Source of the DNA: Thioalbus denitrificans
GTDB taxonomy: Bacteria > Pseudomonadota > Gammaproteobacteria > DSM-26407
NCBI RefSeq assembly: GCF_003337735.1
Contig: NZ_QPJY01000001.1
Coordinates: 660,175-724,174, forward strand
Length of the DNA stretch: 64,000 nt
Direction: 5' to 3'
A program made the translations under genes and the position numbers. The notes below the pieces were generated by a model. It was not told the origin of the DNA. It did no database searches and saw nothing but the letters and a program-made list of their open reading frames with translations. How positions within the stretch are numbered: the stretch's first letter is position 1; every line of letters begins with the position of its first letter. Shown here in pieces: positions 1 to 64,000 of this stretch.

Positions 1-1
1 G

Positions 2-139
2 CTGGAGCCGGGCAGGCTCTACAACATCGGCTTCGCCATCCATGATGATTACAGCGCCGCCCGCTGGCACCACGTGTCGGTGGGCTACAAGCTGGGGCTC
101 GACAACCCCGACGCCGAGATCAATGTCACGGCCCAGTAA
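2..139 (+). CDS. C-terminal fragment of an ethylbenzene-dehydrogenase-type heme-binding protein
   Basis: The window opens inside this reading frame, and only the last 45 residues plus a TAA stop are visible. The segment GFAIHDDYSAARWHHVS followed by a GYKLGLD stretch resembles the C-terminal end of the EB_dh domain (ethylbenzene dehydrogenase gamma-like, heme b-binding) found in cytochrome-type proteins of anaerobic respirers; this is recognition from family memory. It probably acts in the periplasm. A strong GC hairpin follows at once, then the cupredoxin and nir genes, so it may belong to the same respiratory locus. The N-terminal part, including any CXXCH motif, lies outside the window. 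Confidence 0.6.
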   Translation: MEPGRLYNIGFAIHDDYSAARWHHVSVGYKLGLDNPDAEINVTAQ

Positions 140-150
140 CCGTGTCCGGT

Positions 151-179
151 CCGGCGATCCGCTCCCCGCGGATCGCCGG
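151..179 (+). terminator. GC-rich perfect hairpin after the EB_dh gene
   Basis: A perfect 12-bp stem CCGGCGATCCGC / GCGGATCGCCGG with loop TCCCC lies 11 bp after the upstream stop. No T-run follows, so it may be an mRNA-stabilising or attenuating hairpin rather than a classic intrinsic terminator. Confidence 0.5.
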
Positions 180-236
180 GACCACCGGCAGGAGAGGCGG
201 AACGAACCGCCCGAACACCACAGGAGGTACAGCCAG

Positions 237-566
237 ATGATCAGAATGTCTCCGACACTGCTGTGCGGGATGCTGCTGGTACTCGCCACCGGGGTCCGGG
301 CCGGTGGTGAGCCGGTGGAGATCACCATTCGCGACTACGCGTTCCAGCCCGCGGCGATCACCGTGCCGGCCGGCACCACGGTGCGCTGGGTCAACCGGGA
401 GAAGCGCCAGTATCACAGCGTCTGGTTCGAGGCGCTGGGCGAGCCGGAGCCCGACTACATCTTCCCGGAGGAGTCCTACGAGCGCAGCTTCGACTCGCCG
501 GGCGAATTTCCCTACCGCTGCGGACCCCATCCGGAGATGCGCGGCATGGTAACGGTGAGCGAGTGA
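237..566 (+). CDS. Small periplasmic cupredoxin
   Basis: A 109-residue protein with an N-terminal signal peptide (about residues 1-21, ending RAGG) and one plastocyanin/azurin-like fold. Type-1 copper ligands are visible: His in QYHSVW, then Cys, His and Met in RCGPHPEM near the C terminus. The start at 237 was chosen because CAGGAGG stands at 221-227 and the signal peptide begins there; in-frame upstream sequence is not protein-like. The gene is followed 4 bp later by nirC, so it is likely the first gene of the heme d1/nitrite reductase operon and a candidate electron donor to the cd1 nitrite reductase or to NirN. The donor role is inference. Confidence 0.85.
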   Translation: MIRMSPTLLCGMLLVLATGVRAGGEPVEITIRDYAFQPAAITVPAGTTVRWVNREKRQYHSVWFEALGEPEPDYIFPEESYERSFDSPGEFPYRCGPHPEMRGMVTVSE

Positions 567-570
567 GCGG

Positions 571-915
571 GTGCCCGGCATGATCCCGTTGCGACTTGCC
601 CGCCCGGGCGTCGCCCTGCTGCTGCTCGGCATCGCGGCCGCCGGCGTGGCCGGGCCGGCGCCGGCCCGGCAGGCGGAGCTGCTGCACATGCTGCGCCACG
701 ACTGCGGCTCCTGCCACGGCATGACCCTGCGCGGCGGGCTGGGACCGCCGCTGCTGCCCGAAACCCTCGGTCCGAAGGACCCCGACACGCTCACCGCCAC
801 GGTCCTCCATGGCCGGCTGGGCACACCCATGCCGCCCTGGCGCGGCATCCTGACCGCCGACGAGGCGGCCTGGCTGGTGAAGATTCTGCGCGAAGGAGTT
901 CCCGATGCCCCGTAA
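571..915 (+). CDS. nirC: Cytochrome c55x, NirC-like
   Basis: A 114-residue single-heme c-type cytochrome with a GTG start (alternative ATG at 580). A signal peptide covers about residues 1-32, the heme motif CGSCH is at 45-49, and Met87 in GTPMPPW is the likely axial ligand. Position and size match NirC (cytochrome c55x), a small periplasmic cytochrome encoded in nir operons and proposed to pass electrons during heme d1 maturation or to NirS. Its last 11 bases overlap nirF, showing translational coupling. Assignment rests on context plus length; the sequence alone says only class I cytochrome c. Confidence 0.8.
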   Translation: MPGMIPLRLARPGVALLLLGIAAAGVAGPAPARQAELLHMLRHDCGSCHGMTLRGGLGPPLLPETLGPKDPDTLTATVLHGRLGTPMPPWRGILTADEAAWLVKILREGVPDAP

Positions 916-2107
916 CCTGTCCGGACTGGCCCTACTGTTGCTCCTGGCCCTGTTGGCCGGCGGCTGTGCCACCCACCCGGTCTCCGAAGCGCCGGGCCTG
1001 CGCGCCACCGGCGACCTGGGCCTGGTCATCGAGCGCGCCGCGGGCCGCGTGGCACTGGTGGAGACCACCGGGCGCACGAAGCTCGCCGAGATCGAGGGGC
1101 TGGGGGATCTCTCCCACGCCTCCATCGTCTACTCCCGCGACGAGCGCTACGCCTACGTCTTCGGCCGCGACGGCGGCCTGACCAAGGTGGATCTCCTGCG
1201 CCCGGGCATCGTGCGCCGGATCATCCAGTCGGGCAACAGCATCGGCGGGGCCATTTCCCAGGACGGCCGGCTGGTGGCGGTCTCCAACTACGAGCCGGGC
1301 GGGGTGAAGATCTTCGATGCCGACACCCTGGAGCTGAAGCTCGACATCCCGGCCACCTACGGCAGCGAGGGCAAGCGCTCCAAGGTGGTGGGGCTGGTGG
1401 ACGCCCCCGGGCGGCGTTTCGTCTTCAGCCTCTATGACGCCGGCGAGATCTGGATCGCCGACCTGTCCGACCCGGCGCAGCCCGAGGTGCGCCGCTTCCG
1501 GGATATCGGGCGGCTGCCCTACGACGGGCTGGTGACCCCCGACGGCAGGTACTACATCGCCGGCCTGTTCGGCGAGGACGGCCTGGCGCTGCTCGATCTC
1601 TGGAATCCCGATGCCGGCGTGCGGCGCATCCTGGCCGACTACGGCCGCGGCAACGAGAAGCTGCCCGTCTACAAGATGCCCCACCTCGAAGGCTGGGCCA
1701 TGGCGGGCGGCTATGCCTTCCTGCCGGGGGTCGGTCATCACGAAGTGCTGGTGATAGACCGCGACACCTGGACCCAGGTGCGGCGCATTCCCGTCCACAG
1801 CCAGCCGGTGTTCGTCATGGGCCGCCCCGACGGCCGCCACGTGTGGGTCAACTTCGCCTTCCCGGACAACGACACCGTCCAGGTCATCGACGTGGCCACG
1901 CTGGAGGTGATCCATACCTTCAGGCCGGGCAAGGGCGTGCTGCACATGGAGTTCACCCCCCGCGGCGAGGAGGTGTGGGTCTCCGTGCGCGACCTGGACC
2001 GGGTGAAGGTCTACGACACGCAGACCTTCGAGCAGCTCACCGAGATCGAGGCCGACAAGCCCAGCGGGATCTTCTTCACCCCCCGGGCGCACCGGATCGG
2101 CCTGTAG
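905..2107 (+). CDS. nirF: Heme d1 biosynthesis protein NirF
   Basis: A 400-residue protein with a short hydrophobic N terminus ending LLAGGC (Cys21), consistent with lipoprotein export. The rest is an eight-bladed propeller-like protein like the d1 domain of NirS but without a cytochrome c domain. The C-terminal stretch KPSGIFFTPRAHRIGL is typical of NirF. In denitrifiers NirF is periplasmic, binds late d1 precursors and is needed for heme d1 formation (established knowledge). The start ATG lies inside nirC with GAAGGAG just upstream at 893-899. The next gene, nirDL, starts 56 bp downstream in the same orientation. Confidence 0.93.
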   Translation: MPRNLSGLALLLLLALLAGGCATHPVSEAPGLRATGDLGLVIERAAGRVALVETTGRTKLAEIEGLGDLSHASIVYSRDERYAYVFGRDGGLTKVDLLRPGIVRRIIQSGNSIGGAISQDGRLVAVSNYEPGGVKIFDADTLELKLDIPATYGSEGKRSKVVGLVDAPGRRFVFSLYDAGEIWIADLSDPAQPEVRRFRDIGRLPYDGLVTPDGRYYIAGLFGEDGLALLDLWNPDAGVRRILADYGRGNEKLPVYKMPHLEGWAMAGGYAFLPGVGHHEVLVIDRDTWTQVRRIPVHSQPVFVMGRPDGRHVWVNFAFPDNDTVQVIDVATLEVIHTFRPGKGVLHMEFTPRGEEVWVSVRDLDRVKVYDTQTFEQLTEIEADKPSGIFFTPRAHRIGL

Positions 2108-2163
2108 CCGAGGCTTCACAGTCCGGGGACCGCGCAGCGGGCCCGGTACGGAGGGAGAGCGGA

Positions 2164-3234
2164 ATGGGACATGCCGGCAGCAGAACACCGGAACCGCGGG
2201 AGACGCCCGCGGCCTGGGCCGGGCTGAGCGAGCTGGAGCGCCGCCTGCTCAACGATTTCCAGCGCGACTTCCCCCTGGTGCCCGAGCCCTGGGCGGAGCT
2301 GGCCCGGACCCTGGGAACGGAGGCCGCCGTGGTCACCGAGGCGCTGTGGCAGCTGCGCGGCCAGGGCATGGTGAGCCGCGTCGGCCCGGTGTTCCGGCCC
2401 CACAGCGTCGGCACCAGCACGCTGGCCGCCATGGCGGTGCCGCCCGAGCGGCTGGAGGCGGTGGCCAGGCAGGTCAGCGCCTGTGCGCAGGTGAATCACA
2501 ACTACGAGCGCGAGCACCGGCTCAACCTCTGGTTCGTCGTGGCCGCGGCCGATGAGGCGCAGCTCGAACGCTGTCTCCGGGACATCACCCGGGAGACGGG
2601 CCTGGAGGTGCTCTCGCTGCCCCTGCTGGAGGCCTATCACCTGGACCTGGGCTTCGACCTCCACGGCAAGCGTCGCCGCCGGCAGCCGCCGCCCGGGCAC
2701 GCCGCACCGGCGCGGACCCGCCTGCGGGATCCGGCCGATCTCGCCCTGGTGGCGGCCGTGCAGCAGGGGCTGCCCCTGGTGCCGCGCCCCTTCGCGGCCG
2801 TGGGCGCCCAGGCCGGGCTGGCGGAGGCGGAGGTCATCGAACGGCTGCGGGCCTGGCATGCGGGCGGTGTCATCAGCCGCATCGGCGTGGTGGTCCGTCA
2901 CCACGAGCTGGGTTTCCGCGCCAACGCCATGGTGGTGTGGGACATACCGGACGCACGGGTGAGCGAGACCGGCTGGTGCATGGCGGGCTTCGACTTCGTC
3001 ACCCTCTGCTACCAGCGGCCGCGGCGGCTGCCCCGGTGGCGCTACAACCTCTTCTGCATGATCCACGGCCGTGACCGCGAGGAGGTCCTGGAACAGGTGG
3101 CGGAGCTGGAGCGGGGCTGCGGGCTCGAAGCCGCACCCCACGAGGTGCTGTTCAGCGTCCGCCGCTTCAAGCAGTGCGGCGCGCGCTACCAGGGCTTCGG
3201 CAACGGCGCGCGGCCGCAGGCGCGCAGCGCATGA
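2164..3234 (+). CDS. nirDL: Siroheme decarboxylase, fused NirD-NirL subunit
   Basis: A 356-residue protein made of two tandem Lrp/AsnC-like modules. The first (about 25-165) carries NHNYEREH, the NirD/NirG signature. The second (about 190-340) carries LCYQRPRRLP and YNLFCMIHG, the NirL/NirH signature. Such proteins decarboxylate the two acetate side chains of siroheme to didecarboxysiroheme, the second step of heme d1 synthesis. A D-L fusion is known in several denitrifiers. The domains keep the winged-helix fold but are enzymes, not regulators. The stop overlaps the nirG start (ATGA at 3231-3234), so the genes are coupled. GGAGGGAG at 2150-2157 supports the start. Confidence 0.92.
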   Translation: MGHAGSRTPEPRETPAAWAGLSELERRLLNDFQRDFPLVPEPWAELARTLGTEAAVVTEALWQLRGQGMVSRVGPVFRPHSVGTSTLAAMAVPPERLEAVARQVSACAQVNHNYEREHRLNLWFVVAAADEAQLERCLRDITRETGLEVLSLPLLEAYHLDLGFDLHGKRRRRQPPPGHAAPARTRLRDPADLALVAAVQQGLPLVPRPFAAVGAQAGLAEAEVIERLRAWHAGGVISRIGVVVRHHELGFRANAMVVWDIPDARVSETGWCMAGFDFVTLCYQRPRRLPRWRYNLFCMIHGRDREEVLEQVAELERGCGLEAAPHEVLFSVRRFKQCGARYQGFGNGARPQARSA

Positions 3235-3680
3235 AGCTGGACGCCCTCGACCGGGCCATCATCAACGGTCTGCAGGGCGGATTCCCCGTCTGCGAGCGGC
3301 CCTACGCCGCGGCCGCCGCGCGGCTCGGCACCACCGAGGCGGAGCTGATCGAACGGCTGGAGCGGCTGCTCGAAGCGGGACTGCTGAGCCGTTTCGGCCC
3401 CATGTACCACGCTGAGCGCATGGGCGGCGGGCTGACCCTGGCCGCCCTGCATGCCGGGCCGGAGGCCTACGAGCGGGTGGCCGAACAGGTCAACGCCCAC
3501 CCCGAGGTGGCCCACAACTATGCCCGCGAGCACCACCTCGACATGTGGTTCGTGCTGGCCACCGAGACTCCGGAGCGCATCGCCGAGGTGATCGCGGCGA
3601 TCGAGGCGGAAACCGGCTGCCGGGTGTTCAACCTGCCCAAGCTGGAGGAGTTCTTCGTCGGGCTCCGGTTCGAGGTCTGA
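3231..3680 (+). CDS. nirG: Siroheme decarboxylase subunit NirG
   Basis: A 149-residue single Lrp/AsnC-like module with PVCERPY near the N terminus, RFGPMYHAERMGG in the middle and HNYAREHHLDMWF, all characteristic of NirG. It partners with NirD, NirL and NirH in siroheme decarboxylation. It begins inside the nirDL stop codon. It is separated from its usual neighbour nirH by about 170 bp containing an inverted repeat, which is unusual because nirG and nirH are normally contiguous. Confidence 0.9.
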   Translation: MKLDALDRAIINGLQGGFPVCERPYAAAAARLGTTEAELIERLERLLEAGLLSRFGPMYHAERMGGGLTLAALHAGPEAYERVAEQVNAHPEVAHNYAREHHLDMWFVLATETPERIAEVIAAIEAETGCRVFNLPKLEEFFVGLRFEV

Positions 3681-3689
3681 GAAATGCCT

Positions 3690-3850
3690 GGCCACAGAGG
3701 GCACATAATGCACAGAGAGCAGCGGGAAGACGGAGGATGGGGGTCCCGGATGGGGCCGCCCCACCGGGGGGAGGCGCCGGGGATGGGCTGCGGCGTCATG
3801 GGTGCGGATGCCGCGGATTTCCTCCGTGCACTCTGTGCCCTCGGTGGCAC
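3690..3850. repeat. Imperfect inverted-repeat element between nirG and nirH
   Basis: The left arm GCCACAGAGGGCACATAATG (3691 on) is an imperfect reverse complement of the right arm CCGTGCACTCTGTGCCCTCG (3824 on). The pattern is a divergent version of the GCCACGGAGG elements at 29061-29191 and 38575-38670. No protein-coding sense was seen in the core. Confidence 0.7.
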
Positions 3851-3853
3851 AGC

Positions 3854-4387
3854 ATGGCCCAACCCGCGGGTATCGGCCAAATGGCGTTGAGCGAAGCGCA
3901 GGATGATCGCGCCATAGACGCGCTGGACCGGGCCATCGTCGCCGCCACCCAGGCGGGGCTGCCGCTGGTGCCGGAGCCCTACCGCCAGGTGGCCGAGGCG
4001 CTCGGGGTGGAGGCGGAAGAGGTGATGGCACGCCTGCGGCGCATGCTGGAGAGCGGTGTCATCCGCCGCATCGGCGTGGTGCCGAACCACTACGCCCTGG
4101 GCTACCGCGCCAACGCCATGGTGGTCTGGGATCTCCCGGACGCGCGCATCGCCGAGCTGGGGCGGCGCATCGGGGCGCTGGAGTTCGTCAGCCACTGCTA
4201 CCACCGCCCGCGCCATCCGCCCGAGTGGCCCTACAACCTCTTCACCATGGTGCACGGGCGCAGCCGGGAGGAGACCGAAGCCAAGGTGGGCATGATCGCC
4301 GCGATGCTGGGCGAGGCCGACCGCGGCCACCAGCTGCTCTACAGCAGCCGCATCCTGAAGAAGACCAGCCTGCGGCTGGGCGGCTGA
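3854..4387 (+). CDS. nirH: Siroheme decarboxylase subunit NirH
   Basis: A 177-residue Lrp/AsnC-like module with LPLVPEPYRQVAEALG, RRIGVVPNHYALGYRANAMV and SHCYHRPRHPP followed by WPYNLFTMVHG, the NirH/NirL signature. It acts with NirDL and NirG in the decarboxylation of siroheme on the way to heme d1. Two starts are possible, ATG 3854 and ATG 3881; the latter would give a length closer to the family. The first is in the right arm of the repeat, so the repeat may have replaced the original leader. The ribosome-binding site is not clear for either start. Confidence 0.88.
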   Translation: MAQPAGIGQMALSEAQDDRAIDALDRAIVAATQAGLPLVPEPYRQVAEALGVEAEEVMARLRRMLESGVIRRIGVVPNHYALGYRANAMVVWDLPDARIAELGRRIGALEFVSHCYHRPRHPPEWPYNLFTMVHGRSREETEAKVGMIAAMLGEADRGHQLLYSSRILKKTSLRLGG

Positions 4388-4423
4388 GGCTTTCACCCCA
4401 CGACTTGACCTGGGTAAAGGCGG

Positions 4424-4443
4424 ATAGCGCCGCAGTACACTAG
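4424..4443. repeat. Solo end of a CAGTACACTAG-type repeat
   Basis: The sequence GCGCCGCAGTACACTAG upstream of nirJ matches the terminal part of the repeats at 24467-24536 and 34502-34566. Only one end is visible here, so it may be a remnant or chance similarity. Confidence 0.4.
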
Positions 4444-4477
4444 ATCACCATACACGGGCGAACAGGCCGGAGGGACC

Positions 4478-5650
4478 ATGTTCCGGGTCACACAGTATCT
4501 GCAGTATCTGGAGAATCCCACCCCGCCGGGGCCGCTGCGCGCCCCGCCGGGGCCGGTGGTGATCTGGAACCTGGTGCGGCGCTGCAATCTCACCTGCAAG
4601 CACTGCTACTCCATCTCCGCCGACACCGATTTCCCCGGCGAGCTCTCCACCGACGAGGTCTACCGGGTGATGGACGACCTCAAGGCCTTCGGCGTGCCGG
4701 TGCTGATCCTCTCCGGCGGCGAGCCGCTGCTGCGCCCGGACATCTTCGACATCTCCCGCCGCGCCAAGGCCATGGGGTTCTACGTGGGGCTGTCCAGCAA
4801 CGGCACCCTCATCGACGCCGGCGCCATCGACGCCATCGCCGCGGTGGGCTACGACTACGTGGGCATCAGCATCGACGGTCTCGAGCAGACCCACGACCGG
4901 TTCCGGCGCAAGGAGGGCGCGTTCCGGGAGGCCCTGCGCGGGGTGCGGCTGTGCCGGGAGCGCGGGCTGAAGGTGGGGCTGCGCTTCACCCTCACCCGCG
5001 ACAATGCCCACGATCTTCCGGCGCTGCTCGACCTGATGGAGGCCGAGGGGGTGGACAAGTTCTACCTCTCCCACCTCAACTATGCCGGCCGCGGCAACAA
5101 GAACCGCGGCGACGATGCGGTCCACCGCATGACCCGCGAGGCCATGGATCTGCTGTTCGACACCGCCTGGCGCCAGATCCAGGCGGGGCGGCCGCGGGAG
5201 TACGTCACCGGCAACAACGACGCCGACGGCGTCTACCTGCTGCAGTGGGCGCGCAGCCGCTTCCCGGCGCGGGTGGTGGCGGGGCTCGAGGAGCGCCTGC
5301 GCCGCTGGGGCGGCAACGCCTCGGGAGTGAACGTGGCCAACATCGACAATCTCGGCCACGTGCATCCCGACACCATGTGGTGGCACCACGATCTCGGCAG
5401 CGTGCGCGAGCGTCCGTTCTCCGACATCTGGATGGACACCCGCGACCCGCTGATGGCCGGTCTCAAGCAGCACCCGCGCCCGGTCACGGGCCGCTGCGGC
5501 CGCTGCCGCTGGCTGGCGATCTGCAACGGCAACACCCGCGTGCGCGCCCACCAGCTCACCGGCGACTACTGGGCCGAGGATCCCGGCTGCTACCTCACCG
5601 ATGCGGAGGTGGCGCCGGAGCAGCCCGAACCGCGGGTGCGGGCGGGATGA
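4478..5650 (+). CDS. nirJ: Radical SAM heme d1 synthase NirJ
   Basis: A 390-residue radical SAM enzyme. The CX3CX2C iron-sulfur motif CNLTCKHC is at residues 36-43, followed by LSGGEPLLRPD (SAM-binding GGE). A C-terminal cysteine-rich region (GRCGRCRWLAICNG and a later Cys) can hold an auxiliary cluster. NirJ replaces the two propionates of didecarboxysiroheme with oxo groups to give a pre-d1 precursor. The start is backed by GGAGGGACC. It follows nirH by 90 bp, which include a short repeat remnant, and precedes a methyltransferase gene by 97 bp. Confidence 0.94.
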   Translation: MFRVTQYLQYLENPTPPGPLRAPPGPVVIWNLVRRCNLTCKHCYSISADTDFPGELSTDEVYRVMDDLKAFGVPVLILSGGEPLLRPDIFDISRRAKAMGFYVGLSSNGTLIDAGAIDAIAAVGYDYVGISIDGLEQTHDRFRRKEGAFREALRGVRLCRERGLKVGLRFTLTRDNAHDLPALLDLMEAEGVDKFYLSHLNYAGRGNKNRGDDAVHRMTREAMDLLFDTAWRQIQAGRPREYVTGNNDADGVYLLQWARSRFPARVVAGLEERLRRWGGNASGVNVANIDNLGHVHPDTMWWHHDLGSVRERPFSDIWMDTRDPLMAGLKQHPRPVTGRCGRCRWLAICNGNTRVRAHQLTGDYWAEDPGCYLTDAEVAPEQPEPRVRAG

Positions 5651-5747
5651 GGCCCATGCCGCGAAGAGCCACCCAAGGCGGCAGCCGCTCCGGGAATGCG
5701 CCGGCAGCGGCGCGGGCGCCCCTGCGCGAACCCGGGGAGGGCTGAAG

Positions 5748-6359
5748 GTGGCCGGCCGGGAGCACTGGGAGGAGGTCTACACGGCGAAGGCCGAGGACCA
5801 GGTGAGCTGGTTCCAGGAGCGGCCCACCTGCTCCCTGGAGCTGATCCGGGCCACCGGCCTGGGCCCGGCGGAGCGGCTGGTGGACGTGGGCGGCGGCGCT
5901 TCGCGGTTGGTGGATGCCCTGCTGGAGGAAGGCTACCGGGACATCACCGTGGTCGATATCGCCGGGACGGCCCTGGCCCAGGCCCGCGCCCGCCTGGGCG
6001 CGCGGGCGGCGGCGGTCGCCTGGCGCGCGGCCGATGTCCTGGCCGGCGGCCTGGGCGGTCCCTTCGCGCTCTGGCACGACCGGGCGGTATTCCACTTCCT
6101 GACCGCTGCGGAGCAGCGGGCCCGCTATCGGGAGGTCCTGGAGGCGGAGGTTCCACCGGGCGGCCAGGTCATCATCGCCACCTTCGCCCACGATGGGCCG
6201 GAGCGCTGCAGCGGCCTGCCGGTGGCGCGCTACACCCCGGAGGAGCTGGCGGCGGAGCTCGGTCCCGGCTGCGAGCTGCTGGAGACGCGCGCCGAGCGGC
6301 ACCGCACGCCGGCCGGGGCGCTCCAGTCGTTCATTTTCTGCCGTTTCCGGCGCCGGTGA
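5748..6359 (+). CDS. Class I SAM-dependent methyltransferase in the nir operon
   Basis: A 203-residue Rossmann methyltransferase with motif I LVDVGGGASRLV and acidic motif II VVDIAG. The GTG start at 5748 follows GGGGAGGGC. The family is the common short type starting with a HWEEVYTAKAEDQVSWFQ-like segment; its members have no settled substrate in my knowledge. It is not NirE, the uroporphyrinogen methyltransferase, which has a quite different (precorrin methylase) fold. It lies between nirJ and nirN in the same direction with short gaps, so it is probably co-transcribed. A role in d1 synthesis cannot be read from the sequence. Confidence 0.8.
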   Translation: MAGREHWEEVYTAKAEDQVSWFQERPTCSLELIRATGLGPAERLVDVGGGASRLVDALLEEGYRDITVVDIAGTALAQARARLGARAAAVAWRAADVLAGGLGGPFALWHDRAVFHFLTAAEQRARYREVLEAEVPPGGQVIIATFAHDGPERCSGLPVARYTPEELAAELGPGCELLETRAERHRTPAGALQSFIFCRFRRR

Positions 6360-6402
6360 GGGCCCATCGAGCCGCCCCCGGTCCACGCACTGAGAGAGGG
6401 TT

Positions 6403-7965
6403 ATGAGGTTTCCACTGATGCGTATCCTGATCCTCCTGGGCGGGCTCCTGGCCGCGGCGCCGGCCTGGAGCACCCCCGACGCCCACACCCTGTTCCTGCA
6501 GCACTGCGCCGCCTGCCATGGCGGTGATCGCCTGGGCGCCATCGGCCCGGCGCTGCTGCCGGAGAACCTCGGCCGGCTGCGGCCGCAGGAGGCGGCCAGG
6601 GTCATCGCCGAGGGACGCCCCGCCACCCAGATGCAGGGCCTGGGCAAGGTGCTCGACGCGGCGGAGATCGAGGCGCTGGTGGCATACATCTACAGCCCGC
6701 TGCCCGCCGTCCCGGAGTGGGGCATGGATCAGGTCCGCGCCAGCCAGGTGGTGCACGTCCCGCCCGGGAGCCTGCCCGACCGCCCGCTGTTCGACGCCGA
6801 TCCCCTCAACCTGTTCGTGGTGGTGGAGCTGGGGGATCACCACATGACCCTGCTCGATGGCGACCGTTTCGAGCCTATCCACCGCTTCCCCACCCGCTTC
6901 GCCCTCCACGGCGGGCCCAAGTACACCCCGGACGGCCGCTATGTCTTCACCGGCTCCCGCGACGGCTGGGTGAGCAAGTTCGATCTCTACAACCTCCAGC
7001 TGGTGGCGGAGGTGCGGGCCGGGGTCAACCTGCGCAACATCGCCGTCTCCGCCGACGGCCGCTACGTCATCGCCGCCAACTACCTGCCCCACACCCTCAC
7101 CATTCTCGATGCCACGGACCTCGCGCCGCTGAAGGTAATCCCGGTCACGGGCGCGGACGGCAAGAGCTCACGGGTCAGCGGCGTCTACACCGCTCCGCCC
7201 CGCAACAGCTTCGTGGCCGCCCTCAAGGACCTGCCCGAGATCTGGGAGATCTCCTACGCCGACGAGCCGCGCGCGGGCTTCGCCGGCGGCTGGATCCATG
7301 ACCACCGGGCCGACTCCGGCGATGGTGCGCCGGCGGAGCGGTTCCCCGTGCGCCGCATTCCGCTCGACGATTACCTGGACGACTTCTTTTTCGATCAGGA
7401 CTACCTGATGGTCATCGGCGCCTCCCGCGACGGCGGGCGGGGGCAGGTGGTGGATCTGGACACGGCGCGGAAGATCGCCACCCTCGACATCCCGGGCATG
7501 CCCCACCTGGGTTCGGGCATCACCTGGGAGCGGGACGGGCACACCGTGATGGCCACCCCCAATCTCAAGGAGGGCTCGCTCAGCTTCATCGACATGGGGA
7601 GCTGGAAGGTGATCAAGCGGCTGGAGACCCTCGGCCCCGGCTTCTTCCTGCGCAGCCACGAGAACAGCCCCTATGCCTGGACCGACGTCTTCTTCGGGCC
7701 CAACCGCGACGCGGTCCACGTCATCGACAAGCAGACCCTGGAGATTGTCAAGACGCTGCGTCCGGCGCCGGGCAAGACCGCCGCCCACGTGGAGTTCACC
7801 CGCGACGGCCGCTACGCCCTGCTCAGCATCTGGGACATGGACGGCGCGGTGGTGGTCTACGACGCGCGGACCCTCGAGGAGGTGAAGCGCATCCCCATGG
7901 TGAAGCCATCGGGCAAGTACAACGTCTGGAACAAGACCCGCTACACCGAGGGCACCAGCCACTAG
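6403..7965 (+). CDS. nirN: Dihydro-heme d1 dehydrogenase NirN
   Basis: A 520-residue periplasmic protein: signal peptide (about 1-23), cytochrome c domain with CAACH at 35-39 and a likely Met ligand near 77, then an eight-bladed d1-type propeller from about 110 to the end. The ending NKTRYTEGTSH and the MPHLGSGIT segment fit NirN better than NirS. NirN introduces the acrylate double bond in the last step of heme d1 synthesis and hands the cofactor to NirS. The structural gene nirS itself is not in this window. GAGAGAGGG precedes the start. A NirS identity is the main alternative and cannot be fully excluded by eye. Confidence 0.85.
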   Translation: MRFPLMRILILLGGLLAAAPAWSTPDAHTLFLQHCAACHGGDRLGAIGPALLPENLGRLRPQEAARVIAEGRPATQMQGLGKVLDAAEIEALVAYIYSPLPAVPEWGMDQVRASQVVHVPPGSLPDRPLFDADPLNLFVVVELGDHHMTLLDGDRFEPIHRFPTRFALHGGPKYTPDGRYVFTGSRDGWVSKFDLYNLQLVAEVRAGVNLRNIAVSADGRYVIAANYLPHTLTILDATDLAPLKVIPVTGADGKSSRVSGVYTAPPRNSFVAALKDLPEIWEISYADEPRAGFAGGWIHDHRADSGDGAPAERFPVRRIPLDDYLDDFFFDQDYLMVIGASRDGGRGQVVDLDTARKIATLDIPGMPHLGSGITWERDGHTVMATPNLKEGSLSFIDMGSWKVIKRLETLGPGFFLRSHENSPYAWTDVFFGPNRDAVHVIDKQTLEIVKTLRPAPGKTAAHVEFTRDGRYALLSIWDMDGAVVVYDARTLEEVKRIPMVKPSGKYNVWNKTRYTEGTSH

Positions 7966-8102
7966 GCGCCTGTCGCAGTCGAGGCCGTTGCGCGGCCCAA
8001 ACAATTTCCTGCCATCGCTCGAGTCCGACGGGCTTCCGGCCCCGGGGTGCAACACGGTGCACTAGACTTTCAGATGAGATTTCTCCGCAAGCGGGGTCAG
8101 GT

Positions 8103-8723
8103 ATGGACAGATGTTGCCGTCGGGGCCCGCTGGCAGCGGCTATCCTGCTGTGCGCCGGTATTGCCGCCGCCGATGAACCGCCCGGGGTGACCCTCGGCGC
8201 CACGGTCATCTTCAACACCAAGTGCGCCAACTGCCACGAGGGGGAGTGCAGCGGGCGGTTGAGCTTCTATGACCTGCCCAAGGAGTCGGCGGACAACCAT
8301 ATCCGCCGCTATGCCGGCAAGGTGAAAGGCCCCGTGGTGCGTCAGCTCCAGTATCTGCTGGAGCAGATGAAGACGACCTGTCGCTTCTATCCCATGCCCG
8401 TGGCCACCCCCCCGGGGCAGCGCTGGGAGGCCAGGGCCCTCGACCAGCTGGCGCTGCCCGACGGGCTGTGGCACTTCGTCCCGCTCGGCCCCCTGGGATG
8501 TGGGTCATGGCGGGTGGAAGTCACCGTGGCCACCAATGCCATCATGCGCGCCGAGATCATCGCTGCCGATTTCGACTTCATCGATGACGAGTATCTCTAC
8601 CTGCGCGCCGGCACCACCGGTGTGCTCGCCTTCGACGTGGAGCGTCCCCAGGCGCATTACCTGCGCATCGAGGCCCGGGTGCCCGTGGAACTCTCCTCCG
8701 TTGCCGTGATTCCGGCGGAGTGA
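8103..8723 (+). CDS. Periplasmic heme-c protein of unknown family
   Basis: A 206-residue protein with a signal peptide (about 1-23, ending AAADEPP) and one heme c site CANCH at residues 41-45. The following segment EGECSGRLSFYDLPKESA is not a normal cytochrome c continuation. Residues after about 110 look like a beta-rich domain (many alternating hydrophobic residues, VEVTVATNAI and LRIEARVPVELS). It sits 137 bp after nirN in the same direction, with its own upstream space, so it may be a separate unit. I do not recognise the family. A periplasmic redox partner of the nir system is possible but unproven. Confidence 0.65.
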   Translation: MDRCCRRGPLAAAILLCAGIAAADEPPGVTLGATVIFNTKCANCHEGECSGRLSFYDLPKESADNHIRRYAGKVKGPVVRQLQYLLEQMKTTCRFYPMPVATPPGQRWEARALDQLALPDGLWHFVPLGPLGCGSWRVEVTVATNAIMRAEIIAADFDFIDDEYLYLRAGTTGVLAFDVERPQAHYLRIEARVPVELSSVAVIPAE

Positions 8724-8772
8724 GGATGCCATCCGCCGTGGAGAAACCCGGATTCGACCGGCACGCCCCGCC

Positions 8773-9534
8773 ATGATCACCGTTGGCCTGCTCGGCTGCG
8801 GCAACATCGCCGGCCTCATCGCCGCCCACCGGCCGGGGAACATCCGCATCGCCGCGGTCTACGACCGTCACGTCGAGCGTGCCGACGATCTCGCCGGGCG
8901 CCTCGGCGCACTCGCCTGTCACGATTTCAATGAATTCATGGCCGCCGACTACCGGGTGGCGGTGGAGGCCGCCTCCATCGGCGCGGTGGTCGACCACGGC
9001 GAGGCCCTGCTCGACTCGGGTCGCGACCTGGTGTGCCTGAGCGTCGGGGCCCTGGCCGATACCGCCCCGCGGGAGCGGCTGGTGGCGGCGGCTCGGCGTG
9101 CGGGACGGGTGCTGCGGGTGCCGAGCGGCGCCCTGTTCGGCCTCGACAACGCCAAGGTGGGGCGGATCTCGCGGCTCACGCGGGTCCTGCTGCGCACCAC
9201 CAAGCCGCCGCGCGCGCTGGGCCTGGAAGCCGGCGCGCGGCAACTGCTGTTCCGGGGCGCGGCGGGCGAATGCATCCGCCGCTATCCGAAGAACGTCAAC
9301 GTGGCCGTGGCCCTGTCGCTGGCCACCGGCCGGGAGGCGGAAGTGGAGCTGTGGGTGGATCCGGCGGTGGAGCGCAACACTCACGAGGTGGTGCTCGAGG
9401 GCGAGTTCGGCGCGGTCGTAATCACCGTGCACAATTTGCCGAGCCCCGACAATCCCGCCACCAGCAGGCTCGCGGCGCTGTCCGTCCTCGCCCTGCTTTC
9501 GGATCTGGACAACCCGCTGGTGGTCGGTACCTGA
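8773..9534 (+). CDS. nadX: L-aspartate dehydrogenase
   Basis: A 253-residue NAD(P)-binding protein starting VGLLGCGNIAGLI, a Rossmann glycine motif, and carrying the family marker KNVNVAVALSLATG in the C-terminal half. Aspartate dehydrogenase oxidises L-aspartate to iminoaspartate, which feeds quinolinate and NAD synthesis, or runs in the opposite direction; it can replace NadB. Length matches the family. The neighbours do not include nadA or nadC, so the pathway link is from family knowledge only. Confidence 0.8.
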   Translation: MITVGLLGCGNIAGLIAAHRPGNIRIAAVYDRHVERADDLAGRLGALACHDFNEFMAADYRVAVEAASIGAVVDHGEALLDSGRDLVCLSVGALADTAPRERLVAAARRAGRVLRVPSGALFGLDNAKVGRISRLTRVLLRTTKPPRALGLEAGARQLLFRGAAGECIRRYPKNVNVAVALSLATGREAEVELWVDPAVERNTHEVVLEGEFGAVVITVHNLPSPDNPATSRLAALSVLALLSDLDNPLVVGT

Positions 9535-9614
9535 AATGCCCTGTACCTTGACCCGTCTACCGCTGCACCCTTTACCGTGCCCGCTTCCGACAACCACACG
9601 ACGAGGTGATGAGC

Positions 9615-9803
9615 ATGAGTGAGGAGGTGATGAACAAGGAGCGCTGGGTCGAGGTCTTCGTGGCCGCGGGGCTGGACGAGCCGCAGATGCGGCGCTGGCA
9701 CGCCGAGTTCGAGCGGCGCTACCCGGCCGGCCACCGGGATTTCCTCGAGTGGCTGGGCCTGCCAGCCGCCGAGGTGGCCGCAATCCGCAGCGACATCGGC
9801 TGA
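9615..9803 (+). CDS. Small protein equal to the C-terminal module of the adjacent MerR regulator
   Basis: A 62-residue protein with the core RWVEVFVAAGLDEPQMRRWH, then FERRYPAGHRDFLEWLGL. The start at 9615 was chosen because CGAGG lies 8 bp upstream; a start at 9630 preceded directly by GAGGAGG is also possible. The core aligns almost residue for residue with the last 60 residues of the MerR protein at 9858-10382. The same fold therefore exists here both alone and fused to a regulator. Conserved Trp, Arg-Arg-Trp-His and Phe-Leu-Glu positions suggest a small helical domain. Function unknown; a partner or effector-binding module is a guess. Confidence 0.75.
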   Translation: MSEEVMNKERWVEVFVAAGLDEPQMRRWHAEFERRYPAGHRDFLEWLGLPAAEVAAIRSDIG

Positions 9804-9857
9804 AAGAAGCGGGGCGGTGCCGCCCGGTGCCGCCCCGCCGTCCTCGGGAGACGACTC

Positions 9858-10382
9858 ATGTTCACCATTGGCCGGCTGGCGCGGCGGTTCGGGCTGTCCC
9901 GTGCCACGCTGCTCTACTACGACCGGATCGGATTGCTGCGTCCCGGTGCGCGCTCGAGTGCCGGCTATCGGCTCTACACCGCGGCCGACTGCCGGCGCCT
10001 GGAGCAGATCCGCCTCTACCGGGAGACGGGGCTGGCCCTGCAGGAGATTCGCCGGCTCCTCGACGCGCCGGGTGGCGCTCACCGCGGCGTGCTGGAACGG
10101 CGGCTGTTGCAGCTGAATGCAGAGATGCAGTCCCTGCGTCGCCAGCAGCGGGTTCTGCTCGGACTCCTGCGCGGTGGCGGCGCCACCCCCCCGGCGCGGG
10201 CCATGGACAAGGGGCGCTGGGTGGCCCTCCTGCGGGCCGCCGGCATGGGCGAGGCGCAGATGCGGCGCTGGCACGTGGAGTTCGAGCGCGCGGCGCCGGA
10301 GGCCCATGCCGATTTCCTCGAGTCCCTGGGCCTGGATGCCGGCGAGGTGGAGGCGATACGGGCGTCATCGCGCGCGGGGTGA
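9858..10382 (+). CDS. MerR-family regulator with an extra C-terminal module
   Basis: A 174-residue protein. Residues 1-70 are a MerR winged helix (FTIGRLARRFGLSRATLLYYDRIGLLRP), followed by a helical dimerisation segment to about 105 and a C-terminal module (about 115-170) similar to the small protein encoded just upstream. No metal-binding Cys pair is present, so it is not a standard metal-sensing MerR. It is co-oriented with the small gene (54 bp apart) and convergent with the LysR gene. Self-regulation through the upstream spacer is likely but not shown. Confidence 0.85.
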   Translation: MFTIGRLARRFGLSRATLLYYDRIGLLRPGARSSAGYRLYTAADCRRLEQIRLYRETGLALQEIRRLLDAPGGAHRGVLERRLLQLNAEMQSLRRQQRVLLGLLRGGGATPPARAMDKGRWVALLRAAGMGEAQMRRWHVEFERAAPEAHADFLESLGLDAGEVEAIRASSRAG

Positions 10383-10440
10383 TGCCGGCAGCCGTTGCGG
10401 CGGCGGTCCAGGGCGGGAGGGAGGCTCACGCGCGGTGCGG

Positions 10441-11295
10441 TCACGCCGGCGGCGGCTCCTCCGCCGCCATCTCCCGCAGTCCCCGCAGCGCCGTGTCCAG
10501 GGCCTCCGCCCGGTTGTGGAGGGGGTAGACCACGTAGGCCGGCATGGTGAATACCGGGCTGTTCGCCACCTGCCACAGCCGCCCCTGTTCCAGCAGGGGG
10601 CGGACCATGCGGGCCGGGAAGTAGGCGGAGCCGCCGTTGCGCAGCAGGTACTGCATGGCGAGCCAGCCGATGTTGGCGGTGAGTGCCGGGGGCGGGGTAT
10701 CCGGGTAGCGGGTGGTGAACTGGGCGTGGAACTCCTGGCCCCAGTCGATATGGACGTAGTCCGCATCCGGCCAGCCGCGTTCGGGCGCGGTGCCCACCAG
10801 CAGCAGCGATTCGTCGAACAGCCGCTCGGTGCCGAGCCCCGGCCGGCTCTCGGGGGTGTACATGACTCCGATGTCGACGGTGCCCTGCACCAGCCCCTGG
10901 ATCATCTCCTCCTCCATGCCGATCTCCATGCGCAGGGAGATGTCCGGCGCCATGCGCCGCATCCACTGCGCCCAGCGCGGCAGGAAGCCCTCCCACAGGG
11001 CGATGCGTCCCGCCAGGGTCAGGCTGCCGCGGAAGCCCGCCGGGAGGCCCACTTCGTGACAGGCCTGCTCGAGGGTCTGCACCAGGGCCTTGGCGTGGCG
11101 CAGGAAACGCTGCCCGGCGGGGGTGAGCTCGGCGCCGCCCCGGCCACGCTGGAACAGCCGTGCCCCGAACCGGTTTTCCAGCGCCTGGATGCGCGCGCTG
11201 ACCGTGGACTGGGTGACGTGCAGGCGGGCGGCGGCGCCGACGAAGTTGCCGGCGGCAGCCACGGCGAGGAAGGTGCGGGCGAACTCGATGTCCAT
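10441..11295 (-). CDS. LysR-family transcriptional regulator
   Basis: A 284-residue protein with the N-terminal LysR helix-turn-helix (FARTFLAVAAAGNFVGAAAR, then LHVTQSTVSARIQALE) and a C-terminal effector-binding domain. It is transcribed divergently from the DsrC-like gene with 141 bp between the starts, an arrangement in which LysR proteins usually control the divergent gene. The operon target is therefore likely the DsrC-like gene; the inducer is unknown. Confidence 0.9.
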   Translation of the reverse strand: MDIEFARTFLAVAAAGNFVGAAARLHVTQSTVSARIQALENRFGARLFQRGRGGAELTPAGQRFLRHAKALVQTLEQACHEVGLPAGFRGSLTLAGRIALWEGFLPRWAQWMRRMAPDISLRMEIGMEEEMIQGLVQGTVDIGVMYTPESRPGLGTERLFDESLLLVGTAPERGWPDADYVHIDWGQEFHAQFTTRYPDTPPPALTANIGWLAMQYLLRNGGSAYFPARMVRPLLEQGRLWQVANSPVFTMPAYVVYPLHNRAEALDTALRGLREMAAEEPPPA

Positions 11296-11317
11296 GGCGG
11301 CTTCTCACTTGTATCGT

Positions 11318-11350
11318 ATATTCCGATATTAAAATACAAAAGATATCGTT
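11318..11350. promoter_or_regulatory. Divergent LysR/dsrC-like promoter region with inverted CGATAT
   Basis: An A/T-rich island in otherwise GC-rich DNA contains CGATAT at 11324-11329 and its reverse complement ATATCG at 11343-11348, separated by 13 bp. The size and dyad symmetry fit a LysR-type operator lying between the two divergent genes. Confidence 0.45.
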
Positions 11351-11436
11351 TGTCCGATGAAAGTGCCGATCCTACCCTGTGCCCAATGAATCACCGGCGG
11401 ATGGTTGCCGGTCGGACAGAGCGAGGAGGGTTGAAG

Positions 11437-11775
11437 ATGATTGCGGATACCAGCGGAAACACGGTCGTCACCGACGACGAGGGCTACCTGGTGGACCCGG
11501 CCGCCTGGGACGAGACGGTGGCCAGGCAGCTTGCGGACCAGGAGCGGGTGGATCTGACGGACGAGCACTGGCAGGTGCTCCGCTTCATGCGCGGCTACTA
11601 CGAGGAACACCGGATTATACCGGACGCCCGTTTCGTCATGCGCTTCCTGGCCGATGAGCTGGGTTACGGCCGCAAGGCGCAGAACTACCTGTTCAAGCTC
11701 TTCCCCTACGGCTACGTGAAGCAGGCCTGCAGGATCGCCGGGATGAAGCGCCCGCGCGCCTGGAGCACCGGCTGA
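11437..11775 (+). CDS. DsrC/TusE-family sulfur relay protein lacking the terminal cysteine
   Basis: A 112-residue protein of the DsrC/TusE family (DEGYLVDPAAWDETVARQLA, LTDEHWQVLRFMRGYY, NYLFKLFPYGYVKQACRIAG). In DsrC two cysteines carry the sulfur: CysB (here Cys98) and CysA 11 residues later as the penultimate residue. Here position 109 is Trp and the tail ends STG, so CysA is missing while CysB remains. It therefore differs from DsrC (both), TusE (CysA only) and the cysteine-free homologues. GCGAGGAGGG precedes the ATG. It is divergent from a LysR gene. A regulatory or sulfur-carrier role is inference. Confidence 0.88.
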   Translation: MIADTSGNTVVTDDEGYLVDPAAWDETVARQLADQERVDLTDEHWQVLRFMRGYYEEHRIIPDARFVMRFLADELGYGRKAQNYLFKLFPYGYVKQACRIAGMKRPRAWSTG

Positions 11776-11989
11776 CCTGCCGGGCCCTCGGGGGCAGGCC
11801 GCACAGGCAATCGGCGCCTGCCAGGCCGGGACATCCGGATGAACCGGCACTCCCCCAGGCGGCGGGTGAGGTTCGGTTGCACGAGGCGGTCGCGCGGAGA
11901 TCCAGCGCCGGGCCGGATTGAACCGGCGGCGGTCCGCTGTTGTCGATCCAGCCAGGGCCCTCGCCATTTTCCAGTGCGCAGGGGCGGGT

Positions 11990-12030
11990 CCGGCGCAAGG
12001 CCCGGGGGCATTCCCAGGGCCTTGCGCCGG
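11990..12030. repeat. Perfect 14-bp inverted repeat upstream of transaldolase
   Basis: CCGGCGCAAGGCCC at 11990-12003 is the exact reverse complement of 12017-12030, with a 13-bp spacer. No T-run follows. The 284-bp gap 11776-12059 otherwise shows no gene. The hairpin would lie 30 bp before the transaldolase start and could act in its leader. Confidence 0.7.
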
Positions 12031-12059
12031 CAGGACGACCACAACTCCAGGGAGACCGC

Positions 12060-13130
12060 ATGGGCGCCACCCAGAAGCTGCGCGAGATCGGGCAGAGCCT
12101 ATGGCTCGACAACATCACCCGCGGGCTGCTGACCCGCGGCACCCTGCGGCGCTACCGCGACGAACTCGGGGTGACGGGCCTGACCTCCAATCCCACGATT
12201 TTCGACCACGCAATCCGCAACGCCGACTTCTATGACGAGGCCATCGGCCGGGAGCGCGCCGCCGGCAGGTCCGGCGAGGCGCTGTTCTTCGCCCTGGCCC
12301 TGGAGGATCTGGGGCGGGCCGCGGACCTTTTCCGCCCGGTGCATGACGCCACCGGCGGGGTGGACGGCTGGGTATCGCTGGAGGTCTCGCCGCTGCTGGC
12401 GGACGATACCGCCGGGACCGTTGCCGCGGCGGCCGCGCTCCATGCCCGGGGCGGGCGGCCCAATCTCTTCATCAAGATTCCAGGCACTCCCGCCGGCATT
12501 CCCGCCATCGAGGAGGCGATCTTCGCCGGAGTGCCGGTGAACGTCACGCTGCTCTTCTCCCGCGAGCACTACCTGGCGGCGGCCGAGGCCTACCTGCGCG
12601 GGATCGAGCGGCGCATCGATGCCGGTCTCGATCCGCGGGTGGGTTCCGTCGCCTCGCTGTTCGTCAGCCGCTGGGACGTGGCGGTGCAGGAGGAGGCGCC
12701 CGCCGGTCTGCGCAACCGCCTCGGCATCGCCGTCGCCAGGCGCACCTACGGGGCCTACCGCGAACTGCTCGCCTCACCGCGCTGGGACCGGCTGGCCGCG
12801 GCCGGCGCCCGACCCCAGCGCCTGCTCTGGGCCAGCACCGGCACCAAGGACCCCGGGGCCCCGGAGACCCTTTACGTGGAGGCGCTAGCGGCACCGGACA
12901 CCATCAACACCCTGCCCGAAAAGACCCTGCTCGCCTTCGCCGAAGGGGGGGCGGTGAATGCCGTACTGCCGGAGGACGGTGGCGATGCCGAGGCGGTGCT
13001 GGCCGAATTCGCGCGCACCGGCATCGACGCCGCCGCACTGTCCGAACGGCTGCAGCGGGAGGGCGCCCGGGCCTTCGTGAAATCCTGGAACGCCCTGCTG
13101 GCCCTGCTTGGGGAGAGGGCGCCGACGTGA
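12060..13130 (+). CDS. tal: Transaldolase
   Basis: A 356-residue TIM-barrel enzyme of the longer bacterial transaldolase group: TGLTSNPTIFDHAI near the N terminus, WVSLEVSPLLADDT, then NLFIKIPGT with the Schiff-base lysine. It transfers dihydroxyacetone units between sedoheptulose-7-phosphate and glyceraldehyde-3-phosphate in the pentose phosphate pathway. The ATG at 12060 follows CAGGGAGACC. No other pentose phosphate gene is adjacent; in related organisms this type can be fused or adjacent to glucose-6-phosphate isomerase, which is not seen here. Confidence 0.93.
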   Translation: MGATQKLREIGQSLWLDNITRGLLTRGTLRRYRDELGVTGLTSNPTIFDHAIRNADFYDEAIGRERAAGRSGEALFFALALEDLGRAADLFRPVHDATGGVDGWVSLEVSPLLADDTAGTVAAAAALHARGGRPNLFIKIPGTPAGIPAIEEAIFAGVPVNVTLLFSREHYLAAAEAYLRGIERRIDAGLDPRVGSVASLFVSRWDVAVQEEAPAGLRNRLGIAVARRTYGAYRELLASPRWDRLAAAGARPQRLLWASTGTKDPGAPETLYVEALAAPDTINTLPEKTLLAFAEGGAVNAVLPEDGGDAEAVLAEFARTGIDAAALSERLQREGARAFVKSWNALLALLGERAPT

Positions 13131-13279
13131 TCGGGACGCCGGGCTCGCGCTGAGGGTGGCTGCGTCCGGAACCGGGGATCGCCGCCGGCGCCGCCCCGGG
13201 CCCGGGCCTGGTGACGTTGCCCCATGACCGGGCACGGTCCGGTCCCGACGCAATCCACGTTCGATCCCGGAAGTGTCCC

Positions 13280-13720
13280 TTACTCGCCCTTGCCGGTGAA
13301 GCGGACGATGCGGCGGCGGTCCTTCTTGCTCGGGCGGTGTGCCGGTGCCGGCGCCGAGGCCGCCAGGAAGCGGCGCTGCTCGGCCAGCGCCTCGCGGGCG
13401 GCGATGCTCTCCGGGGTCTCCTCGTAGAGCTGCCGGGCGCGGCTGGCCGGGCCGCGGCGCTCGTCCAGCCCGCGCACCACCAGCGTCCGCCGGCAGGGGT
13501 CCTGGGTCACCTCGATGGTGGCGCCCTCCTGCACCAGCCGGCCCGGCTTGCTGCGCTCGCCGTTGTAGTGGACCTTGCCGCCCTCGATGGCTTCCTGGGC
13601 CAGGGCCCGGGTCTTGAAGAAGCGGGCCGCCCACAGCCACTTGTCCAGGCGCACCCTCTCCGGCGCCGGGCCGGCGGGGGCATGGTCGTGTTTCCTCTGG
13701 TGGATCTTCTGGCGGGGCAT
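13280..13720 (-). CDS. hslR: S4-domain RNA-binding protein, Hsp15-like
   Basis: A 146-residue protein with an S4 RNA-binding domain from about residue 22 (VRLDKWLWAARFFKTRALAQ) and a basic C-terminal tail. This matches the Hsp15/HslR family, which binds stalled 50S subunits carrying nascent chains. It is followed upstream by an octamer repeat (13726-13759) just before its start, which leaves a weak ribosome-binding site. It is in the same direction as the ABC exporter gene but separated by about 100 bp. Confidence 0.85.
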   Translation of the reverse strand: MPRQKIHQRKHDHAPAGPAPERVRLDKWLWAARFFKTRALAQEAIEGGKVHYNGERSKPGRLVQEGATIEVTQDPCRRTLVVRGLDERRGPASRARQLYEETPESIAAREALAEQRRFLAASAPAPAHRPSKKDRRRIVRFTGKGE

Positions 13721-13725
13721 GGTTT

Positions 13726-13759
13726 CGTGAATGCGTGAATGCGTGAATGCGTGAATGCG
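13726..13759. repeat. GCGTGAAT octamer tandem repeat, about four copies
   Basis: About four copies of the 8-bp unit GCGTGAAT directly abut the start of the S4 gene. The same octamer builds a much longer array at 31546-31656. Confidence 0.9.
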
Positions 13760-13821
13760 ACGTGGTGGTGGGGCTTTCCCGCCCCGGCGTTCGTTCTCCA
13801 GGCGGGTTTCGATCGGCCCCG

Positions 13822-15702
13822 CTACTCCTGGACCTTGCCGTAGAGGCGGGCGTAGAGGCCGTCGGCGCGGATGAGCTCGTCGTGGTGGCCCTCCTCGATG
13901 ATGTGTCCGGCGTCGAAGACATAGACCCGGTCGGCCTGCCTCACCGCGCTCAGGCGGTGGGCGATGATGAGGGTGGTGCGCCCGGCCAGGTACTCCCGCA
14001 GGGCCGCATGCAGACGCGTTTCGGTCTCGGTGTCGAGCGCCGAGGTGGCCTCGTCCAGGATCACCACCTTCGGATCGGTGAGCACCATCCGCGCCACCGC
14101 CAGGCGCTGGCGCTGGCCGCCGGAGAGGCGCACGCCCTGGCGCCCCACCTGGGTGTCGAGCCCGGCCGGCAGCCGCTCCACGAGCGCCCTGAGCTGCGCC
14201 ACCTCCAGCGCCCGCCACAGGGCGGCGTCGGACGCCTCGCGCCCGAGGGTGAGGTTCATGCGCACCGTGTCGTTGAAGATGGCCGGGTGCTGCAGGACCG
14301 TGGCCACGTTCTCGCGCACCACCTCCAGCCCGATCTCGGTCACCGGCACGCCGTCGAAGCAGACCCGCCCGGCGGTGGGGGTGTAGAGCCCCAGCAGCAC
14401 CTGCACCAGGGTGGTCTTGCCGCCACCGCTGGCGCCCACCAGCGCCACCTTCTCGCCCGGGGCGATGGCGAGCGTGACGCCGTCCAGCACCGGCGGGCCG
14501 TCGCCGTAGGCGAAGCTGACGTTCTCCAGCCGCACCGCGGTGGTGAGCTTGCCGCTGAAGGGGTCGCGCAGGTGGGGATAGTGGGGCTCCTCGTGGAGGT
14601 CGAACAGGCGGTTGATGCGCCCCAGGGCCCCGGAAGCGGCGCTGTGGGCGTACTGGATGCCGAGCACCTCCTGCACCGGCCCCATCATGAACCAGAGGTA
14701 GCCGAACACCGCCATCATCTCGCCCACGCTGAGGCCCGAGAACAGCACCATCAGCATCGACAGCGCCCGGAACACGTCGAAGCCGAACAGGAACACCACG
14801 AAGGAGAGGCGGGTCGCCGCCTCGCTCTTCCAGGTGTAGGCCGCCGCGCGGTCGCGGATGGCGCGGGCGCGGCGGTCCACCAGCCCCAGGTAGTAGCGCT
14901 CCCGGTTGGCCGCGCGCACCTGCTGGATGGCGTCGAGGGTCTCGGTGAGGCACTCCTGGAACAGCTCGAAGGCGCTGTTCTCGCGCTTCTTGAGCTGCTT
15001 CACCCGCCGGCCCATGAGGGTGGTCAGGTAGATCACCAGCGGGTTCAGGAACAGGATGAACAGCGCCAGCTGCCAGTGCATCCACAGCAGGATGGCGGCG
15101 GTGCCGGTCAGGGTCAGGACCGCCACCAGGAACTTGCTCAGGCCGGTGCCGAGAAACTGGTCGATGGCCTCCACGTCGGTGACGAAGTGGGAGGCGACGG
15201 TGCCGCTGCCGAGGATCTCGTACTCCGCCATGGAGACCCGCTGGAGTCGGCCGAGCAGGTCGCGGCGGATGCGGTAGGTGATGTCCTTGGCCATCACCGC
15301 GAACTGGCGCATCTGCCACACGCCCAGCCCCAGGGCGGCGACGCGCAGGACCAGCGTGAGGGCGAGGACGGCGCCGATATAGAGCAGCGGTCCGTGCCAG
15401 GCGGCGGGAAAGAGACGGTCCATGAACGCCACCGCCGCCCCCGGTTTTCCCAGCAGGACCTCGTCCACCAGCAGCGGCATCAGCAGCGGGATGGGAACGC
15501 TCGCCAGGGTGCCGAGAACGGCGATGAGGTTGGCCAGTATCAGCTCGCGCCGGTGGGACAGCACCAGCTCGCGGATCCGCGCCCACGAATAGGGCGTTCC
15601 CTCCGTCGCGGCCGGTACGGGCGGCGGGGCGGGGAAGGGGCGGATGTCGGCGCGGGTGGTCTCCAAGGTTTCGTTCCGGCTGCGGTGGGCGTGTGGGCCC
15701 AT
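13822..15702 (-). CDS. ABC exporter, fused permease and ATPase (MsbA/multidrug type)
   Basis: A 626-residue half-transporter: N-terminal six-helix export domain (about 55-340) and C-terminal ATPase with Walker A GASGGGKTT, signature LSGGQRQRLAV and Walker B VVILDEATSALD. It probably works as a homodimer in the inner membrane; substrate unknown (lipid, drug or peptide). Start 15702 (MGPHAHR) was preferred to an in-frame ATG 14 codons earlier. No partner exporter subunit is adjacent. Confidence 0.88.
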   Translation of the reverse strand: MGPHAHRSRNETLETTRADIRPFPAPPPVPAATEGTPYSWARIRELVLSHRRELILANLIAVLGTLASVPIPLLMPLLVDEVLLGKPGAAVAFMDRLFPAAWHGPLLYIGAVLALTLVLRVAALGLGVWQMRQFAVMAKDITYRIRRDLLGRLQRVSMAEYEILGSGTVASHFVTDVEAIDQFLGTGLSKFLVAVLTLTGTAAILLWMHWQLALFILFLNPLVIYLTTLMGRRVKQLKKRENSAFELFQECLTETLDAIQQVRAANRERYYLGLVDRRARAIRDRAAAYTWKSEAATRLSFVVFLFGFDVFRALSMLMVLFSGLSVGEMMAVFGYLWFMMGPVQEVLGIQYAHSAASGALGRINRLFDLHEEPHYPHLRDPFSGKLTTAVRLENVSFAYGDGPPVLDGVTLAIAPGEKVALVGASGGGKTTLVQVLLGLYTPTAGRVCFDGVPVTEIGLEVVRENVATVLQHPAIFNDTVRMNLTLGREASDAALWRALEVAQLRALVERLPAGLDTQVGRQGVRLSGGQRQRLAVARMVLTDPKVVILDEATSALDTETETRLHAALREYLAGRTTLIIAHRLSAVRQADRVYVFDAGHIIEEGHHDELIRADGLYARLYGKVQE

Positions 15703-15827
15703 TCTACCCCCGTCGGTTCCCCGTTGCCGTCCTGGCGGCTTCACGCCCGCGCCCGGCCGGCGGCGGCCGGGGCTTGGCAGCGGCGGCGGGATGTGTCAGC
15801 GTGGGCGGAAGAGGAACGGGAGCGCCG

Positions 15828-16241
15828 ATGAACCGGAAACAGACCAGAACCAGCCCGCTGGTGCCGGCCGGGGAGATGACCGCGGAGAACAAGTGCGGCT
15901 TCTGCCACGGCAGCAAGTGCTGCACCTACATCACCCAGCACATGGAGACGCCGCGCTCGAAGAAGGACTTCGAGTTCCTGCTCTGGCAGATCTCCCACCG
16001 GGGCGTGCAGGCCTACAAGGACGAGGACGGCTGGTACCTGCTCATCAACACCCCCTGCACCCACCTGGAGCCGGACGGGCGCTGCGGCATCTACGCCAGC
16101 CGTCCGCAGATCTGCCGCGACTACTCCAACGATTTCTGCGAGTACGACGCGCCGGCGGAGGAGGGGTTCGAGCTCTTCTTCGACGGCTACGAGGCGCTGC
16201 TCGCCTACTGCCGCAAACGCTTCAGGCGCTGGGGGGCATGA
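15828..16241 (+). CDS. YkgJ-family cysteine-cluster protein
   Basis: A 137-residue protein rich in cysteine: CGFCHGSKCC near residues 23-32, then CTHL, CGIY, CRDYSNDFC and a late Cys. This pattern belongs to the CxxCxxCC (YkgJ) family, thought to bind zinc or an iron-sulfur cluster; its function is not settled. It runs convergent with yrfG and overlaps its 3' end by 20 bp. Confidence 0.88.
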   Translation: MNRKQTRTSPLVPAGEMTAENKCGFCHGSKCCTYITQHMETPRSKKDFEFLLWQISHRGVQAYKDEDGWYLLINTPCTHLEPDGRCGIYASRPQICRDYSNDFCEYDAPAEEGFELFFDGYEALLAYCRKRFRRWGA

Positions 16242-16881
16242 TGTCGCGGAAGCTGGTGATGGCGTCGAACTCGGTGATCTCCCGCAGGGGCTGGCGCGAG
16301 TCCGGGCGCCGCACCGCCAGCAGCTGGCCGATGCCGTAGCGGCGCGCCGAGCGCAGTACCGCCAGGCTGTCGTCCACCAGTATCGTGCTCCCGGGTTCGA
16401 AGGGCTCCACCGTCTGCAGGTGGGGCCAGAAGTCGGGATTCTCCTTCGGCACGCCGAAATCGTGGGCGCAGACGATGCGATCGAAATCCTCCCCCAGGCG
16501 GGTGCGCTCCATCTTCAGGGTCAGGCTCTTGGTATGGGCGTTGGTCACCAGCACCGTCCGGCGTCCACCGGCGCGCACCGCGCGCAGGAAGCTCTCCACG
16601 TGGGGGTGGACCTGGATCAGGTGCTCCACCTCCTGCTTCAGCACCGCCACGTCCATGCCCAGCTCCCGGGTCCAGTAGTCCAGGCAGTACCAGTCCATGG
16701 TGCCCTCCACCTGGCGGTAGCGGGCCAGCAGCGTCTCCCGCGCCTCCTCCAGGGAGAGGCCGGTGTGCTCGGCGTAGCGCCGGGGCATGTGCTCGAGGAA
16801 GAAGTGGTTGTCGAAGTGCAGGTCGAGCAGCGTGCCGTCCATGTCCAGGAGCACGGTGCGGATGGGGTTCCAGTCGATCAT
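16222..16881 (-). CDS. yrfG: HAD-family GMP/IMP nucleotidase YrfG
   Basis: A 219-residue HAD phosphatase with motif I LLDMDGTLLDLHFDN, motif II VTNAHTK and motif III/IV VPKENPDFW and ILVDDS. YrfG dephosphorylates GMP and IMP. Its position next to nudE matches the neighbourhood in enteric bacteria, which supports the assignment. It is convergent with the YkgJ gene and divergent from nudE across an inverted repeat. Confidence 0.9.
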   Translation of the reverse strand: MIDWNPIRTVLLDMDGTLLDLHFDNHFFLEHMPRRYAEHTGLSLEEARETLLARYRQVEGTMDWYCLDYWTRELGMDVAVLKQEVEHLIQVHPHVESFLRAVRAGGRRTVLVTNAHTKSLTLKMERTRLGEDFDRIVCAHDFGVPKENPDFWPHLQTVEPFEPGSTILVDDSLAVLRSARRYGIGQLLAVRRPDSRQPLREITEFDAITSFRDIMPPSA

Positions 16882-16940
16882 GGCGGCTACGGTAACCCGC
16901 CCGTGGCGACCGGGCAAGGGTGGTAAAAGGTTTCTGAATA

Positions 16941-17067
16941 GACAGGATTTACAGGATTGAGACAGGTAAGAGGCCAGCCTTGGGAACGGGTGTGCCGATG
17001 CCCGAATCTTCAGCACACCCTTTGAGCAGGCCCACCAATTAATCCCGTCAATCCTGTGAATCCTGTC
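16941..17067. repeat. GACAGGATTTACAGGATT inverted pair
   Basis: GACAGGATTTACAGGATT (16941 on) reappears inverted as AATCCTGTGAATCCTGTC (17050-17067). This is a member of a widespread intergenic repeat pattern. The 320-bp gap 16882-17202 between yrfG and nudE contains no gene that I can support. Confidence 0.8.
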
Positions 17068-17202
17068 CATTTCAATATCTTTACCCACCGCGGGCCGGGT
17101 CGCGCGCGGCGGTATCCTCCGCCGCCCCGGCCGGGGTAAGATCGCCGCCTCTGGTTGTCACACGAGAGCGGTCCGGGGCGACCGGCCGCCAGCGAGGAGC
17201 GG

Positions 17203-17740
17203 ATGCGCGACAAGCCGCAGATACTCGGATCCCGCATCGTGGCCCGCAGCCGGCTGTTCCAGGTCGAGGAGCTCGACCTCCGTTTCGCCAACGGGACGGA
17301 GGTGAGCTACGAGCGGCTCCGGGGCGCCGGCCGGGGTTCGGTGCTGGTGGTACCCATGCTGGATGCGGACAATCTCCTGCTGGTGCGGGAGTACGCCGCC
17401 GGCGTGCACCGCTACGAGCTGGGCTTCCCCAAGGGGCTGGTGGAGCCGGGCGAGTCCCCGCTCGAAGCCGCCAACCGCGAAATGATGGAGGAGGTGGGCT
17501 ACGGTTCCCGGGCCCTGGAGTACCTCACTTCGTTCACCGTTGCACCGGGTTACCTCGAATTCAGCACCGACGTGGTGCTGGCCCGGGAGCTGTATGAGCA
17601 GCGCTGCCCGGGCGACGAGCCCGAGACCATCGAGGTGGTGCCCTGGCGCCTCAGCCAGGCCGCCGAGCTGCTCATGCGCGAGGATTTCACCGAGGCCCGC
17701 AGCATCGCGGCCCTCCTGCTGGTCAAGGAGAAACTCAATC

Positions 17741-17751
<11 letters not shown>
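17203..17751 (+). CDS. nudE: ADP-compounds hydrolase NudE
   Basis: A 182-residue Nudix hydrolase. The Nudix box begins GLVEPGESPLEAANREMMEE and carries the metal-binding REMMEE core. NudE hydrolyses ADP-ribose, Ap3A and NADH-type compounds. It overlaps cysQ by 11 bp. GCGAGGAG at 17192-17199 supports the start. The nudE-cysQ pair with divergent yrfG is the expected gammaproteobacterial arrangement. Confidence 0.92.
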
Positions 17752-18574
<823 letters not shown>

Positions 18575-18668
18575 TCCGGCAGCGTGGAACATCGCCACCG
18601 TCCCGGGGTCAGAGCAGGAGTGGCGCCTGTGGCGCCGCCGCCATGACCGACACAACGGAGGATTTGCG

Positions 18669-19058
18669 ATGTACGGATTCTATGTGACGCTCCCGGGCCC
18701 CCTGGAGGCCGTGCAGGGCCGCGTGGTGGAGGCGCTCAAGGAGGAGGGTTTCGGGGTGCTCACCGAGATCGATGTCCAGGCCACCCTGAAGGCCAAGCTC
18801 GGCGTCGAGCGCCGCCCCTACCGGATTCTCGGCGCCTGCAACCCGGCACTGGCCAACCGGGCGCTGGAGGCGGATCCCGACATCGGCCTGCTGCTGCCCT
18901 GCAACGTGGTGGTCCAGGAACAGGAGGACGGCCAGGTAAGGGTCGGCTTCATGGACCCGGCGGCGGTGCTCAACCTGGTGGAGCAGCCGGGCGTGGACGA
19001 GCTGGCCGGCGAAGTGCGCGGCCGACTGGAGCGGGTCCGCGACCGGCTCGGCGCCTGA
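18669..19058 (+). CDS. DUF302 domain protein
   Basis: A 129-residue cytosolic-looking protein of the DUF302 family (YGFYVTLPGPLEAVQGRVVE, LGACNPALANRALE, LLLPCNVVVQ). Some members bind heme or act in sulfur or metal stress, but no defined reaction is known to me. It lies in a likely unit with the DUF411 gene 43 bp downstream. Confidence 0.88.
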   Translation: MYGFYVTLPGPLEAVQGRVVEALKEEGFGVLTEIDVQATLKAKLGVERRPYRILGACNPALANRALEADPDIGLLLPCNVVVQEQEDGQVRVGFMDPAAVLNLVEQPGVDELAGEVRGRLERVRDRLGA

Positions 19059-19101
19059 TCCCGGCGGCCATACAAACGACAACGATGGAGGAGGGTGGCG
19101 G

Positions 19102-19545
19102 ATGAACGGCAGAAAGACACTGGCGGGGCTGCTGACAGCCCTGCTGCTGGGCGGGCCGGGCCTTGCGGCCGCGGCCGATGTGCTGGTCTACAAGAGCCCC
19201 ACCTGCGGCTGCTGCGGCGCCTGGGTGGAGCACATGCGCGCCAACGGCTTCAACGTGGTCACCCGCAACGTGGAGGACCTCGCGCCCCTGAAGCAGCGCC
19301 TCGGCGTGAGTCCCCAGGTGGCCAGCTGCCATACCGCGGTGGTGGACGGCTACGTGGTGGAGGGGCACGTTCCCGCCGACGTGGTGGAGAAGCTTCTCAG
19401 CGAGCGCCCCGCCGTGACCGGCATCGCGGCCCCCGGCATGCCCGTCGGCTCCCCGGGCATGGAAGTCCCCGGCCAGCCGGCCCGGCCCTACACCGTGGTC
19501 AGCTTCGACGACCAGGGCCGCGTGCGGGAATACGCCCGCCGCTGA
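19102..19545 (+). CDS. DUF411 periplasmic metal-binding protein
   Basis: A 147-residue protein with a signal peptide (about 1-25) and the DUF411 core VYKSPTCGCCGAWVEHMRAN, a CxCC site in a thioredoxin-like fold, plus a later Cys in VASCHTAVVDGYVVEGHVP. The family is linked to copper and other metal resistance. It fits the nearby two-component system and methionine-rich proteins that also suggest copper or envelope stress; that link is inference. Confidence 0.9.
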   Translation: MNGRKTLAGLLTALLLGGPGLAAAADVLVYKSPTCGCCGAWVEHMRANGFNVVTRNVEDLAPLKQRLGVSPQVASCHTAVVDGYVVEGHVPADVVEKLLSERPAVTGIAAPGMPVGSPGMEVPGQPARPYTVVSFDDQGRVREYARR

Positions 19546-19570
19546 GCCCTGCTGGTCGCAGTATGGATGT

Positions 19571-19834
19571 TCACCACGAAGGCACGAAGGACACGAAGAA
19601 AAAGCTAAAGGCAATCTACCGCAGATTACGTTGATTTACGTTTAAATCAATATTTGGTGACGTCACCGGGGGAGCCGGGCTGACGTGATTCGGCCGGCTT
19701 CTGGCAAGCCCGATCGGACACGCTGCGCGCCCCAGTCGCGTACACATCCGGATAACACACAAAAAATCTGCGTAAATCAACGTAATCTGCGGTAAAAAAA
19801 TCTTTTCTTCGTGTCCTTCGTGCCTTCGTGGTGA
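19571..19834. mobile_element. MITE-like element with TCACCACGAAGG outer and ACCGCAGATT inner arms
   Basis: Outer arms TCACCACGAAGGCACGAAGG at 19571 and its reverse complement ending GTGA at 19834. Inner arms ACCGCAGATTACGTTGATTT at 19618 and the inverse ending 19793. The core has no supportable gene. It is the same architecture as 40132-40398 and 44125-44400 with a different core. Confidence 0.85.
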
Positions 19835-19868
19835 AAGCTTTTCCACCGGCCGGCAGCGACGCCTGCCC

Positions 19869-21284
19869 TCAGGCGGCGGGGCGGGGGAGGGTGAGGCGCG
19901 CCTCGAGGCCGCCGCCGGGGCGGTTGCGGAGGGTGAGTTCGCCGCCGTGGGCGCGGGCGATGTTGCGGGCGATGCCCAGGCCGAGGCCGCTGCCGCCGGT
20001 GCTGCGGCTGCGCGAGCCCTCCAGGCGGTAGAAGGGGTCGAAGACCCGTTCCAGCTCCGCCTCCGGGATGCCGGGTCCACGGTCCAGCACGCGGATGGAG
20101 AGCTCCGGTCCCGCCTCCTCCAGCTCCACCTCCACCGCGTCGCCGTACTTGCGGCCGTTCTCCAGCAGGTTGCCCAGGCAGCGTTTGAGCGCCAGCGGTC
20201 GTCCCGGGTAGGGGGCGGCGGCGCTGCCGCGCACCGCCACCGTGGCGCCGGCCGCCTCGGCGTCCGCCTGCAGGGTCTCCACCAGGGCATTGATGTCCAC
20301 CGGCCGGGTCGCCTCGGCGGTGTCGGTGCCGCGCATGAAATCGAGCGTGTCGCGGACCATGGCCTCCATCTCGTCCAGGTCGCCGCGGTACTTCTCCTGC
20401 AGCGCCTCGTCGGCGAGCAGCTCGGTGCGCAGGCGCAGGCGGGTGATGGGGGTCTTGAGATCGTGGGAGACGGCGGCCAGGACCCGGGACCGGTCGCCGA
20501 TGAAGCGCACCAGCCGCTGCTGCATGCGGTTGAAGGCACGGGCGGCCCGGGCCACCTCGGCGGGACCGTCCTCGGGCAGCGGCTGGCGCTGCATGTCCCG
20601 CCCCAGCTCGTCGGCGGCCGTGGCCAGGGTGGTCAGCGGGCGGGTCAGCCAGCGTACTGCCAGCAGCGCCGTGAGGACAGTGGCGCCCAGCAGGATGGCC
20701 AGGCTCGCCAGCAGCTTCCATGGCCAGGTGAAGATCTCCTCGGGCAGACGGTGATCGAAGGTCACCCAGGTGCCGTCGCCCAGCTGCACCTGGGCCAGGA
20801 AGGCGGCCCGCCCCGGCGGCGCCAGCCCCGCGGCGGTCATGTGCCGGTACATCATCCCCCCCATTCCCCGGCCGGGGCCCCAGCCCGGGCGGCCGGGCGG
20901 GAGGGCGGCCAGGGCGGGCTCGCCCACGGCGACCCGCAGCGGGCGCCCCTCCAGCAGGCGGCCCAGCACGCCCGAGAGAAACACGCCGCGGCTGTCGCCG
21001 GCCTCCGCGCCCGCCGGGGGCCAGGCGACCGGTGCCAGGGTCAGGCGCAGGGGCGCAACATCCAGGGCCTGCACCGCGCGCCGGCGCTCATCCGGGCCCA
21101 TGGGATCGAGCAGCCGGACGATGCCGGCGATGCGCTGGGCCGAGGCCAGGCCGGTGGCCTGGTAGAGCACCGTGCCCCGGTCGGCGAGCAGCACCGCGGC
21201 GCTGAGCAGCTGGGCGAGCAGCAGCACGCCCGCGATGAGCAGGATCAGGCGGCCGGACAGGGAGCGGGGCAGCAGCGGGGTCAT
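19869..21284 (-). CDS. Sensor histidine kinase, EnvZ-like
   Basis: A 471-residue membrane kinase: first membrane helix about 10-32, periplasmic sensor region with methionine/glycine-rich GMGGMMYRHM around residue 140, second helix about 180-200, HAMP, H-box AVSHDLKTPITRLRLR, and an ATPase domain with N, G1 (VLDRGPGIPE) and G2 (GSGLGLGIARN) boxes. It follows its response regulator with 1 bp between stop and start and is surely co-transcribed. The Met-rich periplasmic segment resembles the methionine-rich target proteins across the promoter and hints at metal sensing. Confidence 0.92.
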   Translation of the reverse strand: MTPLLPRSLSGRLILLIAGVLLLAQLLSAAVLLADRGTVLYQATGLASAQRIAGIVRLLDPMGPDERRRAVQALDVAPLRLTLAPVAWPPAGAEAGDSRGVFLSGVLGRLLEGRPLRVAVGEPALAALPPGRPGWGPGRGMGGMMYRHMTAAGLAPPGRAAFLAQVQLGDGTWVTFDHRLPEEIFTWPWKLLASLAILLGATVLTALLAVRWLTRPLTTLATAADELGRDMQRQPLPEDGPAEVARAARAFNRMQQRLVRFIGDRSRVLAAVSHDLKTPITRLRLRTELLADEALQEKYRGDLDEMEAMVRDTLDFMRGTDTAEATRPVDINALVETLQADAEAAGATVAVRGSAAAPYPGRPLALKRCLGNLLENGRKYGDAVEVELEEAGPELSIRVLDRGPGIPEAELERVFDPFYRLEGSRSRSTGGSGLGLGIARNIARAHGGELTLRNRPGGGLEARLTLPRPAA

Positions 21285-21285
21285 C

Positions 21286-22008
21286 TCAGTGCTCCGGGTG
21301 GACCTCGGCGGCGAGGATATAGCCCTCGCCGCGCACGGTCTTGATCAGCTCCGGCTCCCTGGCGTCCTCGCCCAGGCGCCGCCGCAGCCGGCTGACCTGC
21401 ACATCGATGCTGCGGTCGAAGGGGTCCCAGTCCCGGCCCTGGCAGAGGTCCAGGATCTGGTCGCGGCTGAGCACCCGCCGGGGGTGCTCGAGGAACACCG
21501 TCAGCAGCCGGTACTCGCCGCCGCTGAGCGGCACCACCACGCCCGCCGGGGAGACCAGCTGGCGGCCGGTCACATCCAGGGTCCAGTCGGCGAAGCGCAC
21601 CCGGCGGGTGTCGGCGGGGAAGCCTTCCATCCGGGCGGCGCGCGCCCGGCGCAGGACGCCCTTGATGCGTGCCAGCAACTCGCGTGGATTGAAGGGCTTC
21701 GGCAGGTAGTCGTCGGCCCCCATCTCCAGGCCGATGATGCGATCCATGTCCTCGCCGCGGGCGGTGAGCATGATGATGGGCACCTCGGAGCGGGCCCGCA
21801 GGTTGCGGCACAGCACCAGCCCGTCGTCACCCGGCAGCATGATGTCCAGGATCACCAGGTCCACCCGGCTCTGCTCCAGCAGCGGCCACATGGCGCGGCC
21901 GTCGGCGGCGGTCGCCACGCGGTAACCGTTGCGGCCCAGGTAGTCCGCCAGCAGGCTGCGGATCTCCGGGTCGTCGTCCACCACCAGGATCTGTTCGCTG
22001 CGTTCCAT
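21286..22008 (-). CDS. OmpR-family response regulator
   Basis: A 240-residue regulator: receiver domain with the phospho-acceptor Asp in VDLVILDIMLPGDDG and a C-terminal winged helix (LLTVFLEHPRRVLSRDQILD, DRSIDVQVSRLRRRL). Partner of the adjacent kinase. Its gene is divergent from the Spy-like gene at 22194, and paired GTAAC/GTTAC repeats lie between them, which are likely binding sites. Confidence 0.94.
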   Translation of the reverse strand: MERSEQILVVDDDPEIRSLLADYLGRNGYRVATAADGRAMWPLLEQSRVDLVILDIMLPGDDGLVLCRNLRARSEVPIIMLTARGEDMDRIIGLEMGADDYLPKPFNPRELLARIKGVLRRARAARMEGFPADTRRVRFADWTLDVTGRQLVSPAGVVVPLSGGEYRLLTVFLEHPRRVLSRDQILDLCQGRDWDPFDRSIDVQVSRLRRRLGEDAREPELIKTVRGEGYILAAEVHPEH

Positions 22009-22052
22009 GGGTGCATTGAAACCCGTTCACGGCCGTTTGCAAAGGTGCATCG

Positions 22053-22129
22053 GGTAACGGCGCGTAACGGGAGCGGCTCCGGTTACATTGGGTTACAAAA
22101 AGCCGGGTCCGGGACATCCGCGGGTTACA
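22053..22129. promoter_or_regulatory. Paired GTAAC/GTTAC operator repeats
   Basis: GTAAC at 22054 and 22064 and the inverse GTTAC at 22082 and 22092 each form a direct pair with 10-bp spacing, one helical turn; a fifth GTTAC is at 22124. Direct repeats with 10-bp phase are typical of OmpR-family sites. They lie between the divergent response regulator and Spy-like genes. Confidence 0.6.
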
Positions 22130-22193
22130 CGCAAGTGGTCTCCTGTACTCAGTGGAAGGCGGAGTGCCTTCGACAACCACGAGGAGAGCCACC

Positions 22194-22865
22194 ATGAAAC
22201 GCACCACCAAGTACGCCGCCGTCGCCGCGGCACTGGGCATCGGCCTCGCGGCCGCCACCGCCCTCCAGGCCCAGGGACCGGGTTATGGCTATGGACCCTG
22301 CGGCGCCGGCCAGGCCTGGGGCCAGGGCACCGGCCAGCAGGCGCCGGCCGGACCCGGTTATGGACCGTGCTGGAACCAGCAGGGCATGGGGCCCGGCATG
22401 ATGGGTCCCGGCTACGGCCGCGGCCCGGGCATGATGGGTCCCGGCTACGGGGGACGCGGCATGCGCGGCCCCGGCATGATGGGTCCCGGCTATGGCCGCG
22501 GCATGACCGGCTCCCGCGGCGGGATGGGCGCCATGGGCCTCACGCCCGACCAGGCCCAGGCGCGGCTCGACTACGTGAAGTCGCAGCTGCAGATCGGTCC
22601 GGAGCAGGAGGCGGCGTGGGAGCGCTATGCCGCCGTGGTCAGGGAGCAGGCCGCCGAGCAGCAGTCGTTCTTCGAGAACCGCATCCAGCGCATGCAGGCC
22701 GCCCGGGCCATGCCCCTGGAGGAGCGCATCAAGTTCCGCGACCAGATGATGCGCAGCCGCTTCGAGTCCCGCGACAAGACCGACAAGGCGGCCCTCGATC
22801 TCTACGGCGACCTGACCCCGGCGCAGCGGCAGACCGCCGACTGGCTGCTGGGCGGCCGCTGGTGA
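22194..22865 (+). CDS. Spy/CpxP-like periplasmic protein with methionine-glycine-rich region
   Basis: A 223-residue protein: signal peptide (about 1-26), a low-complexity region of GPGMMGPGYGRG repeats (about 60-120), then an LTPDQAQARLDYVK-LTPAQR helical domain like the Spy/CpxP LTxxQ family. Spy-like proteins are ATP-independent periplasmic chaperones or metal-binding stress proteins. The Met-rich part could bind Cu(I). GAGGAGAGCC precedes the start. Likely target of the divergent two-component system. Confidence 0.85.
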   Translation: MKRTTKYAAVAAALGIGLAAATALQAQGPGYGYGPCGAGQAWGQGTGQQAPAGPGYGPCWNQQGMGPGMMGPGYGRGPGMMGPGYGGRGMRGPGMMGPGYGRGMTGSRGGMGAMGLTPDQAQARLDYVKSQLQIGPEQEAAWERYAAVVREQAAEQQSFFENRIQRMQAARAMPLEERIKFRDQMMRSRFESRDKTDKAALDLYGDLTPAQRQTADWLLGGRW

Positions 22866-22914
22866 GCACTGCTCCGGAACCCTTGCCGGCGGGCCGAGTC
22901 CAATGAACATGTTG

Positions 22915-22941
22915 TCCGGACCGGCAGCATGCCGGTCCGGA
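22915..22941. repeat. Perfect 12-bp hairpin with 3-nt loop
   Basis: TCCGGACCGGCA and its reverse complement separated by GCA, 50 bp after the Spy-like gene. No T-run follows. It may stabilise the mRNA end. The rest of the gap 22866-23175 (310 bp) holds no gene I can support. Confidence 0.6.
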
Positions 22942-23175
22942 ACGGCCCGGATGGAGAAGGGATCCGCCCACGGTGGTGGCCGCGCCGGTCCCCGCAGCCG
23001 TCGATCGGTGCCGGAAGGGAGCCGTCTCTTACCGAGTCCTTTCACCGCACACCGCACCGGCTCGCAGCTCTGTCTCTCGATGCGCCGGCCGCGTCTTTGA
23101 GTCAACCCCCCGCGCCCTTCCGTTGCCGGCCATCACCGCTATCCGTAGCTCGGGTCGGGCGCGGGTGAGTCCGGC

Positions 23176-23313
23176 ATGATGTCTGCACGCCGGCCTGATG
23201 GCGGGTTCGGACCGTTCTTCGGTCACGGCCTGTTTGGATTGCCGTTCTGGATTCTGGTCGTTGCATTGGCCATTCTGGTGGAGAAGGCATTGGCCGCCGG
23301 TGGTGGTCGATAA
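23176..23313 (+). CDS. 45-residue single-pass membrane protein
   Basis: Starts MMSARRPDGGFGPFFGHGLF, then one clear membrane helix (GLPFWILVVALAILVEKALA) and a short GGGR tail. GGTGAG lies upstream. It is co-directional with the methionine-rich gene 57 bp downstream. Glycine/phenylalanine/histidine-rich N terminus. No family recognised; small size and lack of a second homologue make it tentative. Confidence 0.5.
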   Translation: MMSARRPDGGFGPFFGHGLFGLPFWILVVALAILVEKALAAGGGR

Positions 23314-23370
23314 CCGTTGGGCGCGCACCGCGGGTGTCCGCCTGGGGATTCTGATGAGGGAGGTTTCCCG

Positions 23371-24066
23371 ATGTTGAGAAAGAATCTGCTTGCAACGCTG
23401 CTGTGCGCCGGCTTCATGGCCCCGGTGGCGTCGGTTCTGGCCGCAGAGGCTTCCGCACCGGCTCAGGCGGCGGGTGAGCCGCCGGTCACCGCCGGGGTGA
23501 TGGGACCCGGAATGATGGGGCCTGGAATGATGGGGCCGGGCATGACGGGACCCGGTGCGATGACGCCCGGAGCGGCGGGTGCTGCAGGGGACGCCGCGGC
23601 CGATGCAGGCCAGACGCCATCCGCCCCCCTGGCCGGCGCTGGGAATGCCCTGCCCTGTATGTCGGGTCCCGGGGCCATGGGCCCGGGCATGCAGCGGGGC
23701 ATGATGGGGCCATGCATGCAGCGGGGCATGGCGGGGCCGGGGATGCAGCAGGGCATGATGGGCCCGGGCATGCAGCGGGGCATGGCGGGGCCGGGCATGC
23801 AGCGGGGCATGATGGGCCCGGGCATGCAGCGGGGCATGATGGGCCCGGGCATGCAGCAGGGCATGATGGGCCCGGGCATGCAGCGGGGCATGATGGGGCC
23901 GGGCATGCAGCGGGGCATGATGGGGCCCGGGATGGGTTCCTCCGCCCTCGGGAGCGATGCGCGGGTGGTGGAGCTGCTGGAGCGCATCGATGCCCGCCTG
24001 GCCCGTATCGAGGCGGCGCTCGGCGGTTTGGGCGGCCAGTTGGGCGGACCGATGCCGCGGCCGTGA
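23371..24066 (+). CDS. Methionine-rich repeat periplasmic protein
   Basis: A 231-residue protein with a signal peptide (about 1-25), GPGMMGPGM repeats, and from about residue 100 a run of about ten GMQRGMMGP nonapeptides (27-bp units, alternatives AGPG and MQQG). A C-terminal helix (VVELLERIDARLARIEAALG) may form a coiled coil. Many Met residues suggest Cu(I)/Ag(I) binding; this is inference from composition. The repeats are nearly identical in DNA, so the number may vary between strains. Confidence 0.75.
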   Translation: MLRKNLLATLLCAGFMAPVASVLAAEASAPAQAAGEPPVTAGVMGPGMMGPGMMGPGMTGPGAMTPGAAGAAGDAAADAGQTPSAPLAGAGNALPCMSGPGAMGPGMQRGMMGPCMQRGMAGPGMQQGMMGPGMQRGMAGPGMQRGMMGPGMQRGMMGPGMQQGMMGPGMQRGMMGPGMQRGMMGPGMGSSALGSDARVVELLERIDARLARIEAALGGLGGQLGGPMPRP

Positions 24067-24416
24067 GCGGCGCCGTGGAGCAGGCCGGACCGCTCGTGGT
24101 GGAGCGCCGGCTGCGGCTCGGGGGCACGGCCGGCCCCGAGGCCGCGGCGGTGGCCGGGGAACTGGAGGGCGTCGTCGAGGCCCGCACCGGGAACGGCGGC
24201 CTGCGCATCCGCTACGATCGCGCCCGCTGCGACTTCGGGGCGCTGGTGACGGCGCTGCGGGCGGCGGGCTGCGCGGCCGAACCGGGCTGGTCCGGCCGCT
24301 GGCGCACCGCCTGGTTCCGCTACCTGGACCGCAATCTCCGTGACAGCGCGCAGGGTGGCGGGGGAGCGTGCTGCAGCGATCCCAGGGAGATCTACGCCAG
24401 CCGGCGCAAACGGTAA
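24063..24416 (+). CDS. HMA-fold-like protein without the CXXC metal site
   Basis: A 117-residue protein with a GTG start overlapping the upstream stop by 4 bp. Residues 12-65 (VVERRLRLGG, RIRYDRARCDFGALVTALRAAGC) have the beta-alpha-beta spacing of heavy-metal-associated domains but lack the usual CXXC. The C terminus has a Cys pair (GGACCSD). Translationally coupled to the methionine-rich gene, so both may serve metal handling. Weak family evidence. Confidence 0.5.
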   Translation: MSGAVEQAGPLVVERRLRLGGTAGPEAAAVAGELEGVVEARTGNGGLRIRYDRARCDFGALVTALRAAGCAAEPGWSGRWRTAWFRYLDRNLRDSAQGGGGACCSDPREIYASRRKR

Positions 24417-24466
24417 AACCTTGTCACGGAACGCCGCAGCGGGTGCGGCTTCCGTTATCCTCCCGG

Positions 24467-24536
24467 TGTGCTGCTTCACTCCTGGAGGTGCTTTCAGAGC
24501 CCCCCGAAAGCGCCAGGACAAGGCGCAGTACACTAG
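24467..24536. repeat. CAGTACACTAG-type repeat unit
   Basis: A 70-bp unit (GCTTCACTCCTGGAGGTGCT ... GGCGCAGTACACTAG) matching one half of the long element at 37151-37422 in inverse orientation and the copy at 34502. It contains the internal dyad CTTTCAGAGCCCCCCGAAAG. Confidence 0.75.
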
Positions 24537-24586
24537 CTGTCGACACCCCGGGCAACGCACCCGGGGCGCGGATGGAGGAGCGCGAG

Positions 24587-25453
24587 ATGACGTCCAGATG
24601 GATGCTGCTGTGCCTGCTCGCGGTGAGCCTGCCCGCAGCGGCCCAGGAGGAGTTCCCCGCCCGGTTCCCCGCCGAGCAGTGGTGGGACGACGGCTGGTGG
24701 GAGACGGGCCGGCTGGAAGTCCCGGAGAACCATGCCGTGACCACCCGCTGGAGCGCCTATGCCAGCGGCGAGGTGGAGGTGCCCGTCCTCATCGCCAGGC
24801 CGGAAGGCGGGGACCGCTATCCCGCCGTGCTGTTCGTGCACGGCCGCCGCGGCCTGGACGACCTGGTGCAGCGGCACGTGCGGCGCCTGGCCGCACGGGG
24901 ATTCGTGGTGGCGGCCCCGGACGTCTTCTCCGGCCGCTTCATCGAGAAGCTGCCCATCGAGCACGACTACGCCCTGGAAGGGGACGTGGAGGCGGGGCTC
25001 GACTTCCTGCTCGCACTGCCCGATGCCGGCACGCGCAAGGCCTGCCTCTACTCCCATACCCGGGGCGGCTACATGAGCCTGAAGGTGGCGGTGAGCCGCG
25101 ATCGCCAGCACCGCGACGTGGCCTGCTACGTCTCCTACTACCCCCACCTGCAGGATCCCAACGCGCCGGAGCCCATGCAGGTCTACCGTTACGCGCCGGA
25201 GGCGGATGCGCTGGAGATCCCGGCGCTCATCTTCATCGGCGAGAACGAGCAGTACCAGCGCCGGCGCAGCATCGAGACGGCGGTCCGCGCACTGCAGGAC
25301 AAGGGCCGGCCGGTGCAGCTGTTCATCTACCCCGGGGTGGGACGGGGTTTCGACTTCCGTCCCCCGGCGGTCCGGACCTTCGCCGACGACCTGGCGGCGA
25401 AGGACGCGGTGCAGCGGGCCGCCCGCTTCATCCGCCTTCAGCTGCGGGAGTGA
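24587..25453 (+). CDS. Periplasmic dienelactone-hydrolase-fold protein lacking the catalytic triad
   Basis: A 288-residue alpha/beta-hydrolase of the dienelactone hydrolase type, with a signal peptide (about 1-20) ahead of the fold. The nucleophile elbow, normally GxCxGG, reads YSHTRGG; the acid position reads GENEQY instead of the usual GxxD; and the histidine motif PGxGHGF reads PGVGRGF. All three triad residues are thus changed. Start 24587 is preceded by GGAGGAG. It may be a non-catalytic binder or use other residues. Function unknown. Confidence 0.8.
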   Translation: MTSRWMLLCLLAVSLPAAAQEEFPARFPAEQWWDDGWWETGRLEVPENHAVTTRWSAYASGEVEVPVLIARPEGGDRYPAVLFVHGRRGLDDLVQRHVRRLAARGFVVAAPDVFSGRFIEKLPIEHDYALEGDVEAGLDFLLALPDAGTRKACLYSHTRGGYMSLKVAVSRDRQHRDVACYVSYYPHLQDPNAPEPMQVYRYAPEADALEIPALIFIGENEQYQRRRSIETAVRALQDKGRPVQLFIYPGVGRGFDFRPPAVRTFADDLAAKDAVQRAARFIRLQLRE

Positions 25454-25564
25454 GGCCCGAAAACATCCGCGCGCCCGTCACCCGGAACGGGGGGCGATGA
25501 TTGTGGCGCGTGGCGCCATGCCCTATCCTCGGCGGAGTTTCCACCAGCCGAGGAGGGGTTCTTC

Positions 25565-26020
25565 ATGCGGACCGAGGCCGCCGGCCGTCGCACCCGCGCA
25601 CCGGCTCCCCAGTCGCCCCGCTGGCTCTTTCCCCCAGGCTACCGGGGGTTCGCGGGCCGGCGCTGGGTGGCCATCACCCTGCGCTCGCTCCACCTGCTGG
25701 GCGTGGCGGGCCTGGGCGGGCTGTTCCTCTACGCCGCGCCGCGGGAGGCATGGCTGCCCTACCTCTGGCTCACCGTGGCCAGCGGCGGGGCGCTGGCGCT
25801 GCTGGAGGTCTGGTCCCACGGCGTATGGCTCATCCAGCTGCGTGGGGTGGCGGTACTGGTGAAGCTCGCTCTGCTGGCCCTCGCTCCCTGGCTGGCGCCG
25901 GCCGCCGCCCCCTGGCTGCTGGCCGCGGTGATCGGCATCTCCGGGGTCTTCTCCCACGCCCCGGCCACGGTGCGCTACTACTCCCCCTTCCTCGGCCGCC
26001 GGGTCGAAGTGCCGGAGTGA
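25565..26020 (+). CDS. Four-helix inner-membrane protein of unknown function
   Basis: A 151-residue protein with four predicted membrane helices (about 38-58, 65-88, 95-112, 118-135). It contains a membrane His in ITLRSLHLLGVAG and a second in VWSHGVWL, arrangement like small heme- or copper-transport proteins (CopD-like). A GAGGGGTTCTTC leader precedes the ATG. Family not recognised. Confidence 0.7.
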   Translation: MRTEAAGRRTRAPAPQSPRWLFPPGYRGFAGRRWVAITLRSLHLLGVAGLGGLFLYAAPREAWLPYLWLTVASGGALALLEVWSHGVWLIQLRGVAVLVKLALLALAPWLAPAAAPWLLAAVIGISGVFSHAPATVRYYSPFLGRRVEVPE

Positions 26021-26132
26021 TCCATTGGGGGTTCGTCCGCAGGACCTGTGGGTAGATGTTTCATTTCGGCGCGGCGCGCATGAGGTACGGGATCACCCGC
26101 ATCGTCAATCGGCTGGAAGAGAATCGCGGCTC

Positions 26133-26157
26133 CCTTGGCGTTCTTGGCGTCTTGGCG
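26133..26157. repeat. CTTGGCG-type short repeat
   Basis: CTTGGCGTTCTTGGCGTCTT is a member of the cgccaag-type intergenic repeats; related words occur at 31510-31538 (inverted) and 31808-31819. It lies within the 170-bp gap before the lipoprotein gene. Confidence 0.6.
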
Positions 26158-26190
26158 AGAGGAAAGCCCTTTTCCTGTGCCCCCTGTGGC

Positions 26191-26745
26191 TCACTGGCGG
26201 CTGGAGGGCGCCGGCTCCAGGGTGAAGACCTCGCCCAGGGCCTGGCGGATCTCGGCCAGGGTGAGGTGCCGGGCGTTGCCCACCGGGTCCTGCAGATGGC
26301 CGCAGGTGAGGCGCAGCACATCGGGTTGCAGCGCCGAACCGAGATGGAAACGGGTGGCGTAGGTGACGTGGCTGGGCTGGCCGTCCTCGCTCCAGTCCAG
26401 GGCGGCCAGCCGCACCGGCGCCGGCATGCCGAGCACCAGGTCGATGCGCCGCTCCACCCGGGTGACGGTGAAGGTGTCCGGGACCACCTCCAGGGGACGC
26501 GCCACCCGCAGCCGGTGCTCGAACTTGCACCAGGGCTCGAACTGGTTCACCCCGCCGTGGGGCAGGACCTCGCCCGCCTGCAGCCAGACGCTCACCCCGT
26601 TCGGCGGGATGGTGAGGGTCCGGTGCAGGATCAGCCGCGAGCCGGTGGGCGGGACATACCAGGGCGAGGCGGGGTCGCGGACCGCCAGCGGCTGGCAGGC
26701 GGCCAGCGCCAGGGCTGCGGCCAGGACGAACATGCGCCGGATCAT
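26191..26745 (-). CDS. Small lipoprotein, unknown function
   Basis: A 184-residue protein with lipobox ALALAAC (Cys17), hence probably attached to the outer or inner membrane. The mature part is beta-rich (LILHRTLTIPPNGVSVWLQAGE, FEPWCKFEHRLRV, a late Cys). AAGGAGG precedes the ATG at 26745. No family named with confidence. Confidence 0.8.
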   Translation of the reverse strand: MIRRMFVLAAALALAACQPLAVRDPASPWYVPPTGSRLILHRTLTIPPNGVSVWLQAGEVLPHGGVNQFEPWCKFEHRLRVARPLEVVPDTFTVTRVERRIDLVLGMPAPVRLAALDWSEDGQPSHVTYATRFHLGSALQPDVLRLTCGHLQDPVGNARHLTLAEIRQALGEVFTLEPAPSSRQ

Positions 26746-26812
26746 GGTCAACCTCCTTGCGGTCGCGCTTTGCCGCGGGTGCAGGCGGCAAGGGACCGAA
26801 TAACCGCAGATT

Positions 26813-26844
26813 ACGCTGATTTGCGCGGATTTTTCACCGGTTCG
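26813..26844. repeat. Solo ACCGCAGATTACGCTGATTT inner arm
   Basis: A single copy of the inner arm of the TCACCACGAAGG element family, without visible partner or outer arms. The remaining 26846-27064 stretch holds only the start region of the DUF3096 gene. Confidence 0.6.
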
Positions 26845-27064
26845 GCAATGGGATCTATCCCCTGGTGCTCGCTCCCGGGTCCCCATGGGTTTCGACCGGT
26901 TGCGCAATCACCAGTATGGTCGGACGCGGCCCCCGTCGCGACATGGGCGGCGACAATCAGTCTGACCTGCCGCCCATCGAATCCCGTCCCGTTGCACACA
27001 TCCACCACGGGGGCGGTTTCGGGTATGGTATGGCTCTTTGACAGCTGACTGGGGAAGATGCTCC

Positions 27065-27199
27065 ATGACCATCCATCTGCAACTGATGCCGGTGCTCGCA
27101 CTGGCGGCCGGCATCGCCATCCTGGTGGTGCCGCGGCTGCTGAACTACATCGTGGCCGCCTATCTCATCGCCATCGGGGTGATTGGACTGATCCGCTGA
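27065..27199 (+). CDS. DUF3096 small membrane protein
   Basis: A 44-residue hydrophobic protein with two short membrane segments (VLALAAGIAILVVPRLL and IVAAYLIAIGVIGLI), the usual composition of DUF3096 proteins. GGGGAAGATGCTCC precedes the ATG. It is followed at 27211 by the gamma-glutamylcyclotransferase gene. Function unknown. Confidence 0.75.
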   Translation: MTIHLQLMPVLALAAGIAILVVPRLLNYIVAAYLIAIGVIGLIR

Positions 27200-27210
27200 G
27201 GCGCCGAGCG

Positions 27211-27741
27211 GTGAACGCCCCGCTGCTTTACTTCGCCTACGGCTCCAACCTCCACCCGCTGCGGCTGCAGCGCCGGACGCCTTCGGCCCGCCTGGCGGGG
27301 CTGGCGGTGCTGGAGGGACACCTGCTGCGCTTCCACAAGCGCAGCGATCGGGACGGATCGGCCAAGTGCGACGCCTGGCGCACCGGCCGGGCGGGGGACC
27401 GCGTGCTGGGGGCGATCTACCACCTGCATCCCGGCGAGGTGGAAACGCTCGACCGCTTCGAGGGCGTGGGCAGCGGCTACCTGCGGGAGGTGGTGGAGGT
27501 GCTGGTGGACGGCGCGCCCCGGCGCGCCTTCACCTACCGGGCCCAGGCCAGCCATATCGATGCCTCGGTGCGGCCCTACGACTGGTACCGCGAGTACGTC
27601 CTGCGCGGGGCGCGCTACCATGGCCTGCCGTCCGCCTACCTGCGCCGCATCGAGTCGGTGGCTGCAATCCCCGATCCGGATCCCGAGCGGGGCCCGCGGG
27701 AACTGGCCCTGGCCCTGGACCTGGAGACTTTCCACCCATGA
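27211..27741 (+). CDS. Gamma-glutamylcyclotransferase-fold protein
   Basis: A 176-residue GGCT-like protein starting MNAPLLYFAYGSNLHP (YGSN substrate loop) with a GTG start. The catalytic Glu lies in LDRFEGVGSGY. Such enzymes cyclise gamma-glutamyl groups to 5-oxoproline in glutathione-type metabolism; many bacterial members are uncharacterised. It overlaps the next gene by the ATGA tetramer. Confidence 0.88.
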   Translation: MNAPLLYFAYGSNLHPLRLQRRTPSARLAGLAVLEGHLLRFHKRSDRDGSAKCDAWRTGRAGDRVLGAIYHLHPGEVETLDRFEGVGSGYLREVVEVLVDGAPRRAFTYRAQASHIDASVRPYDWYREYVLRGARYHGLPSAYLRRIESVAAIPDPDPERGPRELALALDLETFHP

Positions 27742-29054
27742 ACGTGGTTTTCTTCGCCATCGTGCTGACGGCGTTCCTGGCCGCCGGCTGGAGCCAGCTG
27801 GCCTGGGATCCGGCCGGCGGCGGCACGGCGCCCATGGAGGCGCTGTCCACGGCGATGGTGGACAGCGCCGCCGGGGCGGTGGACCTGGCCATTGGCCTCG
27901 TCGGCGTGATGACCCTCTTCCTCGGGCTGATGAAGGTGGCGGAGGCGGGCGGCATGCTCACCTTCATCGCCCGCCTCATCCGGCCCCTGATGACCCGCCT
28001 GTTCCCGGACGTCCCGGCCGAGCATCCGGCCATGGGGGCGATGATCCTCAACCTCTCCGCCAACGCCCTCGGACTCGGCAACGCCGCCACGCCGTTCGGC
28101 ATCCGCGCCATGCAGGAGCTCGACCGGCTCAACGACCGGCCCGGCGTGGCCACCGATTCCATGGTGCTGTTCCTGGCCATCAACACCTCCAGCGTCACCC
28201 TGCTGCCCACGGGGGTGATCGCCCTGCGCGCGGCGGCCGGATCCGCCGACCCGGCGGCGATTCTCCCCACTACGCTGTTCGCCACCCTCTGCTCCACCGC
28301 CGTGGCCATCATCGGCGCGCGGATCTACCGGCGCTTCTTCCCCCTGCCGCCGCTCACCGCCGCGCCGCCCCGGGAGGCGGGGCCGGAGGCCCCGGTGGCG
28401 GTCGGCGACGGGGCGGCCGAGCCCCTGCCGGAAGAGGCCGGCCAGGCCTATCCCGTGTGGATCTCGTACCTGGCCCTGGCGACGCTGGTGGCGCTGATTC
28501 CGGTGACGGTGGCCTATGGCGAGGTCATCTCGCCCTGGATCCTGCCGGGGCTGATGCTGGGCTTCCTGGCCTTCGGCGTGGCGCGTCGGGTGCGCATCTA
28601 CGAGGTGTTCGTGGAGGGGGCGAAGGAGGGTTTCCAGGTGGCGGTGCGCATCATTCCCTACCTGGTGGCCATCCTGGTCGCGGTGGGCATGTTCCGCGCC
28701 AGCGGCGCCATGGATGCCCTGGTCTCGGCCATCGGCGGCGTGACCTCGGGGGTGGGCCTGCCGGCCGAGGCGCTGCCCATGGCCCTGCTGCGGCCCCTGT
28801 CCGGCTCCGGCGCCTACGGCATCATGGCCGCCATCATCAACGACCCGGCCATCGGCCCCGACAGCTACGTGGGCTACCTGGTCAGCACCCTGCAGGGCTC
28901 CACCGAGACCACCTTCTACGTGCTGGCGGTCTACTTCGGCGCGGTGCAGGTGCGACGCCTCCGCCACGGTCTGGCCACGGCCCTGACCGCCGACGTGGCG
29001 GGAATCGCCGGGGCGGTGGCCGCCTGCAGCTACCTCTTCGGCGGGGCGGGGTGA
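27738..29054 (+). CDS. SpmA-SpmB fusion, nucleoside-recognition membrane protein
   Basis: A 438-residue membrane protein combining two nucleoside-recognition (Gate) domains: the SpmA-like half (about 35-200, with NLSANALGLGNAATPFGIRAM) and the SpmB-like half (about 240-430, with PLSGSGAYGIM and GSTETTFYVLAVYFG). SpmA and SpmB are separate in spore formers, where they are needed for spore core dehydration; in Gram-negatives the fused form is of unknown use, probably transport. Coupled by ATGA to the upstream gene. Confidence 0.9.
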   Translation: MNVVFFAIVLTAFLAAGWSQLAWDPAGGGTAPMEALSTAMVDSAAGAVDLAIGLVGVMTLFLGLMKVAEAGGMLTFIARLIRPLMTRLFPDVPAEHPAMGAMILNLSANALGLGNAATPFGIRAMQELDRLNDRPGVATDSMVLFLAINTSSVTLLPTGVIALRAAAGSADPAAILPTTLFATLCSTAVAIIGARIYRRFFPLPPLTAAPPREAGPEAPVAVGDGAAEPLPEEAGQAYPVWISYLALATLVALIPVTVAYGEVISPWILPGLMLGFLAFGVARRVRIYEVFVEGAKEGFQVAVRIIPYLVAILVAVGMFRASGAMDALVSAIGGVTSGVGLPAEALPMALLRPLSGSGAYGIMAAIINDPAIGPDSYVGYLVSTLQGSTETTFYVLAVYFGAVQVRRLRHGLATALTADVAGIAGAVAACSYLFGGAG

Positions 29055-29060
29055 TTCTTT

Positions 29061-29191
29061 GCCACGGAGGGCGCGGAGAGCACGGAGGTTGGGATTTCGT
29101 GCCCGGGAGCGATAAAGGCAACCGGGGCGCATGGCTGGGGCAGTCATCCTCCCGGTCGATCTGTCACTGTGTTCTCCGTGCCCTCTGTGGC
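29061..29191. repeat. GCCACGGAGG inverted-repeat element
   Basis: Left arm GCCACGGAGGGCGCGGAGAG, right arm ending GCCCTCTGTGGC-like (29171-29191). It fills the gap between the SpmAB gene and the NYN gene, both of which face it. Confidence 0.75.
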
Positions 29192-29208
29192 GCGGTCTGT
29201 CCTGCCCT

Positions 29209-30054
29209 TCAGGTCCAGCTGGTGCGGCCGGTGGTGTGGATCTGGCGCACGTTGCTGGCGGCGAACCCGCCCTCGTCGCGATCGCTCTCCCGGAGGTAGA
29301 ACTCGAAGATGTTCTCGCGGTTGAGGAGCTGATCGGGGCCGATGCCCTCGGCCAGCTCGTTGGCATGGCAGAAGACGCTCTCGTAGGGCGAGCCCGGCTC
29401 CCGGGTGTCGGTGATCCAGATGTTGGGATCGATGCGCTTCATGAAGCGCAGGAAGCCGTAGCCCTTGTCCGGAAACCACTTGATGCACACGCCGCGCACC
29501 ACCGCGCCGGCCTGGCCCCAGTCGTTGCGCGGTTCGTAGCTGACCGGCAGCAGGTCGGGGACCAGGAAGCCGTTGTGGTAGGCGTCCACCCGGCGCTGCA
29601 GCTCCCGCGAGACGTTGCGGAAGGCCAGCAGCTCGACCCGGCAGCCGCGGTTCTGCAGGGCGCTGACCACCTGCAGGAAATCCCCGTCGCCGGTAACCAG
29701 CAGCACCGTGTCCAGGTTCTCCGCCTGGAGCATGGCGTCCACCGCCATGTCGAGATCGGCGTTGGCCTTGGTGGTGACGTTGCCGTCCTCGTCGGTGTAG
29801 CGGCGCACCTGCTTCTCGATCACCTTCCAGCCGTAGTCCCGCACCATCTGCTGGTAGGATCGGGCCTTGCGGGCATACTCCGGGTCGTGCTCGGCCCGTT
29901 CCGGATCGTAGGCGAGGTAGGTGTTGAGCCGCAGCAGGGCGCCGCCGTCGCGGGCGGCGAAACGCCGCAGCACGTCGTAGCGGAGCTGGTAGCCGCCGTT
30001 GATCTTGATGTTCTCGGCATCGACGAAGACGCCGACCTTGTGAAAACCGGACAC
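29209..30054 (-). CDS. NYN-domain nuclease fused to a cold-shock-like domain
   Basis: A 281-residue protein with GTG start at 30054 (AGAAGGA upstream). The N-terminal NYN (PIN-like) domain has GVFVDAENIKING, KANADLDMAVDAM and VLLVTGDGDFLQVV, the conserved acidic sites of this RNase fold (DUF88/LabA). From about residue 190 a cold-shock-like domain is visible: IKWFPDKGYGFL (RNP1-like) and VFCHANEL (RNP2-like) separated by an unusual insertion of about 18 residues. Likely an RNA-binding nuclease. A longer in-frame start is possible but has no good ribosome-binding site. Confidence 0.85.
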   Translation of the reverse strand: MSGFHKVGVFVDAENIKINGGYQLRYDVLRRFAARDGGALLRLNTYLAYDPERAEHDPEYARKARSYQQMVRDYGWKVIEKQVRRYTDEDGNVTTKANADLDMAVDAMLQAENLDTVLLVTGDGDFLQVVSALQNRGCRVELLAFRNVSRELQRRVDAYHNGFLVPDLLPVSYEPRNDWGQAGAVVRGVCIKWFPDKGYGFLRFMKRIDPNIWITDTREPGSPYESVFCHANELAEGIGPDQLLNRENIFEFYLRESDRDEGGFAASNVRQIHTTGRTSWT

Positions 30055-30241
30055 GTGGTGGTTCCTTCTGGTTTTTCGATTTATGGAATGCGGATGCGTC
30101 AACCGACCGGTTGATATTATCCCCCCATGCCTGCACGGGGTCACCCGCAACCCCCGGCTGCGTCCCTTCCATGCATCCCTTGCGCCGCCGTGGAGCCTCG
30201 GGCAGCATTGTGCGCCAGATCCTCATCCGCGGAGTACAGCC

Positions 30242-30517
30242 ATGTCAGCCATCACCTGGGAGCATCGCGTCAGCCCGGCGAAACTCGAGATCATGGGCGT
30301 CGAGGCGTGGCCCGTCTGGGAAAAGGAGGTGTCCACCTTCCCCTGGACCTACGATCGGCAGGAGACCTGTTACTTCCTGGCGGGCGAGGTGGTGGTGACA
30401 CCGGAGGGCGGTGAGCCCGTGCGCCTCGGGCGCGGGGACGTGGCGGTATTTCCCGCGGGCATGAGCTGCACCTGGGAGATCCTGAAGCCCGTGCGCAAGC
30501 ACTACCGGCTCGGCTGA
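30242..30517 (+). CDS. Small cupin protein
   Basis: A 91-residue single cupin domain (DRQETCYFLAGEVVVTPEGG, then VRLGRGDVAVFPAGMSCTWE), of the EutQ/DUF861-like sort. The metal-binding histidines of active cupins are mostly absent. It is followed by the transglycosylase gene 9 bp later. Function unknown. Confidence 0.85.
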   Translation: MSAITWEHRVSPAKLEIMGVEAWPVWEKEVSTFPWTYDRQETCYFLAGEVVVTPEGGEPVRLGRGDVAVFPAGMSCTWEILKPVRKHYRLG

Positions 30518-30526
30518 GTACGCCGG

Positions 30527-31495
30527 ATGCGCCCGCTCCTCAGCCTGCCGTCCCTCCTGCTGACCCTGGCGCTTCCCGCCGCCGCGGCGGAGTCGGTTGC
30601 GTTCGATGCCTGGCTGTCCGCGCTGCGCGCCGAGGCGGCCGGGCGGGGGATCTCCGCGCCGGTCCTGGATGCGGCGCTGGCGGATGTGGCGCCCATCCCG
30701 CGGGTGCTGGAGCTGGACCGCAAGCAGCCGGAGTTCACCCTCTCCTTCGCGGAGTACCTGGAGCGCGTGGTGCCGGACCGGCGGGTGCGCCAGGGGCAGC
30801 GGCTGCTGGCGCAGCACCGTGACCTGCTGGAGTCGGTGGCCGCCCGCTACCATGTCCAGCCGCGCTTCATTGTCGCGCTGTGGGGCATCGAGACCGACTT
30901 CGGGCGCCTGACCGGGGGGTTCCCGGTGGTGGGGGCCCTCGCCACGCTGGCCTGGGAGGGACGGCGCCGGGCGTTCTTCCGCGGCGAGCTGCTGGATGCC
31001 CTGCAGATCCTGGAGGAGGGGCACGTGACGCCGGCGGCCATGCAGGGCTCCTGGGCGGGCGCCATGGGACAGCCCCAGTTCATGCCCTCCAGCTTCCGGC
31101 GTTTCGCCGAGGATTTCGACGGTGACGGCCGACGCGACATCTGGGGTACCCGGGCCGACGTCTTCGCCTCCGCCGCCAACTACCTGGCCCGCAGCGGCTG
31201 GCGCGACGACCAGACCTGGGGCCGCGAGGTGCGCCTGCCGCGGGGCTTCGACCGCTCACTGCTCGGCCTGGAGACGGGGAAACGGCTGAGCGAGTGGCAG
31301 GCCCTGGGTGTGCGCCGGGCCGACGGCCGCGACCTGCCCACCCGTGACCTGCCCGCCTCCCTGGTCCGGCCCGGCGGCGACACCGGCCCGGTCTACGCCG
31401 TCTACGACAACTACCGCGTGCTGATGCGCTGGAACCGCTCCACCTACTTCGCCACCGCCGTGGGCGTGCTCTCCGACCGCATCGGCGGGCGCTGA
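30527..31495 (+). CDS. MltB-type lytic murein transglycosylase
   Basis: A 322-residue exported protein (signal peptide about 1-21) of the SLT_2/MltB family: ALWGIETDFGRLTGGFPVV contains the catalytic Glu, and GSWAGAMGQPQFMPSSFRRF with DFDGDGRRDIW follows. It cleaves peptidoglycan to 1,6-anhydromuropeptides. No lipobox is seen, so it is a soluble periplasmic form. It is preceded closely by the cupin gene. Confidence 0.93.
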   Translation: MRPLLSLPSLLLTLALPAAAAESVAFDAWLSALRAEAAGRGISAPVLDAALADVAPIPRVLELDRKQPEFTLSFAEYLERVVPDRRVRQGQRLLAQHRDLLESVAARYHVQPRFIVALWGIETDFGRLTGGFPVVGALATLAWEGRRRAFFRGELLDALQILEEGHVTPAAMQGSWAGAMGQPQFMPSSFRRFAEDFDGDGRRDIWGTRADVFASAANYLARSGWRDDQTWGREVRLPRGFDRSLLGLETGKRLSEWQALGVRRADGRDLPTRDLPASLVRPGGDTGPVYAVYDNYRVLMRWNRSTYFATAVGVLSDRIGGR

Positions 31496-31545
31496 GGCAG
31501 CTTGAAAAATCGGCGCCAAGGCGCCAAGAACGCCAAGGTATGGTT

Positions 31546-31656
31546 GCGTGAGTGCGTGAGTGCGTGAGTGCGTGAGTGCGTGAGTGCGTGAGTGCGTGAA
31601 TGCGTGAATGCGTGAGTGCGTGAATGCGTGAATGCGTGAATGCGTGAATGCGTGAT
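31546..31656. repeat. GCGTGAGT/GCGTGAAT octamer array, about 14 copies
   Basis: An uninterrupted tandem run of 8-bp units that alternates between GCGTGAGT and GCGTGAAT. The same unit is found in the short array at 13726-13759. It is preceded by inverted CGCCAAGGCGCCAAG words at 31510-31538. Confidence 0.95.
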
Positions 31657-31693
31657 GCGGTTGCGCGGGCTCTCGATTTCCAGGGACGCTCTA

Positions 31694-31788
31694 CACTGAA
31701 CACTGAACACTGAACACTGAACACTGAACACTGAACACTGAACACTGAACACTGAACACTGAACACTGAACACTGAACACTGAACACC
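31694..31788. repeat. CACTGAA heptamer array, about 13-14 copies
   Basis: A perfect 7-bp tandem run that begins 38 bp after the octamer array. Together they fill the 347-bp gap 31496-31842, which contains no gene. Confidence 0.95.
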
Positions 31789-31842
31789 CATCACTCCAAA
31801 CGCACTCACGCCTTGGCGGTGAATCCTCAAGGCGTAACCCCG

Positions 31843-32826
31843 TTATCCCCCGGTGAGGCGGCGGTCGAGCCAGTTGCGGGCGAGGCGGTTCTCCAGGCTC
31901 CAGGGGGAGACGGATGCCAGGGAGTAGGGGCGGCCGAGGGCGATGGCGTCGGCGGCCAGCAGGCCGCTGCGCACGGCGGGGCCGATGCCCTCGCACAGAT
32001 CCCGGGTGGCCAGCCCGGCGGCGTCGCCGGCCAGGAAGGCGTTGTCCAGGCGCAGGGTCTCCACGCCGTGGCGCAGGTAGTAGCTGTAGCCGGCCGGGTC
32101 GTAGTCCTCCCGCTCCACCAGCCCGCCCCGGGCCAGTTGGCCGGTGAAGTTGTTCCAGTGGTCATGGATGGACTCGCCGCGCCGCTTGAGCCGGGCGGCC
32201 ATGGCGCCCACGCCCAGGTTGAGGTGGCCACCGGCCTTGGGCACGTACCAGCTGTAGCCCGGCAGCCGCTTGTGGAAGAACCACAGGTGGCAGTCGGCGT
32301 CGGACCACTCGTAGGGCAGCTCCTGCTCCAGGGCCAGGGCCTGGAGCTCCCTGGCGCGGGGGTTGGCCTCACGGAACAGGTTGCGGTGGACCGGGCAACG
32401 GGTGCCGCCGGCGCCCACGACGTAGTCGCAGCTGAAGCGATCGTCGATGACATAGCCCCCGCCCTCGGCACGGATGCTCTTCACCTGGTGCTGCACCACC
32501 GGGGCCCCGGAGCGTTCCAGCAGCCAGGCGTCGAACTCCACCCGGCGGATGGAATGCTGGGTCGCCGCCATGGCGAAGCCGAGCGGCCCCAGGTGGACGC
32601 GGATGCGCTCGAAGGTGAGAAAGCTGTGGGGATAGCTCTCCGGGTCCAGTTCCAGGTCCCGCAGGCACTCGGGGGTGATCCAGCCGGCGCACAGTTTTTC
32701 CCGGGGGAAGACGGCCTGGTCCAGGACCAGGCACTCCACGCCGTGGCGGCGCAGCCGCCAGGCGCAGCTGGAGCCCGCCGGCCCGCCGCCGACGATGATG
32801 GCGCGGCAGTGTTCCGTGCCGCTCAT
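31843..32826 (-). CDS. FAD-dependent oxidoreductase, geranylgeranyl-reductase type
   Basis: A 327-residue flavoprotein with a FAD-binding motif VGGGPAGSSCAWRL near the N terminus, a PREKLCAGWITPE segment, and the second FAD motif LAGDAAGLATRDLCEGIGPA. It belongs to the geranylgeranyl reductase/tryptophan halogenase-like family, whose members reduce C=C bonds in lipids. It overlaps the upstream CFA-synthase-type gene by 4 bp (ATGA) and likely works on the same lipid. Exact substrate is inference. Confidence 0.82.
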   Translation of the reverse strand: MSGTEHCRAIIVGGGPAGSSCAWRLRRHGVECLVLDQAVFPREKLCAGWITPECLRDLELDPESYPHSFLTFERIRVHLGPLGFAMAATQHSIRRVEFDAWLLERSGAPVVQHQVKSIRAEGGGYVIDDRFSCDYVVGAGGTRCPVHRNLFREANPRARELQALALEQELPYEWSDADCHLWFFHKRLPGYSWYVPKAGGHLNLGVGAMAARLKRRGESIHDHWNNFTGQLARGGLVEREDYDPAGYSYYLRHGVETLRLDNAFLAGDAAGLATRDLCEGIGPAVRSGLLAADAIALGRPYSLASVSPWSLENRLARNWLDRRLTGG

Positions 32827-34106
32827 TCGTAGAGGTGGCTGCGGGTCCAGGGGATGGCGTTGCCTCCGGTCCGGGCGAAGGTGACCTGGAACAGCTGCAG
32901 GTTGCCCGCGTTGAAGGCCGCCATGGAGCCGGCCAGGTAGAGCCGCCAGGCGCGCACGAAGTTGGCGTCGAAGCGCTTCTCGACCTGGTCGGCCACCTGC
33001 TCGAACCGCTCCAGCCAGTGCTTCAGGGTGAGGGCGTAGTGCAGGCGCAGGTTCTCCACGTCGAGCACCGAGAGGCCCCACGGCTCGAACAGGTCCAGCA
33101 TCTCCTTCAGGCTCGGTGGGTGGGCGCCGGGAAAGATGCGCCGCTCGATCCAGCCGTTCATCAGGCCCGGCCGGTCGCGGCCGATGGTGTGGATGAGGCC
33201 GCGCCCCTCGGCGGTCAGGATGCGGTCTATCACCCGCCCGAACTCGGCGTAGTTCTCCGTCCCAACGTGTTCCAGCATGCCCACGGAGACGAAGGCGTCG
33301 CACTCGCCGCCGATGTTGCGGTAGTCGTCCTCGATGAATTCGACCCGGTCGGCGAGGCCCTCGGCCCGGGCCCGTTCACGGGCATGGGCCAGCTGCTCGG
33401 TGGAGATGTTGAAGGCGCGGACCCGGGCGCCGTAGTGGCGCGCCATGTGCAGGGCCAGCGCACCCCAGCCGCAGCCCGCCTCCACCACCCGGTCGCCTGG
33501 CTGCAGGCGCAGCTTGCGGCAGACGTGATCGAGCTTCGCCACCTGGGCCTGCTCCAGTCCCATCTCCCGGGTGGGGAAGTAGGCGCAGGTATAGATCATC
33601 TGCTCGTCCAGCCACAGCCGGTAGAAGTCATTGCCGAGGTCGTAGTGGTGATGGATGTTGTGGCGGGAGCGGGCCAGGGTGTTGCGCGGCGGGTGATTCG
33701 GGCGGTACAGGCGGCGCAGCAGTCGGTCAGCCGCGCTTTCGGCGGGGCGGTACCAGGTGCGGTAGACACACTCCAGGAAGGCCGGCAGATCGCCTTCCAC
33801 CACGATGGTCCCACGGCTGTAGGCCTCACCGAACTCGACTTCCGGGTTGCGCAGCAGCCCCCACAGGGCGGTACGGTCCAGCACCCGGATCCGTCCCCGG
33901 GGTGTTCCACCGCCTCTGTTGACCTCGTGACCATCCCACAGCGCCAGGGTGATGGCGGGATCGCCCATGGCGGCCAGCATGTGTCCTGCCAGCCAGCGCT
34001 CAAGGGCGGAGGAGGGACCGCTGACGGTCCGGCTGGCTGTGGTCGGGGCGGAGGCCACCCCGGTGCGGGTATGGGCCGGTTCGGCGTGTTCCACTCGTTC
34101 CATCAT
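32823..34106 (-). CDS. Cyclopropane-fatty-acyl-phospholipid synthase family protein
   Basis: A 427-residue SAM-dependent methyltransferase. MIYTCAYF holds the conserved bicarbonate-site Cys; VVEAGCGWGALALHMA is the SAM site; VSVGMLEHVG and LIHTIG carry the other bicarbonate ligands; a C-terminal Tyr (LRLHYALTL) is kept. The enzyme adds a methylene from SAM to unsaturated phospholipid chains. Start 34106 was chosen because GGAG lies just upstream. Its co-translation with a flavin reductase suggests further reduction of the product rather than a plain cyclopropane. Confidence 0.87.
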   Translation of the reverse strand: MMERVEHAEPAHTRTGVASAPTTASRTVSGPSSALERWLAGHMLAAMGDPAITLALWDGHEVNRGGGTPRGRIRVLDRTALWGLLRNPEVEFGEAYSRGTIVVEGDLPAFLECVYRTWYRPAESAADRLLRRLYRPNHPPRNTLARSRHNIHHHYDLGNDFYRLWLDEQMIYTCAYFPTREMGLEQAQVAKLDHVCRKLRLQPGDRVVEAGCGWGALALHMARHYGARVRAFNISTEQLAHARERARAEGLADRVEFIEDDYRNIGGECDAFVSVGMLEHVGTENYAEFGRVIDRILTAEGRGLIHTIGRDRPGLMNGWIERRIFPGAHPPSLKEMLDLFEPWGLSVLDVENLRLHYALTLKHWLERFEQVADQVEKRFDANFVRAWRLYLAGSMAAFNAGNLQLFQVTFARTGGNAIPWTRSHLYE

Positions 34107-34671
34107 CGCAGCTCCGGTCGGTTGTCCAACAGGCCGTTGTTGTTTCCAAGTCAGGATGTTGAGATTGAAACCATGGCGCTCTCCCACCCGGCCGCCGGGA
34201 GGGCACAAAGCAGCGCATGCTCTCCTGATTGCTCAGCGATTCCCTAAGTTAAGGAAAAAACGCCTCGATAATCCACCCGGCCGGGTCACCTGGCGGCGTG
34301 ATCCGGTAGCCATTTCCGGGGACTGAAGCAATTTTTTTCAGTGGGGAAACGAAGCGGCGTGGTCATATGCCTGCCCTGCGGTCATCGCCCGGCAGTGCCC
34401 GTGGCGATGGGCGACGCCCCCCGGCCGACGGCCCGGGACCGGAGGCTTCCCGGGCGGGGGTGTGTGCGAGGGATGTGCCGCCGGCGCGAGGCCGGCGGCA
34501 CCTAGTGTACTGCGCCACTCCTGGTGGTGCTTCCAGAGCCCTCCGGGGACGTCAGGACAAGGCGCAGGCGACGACCCCTGGGGGGCATGCGTACCGTGCC
34601 TCCAGTGGGGAGGCAGGAGACGAATCCGCCCTCTGCCCCGTCTGCGCCGTCACGGGTGCAAGCTGCAGAGC
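34107..34671. other. Intergenic region, no gene seen
   Basis: The 565-bp gap between the CFA-type gene and the sulfur-globule-like gene has no supportable reading frame. It holds an 11-bp hairpin GTGCCGCCGGC/GCCGGCGGCAC at 34475-34501 and a repeat unit at 34502-34566. Confidence 0.7.
34502..34566. repeat. CTAGTGTACTGCGCC repeat unit
   Basis: A divergent copy of the 24467-24536 unit: CTAGTGTACTGCGCCACTCC, then TTCCAGAGCCCTCCGG and AGGACAAGGCGCAG. Confidence 0.7.
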
Positions 34672-34944
34672 TCAGTAGGGGACGCCCCAGTAGGGGTAGC
34701 CGCCCCAGTACGGATAGCCGCCGTAGGGATAGCCGTAGTAGGGGTAGCCGTACCACGGGGCGCCGTAGCCATCTCCCCAGCCACCGGCACCCATGTGGAA
34801 GCTGAAGTCACCCCAGCCATCACCCCAGCCGTCCCAGGGGCCCCAGCCGCCCCAGGGCCCCCACCAGGCATTAGCGGACTGCATCGGGAGGGCGAGCGCA
34901 ACACAGACGGCAGCCGCAGCCAGAACATTCTTCACGCTCTTCAT
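34672..34944 (-). CDS. Sulfur-globule-like structural protein
   Basis: A 90-residue exported protein: signal peptide (about 1-26, ending SANA), then WWGPWGGWGPWDGWGDGWGD and a C-terminal run of PYYGYPYGGYPYWGG repeats, rich in Gly, Trp, Tyr and Pro. This composition is like the sulfur globule proteins (SgpA/SgpB) that coat intracytoplasmic-periplasmic sulfur in sulfur-oxidising bacteria. GGAGGTACATGCC precedes the start. Similarity is by composition and ending, not a defined motif. Confidence 0.7.
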   Translation of the reverse strand: MKSVKNVLAAAAVCVALALPMQSANAWWGPWGGWGPWDGWGDGWGDFSFHMGAGGWGDGYGAPWYGYPYYGYPYGGYPYWGGYPYWGVPY

Positions 34945-35033
34945 GGCATGTACCTCCATTCCAGCTTGAACGAAGAAACCGGAAGAGGGGCCCGCCATGG
35001 GAGGCGGAATCTTCCCCGCTTCCTGCAAGATAA

Positions 35034-35061
35034 GTAATAGCTAATATTCTTGCGGAGTCAA
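35034..35061 (-). promoter_or_regulatory. Candidate promoter of the sulfur-globule-like gene
   Basis: On the minus strand TTGACT (35056-35061), a 16-bp spacer and TATTAC (35034-35039), in a locally A/T-rich stretch about 85 bp upstream of the start. Confidence 0.5.
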
Positions 35062-35148
35062 GTGGAATAGATCACCGCCAAGGACGCGAAGGGGAATGAA
35101 TGCAGGGCATGGGGGGACAGGGTGATGTGCCGGTTGCCAGCAGCCGGT

Positions 35149-35235
35149 TCAATCCCGTGGGCGGGCGGTGACGATGGCCAGCACCACGGCGCCGACGATG
35201 AGGGCCAGGATCAGCAACTCCGCGAACACGAGCAT
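35149..35235 (-). CDS. 28-residue membrane micro-protein
   Basis: MLVFAELLILALIVGAVVLA followed by IVTARPRD, one membrane helix. It begins 5 bp after the stop of the upstream gene in the same direction, so it may be translated from the same mRNA. No ribosome-binding site is clear and no family is recognised. Confidence 0.4.
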   Translation of the reverse strand: MLVFAELLILALIVGAVVLAIVTARPRD

Positions 35236-35239
35236 GGGA

Positions 35240-35545
35240 TCAGTGCAGGAAAATGCGGAAAACGAGTTCGATGAACAGGCCGAGGATGAACAGGCCGCCC
35301 ACGAAGGCCAGGAGATCCTCGGCGCTGGAGAGGGCCACCTTGATGAACACCGCCAGCCAGAGCAGGGCGGCGGCCATGCCCGGGATCAGGGCGGCGTTCT
35401 GCCAGGGGGCCCCTGCGGCGGCAACGTAGACAAGGGCGGTGAGCAGGCTTGCGAGGATGGCCCAGAGCAGGGCGCTGGCCAGCAGCGGGCCAGTGCCGGC
35501 CGCGGCCCGCAGGCTGTGCATCCAGGCCTGGAATGCGTGTCGCAT
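35240..35545 (-). CDS. Small membrane protein, unknown
   Basis: A 101-residue protein with about three hydrophobic helices (about 22-44, 52-70, 78-100), including LLAFVGGLFILGLFIELVF. It lies downstream of the zapG-like gene in the same direction (34 bp gap) and may be an operon partner. Not recognised. Confidence 0.65.
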   Translation of the reverse strand: MRHAFQAWMHSLRAAAGTGPLLASALLWAILASLLTALVYVAAAGAPWQNAALIPGMAAALLWLAVFIKVALSSAEDLLAFVGGLFILGLFIELVFRIFLH

Positions 35546-35578
35546 GGCGGTGTCCGGGATGCGCCGGTTGCCTGTTGC

Positions 35579-36124
35579 TCAGGCGTCCGGGGCATAGTCC
35601 TTGGGGGGTTCGGGCTCGCCGGGGCGGGTGGTCGCCTGTTTCCCGGCCGGCTCCTCCTTGTCCCGGATGCCCGGTGCGTAGCCATGGGGCGGCGGCTCCG
35701 GGGGAGGCTCGGTCGCTTCCGGCTTGGGTTGCGGCGGGTGCGGCTGGTGGGTCGGATGCGGCGCGGGCCGCGGCGGCGGGCCCTCCGCGGTGCTCTGCTC
35801 GCCGATCAGCCGGGGTTCGGCGAACTGCAGGGCCGGGTTGACGGCCTCGTCACCGCAGAGACTCTCGGCGCCCTGGGCCAGGTGCTGGTAGACCGCCTTG
35901 TAGCTCTGGGTCATGGCGTTGACCAGATCGGCGGTGCGGCTGAAGTGGTCGGTGACCTCCTCGCGGTAGTGCTTGTGCTTTTCCTGCAGTTCCGCGATTT
36001 GGGCCAGCAGTTGCTGCTGGCGCCTGCGTCCGGGGATGAACAGGTAAGTCAGGGCGCCGCCCACGGCCAGGCCGATGACGAAAATCAAGATGCCTGGCAG
36101 CCAGGCGATGCTCTGTCCTTCCAC
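35579..36124 (-). CDS. zapG: YhcB/ZapG-family protein
   Basis: A 181-residue protein with one N-terminal membrane helix (ILIFVIGLAVGGALTYLFIP), a coiled-coil segment (about 35-70, KHYREEVTDHFSRTADLVN) and a proline/acid-rich tail. ZapG (YhcB, DUF1043) coordinates cell-wall elongation and division in enterobacteria. The HYREEVTDHFSRTADLVNAM signature is the family hallmark. Confidence 0.88.
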   Translation of the reverse strand: MEGQSIAWLPGILIFVIGLAVGGALTYLFIPGRRRQQQLLAQIAELQEKHKHYREEVTDHFSRTADLVNAMTQSYKAVYQHLAQGAESLCGDEAVNPALQFAEPRLIGEQSTAEGPPPRPAPHPTHQPHPPQPKPEATEPPPEPPPHGYAPGIRDKEEPAGKQATTRPGEPEPPKDYAPDA

Positions 36125-36220
36125 CCCGTCTCTCCAGTCCTTCCCAATGGGTTCTAGTGGCGTTGTCGCGCTCCAGGGGCAAGTATACCGGCTTTGACGC
36201 CCGAATCGGCAATCGCCGCT

Positions 36221-37072
36221 TCAGCGCCAGCCGGTCTTGGTGGGTGGGATGACCGCGTTGCGCGCACCCGAGAGGTGGGCGTAGTCGAGCGTGACCAGGA
36301 ACAGTTCCACGCCGCTCAGATCGGCGCCGGTCAGGTTGGCGTTGCGCAGGATCGAGCCGGTCAGGCTGGCGTGGCTCAGGTCGGAATCGGTGAGGTCGGC
36401 GTCGCGCAGGTTGGCCTCCTGGATGACGGTGTGATCGAGCCGGGCCCCGTGCAGTATCGCTCCGCGCAGGTTGGCCAGGTTGAGCACCGCCGCCTTGCTT
36501 CCCGTGGTGGCGCCGAGATGGGCGCGGCTGAGATCGGCATGGATCAGGTTGGCGCTGTTCAGGTGCGCCCCGGAGAGCATGGCGTCGCACAACTCGGCCT
36601 CGCGCAAATCGGCGTCGATCAGGAGGCTCCCGGTGAGATCGGTGAACCGCATGTTGGTCATGCACAGCGTGGCACCGCGCAGGTCCGCCTCGTTCAGCCG
36701 TGCGTGTTCCAGGTTGGCCTGGTGCAGATCCGCCAGGCGCAGATCGACGCGCCGCAGATCCGCCCCGGAGAAGTTGCACTCCACCAGGACCGCCGCGCCG
36801 CCATGGGTCCCGTCGCCGAATTTCGCGCCGGTGAGATCGGCGCCGCTCAGGTTGGCGCGATTGAGGTGGGCGCCGCGCAGGTCGGCATTGATCAGGCGGG
36901 CGCCGACGAGGTTGGCGTCGCGGAGGTTGGCATAGACCAGGTGGGCGCCCTCCAGGTTCGCCTCGTGCAGGTCGGCATGCTCGAGGTTCATGTCCGTGAG
37001 GTCGGCGCCCGCGAGGCTGTCGCCCGCGAAGGTGGCGATGATCGATCCGGTGATGCGGTTCCTGATCTCCAT
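36221..37072 (-). CDS. Pentapeptide-repeat protein
   Basis: A 283-residue protein composed of A(D/N)LXX pentapeptides over almost its full length, for example [20 protein letters not shown]. Such proteins form a right-handed quadrilateral beta helix; some are DNA mimics that protect gyrase, most are unknown. No extra domain is visible. Confidence 0.9.
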
Positions 37073-37150
37073 GGAGGCTCCCCCTGCGACACGCCGGTGT
37101 TGCCCGGCTCGTGTTTTATAGGTTGCTTATATGTCCCGCTGTTATGAATT

Positions 37151-37422
37151 GTAGTGTAGTGCGTCACTCTTGGAGGCGCATTCAGCGAGTCGCCGGCCGG
37201 TCAGATGCAAGGCGCGCTTGCGCAGGAATGGCAGGCCCCCTTTCAAGCAAGCGCAACGCCGCAGATGGCCGGCCGGCGGCTCGCCCGGAGGGAGCCCCCC
37301 GAAAGCGCCATGACGGCGTTGCAGCGCTTGACAAGGGAACAACCATTGCCTGCGCACTGCGCCTTGTCCTGGCACTTTCGGGGGGCTCTGAAAGTGCCTC
37401 CAAGAGTGACGCACTACACTAG
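37151..37422. mobile_element. MITE-like element with GTAGTGTAGTGCGTCACTCT ends
   Basis: A 272-bp element whose 29-bp ends are inverted: GTAGTGTAGTGCGTCACTCT at 37151 and the inverse ending ACGCACTACACTAG at 37422. Additional inner dyads (GGCGCGCTTGCGCAG, GCGCCTTGTCC) are present. The right half matches the units at 24467 and 34502. No gene inside. Confidence 0.8.
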
Positions 37423-37483
37423 CACATGTGCCCGTCGCCAGTGGTCCGGGACCAGGCCGTTGATGATGGAACGGATCACTGGT

Positions 37484-38557
37484 ATGGATGGGCTAGATTC
37501 CGCCAATGAGTCGCCGGTCATGGGTGCGCTGCTGCTCCTTCTTCTGCTCTGTCTGTCGCCGCCGGTTTCCGCGCCGCTGCTGGCCGCGCCGGAGGAGTCG
37601 CTCGATCCGCTCGATTTCGACGACCGCCCCCTGTCCCAGGAGGTCCGGCACCCGGCCTGGTTCAAGCTGAGCTTCCTGGACCTGCGCGAGGATCTGCGCG
37701 AGAGCGTGCAGGCGGGCAAGCGGGGGCTCATCGTCTATTTCGGCCAGAAGTTCTGTCCCTACTGCCGCAACCTGATGGAAATCAACTTCCGCCAGGAGGA
37801 TATCGTGGCCTACACCCGTGCCCATTTCGACGTGGTTGCCATCGATATCCACGGCTCGGGCACGGTGACCGACCTCGCCGGGCGGGAGTGGGACGAAGGG
37901 GCGTTCGCGGAGGCGCAGAAGGCCAATTTCACGCCCACCCTGGTGTGGTACGACAGCAGCGGCGGCGAGGCGCTGCGGCTGCGCGGCTACTACCCTCCCT
38001 ACCAGTTCCGCGCCGCCCTGGAGTACGTGGCCGACGGCCACTACCTGGTGGAGAGCTTCGCCGACTACCTGGAACGGGGCGCGGGCGTGTTCAGCTCCGA
38101 TCCGGACCTGCTCACCGAAGAGCCCTTCTTCTCGTCCGGGCCCTACATGCTCGACCGCTCCCGGAGACCCGCGCAGACGCCGCTGGTGGTGTTCTTCGAG
38201 CAGCCCCGCTGCCACCCCTGCGACGTCCTCCATGCCGGACCCCTGCAGGACCCGGCGATCACCGCCAGGCTGCGGGAGCTGGAGGCGGTGCAGCTCGACC
38301 GGTCGGCCGAAACGCCGGTCATCACCCCCGCGGGTGAGCGCCTGACCGCCCGCGAGTGGTCGCGGCGGCTCGGCCTGTTCTACACCCCCACGCTGCTGTT
38401 CTTCGATGAGCAGGGCGCCGAGATTCTGCGCGTCGACTCGGTGGTGCAGTTCTACCGCCTCGGCAACGTGCTCGAGTACATCACCAGCGGCGCCTACCGC
38501 GACTTTCCCGACTACCGCCGCTGGCGCGACAGTGGCGGCGACCGTCCCGGCGGCTGA
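37484..38557 (+). CDS. Exported protein with two thioredoxin-like domains
   Basis: A 357-residue protein with a signal peptide (MGALLLLLLLCLSPPVSA region), a first thioredoxin-like domain with CPYC (VYFGQKFCPYCRNLME) and a second with CHPC (VVFFEQPRCHPCDVLH). The first resembles SoxW-type proteins. It probably handles disulfides or sulfur in the periplasm. Starts 37463, 37484 and 37520 are all possible; 37484 is a compromise. It lies right after the 37151-37422 element. Confidence 0.82.
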   Translation: MDGLDSANESPVMGALLLLLLLCLSPPVSAPLLAAPEESLDPLDFDDRPLSQEVRHPAWFKLSFLDLREDLRESVQAGKRGLIVYFGQKFCPYCRNLMEINFRQEDIVAYTRAHFDVVAIDIHGSGTVTDLAGREWDEGAFAEAQKANFTPTLVWYDSSGGEALRLRGYYPPYQFRAALEYVADGHYLVESFADYLERGAGVFSSDPDLLTEEPFFSSGPYMLDRSRRPAQTPLVVFFEQPRCHPCDVLHAGPLQDPAITARLRELEAVQLDRSAETPVITPAGERLTAREWSRRLGLFYTPTLLFFDEQGAEILRVDSVVQFYRLGNVLEYITSGAYRDFPDYRRWRDSGGDRPGG

Positions 38558-38574
38558 TGCGGCTGTGGATTGCT

Positions 38575-38670
38575 GCCACGGAGGACGCCGGGCGCACAGG
38601 GCCTTGTGAACGACGTAAACGATGTTGCGGCCTGTCGTCTTCTCGGCGAGCCCTGTGATCTCTGTGGCCG
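38575..38670. repeat. GCCACGGAGG-type inverted-repeat element
   Basis: Left arm GCCACGGAGGACGCCGGGCG, right arm ending CCCTGTGATCTCTGTGGC (to 38665). Divergent copy of the 29061-29191 element. Confidence 0.65.
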
Positions 38671-38696
38671 TGCCTTGATTCATTGCGAGGTGATGA

Positions 38697-39338
38697 ATGG
38701 TGGAACCATCCGACTTTCCCTGCGGCAAGACCCCGGTCATGATTCCGGGTCCGGCCGGTGAGCTGGAGGCGCTGTGCGGCTGCCCGCGGGAGCCGGCCGG
38801 CGCCACCGCGGTGATCTGCCATCCGCACCCGCTCCACGGCGGCACCATGCACAACAAGGTGGTCTACACCGTGGCGCGGGCCCTGGAGGATCTGGGCCTG
38901 TATACGGTGCGGTTCAACTTCCGCGGGGTGGGCGCCAGCACCGGGGTCTTCGACGCCGGCCGGGGGGAGACCGAGGACCTGCTGGCGGTCCTGCGCTGGG
39001 CGGCCGGGCGGCGCCCGGGCGACCGTTTCTGGCTGGCCGGCTTCTCCTTCGGCTCCTATGTCGCGGCCCGGGCCGTATCGCGGTGGGCCACCGAACGGCT
39101 CATCAGCATCGCCCCGCCCGTGGCGCGTTTCGATTTCAGCGAGTTTCCCCGCCCCGACTGCCCGTGGCTGGTGGTGCAGGGGGACGCCGACGAGGTGGTG
39201 GACCCCGGCGCGGTGTTCGGCTGGCTGGAGGGGCTCCAGCCCGCGCCCGAGGTGATCCGCATGGAAGGCGCCGGCCATTTCTTCCATGGCCGTCTCATCG
39301 AGTTGCGCGAGCAGCTCAAGTCCGCCCTGGGAGCCTGA
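38697..39338 (+). CDS. Alpha/beta hydrolase, YbgG/YpfH-like
   Basis: A 213-residue alpha/beta hydrolase with the oxyanion segment HPHPLHGGTMHN, nucleophile elbow GFSFGS, acid in VQGDADEVVDP and His in GAGHFFHG. The HPHP signature is shared by bacterial hydrolases of unknown substrate. GAGG precedes the start. Monocistronic between two repeats. Confidence 0.85.
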   Translation: MVEPSDFPCGKTPVMIPGPAGELEALCGCPREPAGATAVICHPHPLHGGTMHNKVVYTVARALEDLGLYTVRFNFRGVGASTGVFDAGRGETEDLLAVLRWAAGRRPGDRFWLAGFSFGSYVAARAVSRWATERLISIAPPVARFDFSEFPRPDCPWLVVQGDADEVVDPGAVFGWLEGLQPAPEVIRMEGAGHFFHGRLIELREQLKSALGA

Positions 39339-39487
39339 GGGCGGTCGCCTCATTCAGCCGCTCTATCCTTACGAATAATCCGTTTATTTCCACCCGCTCT
39401 CCGGTTGTGCTACCTATTGGACCCACGCGCACCTGCAGGCGCAATCCATAAGCGGTACATAACGATATAGAGATGGAGGGTTGTACG

Positions 39488-40108
39488 ATGGTGGAGTTCT
39501 ACAAGCGGCTCGTGTCGAAGCCCCTGCCGGCGGGTACGCCGGTCTACCGCGCCGATCGGGTGCTGTCCGGGACGGTGACCCTGGAGAGTCCGGCGCTGGA
39601 CGTGATGACCGACCTGAAGCGGGTCAAGGTGGTGACCATCACCGCCGACGCCAACCTGGACGATGCCATCAACCGCATGGTCTGTGCCGGCGTGCGCATG
39701 CTGCTGGTGGTGGACCGCGACGACGCGGTGATGGGGGTGCTGACCTCCCGTGACCTCAGCGGCGAGCGCCCGGTGGAGTATGCGTCCCGTGAGCGCGTGG
39801 CCCGGGAATCGATCCGGGTGGGCGACATCATGACCCCCCGCGAGCAGATGGAAGTGCTGTGCATGGATGATGTGGAGCGCAGCCGGGTGGGCGACCTGGT
39901 GGAGACGCTCCGTCTCGCCGGCCGCCAGCACGCGGTGGTGGTGGAAAAGGCCGGGATCGCCGGCCAGATGGCCATTCGGGGGATCTTCTCCGTCACCCGC
40001 ATCGGCCGCCAGCTCGGGGTGGAGATCCAGCCCACGGGCCTGGTGCAGAGCTTCGCCGAGCTGGAGATGGTGATGAACGCCTCCACGCTGCGCGCCGCGG
40101 CGGTCTGA
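39488..40108 (+). CDS. CBS-domain pair protein
   Basis: A 206-residue protein with two CBS motifs (about 35-95: VVTITADANLDDAINRMVCA, MGVLTSRDLSG; and about 105-175: VGDIMTPREQMEVL, RGIFSVTRIGRQLG). CBS pairs bind adenosyl nucleotides and often gate enzymes or transporters. GGAGGG precedes the ATG. Partner unknown. Confidence 0.88.
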   Translation: MVEFYKRLVSKPLPAGTPVYRADRVLSGTVTLESPALDVMTDLKRVKVVTITADANLDDAINRMVCAGVRMLLVVDRDDAVMGVLTSRDLSGERPVEYASRERVARESIRVGDIMTPREQMEVLCMDDVERSRVGDLVETLRLAGRQHAVVVEKAGIAGQMAIRGIFSVTRIGRQLGVEIQPTGLVQSFAELEMVMNASTLRAAAV

Positions 40109-40131
40109 TCCGGGTCTTCACCGTTCGTTCT

Positions 40132-40398
40132 TCACCACGAAGGCACGAAGGACACGAAGAGAACGAGGACGAAAAGATTTGACCGCAGATTTCGCTGATT
40201 TACGTTGATTTTTATCGTCCACCACCGGATTGCACGCTGACAACCCTGGTTGCGGTGTTTAAGGTCGAAAGTGCCATCGGCTGGAAACTGGCAGCCGTGG
40301 TCATTCGCGCAACCATCATCCGGGCACAAAAAATCTGTGTTAATCAGCGAAATCTGCGGTTAACTGTCTTTTGTTTTTCCTTCGTGCCTTCGTGGTGA
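40132..40398. mobile_element. TCACCACGAAGG MITE-like element, copy 1 of an inverted pair
   Basis: Outer arms at 40132 and 40398, inner arms ACCGCAGATTTCGCTGATTT near 40183 and the inverse ending about 40361. Read in the reverse orientation, the core is almost identical to 44125-44400 (few substitutions, one indel), so the two copies are recent relatives placed head to head. Confidence 0.88.
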
Positions 40399-40408
40399 AA
40401 ACAATCAG

Positions 40409-43096
40409 TCATTCACGCGGCGGGTTGAGGGGCAGGACCACTTCCACCACCTCCTCGGCCTCGTTGTAGCGGGTCCTGAACCCCAGGCGCCGGCTCAGGT
40501 TGAGCATGGCGCGGTTCTGGGGCAGCACCTGGGCCATGATTTCGCCCGTGCCCCGCTCCCGGCAGTAGCGCACCATCTTCTCCAGCAGGCTGTGTCCCAG
40601 CCCCTCCCCCTTCTGATCCGAACGGACCATGATGCCGAATTCCGCGCTCTGGTTGTCGGGATCGGTGATGGTGCGCACCACGCCCAGGGTTTCCGGTTTG
40701 CCGTTCGCGTCGGTTGCGGTGGCGATGAAGGCCATTTCGCGGTCGTAGTCGATCTGGGTCAGGCGCGCCATCTCCGTGTGGGGCAGGCTGCGGATGGAGC
40801 GGAAGAAGCGGAAGTAGATGTCCTCGGGGGTGAGCTGGCCGAAGAAGGCGTAGTGGGCCGGCTCGTCCTCCGGACGGATGGGGCGCAGGGTCACCTGGCG
40901 CCCGGAGCGCAGGGTGGTGCACTCCTCGAGCTCCTGGGGATAGGGGCGGATGGCGAGCCGGGCCGCGCCGGTGACGGTGGCCGGAGCGATGCGCATGCGC
41001 GCATCCAGCGCCAGTACCCCCTGGTGATCGGCGAACAGCGGGTTGATGTCCAGCTCCACCACCTCGGGCAGATCGGTGATGAGCTGGGAGACCTTGATGA
41101 TGGTCATCTTCACCGCGTCGAGATCCGCGGCCGAGCGCCCGCGGTAGCCCTCCAGCAGCTTGGAGATGCGGGTGCGGGAGATGAGCTCGCCGGCCAGGCC
41201 CATGTTCAGGGGGGGCAGCGCAACCGCCCGGTCGCCGATGACCTCCACCGCCACGCCGCCGTGGCCGAACAGGACGACGGGGCCGAAGATGCTGTCGTCG
41301 GTGGCGCCGATGATGACCTCGTGCGCCCCGGGACGGCGCGCCATGTTCTGCACCGTGAAGGCGATGGCGAGCTCGGGGTAGAGCTCCCGCACGCGCTTGA
41401 TCATGCCCTCGGCGGCCTTGCGCACCTCCCCCGGCGTGTCGAGGTCCAGCACCACCCCGCCCACGTCCGACTTGTGGACGATCTCGTGGTTCAGCACCTT
41501 CAGCGCCACGGGAAAGCCGATGGCCTCGGCGATGGTGACCGCCTCGTCCACGTTCTTCGCAATGCGGGTGTCGACGATCGGCACGCCGTAGGCGGCCAGG
41601 ACCTCCTTGGCCTCGGGTTCGGTGAGCACGGTGCGCCCGGCATCCAGGGCATCGCGGATGATGTGCTGCGCGGTCTCGGTGTCGGGGGTGAAACCCTCCG
41701 GGATGGAGGGGGGGGTCTCCATCAGCAGTTCCTGGTTGCGCTTGTAGCGCACCATGTGCATGAAGGCCCGCACCGCCATGTCGGGGGTTTCATAGGTGGG
41801 TATCCCGGCGCGGGCGAAGAGCCGGCGTGCCTTCTCGGCGGTGTTGTGCCCCAGCCAGCTGGTGAGGACGTTGCGGCGCGAGCCGCGCACCACCTGGGCC
41901 ACGGCGCGGGCCGACTCCTCGCCGGCCGCCACGGCGGTGGGCACATGCATCACCAGCAGCGCATCCACGTTGGGATCCTGGAGCAGGATGCGGGTGGCCT
42001 CGCGGAAACGCTCGGGCGGGGCATCGCCGATGATGTCCACGGGATTGCCGTGGGACCAGGTCTCGGGCAGCAGTTCGTCCAGCGACTGCAGCGTCTCCTG
42101 GGACAGCTCGGCCATCCGGCCGCCCATGGTGATGAGGGCGTCGGTGGCCATGACGCCGGGTCCGCCGCCATTGGTGAGGATGGCGAGCCGATCCCCCTTC
42201 AGCGGCTGCATCCGGGCCAGGGTCTCCACCGCGTCGAACAACTCCGCCACCGTGTACACCCGCAGCATGCCCGCACGCTGCAGGGCGGCGTCGTAGACGT
42301 GATCGGCCCCGGCCAGCGCGCCGGTGTGGGAGGCCGCCGCCCGGGCGCCCTCGGGGACGCGACCGGACTTGATGGCCAACACCGGCTTGTTGCGGGCCGC
42401 GGCCCGGGCCGCCGAGATGAACTTGCGCGCGTCGCGGACCGATTCGATGTAGAGCAGGATGGCCCGGGTGCTGGGGTCGCTGGCCAGGTAGTCGAGCACG
42501 TCGCCGAAGTCCACGTCCGCCGCGTCGCCCAGGGAGATGAAGTGGGAGAAGCCGATGTTGTGGGCCTGGGACCAGTCCAGGACCGCCGTGCACAGGGCGC
42601 CGGACTGGGAGACGAAGGCGACCTTCCCCGGCGGCGGCTGCACGTGCGCGAAGCTGGCGTTCAGTCCCACCCCGGGCACCAGCATGCCCAGGCAGTTGGG
42701 CCCGAGAATGCGCAGGCCGTGGGGACGCGCGGCCTCGAGCGCCGCCTGGCTGAGGGTGCGGCCCTGTTCGTCGCGGTGCTGGGCCATGCCGGCGCTGAGG
42801 ACCACGGCGGCGCGGGTGCCCCGCACGCCCAGCTCGCCGATCAGCGCGGGCACCGTATGGTCCGGGGTGGCGATGATGGCGAGATCGGGGGCCAGCGGCA
42901 GGGCGGCCACGTCGGGATAGGCCAGTACGCCGGATACCGCCTCGTACTTGGGATTCACCGGCATCACCGGCCCCTTGAAACCGCCCATGAGCAGGTTCTG
43001 CATGACCAGGTTGCCGATGCTGTGCTCCCGGGTGGATGCGCCGATGACAGCGACGGAGCGCGGCTTGAAGAGGGAGTCGAGGTTGCGGACGCTCAT
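40409..43096 (-). CDS. Acyl-CoA synthetase (ADP-forming)/GNAT acetyltransferase fusion, Pat-like
   Basis: An 895-residue protein with a CoA-binding domain (SVAVIGASTREHSIGNLVMQ), a succinyl-CoA-ligase-like domain, an ATP-grasp segment and a C-terminal GNAT domain (FGIMVRSDQKGEGLGHSLLE) from about 730. This order is that of PatZ/Pat-type protein lysine acetyltransferases that control acetyl-CoA synthetase by acetylation. The phosphohistidine residues needed for ligase action were not checked. It lies between two inverted copies of the same element. Confidence 0.9.
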   Translation of the reverse strand: MSVRNLDSLFKPRSVAVIGASTREHSIGNLVMQNLLMGGFKGPVMPVNPKYEAVSGVLAYPDVAALPLAPDLAIIATPDHTVPALIGELGVRGTRAAVVLSAGMAQHRDEQGRTLSQAALEAARPHGLRILGPNCLGMLVPGVGLNASFAHVQPPPGKVAFVSQSGALCTAVLDWSQAHNIGFSHFISLGDAADVDFGDVLDYLASDPSTRAILLYIESVRDARKFISAARAAARNKPVLAIKSGRVPEGARAAASHTGALAGADHVYDAALQRAGMLRVYTVAELFDAVETLARMQPLKGDRLAILTNGGGPGVMATDALITMGGRMAELSQETLQSLDELLPETWSHGNPVDIIGDAPPERFREATRILLQDPNVDALLVMHVPTAVAAGEESARAVAQVVRGSRRNVLTSWLGHNTAEKARRLFARAGIPTYETPDMAVRAFMHMVRYKRNQELLMETPPSIPEGFTPDTETAQHIIRDALDAGRTVLTEPEAKEVLAAYGVPIVDTRIAKNVDEAVTIAEAIGFPVALKVLNHEIVHKSDVGGVVLDLDTPGEVRKAAEGMIKRVRELYPELAIAFTVQNMARRPGAHEVIIGATDDSIFGPVVLFGHGGVAVEVIGDRAVALPPLNMGLAGELISRTRISKLLEGYRGRSAADLDAVKMTIIKVSQLITDLPEVVELDINPLFADHQGVLALDARMRIAPATVTGAARLAIRPYPQELEECTTLRSGRQVTLRPIRPEDEPAHYAFFGQLTPEDIYFRFFRSIRSLPHTEMARLTQIDYDREMAFIATATDANGKPETLGVVRTITDPDNQSAEFGIMVRSDQKGEGLGHSLLEKMVRYCRERGTGEIMAQVLPQNRAMLNLSRRLGFRTRYNEAEEVVEVVLPLNPPRE

Positions 43097-43397
43097 GGTG
43101 GCAGGGGTCCTGGGAATGTCTGTGCGAACGTGTGGGCAGGTCTGGATTGTGCGCTGCAATAAACGATTATAGCGCCCCTTGCCGCCGGGGACAGTCCGGC
43201 TGTCCGTCCGGGAGTGGAAATGCCGGACCTCCGTCGGCGGGGGCGATTGCAGCAAAGTGTAGTTGACTGCGCCGGGCGAGTTCCCGTGCCGCCGTCCGGA
43301 CGCGCGGACCCACGGTCCGGCAGGGCGGGTTTCCGTGCGGTTGCCCGGGTGTGGGATGATTCCCGCTCCAGGTTCGCGTCCAGGCCTACGATGCCCG

Positions 43398-44102
43398 ATG
43401 ATTCCCCTCCACGACGACAATCCCACCCGGAGCCGGCCGGTCGTCACGGTCGCGATCATCGTGGCCTGCGCGCTGGCCTTCCTCTGGCAGTGGAGCCATG
43501 GACCGGAGGCCCAGCGGGCCATCATCTATGCCTTCGGCGTGATACCGGCGACCCTGTTCGGGGAGCGGCACCTGCCGCCGGAACTGGCCCTCGTTCCCCC
43601 GGGCGCCACGGTGTTCACCTCGCTGTTCCTCCACGGCGGCTGGCTTCACCTGCTCGGAAACATGCTCTTCCTCTGGATCTTCGGCAACAACGTGGAGGAT
43701 GCCATGGGCCACGGGCGCTTCCTCGCCTTCTATCTGATCTGCGGTACCGCGGCGGCCCTGGCCCAGGCCCTGCCCGATACCGGATCGGTGATTCCCATGG
43801 TGGGGGCGAGCGGTTCCATCGCCGGTGTCCTCGGGGCCTACCTGCTGCTCTTTCCCCATGCCCGCATCCTGGTGCTGGTGCCCATCGGTTTCATCCTGCA
43901 GGTGCTGCGCCTGCCGGCGGTGGTGGTGCTGGGCTTCTGGTTCCTGCTGCAGTTGATCAGCACCCTGACGGCCGAGCCGGGGCAGGGCGGCGTGGCATTC
44001 GCGGCCCATGCCGGCGGGTTTCTGACGGGCCTGGCGCTGGTGCCGCTGTTCCGCCGCCGCGGCGTCCCGCTCCTCGCCCCGCCCCGCGATCGGCGGCGCT
44101 GA
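43398..44102 (+). CDS. Rhomboid intramembrane serine protease
   Basis: A 234-residue membrane protease with about six helices. HGGWLHLLGNMLFLWIFGNN is the substrate-binding loop, GASGSIAGVLGAYLL has the catalytic Ser, and the His lies in AFAAHAGGFLTGL. It cleaves single-pass membrane proteins. Starts at 43398. The 301-bp gap 43097-43397 shows no other gene. Confidence 0.92.
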   Translation: MIPLHDDNPTRSRPVVTVAIIVACALAFLWQWSHGPEAQRAIIYAFGVIPATLFGERHLPPELALVPPGATVFTSLFLHGGWLHLLGNMLFLWIFGNNVEDAMGHGRFLAFYLICGTAAALAQALPDTGSVIPMVGASGSIAGVLGAYLLLFPHARILVLVPIGFILQVLRLPAVVVLGFWFLLQLISTLTAEPGQGGVAFAAHAGGFLTGLALVPLFRRRGVPLLAPPRDRRR

Positions 44103-44124
44103 AAGAACTGCTACGAAAAGGATC

Positions 44125-44400
44125 TCACCACGAAGGCACGAAGGGCACGAAGAAAAGGCGGAATGACAATTGACCGCAGATTTCGCTGATTAACACAGAT
44201 TTTTTGTGCCCGGATGATGGTTGCGCGAATGACCATGGCAGCCAGTTCCCAGCCGATGGCACTTTCAACCTTAACACCGCAACCAGGGTTGTCAGCGTGC
44301 AATCCGGTGGTGGACGATAAAAATCAACGTAAATCAGCGAAATCTGCGGTCAAATCTTTTCGTCCTTGTTCTCTTCGTGTCCATCGTGCCTTCGTGGTGA
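44125..44400. mobile_element. TCACCACGAAGG MITE-like element, copy 2 of an inverted pair
   Basis: Outer arms at 44125 and 44400, inner arms near 44171 and ending about 44354. The core is the reverse complement of 40132-40398 with only a few differences. It shows no gene. Confidence 0.88.
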
Positions 44401-44487
44401 GATAAAGCTTTTCAACAGGCAGTCGCCGGAGCGGCACCCGGCGGTTATCCTGTGTCTCCCGAAGCGAGAACGAGCGGAGAGGTGGAG

Positions 44488-44910
44488 ATGGCGATGAAAC
44501 AGTTCGGCGGCACGGGACTGCTGCTGCGTTTCCTGGTGGGCCTGGTGCTGGTGTTCGCCAGCTACAATCCCGAGGCATGGTCCTACTGGCACTGGGCGCT
44601 GGCGAACCTGCCCGATTTCAGCGTGCTGAAGGCGTTCGTGGGTGTGGTGCTGCTCATCGGCTGGACCATCTACCTGCGCGCCACGGTACGCTCCCTCGGC
44701 CCCTTCGGCCTGATTCTGGCCGTCGCCTTCTTCGGCACGCTCATCTGGCTGCTGGTGGACACGGGGATCCTGCCCGCCGACAGCGTGCGCGCGGTCAGCT
44801 ACATCGTGCTGGTGATCATCAGCGGCGTGCTTGCGGTGGGCGTCTCCTGGTCCCACGTGCGTCGGCGCATCACCGGCCAGATCGACGTGGACGAGATCGA
44901 GGAAGACTGA
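44488..44910 (+). CDS. DUF6524-type four-helix membrane protein
   Basis: A 140-residue protein with four hydrophobic helices (about 8-24, 45-62, 72-92, 98-120). The LRFLVGLVLVFASYNPEAWSYW start region recalls DUF6524 proteins, but the assignment is tentative. GGAGAGGTGGAG precedes the ATG. Confidence 0.75.
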   Translation: MAMKQFGGTGLLLRFLVGLVLVFASYNPEAWSYWHWALANLPDFSVLKAFVGVVLLIGWTIYLRATVRSLGPFGLILAVAFFGTLIWLLVDTGILPADSVRAVSYIVLVIISGVLAVGVSWSHVRRRITGQIDVDEIEED

Positions 44911-45041
44911 CAACCGTTATCCCGCGCCAGTACCGCCCGGAACCGGGGTCATGAAGCATGCGGGCAAGTGGATGGGTGCGCCCGCCCGTGGGCGGGCGCA
45001 CCGGGGATGGCTAGGGTCCTGCAGGGGCGGGGTGTCGGGGC

Positions 45042-45146
45042 TCAGCGACCGTCACGGCAACAGGTGAACCGCACCAGCAGTCCGATGGCGATGACGGCCG
45101 ACACAATGCCGGTGACCGTCAGGCTGTCGATGGCAAACGTGATCAT
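45042..45146 (-). CDS. 34-residue membrane protein with a strong ribosome-binding site
   Basis: The frame ATG(45146)-TGA(45042) reads MITFAIDSLTVTGIVSAVIA then IGLLVRFTCCRDGR, one membrane helix with a Cys-Cys pair at its cytoplasmic end. GGAGGTACTGCC directly precedes the start, a perfect Shine-Dalgarno. An A/T-rich stretch upstream (45170-45225) could hold a promoter. Not recognised. Confidence 0.55.
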   Translation of the reverse strand: MITFAIDSLTVTGIVSAVIAIGLLVRFTCCRDGR

Positions 45147-45328
45147 GGCAGTACCTCCGGGTACCCTAAATCAGTCTGCGCTTATATTAGCAATTCCTAA
45201 TTAATATGTCACGCATTATTTTGCGTCCGCTCTTCCGGCGCTCCGGTGCGCGGGCGCGGGGGTGGCGTGGCGTATAGGAGTGCGCGGCGCAGCCTGGCCT
45301 ACCGTGCCGCCAACCGCAGACCGGCAGG

Positions 45329-46378
45329 CTACGGGCAGGGATTCGGGTGGGCCGTGTGGAGGGCCTCGATGGCCTTCAGGGTTCCCTCGTCCAGTTGCAG
45401 TTCGATGCTGCCGATATCGGACTCCAGCTGTTCCAGCGTGGTGGCTCCCACCAGGGTGCTGGCGCAGAAGGGTCGGCCGTTGACGTAGGCCAGCGCCATC
45501 TGTGCCGGGTCCAGCCCCCGTTCACGGGCCAGTCCCACGTAGCCCCGGATTGCGGCATCACCCTCGGGACTGCTGTAGCGCGTGTAGCGCTCCATGTCGC
45601 CGAACAGGGTCAGGCGCGCGCCGGCGGGCCTGGCGCCGTCCAGGTACTTGCCCGACAGCACGCCGAAGGCCAGGGGCGAGTAGGCCAGCAATGGCACCTG
45701 CTCCCGGTGGGCCACTTCGGCCAGCCCGATCTCGAAGGTGCGGTTCACCAGGCTGTAGGGATTCTGGATGCTGAGCACCCGCGGCAGTGAGAGGCGTTCG
45801 GCGGCGCGCAGGAAGGTCATCAGGCCCCAGGGCGTTTCGTTGGATACCCCGATGTGGCGGATCTTCCCGCTTTCCACCAGGTCGCCCAGGACGGTGAGGG
45901 TCTCCTCGATGGGGATGGCCTTCTCCCCGGGGTTGTGGACGTAGCCGAGCTTGCCGAAGTAGTTGGTGCTGCGCTCGGGCCAGTGCAGCTGGTAGAGGTC
46001 GATGTAGTCGGTCTGCAGCCGGCGCAGGCTGGCGTCGACCGCCGCCTCGATGTTCTTCCGATCGAGACGGGTTTCGCCGTCGCGTACATAATCGATGGCC
46101 CGTGCGGGTCCCAGCACCTTGGTGGCCAGCACGATCCGGTCACGTCCGCCCCGTGCCCTGAGCCAGCTGCCGATGTACCGCTCCGTCAGGCCCTGGGTCT
46201 CGTGGCGCGGCGGTATGGGGTACATCTCCGCGGTGTCGATGAAGTTGATCCCAGCGGCGAGGGCCGCGTCGAGCTGGGCGTGGGCCTCGCTCTCGCTGTT
46301 CTGCTGACCCCAGGTCATGGTGCCGAGGCCGATCTGGCTGACTTCGAGTTCGCTGGTGCCGAGTCGGTTGTAGCGCAT
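45329..46378 (-). CDS. tas: Aldo/keto reductase, Tas-like
   Basis: A 349-residue TIM-barrel oxidoreductase starting MRYNRLGTSELEVSQIGLGT with GIGTAEMYP-type catalytic loop (FIDTAEMYPIPPRHETQGLT) and LDRKNIEAAVDASLRRLQTD. The same architecture and motifs as enterobacterial Tas. Start 46378 preferred; a start at 46390 would add four residues. It begins 14 bp after the HU terminator. Substrate unknown. Confidence 0.9.
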   Translation of the reverse strand: MRYNRLGTSELEVSQIGLGTMTWGQQNSESEAHAQLDAALAAGINFIDTAEMYPIPPRHETQGLTERYIGSWLRARGGRDRIVLATKVLGPARAIDYVRDGETRLDRKNIEAAVDASLRRLQTDYIDLYQLHWPERSTNYFGKLGYVHNPGEKAIPIEETLTVLGDLVESGKIRHIGVSNETPWGLMTFLRAAERLSLPRVLSIQNPYSLVNRTFEIGLAEVAHREQVPLLAYSPLAFGVLSGKYLDGARPAGARLTLFGDMERYTRYSSPEGDAAIRGYVGLARERGLDPAQMALAYVNGRPFCASTLVGATTLEQLESDIGSIELQLDEGTLKAIEALHTAHPNPCP

Positions 46379-46391
46379 GGTTCTGTCCATA

Positions 46392-46426
46392 AACAAAAGG
46401 GCGGAGGTGTCGCAACACCTCCGCCC
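46392..46426 (-). terminator. HU gene terminator
   Basis: On the minus strand a perfect 12-bp stem GGGCGGAGGTGT/ACACCTCCGCCC with a TGCG-type loop, followed by TTTTGTTT. It separates the HU gene from the aldo-keto reductase. Confidence 0.9.
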
Positions 46427-46478
46427 AGTGTCCGGGTATCCTGCGCCGGCGACTGCGGCGCAGCAGACCAGGCCCGGA

Positions 46479-46910
46479 TCAGCTGCTGGCCATATCCTTC
46501 AGCTTCTTCAGCGGGAGGACCTTGACCACCGTCTTCGCGGGCTTGGCGGGAACATCCATGAGCTCGCCGGGCTTGAAGGGATTGGGAACTCCCTTGCGGG
46601 CCTTGGTCGCGGGTTTTTTCACGGTCTTGATCTTGAGCAGGCCGGGCAGGGTGAAGCTGCCGACCGCGCGCTTTTTCACGTGGCGCTCTACAAGGCCGCC
46701 GAGGCCGTCGAGTACCGCGCCGACCTCCTTCTTGGACAGACCGGTCTCCTCGGCGAGGGTGTTGACGATCTGGGTCTTGGTGAAGGCTTCCTTGACGGCG
46801 GTGAGTTTCTTGGCGGGGGCTGCGGCTTTGGGAGCAGCCTTCTTTGCGGAAGCCTTGGGAGCTGCCTTCTTCGGGGCGGCCTTGGCCGCCGCTTTCTTCT
46901 TGACTGCCAT
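46479..46910 (-). CDS. HU-family DNA-binding protein with lysine/alanine N-terminal tail
   Basis: A 143-residue protein: residues 1-40 are a histone-like KKKAAAKAAPKKAAPKAS tail, then a full HU/IHF domain (FTKTQIVNTLAEETGLSKKE ... RKGVPNPFKPGELMDVPAKP). The tail resembles H1-like tails of a few bacterial HU proteins and adds non-specific DNA binding. GAGAGGAGGGAAC precedes the ATG. The dedicated terminator at 46392 follows. Confidence 0.92.
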   Translation of the reverse strand: MAVKKKAAAKAAPKKAAPKASAKKAAPKAAAPAKKLTAVKEAFTKTQIVNTLAEETGLSKKEVGAVLDGLGGLVERHVKKRAVGSFTLPGLLKIKTVKKPATKARKGVPNPFKPGELMDVPAKPAKTVVKVLPLKKLKDMASS

Positions 46911-47332
46911 ATGTTCCCTCCTCTCAACAGGTGGTGTGCACGCGCTTCTTATCGCTGAAAATAGCACATGGCAGGCAAGATACTAGGTAAATCGCGTGTA
47001 AAATGCCAAGCATCGTCGTTATTTGCCCGCCGTACGCGTACAGGTGTCGTGTGAGAGCGGGACTGCGTCCGCTCCTGCGCGCCCCATCCGGGTGCTGCGC
47101 CGGGGGGCGGCCTGCGGGTCCCGGGGCGGGGTCCAGGGTGGTCGATCCGCTGCATCGTCTTCGCCGGTGGCCGACCGGACCTTGCGCGTGCCGCCCCTGT
47201 CTGGAGGCGGGGTTCCCAATTCGATCGGCGGCGTCCCGTACCGTCGGCGGTTCCCCGGCACGACCGGCGAGCCTGTCTCCGTCGGGTGGTGGTGGCCGGG
47301 TCGCCGCGCCTTGGCCGGAGTGTGGAGTTGCC

Positions 47333-47641
47333 ATGTCCTACTATCGTCATCACGTCTTTTTCTGTACCAACCAGCGCACGGACGGCCGTGCCTGCTGCCA
47401 GGATCACAATGCCAAGGCACTGCGCGATCACGCCAAGCAGCGGATCAAGGCGCTCGGTCTCGCCGGTCCCGGCGGTGTGCGCATCAATACGGCGGGCTGT
47501 CTCGACCGCTGTGCCGAGGGGCCGGTGGCGGTCGTCTATCCCGAGGGGGTCTGGTACACCTTCGTGGACCGGGAGGACATCGACGAAATCATCGACCGGC
47601 ACCTGGTGGCTGGCCGGGTGGTGGAGCGGCTGAAGATTTGA
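47333..47641 (+). CDS. Thioredoxin-like 2Fe-2S ferredoxin
   Basis: A 102-residue protein with cysteines in HHVFFCTNQRTDG, ACCQDHNAK and NTAGCLDRCAEGP, the pattern of the (2Fe-2S) thioredoxin-like ferredoxin family. A role in cluster transfer or redox is typical. In-frame sequence upstream of the ATG is not protein-like. No partner gene is adjacent. Confidence 0.9.
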   Translation: MSYYRHHVFFCTNQRTDGRACCQDHNAKALRDHAKQRIKALGLAGPGGVRINTAGCLDRCAEGPVAVVYPEGVWYTFVDREDIDEIIDRHLVAGRVVERLKI

Positions 47642-47953
47642 ACACGGGCGGGGATGGCTCCCGGATTGGTGGCCGGGCCGACGGGGGCGGTCTTCCGGGG
47701 CCGCTGGGTACCCGGTTGGCCGCCGCCCCGGGGTGGATGTCCGACAGCAGGGCGCCGGGAGAAGGGGCGGGGTGCGTAGAGGCTCTCCCTTTCCGCTCGT
47801 GGTGGCCGATACGGGGAGTCTGCGCGAACCGGCAAGGCGCGTGTCCTGAACGCTTCGCCGAACGCAGGGTGATGACGTCGATTCCCGGCTGGCAACCGGC
47901 GCTCCCCTAGCCAAAAAAATATTTTCTCTGCCAAAATTTTTCTTATTTCATGG

Positions 47954-47982
47954 TTGACTAATATGCGGGGTGGTCGGATAAT
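47954..47982 (+). promoter_or_regulatory. Promoter of the candidate small RNA
   Basis: TTGACT (47954-47959), 17-bp spacer, GATAAT (47977-47982), with a very A/T-rich UP-like stretch at 47905-47950 just upstream. The strongest promoter-like match seen in the window. Confidence 0.8.
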
Positions 47983-47988
47983 GCGCAC

Positions 47989-48071
47989 CGAAGCCTTCCG
48001 AGGCTTCATCTCTCTCGACTCCTCCATCCTCCTTTGGTGGTTTGACGCGGCCTTCCAGGCCGCGTTTTTTT
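47989..48071 (+). ncRNA. Candidate trans-acting small RNA
   Basis: About 83 nt. 5' stem GAAGCCT/AGGCTTC with loop TCCG (47990-48007), then an unpaired C/T-rich stretch that contains TCCTCC twice (48019-48033, anti-Shine-Dalgarno words), then the terminator stem CGCGGCCT/AGGCCGCG with loop TCC (48046-48064) and seven T. It has no start codon followed by a useful frame. The architecture (seed in a C/U-rich single strand between two hairpins) matches trans-acting sRNAs that mask ribosome-binding sites. Family not recognised. Confidence 0.75.
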
Positions 48072-48320
48072 GTCTTAACAACTATATTCGAGGCTGGCGC
48101 GCCGTGGCTGGGTACGCGGCAGCGGGGCTCGTGGCCTGCCCCCAATGGGTGGGCGGCCAGGTCCCGTCGGAGAGGGCGGTTCACTCCCTGTCGGGGATCC
48201 GGCGCATTCCCCCGGGTCCGGCTGCCGTTGTCGTGGACCCTGCCCGGCGCGGGACTGTGCGCCACGCTTGGGTCGGCCCCGAGGGTCCGGGGTCCCGGTT
48301 GATTGGAGTGGTGGCGGTGC

Positions 48321-48349
48321 TTGTATCCCGGGTTGTCTTTCTGTAAGAT
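48321..48349 (+). promoter_or_regulatory. Promoter of rplM-rpsI
   Basis: TTGTAT (48321-48326), 17 bp, TAAGAT (48344-48349), about 65 bp before rplM. The rest of the gap 48072-48320 shows no gene. Confidence 0.65.
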
Positions 48350-48366
48350 TCCCCGTCTTTGGACAG

Positions 48367-48388
48367 AGCCACTCACTTTCGTGTGGCT
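48367..48388 (+). promoter_or_regulatory. Hairpin in the rplM leader
   Basis: AGCCAC (48367-48372) pairs with GTGGCT (48383-48388) in the mRNA leader, 26 nt before the start codon. Similar hairpins occur in L13 autoregulatory leaders; whether this one binds L13 is not known. Confidence 0.45.
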
Positions 48389-48413
48389 GATGATCTGCAG
48401 CGAGACGCGAGTA

Positions 48414-48842
48414 ATGAAGACCTACAGCGCGAAACCCGAGACCGTGAAGCGGGACTGGTACGTGGTGGATGCCAGCGGCAAGACGCTGGGACGACTTGCC
48501 ACCGAGATCGCCCGGCGCCTGCGCGGCAAGCACAAGCCTGAATACACCCCGCACGTCGATACGGGTGATTACATCGTTGTGGTCAACGCCGAAAAGGTGC
48601 ATGTGACCGGCAACAAGCTCAAGGACAAGGTCTACTATCACCACACCGGCTTCCCCGGCGGAATCAAGGGCATCACCCTGGAGAAGCAGCTGGTCAAGGC
48701 GCCTGAGCGTGTGATCGCCTCGGCGGTGAAGGGTATGCTGCCCAAGAACACCCTGGGGCGGGCCATGTTCCGCAAGCTCAAGATCTATGCGGGCCCCGAG
48801 CACCAGCACGCTGCCCAGCAGCCCCAGACCCTGGAACTGTAA
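48414..48842 (+). CDS. rplM: 50S ribosomal protein L13
   Basis: A 142-residue L13 ([60 protein letters not shown]), the standard length. It is the first gene of the rplM-rpsI operon, 12 bp before rpsI. Confidence 0.99.
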
Positions 48843-48854
48843 CGGAATCCCATC

Positions 48855-49244
48855 ATGGCAGAACAGTACTACGGCACCGGCCGTCGCAAGAACGCCACCG
48901 CCCGCGTCTATCTTCGTCCGGGCAGCGGCAACATCGTCATCAACTCCAAGGTGCTCGATGAGTACTTCGGCCGCGAGACCGCCCGCATGGTGGTCCGGCA
49001 GCCCCTCGAGCGCACCGAGACGACCGAGAAGTTCGACGTGATGGTCTCGGTGGCGGGCGGCGGCACCACCGGCCAGGCCGGCGCCATCCGCATGGGTCTC
49101 ACCCGCGCCCTGATGGAGTACGACGAGTCCATGCGTGGCACCCTGCGCGCCGCCGGCTACGTCACCCGTGACGCCCGCGAGGTGGAGCGCAAGAAGGTCG
49201 GTCTGCACAAGGCGCGCAAGCGTCCGCAGTACTCCAAGCGCTAA
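48855..49244 (+). CDS. rpsI: 30S ribosomal protein S9
   Basis: A 129-residue S9 ([19 protein letters not shown]) with the C-terminal [17 protein letters not shown] tail that reaches the P site. Follows rplM in the usual operon. Confidence 0.99.
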
Positions 49245-49312
49245 GCGCATGGGCAGGGCCGTCCACGGGGTTGCGAAACCGCGTGCGTGTCCCTATCCTT
49301 TCGCACCGCATT

Positions 49313-49386
49313 TGGGGGATCGTCTAACGGCAGGACAGCGGACTCTGACTCCGTCAATCTAGGTTCGAATCCTAGTCCCCCAGCCA
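49313..49386 (+). tRNA. tRNA-Gln (anticodon CUG)
   Basis: 74 nt with an encoded CCA. Acceptor TGGGGGA pairs perfectly with TCCCCCA, T-loop TTCGAAT, and anticodon loop CTCTGAC gives CUG, reading CAG. Confidence 0.95.
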
Positions 49387-49392
49387 CTCCGG

Positions 49393-49430
49393 AAGGCCCG
49401 GTTATCAGGCATTGATAACCGGGCCTTTTC
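49393..49430 (+). terminator. Terminator after tRNA-Gln
   Basis: AGGCCCGGTTATC pairs with GATAACCGGGCCT, then TTTT. Confidence 0.88.
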
Positions 49431-49565
49431 ATTTCGGGTCGGGCCCGGTTCGGTCCCGTGTCCGGGCCGGCGGCCGGTCCCTCCGTTGGGCGTGGGGGCG
49501 ACGTCTATTGTTGAGACAATATGTGACCACATTCACACATGCGTTGTAAAAAAACAGCGATTGTG

Positions 49566-49594
49566 TTGCCTGAACAACGATTCGTGCGCTAATA
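49566..49594 (+). promoter_or_regulatory. Promoter of porin 1
   Basis: TTGCCT (49566-49571), 17 bp, CTAATA (49589-49594); TAATAT one base further is an equal alternative. Confidence 0.6.
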
Positions 49595-49650
49595 TCGTGG
49601 TCATGGGGCGCTCGGGTGCCCGGTTCCTGACTCGTATGGAGAGCCAAATC

Positions 49651-50634
49651 ATGAAAAAGCTGCTTGCCCTGGCTGTCGCCGCCGCCTTCGCCGCGCCGCT
49701 GGCCGCTTCCGCCAACCCGACCGTCTATGGTCGCGTGAACGTCAACATGGTCCACGAGGACATCGATGACGGCTCCTCCGACGCCTGGGACGTGCAGAAC
49801 AACGCCTCCCGCGTGGGCGTGAAGGGCTCCGAGGACCTGGGTAACGGCCTGGCCGCGGTGTACCAGTTCGAGTTCGGCGTCGACGCCTCCGACTCCGGCG
49901 ACCTGAGCGGCCGCCTGGCCTACGCCGGCCTGACCGGCGGCTTCGGCACTTTCGCCATGGGCCGGCAGTGGACCCCCTACTACGGCTCCGTGGACAAGTC
50001 CGACATCTTCCAGACCAACGGCATGAACGACGAGTATCTCGGCCTGACCCGCGTCGGCAACGCCGTGGCCTACGTGACCCCGAACTTCAACGGCCTGTCC
50101 GGCAAGCTGGCCCTGGTCATCGACAACGGCGGCGCCGAGGACGTGGGCGACGACTTCGCCGACTGGTGGAACCTCTCGGTGGACTACGACAACGGTCCGC
50201 TGAGCGTTGGTTTCTCCTACCTGACCGCCCAGGGCACCGGTGCGGCGGACATCGTCAACGGCTCCCTGTGGGGGCTGGCCGGCAAGTACAACTTCGGCAT
50301 GTTCGCTCTCATCGGTCAGTATGAGACCCTGACCGACGTGGACGGGATCGATGCCGACGCCTACGCCATCGCCGGCGAGCTCTATCTCGGCAACAACACC
50401 CTGCGCGCCAAGTACGGCAAGCAGGACTTCGATATCTATGGCAGCGACTACGATCCCTCCAACTGGGTCATCGAGGCCGAGCACAACTTCAGCAAGCGCA
50501 CCCGGGTCTTCGTCTCCTACGAGGATTCCGAGGGCAGCTACGGGCTGACCGGTCTGGGCAAGTACCTGGTCGGCGACTACAGCTCCGCGACGGAGCACCA
50601 GCGCTTCGGCATCGGCATCCGCCACGACTTCTGA
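49651..50634 (+). CDS. Porin 1 of nine (Gram-negative trimeric porin family)
   Basis: A 327-residue outer-membrane porin: signal peptide of 21 residues (MKKLLALAVAAAFAAPLAAS A), mature start NPTVYGRVNVN, then the shared core (NNASRVGVKGSEDLGNGLAA, FGTFAMGRQWTPYYGSVDK) and the C-terminal F in RFGIGIRHDF needed for BAM insertion. It should form a 16-strand barrel with the eyelet loop 3 around RQWTPYYG. First in the array; the loop after NMVHED is short and the fourth-quarter loop contains TGAADIVNGS and DFDIYGSDYDPS not shared by others. ATG 49636 is an alternative start. Confidence 0.95.
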   Translation: MKKLLALAVAAAFAAPLAASANPTVYGRVNVNMVHEDIDDGSSDAWDVQNNASRVGVKGSEDLGNGLAAVYQFEFGVDASDSGDLSGRLAYAGLTGGFGTFAMGRQWTPYYGSVDKSDIFQTNGMNDEYLGLTRVGNAVAYVTPNFNGLSGKLALVIDNGGAEDVGDDFADWWNLSVDYDNGPLSVGFSYLTAQGTGAADIVNGSLWGLAGKYNFGMFALIGQYETLTDVDGIDADAYAIAGELYLGNNTLRAKYGKQDFDIYGSDYDPSNWVIEAEHNFSKRTRVFVSYEDSEGSYGLTGLGKYLVGDYSSATEHQRFGIGIRHDF

Positions 50635-50660
50635 TCTCCCCGCGCTGGGCGAAGTGAAGA

Positions 50661-50688
50661 CGGGCGCCTGCGGGCGCCCGTTTTTTTT
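50661..50688 (+). terminator. Porin 1 terminator
   Basis: CGGGCGCC, loop TGCG, GGCGCCCG, then eight T. Confidence 0.95.
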
Positions 50689-50870
50689 GCCTCGCGCCAC
50701 TCCGCGGGTGGTGCTCCGCCTTTTTCGGCAGCAAGCCGGGCTCCCTTGGGTCGAGCGGTCACGTGCCTGCGCGGGTTCGCGTGGCGCCTGGTCGCAGAGC
50801 CGATGGATCGCTATGGTGTTGTATATGTAAGACACAATCTGTTTCTTGTTGTTTTTTTATTGCCAATGTG

Positions 50871-50899
50871 TTGCTTTCCGAGGATGTGTTGTCTATATT
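50871..50899 (+). promoter_or_regulatory. Promoter of porin 2
   Basis: TTGCTT (50871-50876), 17 bp, TATATT (50894-50899). Confidence 0.7.
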
Positions 50900-50958
50900 C
50901 ACCCCTGCACAGTTTTTGTCTGCCGGTTTTGTCAACCATCATTCAGGAGAGCACTACC

Positions 50959-51939
50959 ATGAAGAAGCTGCTTACCCTGGCTGTCGCCGCCGCTTTCGCC
51001 GCGCCGCTGGCCGCCTCCGCCAACCCGACCGTCTATGGCCGCGTGAACGTCAACCTGGTCCACCAGGACATGGACTACATGGGTGATGTCTCCGGCGACG
51101 CCGAGGCCTGGAATGTGGAGAACAACGCCTCCCGCGTGGGCGTGAAGGGCTCCGAGGACCTGGGCAACGGCCTGGCCGCGGTGTACCAGTTCGAGTTCGG
51201 CGTCGACGCCTCCGACTCCGGCGACCTGAGCGGCCGCCTGGCCTACGCCGGCATCACCGGCGGCTTCGGCACCTTCGCCATGGGCCGCCAGTGGACCCCC
51301 TACTACGGCTCCGTGGACAAGATCGACATCATGCAGGTCGGCGGCATGAACGACGCCTACCTGGGCCTGACCCGCGTCGGCAACGCCGTGGCCTACGTGA
51401 CCCCGAACTTCAACGGCCTGTCCGGCAAGCTGGCGCTGGTCATCGACAACGGCGGCGCCGAGGACGTGGGCGAGGATTTCGCCGACTGGTGGAACGCCTC
51501 CGTGGACTACGACAACGGCCCGCTGAGCGTCGGTCTCTCCTACCTGGCCGCCCAGGGTGACGTGGACGGCTCCCTGTGGGGTCTGGCCGCGAAGTACAAC
51601 TTCGGCATGTTCGCCCTGGTCGGCCAGGTCGAGCGGGCTGACGAGGATTACATCTCCAACGTGATCAACTCCGACCTGTCCGGCGACACCACCGCCTATG
51701 CGCTGGGTGGCGAGCTGTACCTCGGCAACAACACCCTGCGCGCCACCTACGGCCACGTGGACAGCGACGACGGCGACGACGGCAGCACCTGGACCCTGGG
51801 CGCCGAGCACAACTTCAGCAAGCGCACCCGGATCTTCGCCGAGTACGAGGATTCCGAGCTGAACCGCATGAAGCACAGCGGGCACTACCACGAGTCCGAT
51901 GGCCAGCGCTTCGGCGTCGGCATCCGCCACGACTTCTAA
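50959..51939 (+). CDS. Porin 2 of nine
   Basis: A 326-residue porin nearly identical in DNA to porin 1 through the signal peptide and the first strands, but from codon 30 with an own first loop (HQDMDYMGDVSGDAEAWNVE) shared in type with porins 3 and 4. Later part has YISNVINSDLSGDTTAYALG and ends RFGVGIRHDF. CAGGAGAGC precedes the ATG. Transcribed from its own promoter and closed by its own terminator, so it is not an operon with porin 1. Confidence 0.95.
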   Translation: MKKLLTLAVAAAFAAPLAASANPTVYGRVNVNLVHQDMDYMGDVSGDAEAWNVENNASRVGVKGSEDLGNGLAAVYQFEFGVDASDSGDLSGRLAYAGITGGFGTFAMGRQWTPYYGSVDKIDIMQVGGMNDAYLGLTRVGNAVAYVTPNFNGLSGKLALVIDNGGAEDVGEDFADWWNASVDYDNGPLSVGLSYLAAQGDVDGSLWGLAAKYNFGMFALVGQVERADEDYISNVINSDLSGDTTAYALGGELYLGNNTLRATYGHVDSDDGDDGSTWTLGAEHNFSKRTRIFAEYEDSELNRMKHSGHYHESDGQRFGVGIRHDF

Positions 51940-51966
51940 TCTCCTGACGGAGAGCTGAAGTGAAGA

Positions 51967-51994
51967 CGGGCGCCTGCGGGCGCCCGTTTTTTTT
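51967..51994 (+). terminator. Porin 2 terminator
   Basis: Same hairpin as porin 1 (CGGGCGCC, TGCG, GGCGCCCG) and eight T. Confidence 0.95.
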
Positions 51995-52035
51995 GTAGCA
52001 ATCCGTGGCGGAACTCCGTTGCGGCGCAATCGTTG

Positions 52036-52064
52036 TTGCAATCATGTCAATCGTGTAGTAAATA
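52036..52064 (+). promoter_or_regulatory. Promoter of porin 3
   Basis: TTGCAA (52036-52041), 17 bp, TAAATA (52059-52064). Confidence 0.65.
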
Positions 52065-52148
52065 AACAAAAACTGTGCGCAAGAACGCCACAAGGTTTTG
52101 TTGCGCGTTTCAGATGCTGGTCGAAACCGAAATCCTGGGAGGGGAATC

Positions 52149-53147
52149 ATGAAGAAGCGCATCATTACGCTGGCCGTGGCGGCCGCCTGCGCCGCGCCGC
52201 TGGCCGCGTCCGCCGACGCCGTCATGTATGGCCGCGTGAACGTCAACCTGGTCCACCAGGACATGGACTACTATCCCTGGATCGACGTCGATGACGCCGA
52301 GGCCTGGAATGTGGAGAACAACGCCTCCCGCATCGGCGTGAAGGGCTCCGAGGACCTGGGCAACGGCCTGGCCGCGGTGTACCAGTTCGAGTTCGGCGTC
52401 GACGCCTCCGACTCCGGCGGCCTGAGCGGCCGCCTGGCCTACGCCGGCATCACCGGCGGCTTCGGCACCTTCGCCATGGGCCGCCAGTGGACCCCCTACT
52501 ACGGCTCCGTGGACAAGACCGACATCATGCAGGTCGGCGGCATGAACGACGCCTACCTGGGCCTGACCCGCGTCGGCAATGCCGTGGCCTATGTGACCCC
52601 GAACTTCAACGGCCTGTCCGGGAAGGTCGCGCTGGTCATCGACAATGGCGGGTCCGAGGATCTGAACGAGGACTTCGCCGACTGGTGGAACGTGTCGGTG
52701 GACTACGACAACGGCCCGCTGAGTGTCGGCGCCTCCTACCTGGCTTCCGCCGGTGACTACGAGGGCGGCCTGTTCGGCATCGCCGCCAAGTACAACTTCG
52801 GCATGTTCTCCCTCATCGGCCAGTACGAGCACGCCGACGAGGATTACGGCGACAACATCTATGATGGCGCGCTCTATGTCTGGCCGCTGGACGGCGAGAT
52901 CAACGCCTATTCCCTGGGTGGCGAGGTGTACTTCGGCAACAACACCGTCCGTGCCGTCTACGGTCATGTGGAAGACCGGGACGACGACGGCAGCACCTGG
53001 ACGCTGGGCCTGGAGCACAACTTCAGCAAGCGCACCCGCATCTTCGCCGAGTACGAGGACTCCGACCTGAACCGGGTCAAGCACGGCGACCACCAGGATT
53101 TGGTGGAAGGCCAGCGCTTCGGTGTCGGCATCCGCCACGACTTCTGA
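52149..53147 (+). CDS. Porin 3 of nine
   Basis: A 332-residue porin with signal MKKRIITLAVAAACAAPLAA, first loop with an aromatic segment (DMDYYPWIDVDDAEAWN) and a long variable loop (DNIYDGALYVWPLDGEINAY) carrying two Trp not seen in the others. Core and RFGVGIRHDF end as in the family. GGGAGGGGAATC precedes the ATG. Confidence 0.95.
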   Translation: MKKRIITLAVAAACAAPLAASADAVMYGRVNVNLVHQDMDYYPWIDVDDAEAWNVENNASRIGVKGSEDLGNGLAAVYQFEFGVDASDSGGLSGRLAYAGITGGFGTFAMGRQWTPYYGSVDKTDIMQVGGMNDAYLGLTRVGNAVAYVTPNFNGLSGKVALVIDNGGSEDLNEDFADWWNVSVDYDNGPLSVGASYLASAGDYEGGLFGIAAKYNFGMFSLIGQYEHADEDYGDNIYDGALYVWPLDGEINAYSLGGEVYFGNNTVRAVYGHVEDRDDDGSTWTLGLEHNFSKRTRIFAEYEDSDLNRVKHGDHQDLVEGQRFGVGIRHDF

Positions 53148-53174
53148 TCTCCCCGCGGAGAGCTGAAGTGAAGA

Positions 53175-53202
53175 CGGGCGCCTCCGGGCGCCCGTTTTTT
53201 TT
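53175..53202 (+). terminator. Porin 3 terminator
   Basis: CGGGCGCC, loop TCCG, GGCGCCCG, eight T. Confidence 0.95.
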
Positions 53203-53230
53203 GATCAATGTTGTGTTATTGCAACGGTTG

Positions 53231-53259
53231 TTGTGTGTTTATCAGTATGGTGCTATAAC
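53231..53259 (+). promoter_or_regulatory. Promoter of porin 4
   Basis: TTGTGT (53231-53236), 17 bp, TATAAC (53254-53259) with an extended TGC just before the -10. Confidence 0.75.
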
Positions 53260-53316
53260 AATCGCGTCTGTCGTGTGACACCATAATCCGGCTCATATTC
53301 CTGGGAGGGAATTCTA

Positions 53317-54333
53317 GTGAAGAAACTGCTGACTCTGGCCGTTGCCGCCGCCTGCGCCGCGCCGCTCGTCGCCTCTGCCAACCCGGTCGTCTACGGTCGG
53401 GTCAACGTGAACCTGGTCCACCAGGACTACGACTACGAAGTGCCCTTCGGTACCTGGGATGGCGGCGACGCCGAGGCCTGGAACGTGGAGAACAACGCCT
53501 CCCGCGTGGGCGTGAAGGGCTCCGAGGATCTGGGCAACGGCCTGGCCGCGGTGTACCAGTTCGAGTTCGGCGTCGACGCCTCCGACTCCGGTGGTCTGAG
53601 CGGCCGCCTGGCCTACGCCGGCATCACCGGCGGCTTCGGCACCTTCGCCATGGGCCGCCAGTGGACTCCCTACTACGGTTCCGTGGACAAGATCGACATC
53701 ATGCAGGTCGGCGGCATGAACGACGCCTACCTGGGCCTGACCCGCGTCGGCAACGCCGTGGCCTACGTGACCCCGAACTTCAACGGCCTGTCCGGCAAGC
53801 TGGCGCTGGTCATCGACAACGGCGGCGCCGAGGACGTGGGCGAGGACTTCGCCGACTGGTGGAACGTCTCCGTGGACTATGACAATGGTCCGCTCTCCGT
53901 GGGCGCCTCCTACCTGGCGGCCCAGGGTGACGTGGACGGCGCCCTGTGGGGTCTGGCCGCGAAGTACAACTTCGGCATGTTCGCTCTCATCGGCCAGTTC
54001 GAGCAGGCTGACGAGGACTACATCGCTGCTGCGCGTCCCGGCAACTTCGGCGGCACCGCCGTGGAAGGTGATACCACTTCCTGGGCACTGGGAGGCGAGG
54101 TCTACCTCGGCAACAACACCCTGCGTGCCACCTATGGCAGCGTGGACAGCGACGAGAACGACGGCAGCACCTGGACCCTGGGCGCCGAGCACAACTTCAG
54201 CAAGCGCACCCGCGTCTTCGTCGAGTACGAGGATTCCGAGCTGAACCGCGTGAAGCACACCGCCTTCAGCACCTCCGACTACCACGACATCGAGGGTCAG
54301 CGCTTCGGCGTCGGTATCCGCCACGACTTCTAA
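53317..54333 (+). CDS. Porin 4 of nine, GTG start
   Basis: A 338-residue porin that begins with GTG (CTGGGAGGGAATTCTA upstream), unlike the other eight ATG starts. Core almost as in porin 2 (DVGEDFADWWNVSVDYDNGP), later loop YIAAARPGNFGGTAVEGDTT and FSTSDYHDIEGQRFG. The GTG may lower its expression. Confidence 0.95.
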   Translation: MKKLLTLAVAAACAAPLVASANPVVYGRVNVNLVHQDYDYEVPFGTWDGGDAEAWNVENNASRVGVKGSEDLGNGLAAVYQFEFGVDASDSGGLSGRLAYAGITGGFGTFAMGRQWTPYYGSVDKIDIMQVGGMNDAYLGLTRVGNAVAYVTPNFNGLSGKLALVIDNGGAEDVGEDFADWWNVSVDYDNGPLSVGASYLAAQGDVDGALWGLAAKYNFGMFALIGQFEQADEDYIAAARPGNFGGTAVEGDTTSWALGGEVYLGNNTLRATYGSVDSDENDGSTWTLGAEHNFSKRTRVFVEYEDSELNRVKHTAFSTSDYHDIEGQRFGVGIRHDF

Positions 54334-54360
54334 TCTCCCGACGGAGAGCTGAAGTGAAGA

Positions 54361-54386
54361 CGGGCGCCCTTGGGCGCCCGTTTTTT
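54361..54386 (+). terminator. Porin 4 terminator
   Basis: CGGGCGCCC, loop TT, GGGCGCCCG, six T. Confidence 0.95.
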
Positions 54387-54427
54387 ATGATCATCCCTCT
54401 CCGCGTGTCGCTGCTGAACAACCAGTG

Positions 54428-54456
54428 TTGCAATTATGTCGGTCTTGTATTAAACA
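54428..54456 (+). promoter_or_regulatory. Promoter of porin 5
   Basis: TTGCAA (54428-54433), 17 bp, TAAACA (54451-54456). Confidence 0.6.
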
Positions 54457-54528
54457 GTCGCATTACGAACGATTGAGTTGATTGCCAGCGGATCTCCTAT
54501 CCGCCGGCTATTCGGGGGGATTATTAGA

Positions 54529-55494
54529 ATGAAGAAACGACTTATCACAGTAGCTGTGGCTGTTGCCTGTGCCTCACCGCTGGTGGCTTCGGCCGACGCC
54601 ATCATGTACGGACGCGTCAACGTCAACCTGGTGCACGAGGATGCCAAGCTCACCGTGTGCACCGATGGTTGCCTGAGTGCAAGCGACGATGCCTGGGACC
54701 TGCAGAACAACGCCTCGCGCATCGGCGTGAAGGGTTCCGAGGACCTGGGCAACGGCCTGGCCGCCATCTTCCAGTTCGAGTTCGGCGTCGACGCCTCCGA
54801 CTCCGGCGACCTCAGTGGCCGCCTGGCCTATGCCGGCCTGACCGGCGGTTTCGGCACCATTGCCGTGGGCCGGCAGTGGACGCCCTACTACGGCTCCGTC
54901 GACAAGACCGACATCATGCAGGTCAACAGCATGAACAGCCATTACCTGGGGCTTACCCGCGTCGGCAACGCCGTGGCCTACGTGACCCCGAGCTTCAACG
55001 GCCTGTCCGGCAAGGTTGCGCTCGTGATCGACAACGGCGGCGCCGAGGATACCGGCGAGGATTTCGCCGACTGGACCAACGTCTCTGTCGACTACGACAA
55101 CGGCCCCCTGTCGATTGGCGCTTCCTGGCTGCGTGAGAACAGTGGTGAGGGTGACCTCTGGGGCGTGGCCGGCAAGTACAACTTCGGCATGTTCGCCCTG
55201 ATCGGCCAGTACGAGAATGCCGACGAGGATTACTACGGTGACGATACCACTTCCTGGGCGCTGGGCGGTGAAGTCTACTTCGGCAACAATACCCTTCGCG
55301 CCGTGTATGGCGACATGGACTTCGGGGGGTTCGGCGATGGCACCAACTGGGCCGTCGGTGTGGAGCACAACTTCAGCAAGCGCACCCGGATCTTTGCCGA
55401 GTATCAGGATTTCGATGCCGAGGCAAATCTCGCCAACGAATCCGCGAAGGCGGAGCTGAAGCGCTTCGGCGTCGGTATCCGCCACGACTTCTAA
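54529..55494 (+). CDS. Porin 5 of nine, with a Cys pair in the first loop
   Basis: A 321-residue porin with signal MKKRLITVAVAVACASPLVA and a first external segment DAKLTVCTDGCLSASDDAWD that contains two Cys four apart. It shares SIGASWLRENSGEGDLWGVA with porin 9. DLQNNASRIGVKG links it with porin 6. The DNA is somewhat less GC-biased at its ends than porins 1-4. Ends RFGVGIRHDF. Confidence 0.95.
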   Translation: MKKRLITVAVAVACASPLVASADAIMYGRVNVNLVHEDAKLTVCTDGCLSASDDAWDLQNNASRIGVKGSEDLGNGLAAIFQFEFGVDASDSGDLSGRLAYAGLTGGFGTIAVGRQWTPYYGSVDKTDIMQVNSMNSHYLGLTRVGNAVAYVTPSFNGLSGKVALVIDNGGAEDTGEDFADWTNVSVDYDNGPLSIGASWLRENSGEGDLWGVAGKYNFGMFALIGQYENADEDYYGDDTTSWALGGEVYFGNNTLRAVYGDMDFGGFGDGTNWAVGVEHNFSKRTRIFAEYQDFDAEANLANESAKAELKRFGVGIRHDF

Positions 55495-55521
55495 TCTCCC
55501 GACGGAGAGTTGAAGTGAAGA

Positions 55522-55548
55522 CGGGCGCCTGCGGGCGCCCGTTTTTTT
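55522..55548 (+). terminator. Porin 5 terminator
   Basis: CGGGCGCC, TGCG, GGCGCCCG, seven T. Confidence 0.95.
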
Positions 55549-55580
55549 GTCAAAGCATGTTGTAATAGTGAGACGGTTTG

Positions 55581-55609
55581 TTGCTATTTCGGCAATCAAG
55601 TGCTACATA
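55581..55609 (+). promoter_or_regulatory. Promoter of porin 6
   Basis: TTGCTA (55581-55586), 17 bp, TACATA (55604-55609). Confidence 0.65.
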
Positions 55610-55685
55610 CTATTCATCATCAACATGAGGTGCTATCAATGCGCCTCGATCATTATCCATCAACAGGGACCGGAGCCAGAATTCC

Positions 55686-56663
55686 ATGAAGAAGAACCTG
55701 CTTACCCTGGCCGTGGCCGCCGCCTGTGCGCTGCCTCTGGCCGCTTCCGCAGACGCCATCATGTACGGTCGCGTCAACGTCAACCTGGTGCATGAGGACT
55801 TCGATACCGGCGGGAACTTCCGCCTGGCCAACGACGACGATGCCTGGGACCTGCAGAACAACGCCTCCCGCATCGGCGTGAAGGGCTCCGAGGACCTGGG
55901 CAACGGCCTGGCCGCCATCTTCCAGTTCGAGTTCGGCGTCGATGCCTCCGACTCCGGCGACCTGAGCGGCCGCCTGGCCTATGCCGGTCTCACCGGCGGT
56001 TTCGGCACCTTTGCGATGGGCCGCCAGTGGACGCCCTACTACGGCTCCGTGGACAAGACCGACATCATGCAGATCGGCGCCATGAACGATCACTACCTGG
56101 GCCTGACCCGGGTGGGCAACGCCGTGGCCTACGTGACCCCGAACTTCAACGGGCTGTCCGGCAAGCTGGCCCTGGTGGTGGACAACGGGGGTGCCGAGGA
56201 CCTGGGCGAGGACTTCGCCGACTGGTGGAACGTGTCGGTGGACTATGACAACGGTCCGATCTCCATCGGTGTGTCCTACCTGGGTGCCGAGGGCGATACC
56301 GACGGTTCGCTCTGGGGCGTGGCCGGCAAGTACAACTTCGGCATGTTCGCCCTCATCGGCCAGTACGAGAGCGCCGATGACAATTACACCGGTGATGATG
56401 ACACCACCTCCTGGGCCCTCGGCGGCGAGGTCTATCTCGGCAACAACACCCTCCGCGCCGTCTACGGCAGTGTCGATGCCGGTTACATGGGCGACGGCAA
56501 CAACTGGGCGCTGGGCGTGGAGCACAATTTCAGCAAGCGCACCCGCATCTTCGCCGAGTACGAGGATTCCGACTACCAGAAGACCACCTGTGCGGGTGAT
56601 GGCGACTTCACCTGCTACCTCGAGGGGCAGCGCTTCGGCGTCGGTATTCGCCACGACTTCTGA
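55686..56663 (+). CDS. Porin 6 of nine, with a Cys pair near the C terminus
   Basis: A 325-residue porin. Late external loop YQKTTCAGDGDFTCYLEGQR has two Cys eight apart; the first loop is FDTGGNFRLANDDDAWDLQ. Ends RFGVGIRHDF. GGACCGGAG precedes the start by a moderate distance. Confidence 0.95.
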   Translation: MKKNLLTLAVAAACALPLAASADAIMYGRVNVNLVHEDFDTGGNFRLANDDDAWDLQNNASRIGVKGSEDLGNGLAAIFQFEFGVDASDSGDLSGRLAYAGLTGGFGTFAMGRQWTPYYGSVDKTDIMQIGAMNDHYLGLTRVGNAVAYVTPNFNGLSGKLALVVDNGGAEDLGEDFADWWNVSVDYDNGPISIGVSYLGAEGDTDGSLWGVAGKYNFGMFALIGQYESADDNYTGDDDTTSWALGGEVYLGNNTLRAVYGSVDAGYMGDGNNWALGVEHNFSKRTRIFAEYEDSDYQKTTCAGDGDFTCYLEGQRFGVGIRHDF

Positions 56664-56688
56664 CATCGGAATCGACTGCTGACCATGA

Positions 56689-56712
56689 CGGGCGCCTGCG
56701 GGCGCCCGTTTT
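56689..56712 (+). terminator. Porin 6 terminator
   Basis: CGGGCGCC, TGCG, GGCGCCCG, four T. Shorter T tract than the other members. Confidence 0.85.
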
Positions 56713-56755
56713 GCATGGGGCGTTCCGCAGGAATGTTGTAATTTGTCAACTCATG

Positions 56756-56784
56756 TTGTGAATGTGTTACTCATGTGCTATCTA
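56756..56784 (+). promoter_or_regulatory. Promoter of porin 7
   Basis: TTGTGA (56756-56761), 17 bp, TATCTA (56779-56784). Confidence 0.7.
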
Positions 56785-56840
56785 ATCAACTACGCGATTC
56801 CTGATTTTTGCACTTGGGTAAGACCCGGGAGATTCACAAA

Positions 56841-57884
56841 ATGAAAAAGCAGATCATCACCCTGGCTGTCGCCGCCGCCTGCGCCGCACCGCTGGTCGCG
56901 TCCGCCAACCCCATTCTCTACGGCCGGGTCAACGTCAACCTGGTCAACGAGGACATGGACAGCAAGCTCTGCCAGGCGGGAACGACCCGCTGCGTCAGTG
57001 ACAGCAGCGAAGCCTGGGACACCCAGAACAACGCCTCCCGCATCGGCGTGAAGGGCTCCGAGGACCTGGGCAACGGCCTGGCCGCCGTCTACCAGTTCGA
57101 GTTCGGCGTCGATGCCTCCGACTCCGGCGGCCTGAGCGGGCGTCTGGCCTATGCCGGCCTGACCGGCGGGTTCGGCACCTTCGCCATGGGCCGCCAGTGG
57201 ACGCCCTACTACGGCTCCGTGGACAAGACCGACATCATGCAGATTGGCGGCATGAATGACATCTACCTCGGCCTGACCCGCGTCGGCAACGCCGTGGCCT
57301 ACGTGACCCCGAACTTCAACGGCCTGTCCGGCAAGCTGGCGCTGGTCATCGACAACGGTGGCGCCGAGGACGTGGGCGAGGATTTCGCCGACTGGTGGAA
57401 CGCCTCCGTGGATTACGACAACGGCCCGCTGAGCGTCGGCCTCTCCTACCTGGCCGCCCAGGGTGACGTGGACGGCGCCCTGTGGGGTCTGGCCGGCAAG
57501 TACAACTTCGGCATGTTCTCCATCATCGGCCAGTACGAGGACGCCGACGAGGAGTACGCCGGCGCCGTGACCACCAGCAGCTATGGCGACTGGTATGCGC
57601 CGGGCGCGGTGGTGCCCGCCGATGATGCCAAGGCCTGGGCCATCGGTGCCGAGGTCTACCTCGGCAACAACACCATCCGGGCCGTCTACGGCGATCTCGA
57701 TGCGGGTGATGCCGGTGAGGCCACCAGCTGGAGTCTGGGTGTCGAGCACAACTTCAGCAAGAGGACCCGCATCTTCGCCGAGTACCAGGACCTTGAAGCC
57801 GAGAAGAACTACTTCACGACGGGGAATGTGAAGGAGAATGCCGACGAGCAGCGTTTCGGCGTCGGTATCCGTCACGACTTCTGA
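56841..57884 (+). CDS. Porin 7 of nine, longest, with a Cys pair in the first loop
   Basis: A 347-residue porin, the longest in the array. First loop DSKLCQAGTTRCVSDSSEAW holds two Cys seven apart. A long variable loop (TTSSYGDWYAPGAVVPADDA) adds length. Core through DVGEDFADWWNASVDYDNGP as in porin 2, and the DNA of this block is nearly the same as that of porin 2. Ends RFGVGIRHDF. Confidence 0.95.
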   Translation: MKKQIITLAVAAACAAPLVASANPILYGRVNVNLVNEDMDSKLCQAGTTRCVSDSSEAWDTQNNASRIGVKGSEDLGNGLAAVYQFEFGVDASDSGGLSGRLAYAGLTGGFGTFAMGRQWTPYYGSVDKTDIMQIGGMNDIYLGLTRVGNAVAYVTPNFNGLSGKLALVIDNGGAEDVGEDFADWWNASVDYDNGPLSVGLSYLAAQGDVDGALWGLAGKYNFGMFSIIGQYEDADEEYAGAVTTSSYGDWYAPGAVVPADDAKAWAIGAEVYLGNNTIRAVYGDLDAGDAGEATSWSLGVEHNFSKRTRIFAEYQDLEAEKNYFTTGNVKENADEQRFGVGIRHDF

Positions 57885-57913
57885 TCTCCCCCGGGAGCGG
57901 CGGATTAACAGGA

Positions 57914-57939
57914 CGGGCGCCTTCGGGCGCCCGTTTTTT
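57914..57939 (+). terminator. Porin 7 terminator
   Basis: CGGGCGCC, loop TTCG, GGCGCCCG, six T. Confidence 0.95.
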
Positions 57940-58068
57940 ATTGCGCCATTGAGCGTGAACGCCCGTTGCGCCGGTCCGAACCGGCCTGCCCGCCGGTCGG
58001 CGGGTGTGGGCAGGGGCCACAAGAATCCCGGATAGCGATCGAGCACTGTTGCATTAACCACAAAACTA

Positions 58069-58097
58069 TTGTGTGAATGTGACGAAGTTGTTATAAA
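58069..58097 (+). promoter_or_regulatory. Promoter of porin 8
   Basis: TTGTGT (58069-58074), 17 bp, TATAAA (58092-58097). Confidence 0.75.
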
Positions 58098-58143
58098 TTG
58101 TGACGCAGTTCACAACTCGATTGACTTTCAGGGAGAGTGTTCA

Positions 58144-59106
58144 ATGAAGAAGCTTGTCACGATTGCAGTTGCCGCCGCCCTTGCCGCACCGCTGGCCGCT
58201 GCTGCCAACCCCACCCTCTATGGCCGTGTCAACGTGAACCTGGTCCACGAGGACACCGACTTTTTCGAGGATGGCAGCAGCGAGGCCTGGGACGTGCAGA
58301 ACAACGCCTCCCGCGTGGGGGTGAAGGGCTCCGAGGATCTGGGCAACGGCCTGACCGCCGTCTATCAGTTCGAGTTCGGGGTGGACGCGTCCGATTCCGG
58401 CGATGTGAGCGGCCGACTGGCCTATGCCGGCATTGCCGGTGGCTTCGGCGTCTTCGCCATGGGTCGGCAGTGGACCCCGTATTACAACACGGTGGACAAG
58501 ACCGACATCATGCAGATCAACGGCATGAACGACTCCTACATCGGTCCCAGCCGCATCGGCAACGCCGTGGCCTACATCACGCCGACCTTCAACGGCCTCA
58601 CCGGAACCCTGGCGCTGGTCATCGACAATAATGGCGATGCGGGTGACCTGGCCGAAGTGCTGAACCTGGGCAACACCGGCGACGATGGCGTGGACATGAT
58701 CAACGCCTCGGTGGACTACAGCAACGGCCCGATCTCCGCCGGTGTCTCCTACCTCGGCCTGGAGGGTGACTGGGACATCTCCATCTGGGGTCTGGGCGGC
58801 AAGTACACCATCGGCAACTTCGCCCTGATCGGCCAGTACGAGAATGCGGATGACCTGGATGTCGATGCCTGGCGTGTGGGCGGCGAGGTCTACCTGGGCA
58901 GCAACACCCTGCGCGCCGTGTACGGCAGCGTGGACGCCGGTTCCGACTACGACAGCTGGGCCATCGGCGTGGAGCACAACTTCAGCAAGCGCACCCGGGT
59001 CTTCGCCGAGTACGAGGACAGCGAGCTCAATGGCCTCTGGAGTGCGGAGTTGGGGGCTGGCGCCGAGCAGCAGCGCTTCGGCGTGGGCATCCGCCACGAC
59101 TTCTGA
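58144..59106 (+). CDS. Porin 8 of nine, most divergent core
   Basis: A 320-residue porin that keeps NNASRVGVKGSEDLGNGL but departs in loop 3 (RQWTPYYNTVDKTDIMQINGMN) and in the mid region (DNNGDAGDLAEVLNLGNTGD replacing GGAEDVGEDFADWWN). Asn-Thr instead of Gly-Ser follows WTPYY, as in porin 9. It may be an older lineage. Ends RFGVGIRHDF. Confidence 0.95.
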   Translation: MKKLVTIAVAAALAAPLAAAANPTLYGRVNVNLVHEDTDFFEDGSSEAWDVQNNASRVGVKGSEDLGNGLTAVYQFEFGVDASDSGDVSGRLAYAGIAGGFGVFAMGRQWTPYYNTVDKTDIMQINGMNDSYIGPSRIGNAVAYITPTFNGLTGTLALVIDNNGDAGDLAEVLNLGNTGDDGVDMINASVDYSNGPISAGVSYLGLEGDWDISIWGLGGKYTIGNFALIGQYENADDLDVDAWRVGGEVYLGSNTLRAVYGSVDAGSDYDSWAIGVEHNFSKRTRVFAEYEDSELNGLWSAELGAGAEQQRFGVGIRHDF

Positions 59107-59132
59107 TCTCCCTGCGGGAAAGTCGGATGTGG

Positions 59133-59165
59133 ACTGTGGGCGCCTGCGGGCGCCCACAGTTTTTT
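59133..59165 (+). terminator. Porin 8 terminator
   Basis: A longer version, 12-bp stem starting ACTGTGGGCGCC with loop TGCG, followed by T6. Confidence 0.95.
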
Positions 59166-59192
59166 GTCAGTCCATGGGGAAGCATGGTGCGG

Positions 59193-59312
59193 GGTATTTC
59201 GGGGACAGTTTACTTATTTCATATCGGGCCTGGGGGTGGACCGAGTCTGAACCTATAAGTTTGTTTCACCTGACGCTGAGTCGGAAATAAGTAAACTGTC
59301 CCCGAAATACCC
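59193..59312. repeat. GGGGACAGTTTACTTATTTC inverted pair
   Basis: GGTATTTCGGGGACAGTTTA (59193) and its inverse ending AATACC at 59312, about 63 bp apart. Sequence of the kind linked to REP-associated tyrosine transposases (RAYTs) in many genomes; no such transposase is in the window. Confidence 0.8.
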
Positions 59313-59331
59313 AGAAATGTGAATTCGTTTG

Positions 59332-59360
59332 TTGTAGTCACAAGACATCAGTTGTATTAT
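59332..59360 (+). promoter_or_regulatory. Promoter of porin 9
   Basis: TTGTAG (59332-59337), 17 bp, TATTAT (59355-59360), just after the inverted repeat pair. Confidence 0.65.
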
Positions 59361-59422
59361 TGCCACCATTAGGACGCGGTCCTGGCCGTACTCTCTGTGA
59401 TTAACCTACTGGAGCTGCATTC

Positions 59423-60352
59423 ATGAAGAAGATCCTCTCTGTCGCCATTGCCGCGGCGCTGGTCGCCCCGCTGGCCGCCACCGCCAATCCCACCCTCTAC
59501 GGGCGCGTCAACGTCAGCCTGGCCCACGAGGATCTCGATGGCCTGGATTCCGCCTGGAACGTGCAGGACAACGCCTCCCGCATTGGCGTGAAGGGTTCCG
59601 AGGACCTGGGCAACGGCCTGTCCGCCATCTACCAGTTCGAGTTCTCCGTGGACGCCTCCGATTCCGGCAACCTGGGCGGTCGTCTGGCCTTCGCCGGCAT
59701 CACCGGCGGCTTCGGCACCTTCGCCATGGGCCGCCAGTGGACTCCCTACTACAACACCGTGGACAAGACCGACATCATGGAGTCGGGCTTCTCCAACGAC
59801 TACTACCTGGGCCTGTCCCGGGTGGGCAACGCCGTCGCCTATGTGACCCCGAACTTCAACGGGCTCTCCGGCGCCGTGGCGCTGGTGGTCGACAACGGCG
59901 GGGCCGAGGACACCGGCGAGGACTTCGCCGACTGGACCAACGTTTCCGTGGACTACAGCAACGGCCCGCTCTCCGTGGGCGGCTCCTGGTTGCGCGAGAA
60001 CAACGGCGAGGGTGACCTCTGGGGCCTGGCCGCCAGCTACAACTTCGGCATGTTCTCCATTATCGGCCAGTACGAGGACGCCGATTCGGATTACTATGGT
60101 GACGACGCCACTTCCTGGGCGCTGGGCGGCGAAGTCTACTTCGGCAACAACACCCTGCGTGGCGTTTACGCCAACGTGGATGCCGGGATGTACGGCGACG
60201 CGACCTCCTGGATCATCGGCGCCGACCACGCCTTCAGCCAGCGCACCAAGGTGTTCGCCGAGTACATGGACACCGAGCTGGCCAGCTCCGACATGCTGAA
60301 GGGCTACACCGACGGCCAGTACTTCGGGGTCGGCATCCGCCACGACTTCTGA
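59423..60352 (+). CDS. Porin 9 of nine, shortest
   Basis: A 309-residue porin. First external loop is short (HEDLDGLDSAWN). RQWTPYYNTVDKTDIMESGF links it with porin 8, and SVGGSWLRENNGEGDLWGLA with porin 5. Ends YFGVGIRHDF. Core DNA is less similar to porins 1-4. Confidence 0.95.
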   Translation: MKKILSVAIAAALVAPLAATANPTLYGRVNVSLAHEDLDGLDSAWNVQDNASRIGVKGSEDLGNGLSAIYQFEFSVDASDSGNLGGRLAFAGITGGFGTFAMGRQWTPYYNTVDKTDIMESGFSNDYYLGLSRVGNAVAYVTPNFNGLSGAVALVVDNGGAEDTGEDFADWTNVSVDYSNGPLSVGGSWLRENNGEGDLWGLAASYNFGMFSIIGQYEDADSDYYGDDATSWALGGEVYFGNNTLRGVYANVDAGMYGDATSWIIGADHAFSQRTKVFAEYMDTELASSDMLKGYTDGQYFGVGIRHDF

Positions 60353-60377
60353 GTCGGACCCGGTCGGAAACTCGAGA

Positions 60378-60400
60378 CGGGCGCCTTCGGGCGCCCGTTT
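60378..60400 (+). terminator. Porin 9 terminator
   Basis: CGGGCGCC, loop TTCG, GGCGCCCG, three T. Confidence 0.85.
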
Positions 60401-60454
60401 CGTTTGCGGATGGTGTCGAGTCCCGGGTTTCGTGTTGCGAGGCGGATTCGTTGT

Positions 60455-60676
60455 TCACCACGAAGGTGGAAAGAAGAGGCAGTTTAACCGCAGATTACGC
60501 TGATTAACGCAGATGGCCCTTTGTACGAAGGCATGTTGAGGTGTCAGCTAGATATGCAGGGGCATCTGCCCGGTAAAGACTGTATCGGTAATCGACGGCT
60601 AAATCTGCGTATTCTGTGTAATCTGCGGAAAAAGTCTTTGTGTCCCTTCTTGGTGTCCTTCGTGCCTTCGTGGTGA
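60455..60676. mobile_element. TCACCACGAAGG MITE-like element, degenerate
   Basis: Left arm TCACCACGAAGGTGGAAAGA is shortened; right arm ends TTCGTGCCTTCGTGGTGA at 60676. Inner arms ACCGCAGATTACGCTGATTA near 60487 and the inverse ending about 60629 are good. No gene inside. Confidence 0.8.
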
Positions 60677-60697
60677 GACCTTTTCCGTCGTCGGCAA

Positions 60698-60782
60698 TTC
60701 GGGGACAGTTTACTTATTTCCAGGGTCGTCGAGGGGGCGGCATGGAAGGAGCCAGCCACGGAAATAAGTAAACTGTCCCGGA
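60698..60782. repeat. GGGGACAGTTTACTTATTTC inverted pair, second copy
   Basis: ATTCGGGGACAGTTTACTTA at 60698 and GAAATAAGTAAACTGTCC ending about 60778, only 40 bp apart. It lies between the 60455-60676 element and the livF stop. Confidence 0.85.
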
Positions 60783-60787
60783 AGTGT

Positions 60788-61498
60788 CTACCCGCCCAGG
60801 TAGGCCCGGCGCACCGCGTCGTTGCTGAGCAGATTGTCGCCGCTGTCCTCCAGCACGATGCGCCCCGTCTCCAGGACATAGCCGCGATCGGCCAGCTGCA
60901 GGGCCCGGTGGGCGTTCTGCTCCACCAGGAAGATGGTCACTCCCTCGTCCCGGATCTCCTCGATGATGCGGAAGATCTGGCTGATGATCTGCGGCGCCAG
61001 GCCGAGGGAGGGTTCATCGAGAAGCAGCAGGCGCGGCCGGGTCATGAGGGCCCGGCCGATGGCGAGCATCTGCTGCTCGCCGCCCGAGAGGGTGCCGCCG
61101 CGCTGGCGCCGGCGCTCGGCCAGGCGGGGGAACAGCTCGAACACCCGCTCCATGTCCGCCCGCAGCTGCTCGGGCTGGGAGAAGAAGCCGCCCATGTGCA
61201 GGTTCTCCTCCACCGTGAGGCCGGGGAAGATGCGCCGGCCCTCGGGCACCACCGCGATGCCATGACGGATTACATCCCAGGTCTGCAGGGAGGTGATCTC
61301 ACGGCCCTCGAACAGCACCTTCCCCGAAGCGGCGCGGGGATCGCCGCAGGCGGTCATCAACAGCGTGGTCTTGCCCGCGCCGTTGGCGCCGATCAGGGTG
61401 ACGATCTCGCCGGCGTTCACCGCCACCGAAACCCCCTTCAGGGCCTCTACCTGCCCGTAGCGGGTATGGACGTTCTGCAGTTCGAGTATGGGTGTCAT
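60788..61498 (-). CDS. livF: Branched-chain amino-acid-type ABC importer ATPase LivF
   Basis: A 236-residue ATPase with Walker A GANGAGKTT, signature LSGGEQQMLAIGRALM and Walker B LLLLDEPSLGLAP. The LivF type (short, no permease). Its start lies 15 bp from the GxxExxY element, so its native leader and ribosome-binding site may have been displaced; only weak AGA is seen. It is normally coupled to livG. Confidence 0.92.
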   Translation of the reverse strand: MTPILELQNVHTRYGQVEALKGVSVAVNAGEIVTLIGANGAGKTTLLMTACGDPRAASGKVLFEGREITSLQTWDVIRHGIAVVPEGRRIFPGLTVEENLHMGGFFSQPEQLRADMERVFELFPRLAERRRQRGGTLSGGEQQMLAIGRALMTRPRLLLLDEPSLGLAPQIISQIFRIIEEIRDEGVTIFLVEQNAHRALQLADRGYVLETGRIVLEDSGDNLLSNDAVRRAYLGG

Positions 61499-61513
61499 GT
61501 TCTCAAAAGCATC

Positions 61514-62074
61514 TCACCACGAAGGCACGAAGGACACGAAGATTTCAAAGGACGCGACGTCGTATGCCTTGGCGCAACAGTGGTACGTTGAAGTTGATGA
61601 GCAGGCCAGTGCCGATGCTTGTCGCCTTCATGTAGCTGAGCAACTGCGCCTCATGGATGGGCATGAGCCGTTCAACGCTCTTCAGCTCCACGATCAGGCT
61701 ACTTCCCACGATGAGATCGACCCGATACGCGCAGTCCAGCAACAGCGACTTGTAACGGATTGCGACCTCCTGCTTCTGGGCGAAAGCCAATCCCCGTTGG
61801 GCCAGCTCATAGGCAAGGCACCGCTCATAAGCCGATTCCAACAACCCTGGACCCAGCTCCTTGTGTACTTCCAGGGCGCAGCCGATGACGCGCCTGGACA
61901 GGGCATCGAATTCCATTTCGCCCCCGGTTATTGTTTCGATCTCTCGTTTGTTTCACGCAGGAATTTCCGTGGTCTCCTCCTGCGGTCCTGGTCCACCAGT
62001 CATCGTCTGTCCCGTGCAACGAAACCACGCTCAGCTTCAGATCCTTCTTCGTGTCCTTCGTGCCTTCGTGGTGA
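61514..62074. mobile_element. TCACCACGAAGG element carrying a GxxExxY gene, inserted between livG and livF
   Basis: Outer arms TCACCACGAAGGCACGAAGG at 61514 and the inverse ending GTGGTGA at 62074; 561 bp. The two arms match over about 28 bp. AAGCA occurs near both outside borders and might be a short target duplication. Inside is a single gene on the minus strand whose stop abuts the left arm. The inner ACCGCAGATT arms of the empty elements are missing here. Confidence 0.8.
61545..61916 (-). CDS. GxxExxY-family protein (PD-(D/E)XK-like)
   Basis: A 123-residue protein: the GLLESAY motif at about 25-31 gives the family its name; YRVDLIVGSSLIVELKSV is like the D...E-x-K catalytic core of PD-(D/E)XK nucleases, then IHEAQLLSYMKATSIGTGLLINF. 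Many GxxExxY proteins are found in large copy number next to intergenic repeats. The start at 61916 lies 158 bp inside the right arm. A role in DNA cleavage during element spread is inference. Confidence 0.88.
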   Translation of the reverse strand: MEFDALSRRVIGCALEVHKELGPGLLESAYERCLAYELAQRGLAFAQKQEVAIRYKSLLLDCAYRVDLIVGSSLIVELKSVERLMPIHEAQLLSYMKATSIGTGLLINFNVPLLRQGIRRRVL

Positions 62075-62092
62075 AAGCAATGTTCCATATTA

Positions 62093-62857
62093 TCAAGCCT
62101 CTCCGAGGTAGGCCTTGATAACCCGGGGATCGGACTGGATCTCGGCGGGGGTGCCGGTGGCCAGGGGGCGGCCCTGGTCGAGTACGACGATCTTGTGGGA
62201 GATGTCCATCACCATGCGCATGTCGTGCTCGATGAGGAGGATGCCGACCCCGTGTCCGTGGTGCAGCTCCAGCAGCAGGTCATCGAGAGCCCGGGTCTCC
62301 TGCGGGTTGAGGCCGGCGGCCGGTTCGTCCAGGAGCAGGAGCTTCGGGGCGGTGACCATGCAGCGGGCGATCTCCAGGCGCCGCTGCTGTCCGTAGGAGA
62401 GGGTGCCGGCGGGCTGGTTGGCCACCTCCAGCAGGCGGACCCGGCGCAGCCATTCCACGGCCCGATCCAGCGCCTCCTCCTCGCTGCGGCGGTAGGCGCG
62501 GCTGTTGAGCAGACCGTGCAGCAGGTTGGTCTTCACCCGCGTGTGTTGCGCCACGAGCAGATTTTCCACCACGGTCATCTTGCGGAACAGGCGGATATTC
62601 TGGAATGTCCGCACCAGGCCGAGGCGGGCGATCCGGTGCCCCGGCAGGCGCTGAATCGGCCGGTTGTTGAAGCTTACGCTTCCGCCCGTGGGATGGTAGA
62701 AGCCGCTGACGCAGTTGAACACGGTGGTCTTGCCGGCCCCGTTGGGGCCGATGACCGCGACAATCTCGTCGCTGGTGACGCTGAAGGAGACGTTGTCCAC
62801 CGCCAGCAGTCCGCCGAAGCGCATGCTGAGGCTGTCCACCTCCAGCAGGGCGCTCAT
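62093..62857 (-). CDS. livG: Branched-chain amino-acid-type ABC importer ATPase LivG
   Basis: A 254-residue ATPase with Walker [25 protein letters not shown] and [13 protein letters not shown], plus the LivG-typical [19 protein letters not shown]. Coupled by ATGA to livM. Its stop is 19 bp from the GxxExxY element. Confidence 0.93.
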
Positions 62858-64000
62858 GAGGGGATCTCCATGTGCGGGCGGCTGCTGGGCATCAGGCCCT
62901 GGGGGCGCCAGACCATCATCAGGACCATCACCAGGCCGAAGATCAGCATCCGGTACTCGTTGAATTCGCGTGCGATTTCCGGCAGCACCGTCAGGGCGAC
63001 GGCGGCGAGGATGACGCCCAACTGCGATCCCATGCCGCCCAGCACCACGATGGCCAGCACGATGGCCGATTCGATGAAGGTGAAGGACTCGGGATTGATG
63101 AAACCCTGGCGGGCCGAGAAGAAGGCGCCGGCGAATCCGGCGAAGGAGGCCCCCAGGGTGAAGGCGGAGAGCTTGATGGTGGTGGGATTGAGGCCCAGGG
63201 AGCGGCAGGCGATCTCATCCTCCCGCAGGGCCTCCCAGGCGCGGCCCACCGGCATCCGCAGCAGGCGGTTGATGACATAGAGGGTGAACATCACCAGCAA
63301 CAGGGCCAGCAGGTAGAGGAAGATCACCTTCTGGCCGCCGTCGTAGGCGATGCCGAAGAACTCATGGAAGGGGACGTTGCCCTCGCTGGCGCGGCGGGAG
63401 AATTCCAGTCCGAACAGGGTGGGCTTGGGAATGCCGCCGATGCCGTCGGGCCCGCCGGTGAGGTCGTCCCAGTTGTTGAGCACCAGGCGGATGATCTCGC
63501 CGAAGCCCAGGGTGACGATGGCCAGGTAGTCGCCGCGCAGCCGCAGTACCGGGAAGCCGAGCAGGCAGCCGAAGGTGGCGGCCAGGAGCACGGCGATGGG
63601 CAGGCAGGTCCAGAAGCCGAGGCCGTAGTACTGGTTCAGCAGGGCGTAGGTATAGGCGCCCACGGCGTAGAAGGCCACGTAGCCGAGGTCGAGCAGGCCG
63701 GCGAAGCCCACCACGATGTTCAGTCCCAGCCCCAGCATGATGTAGATGAGGGCGAGGGTGGCCACGTCCACCGGGCCGCGGGCGGCGAAGAAGGGCCACA
63801 GGGTGGCCAGCACGATGACCAGCCCGATGGCCAGCCGCCGGAAGGTGGCGTTGTCGCGCAGGGGGTGCCCCAGGTCGGGCAGGCGCGGCCGGGGCAGTCG
63901 CGCGAGCACCGGTCCGCGCAACAGCCGGCCGAAGAATACCACGGCGATGGCGATGGCCACCGGCCATGGCTCCCAGGCGAGATCGATGCGGGGACCGTCC
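62854..64000 (-). CDS. livM: Branched-chain amino-acid-type ABC importer permease LivM (5' end outside)
   Basis: At least 381 codons with about ten membrane helices and the LivM-type EAA-like loop ([20 protein letters not shown]). The reading frame stays open to the window edge beyond an internal GTG at 63960, so the start is likely beyond 64000. The substrate might be branched-chain amino acids or urea. Confidence 0.88.

Follow-up and report, generated by a model that had tools for sequence, protein, structure and literature searches.

A predicted small RNA gene with two anti-Shine-Dalgarno words upstream of rplM in Thioalbus denitrificans, and its probable kinship with the double-hairpin, S17 and NmsR RNAs

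Organization of the locus

The window analysed in this study is a stretch of 64,000 nucleotides from Thioalbus denitrificans. Within it, the gap upstream of rplM, put at 770 bp in the initial annotation, was measured at 772 bp, extending from the end of the preceding ORF (47641) to the start of rplM (48414). The preceding gene is a small ORF with a weak likeness to thioredoxin-like 2Fe-2S ferredoxins (Pfam match below the cut-off), while the conserved downstream neighbour is rplM itself, encoding ribosomal protein L13 (48414-48842, + strand; PF00572, 3e-49), followed by rpsI, encoding ribosomal protein S9 (48855-49244, + strand; PF00380, 4e-48). Further along the same strand, two adjacent and similar porins (PF13609) were observed at 49651-50634 and 50959-51939, downstream of a tRNA-Gln(CTG).

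The UP-like tract, promoter, hairpin, doubled TCCTCC and terminator previously described in this gap were each present where they had been placed, all on the + strand. An A/T-rich tract (about 47913-47949), which may serve as an UP element, lies upstream of a sigma-70-type promoter (47954-47982) that agrees with the consensus at 10 out of 12 positions, with TTGACT at 47954-47959, a 17-nt spacer and GATAAT at 47977-47982; no second promoter-like site occurs in the gap, for which shuffles predict 0.1. A 5' hairpin of 7 bp (47990-48007), with a perfect GAAGCCT/AGGCTTC stem and a TCCG loop, is followed by the conserved core CTCCTCCATCCTCCTTTGGTGG (48019-48040) and by an intrinsic terminator (48044-48071) with its stem at about 48044-48064 and seven T at 48065-48071. 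The predicted sRNA transcript, supported by anatomy, fold and conservation and with a start placed from the -10 box, would be about 83 nt long (47989-48071, + strand). The fold of 88 nt reached -33.6 kcal/mol compared with -20.2 +/- 2.6 in shuffles (z -5.1).

Promoter, hairpins and anti-Shine-Dalgarno words

During the comparison of homologues, a comparably spaced promoter-like site was detected in 97 of 140 distinct loci and in 17 of 140 shuffled ones, counting sites with a score of at least 9 that lie 20-60 nt before the core, with the shuffles scored at any position. A 5' hairpin of varying sequence was retained in 87 of the 97 promoter-bearing homologues, where the stability of the 5' part equalled that of the few best among 40 shuffles (mean -12.3 versus -4.5 kcal/mol). 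No clear promoter was seen at six loci (L009, L044, L100, L128, L143 and L146), where the core is preceded by '...TGAAAGAC' or '...TTGAAAGGC'; these copies may be 3'-terminal cleavage products of longer transcripts. Two further loci, L052 and L104, share GCCAAAGGCAGTATCG(C/T)AGTAGTG about 45 nt before the core, likewise without a promoter.

Both anti-Shine-Dalgarno (anti-SD) words read TCCTCC. The first (48020-48025, + strand), identified from the sequence and from the RF02278 alignment, corresponds to site 1, or alpha-SD1, of the relatives, and the second (48027-48032, + strand) to site 2, or alpha-SD2, lying mostly in a loop with an unpaired probability of 0.87-1.0. Other TCCTCC pairs starting within 15 nt of each other are scarce in the whole window, with one on the + strand (overlapping, at 10907) and none on the - strand. 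The stretch of about 38 nt holding these words was originally described as unpaired and C/U-rich; it is indeed C/U-rich and carries TCCTCC twice, but it is not wholly unpaired, as a weak central hairpin (48023-48041, + strand) with comparative support is predicted within it. Its arms occupy 48023-48028 and 48036-48041 and enclose the loop CTCCTTT (48029-48035), the outermost U.U being unpaired in the window copy, so that part of the first anti-SD word falls within the 5' arm and the second is displayed in the loop.

The central hairpin is near-invariant within the gammaproteobacterial set, where covariation lends it no support. Across subfamilies, its loop length differs and its arms change, reading UCCAUC/GGUGGU in the gammaproteobacterial copies, UCCACC/GGUGGA in Burkholderiales, ACCAUC/GAUGGU at the locus L023 and UCUAUU/UGUAGA in NmsR. 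In the register UCCAUC/GGUGGU, 137 of 150 cells pair, compared with 70-74 in slid registers and 134 with shuffled letters; the excess over shuffles, 24 of 2000 of which reach 137 paired cells, is small, since there is little variation in most columns. The register CCUCCA/UGGUGG, which is the thermodynamic optimum, fitted the comparison more poorly (112 of 150 cells versus 137) and was set aside. At L205 (1502-1561, - strand), the arms UCCACC/GGUGGA are kept around the loop CAAACATC, and the second anti-SD word is gone, yet the copy still lies before rplM. The terminator, for its part, showed two-sided changes at all 9 of its 9 pairs among 57 homologues.

Distribution and conservation

A BLAST search with 176 bp against 94 genomes, comprising one or two per family, recovered the sister genome (92% identity) along with short matches, limited to the core and terminator, from many other families. 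Public genome contigs contain an exact core 20-mer in at least 118 places, a selection by exact match that raises the apparent identity of the core. Among the matches listed, the named ones belong nearly all to Chromatiales, Thiotrichales, Thioalkalivibrio, Sedimenticola, Arenicella, Granulosicoccaceae, Acidiferrobacteraceae and unclassified Gammaproteobacteria, with one from Gallionellaceae. With a covariance model (R1) built only from gammaproteobacterial loci, using 57 diverse sequences without clear members of the Burkholderiales type, the core and terminator were detected in 138 of 369 genomes of the class (E <= 1e-3). The hairpins and TCCTCC words, whose retention in relatives the initial annotation had set beforehand as one of the points on which its proposal could be refuted, are conserved over much of the class, and the terminator covaries.

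The genome of the window harbors one good copy (71 bits with R1). Candidates for a second copy were rejected, as they were weak matches of at most 26 bits with the appearance of terminators following a stop codon. Elsewhere, a Thiotrichaceae locus (L093:5783-6040) carries a tandem triplet of cores with hairpins, spaced 118 and 103 nt, and another genome (G283) likewise has three close copies; these sibling arrays resemble those of NmsR. Since sRNAs are usually conserved among close relatives only, a core of about 22 nt retained over a large part of the Gammaproteobacteria, often at a place shared with Burkholderiales, would make this an unusually old trans-acting RNA.

Relationship to known RNA families

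The Rfam search at the gathering threshold reported only a tRNA and no match for the sRNA. Below threshold, RF02278 aligned with the window copy from end to end (model positions 1-64), including CUCCUCCA, the hairpin with the CU-rich loop and the terminator, at 33.9 bits against a cut-off of 50 (E 1.7e-5 for the region); as this score lies below the cut-off, our claim is one of homology within a superfamily and not of RF02278 membership as Rfam defines it. Homologues of the window copy scored up to 48.5 bits with this model. In Burkholderiales members exceeding the cut-off, the core is the same and the loops are longer. Reciprocally, R1 picked up the RF02278 loci of Burkholderiales with 32-71 bits and, in weaker but placed matches of 21-38 bits, those of NmsR. 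RF02877 (NmsRb) gave 22.2 bits on the window copy, below its cut-off of 52, but the anatomy of this type is present, namely the 5' hairpin, anti-SD words before and in the loop of the central hairpin, and the terminator. Weak Rfam matches at the same place to Bp1_781, ncS025, anti-hemB, ncS16 and SorY lie far below their cut-offs, and we treated them as resemblance in the terminator or CU-rich stretch.

Several Burkholderiales loci (L223-L229, L231 and L236) were matched by RF02278 and RF02877 alike, and NmsR loci are matched by RF02278 and R1 as well, which suggests, at the level of sequence models, that a single superfamily stands under two Rfam entries. A structural similarity between RNAs of the RF02278 type and NmsR was noted earlier by Sass and colleagues (PMC5688073), and the family has been described as exclusive to Betaproteobacteria (PMC7011215). 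The window copy appears to be an uncatalogued member of a distant gammaproteobacterial branch of this known superfamily of double-hairpin, S17 and NmsR RNAs. The original description, by Kimelman in 2012, reportedly named its members toxic RNAs. Compared with the mostly open-access literature consulted, the spread in Gammaproteobacteria, the synteny with rplM in common with Burkholderiales and the covariance-model link between RF02278 and RF02877 are apparently new, although earlier notice is possible.

The window copy shares with ncS03, ncS05, ncS27 and ncS62 of Burkholderia cenocepacia, members of RF02278, the CUCCUCCA site, the hairpin with a CU-rich loop and the terminator (PMC5688073, PMC4603805), and many Burkholderiales members lie before rplM as it does. 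Its central stem is shorter (about 5 bp, one of them G.U), its loop is shorter (7 nt), and one good copy per genome contrasts with three to five in Burkholderia. In Bordetella pertussis, S17 and its form S17S, which the authors relate to RF02278, likewise have two CU-rich single-stranded sites matching ribosome-binding sites, one ahead of the first loop and the other within it; however, S17S is encoded between coq7 and a glycosyltransferase gene and is released by RNase E from a 190-nt precursor, whereas in the window a promoter directly precedes the 83-nt RNA (PMC11722255). The Neisseria RNAs NmsRA and NmsRB (RcoF, NgncR_162/163; RF02877) also consist of a 5' hairpin, alpha-SD1, a hairpin with alpha-SD2 and a terminator (PMC5362039), but they are tandem siblings with arms UCUA/UAGA, compared with UCCA/UGG in the window copy, and adjacency to rplM was found for none of the strong NmsR loci retrieved.

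Synteny with rplM

Of 77 genomes, selected largely for the strength of their matches and with two Burkholderiales added, 58 carry the RNA ahead of rplM in the same orientation, at a distance of 90-691 nt (median 168), and it was also observed upstream of rplM at 14 Burkholderiales loci (22 genomes with a match). That the place, the core and the terminator are all shared favours common descent over convergence on an anti-SD word. The constancy of the place in these genomes and Burkholderiales loci, together with the lack of a strong promoter between terminator and rplM in the window, would also be expected of a cis-acting 5' leader or attenuator of rplM-rpsI, in which most transcripts begun at the promoter would end at the terminator and regulated read-through would supply the operon. 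We regard this as improbable. Promoter-like sites of rplM's own follow the terminator in most genomes, being strong in Burkholderiales (of the type TTGACA-18-TAAAAT), weaker in Gammaproteobacteria and weak in the window; in 19 of the 77 genomes, rplM does not directly follow the copies listed; Burkholderia copies also occur at other places (PMC5688073); and the relatives act in trans (PMC11722255). A stand-alone gene fits better than a cis leader, while a double role for the RNA is possible.

Proposed function and candidate targets

The locus is very likely a real sRNA gene. We hold with good confidence that it encodes a stand-alone, trans-acting and probably Hfq-dependent sRNA of about 83 nt, belonging to the superfamily of RF02278 (ncS27, S17) and RF02877 (NmsR). 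Gene anatomy, conservation, terminator covariation, homology, rplM synteny and the presence of hfq (contig C11, 106 bits) were all computed in this study, and the run of seven T would give the RNA a U-tail at its end. Its expression, Hfq binding, targets and repression in Thioalbus denitrificans are predicted by analogy with its relatives. In the proposed mechanism, the 5' hairpin would cap the RNA; site 1, the CUCC that precedes the central hairpin, and site 2, its CUCCUUU loop, would each pair with the ribosome-binding sites of selected mRNAs, probably for metabolism and transport, and block their translation; and the terminator with its U-tail would end the RNA and offer Hfq a landing place.

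The double anti-SD word had led the initial annotation to predict broad translational repression in trans. Repression in trans is consistent with the experimentally studied relatives bearing both words, which act in trans to repress several mRNAs (PMC11722255, PMC5688073, PMC5362039), but 'broad' should be taken as a set of mRNAs and not as general translation, for 92 genes were up in B. pertussis without S17, 70 of them with matching sites (PMC11722255). S17 directly represses BP2158, direct pairing with mRNA is reported for it with compensatory mutations, and Hfq co-precipitates S17S (PMC11722255). NmsR is controlled by RelA, targets genes of the TCA cycle and has had its two anti-SD motifs mutated singly (PMC5362039). 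In Burkholderia, growth is slowed by over-expressed ncS27 and accelerated by the reverse complement of the CU region of this RNA (PMC5688073); the 'toxic' effect differs among relatives, with S17S barely affecting E. coli (PMC5688073, PMC11722255).

The stretch UCCUCCUU resembles the anti-SD tail of 16S rRNA. The RNA might on that account be a decoy mimicking the 16S rRNA 3' end (CCUCCUU) and titrating a protein or ribosomal factor without pairing to mRNA, and a core near-invariant in the gammaproteobacterial set is what a protein site might display as well. We find this very improbable, considering the direct pairing and compensatory mutations for S17 (PMC11722255), the varying loop length and sequence in Burkholderiales, and the loss of the second anti-SD word at L205. 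A functionless chance arrangement of promoter-like and terminator-like sequence can practically be dismissed, given the conservation, the covarying terminator, the retained promoter and the synteny across many families.

For the trans-acting sRNA, a more speculative history, which we offer as a rather doubtful proposal, is that one sRNA gene upstream of rplM-rpsI predates the split of the betaproteobacterial and other gammaproteobacterial orders, has been inherited since, and was the ancestor of the toxic/double-hairpin, S17 and NmsR RNAs; its place would then reflect a coupling of ribosome production with the repression of metabolic mRNAs, acting as a growth-linked brake.

In this RNA, sulfur-oxidising and phototrophic bacteria gain a predicted regulator with testable targets. 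The porin leaders, proposed earlier as targets, were unsupported, since whole-RNA duplexes with the porin leaders of the window were dominated by stem pairing. Sites in the own genome complementary to AUCCUCCUUUGG at 11 or more of 12 positions are few, and the four located at the SD position, taken as leads only, precede a membrane peptide of 44 aa (at L248), the same 46-aa peptide twice (at L250 and L251) and a protein named by eye as GlcG/HbpS-like (at L252). The two 46-aa peptides (MRKLIVALTLVFASSMVLAHGGGCRKDSPPGQCCHKDHSTGIVHCH) are near-tandem (L250:1500 and L251:902, that is, C9:30962 and C9:31560), and each has an SD complementary to the RNA loop at 11 of 12 positions.
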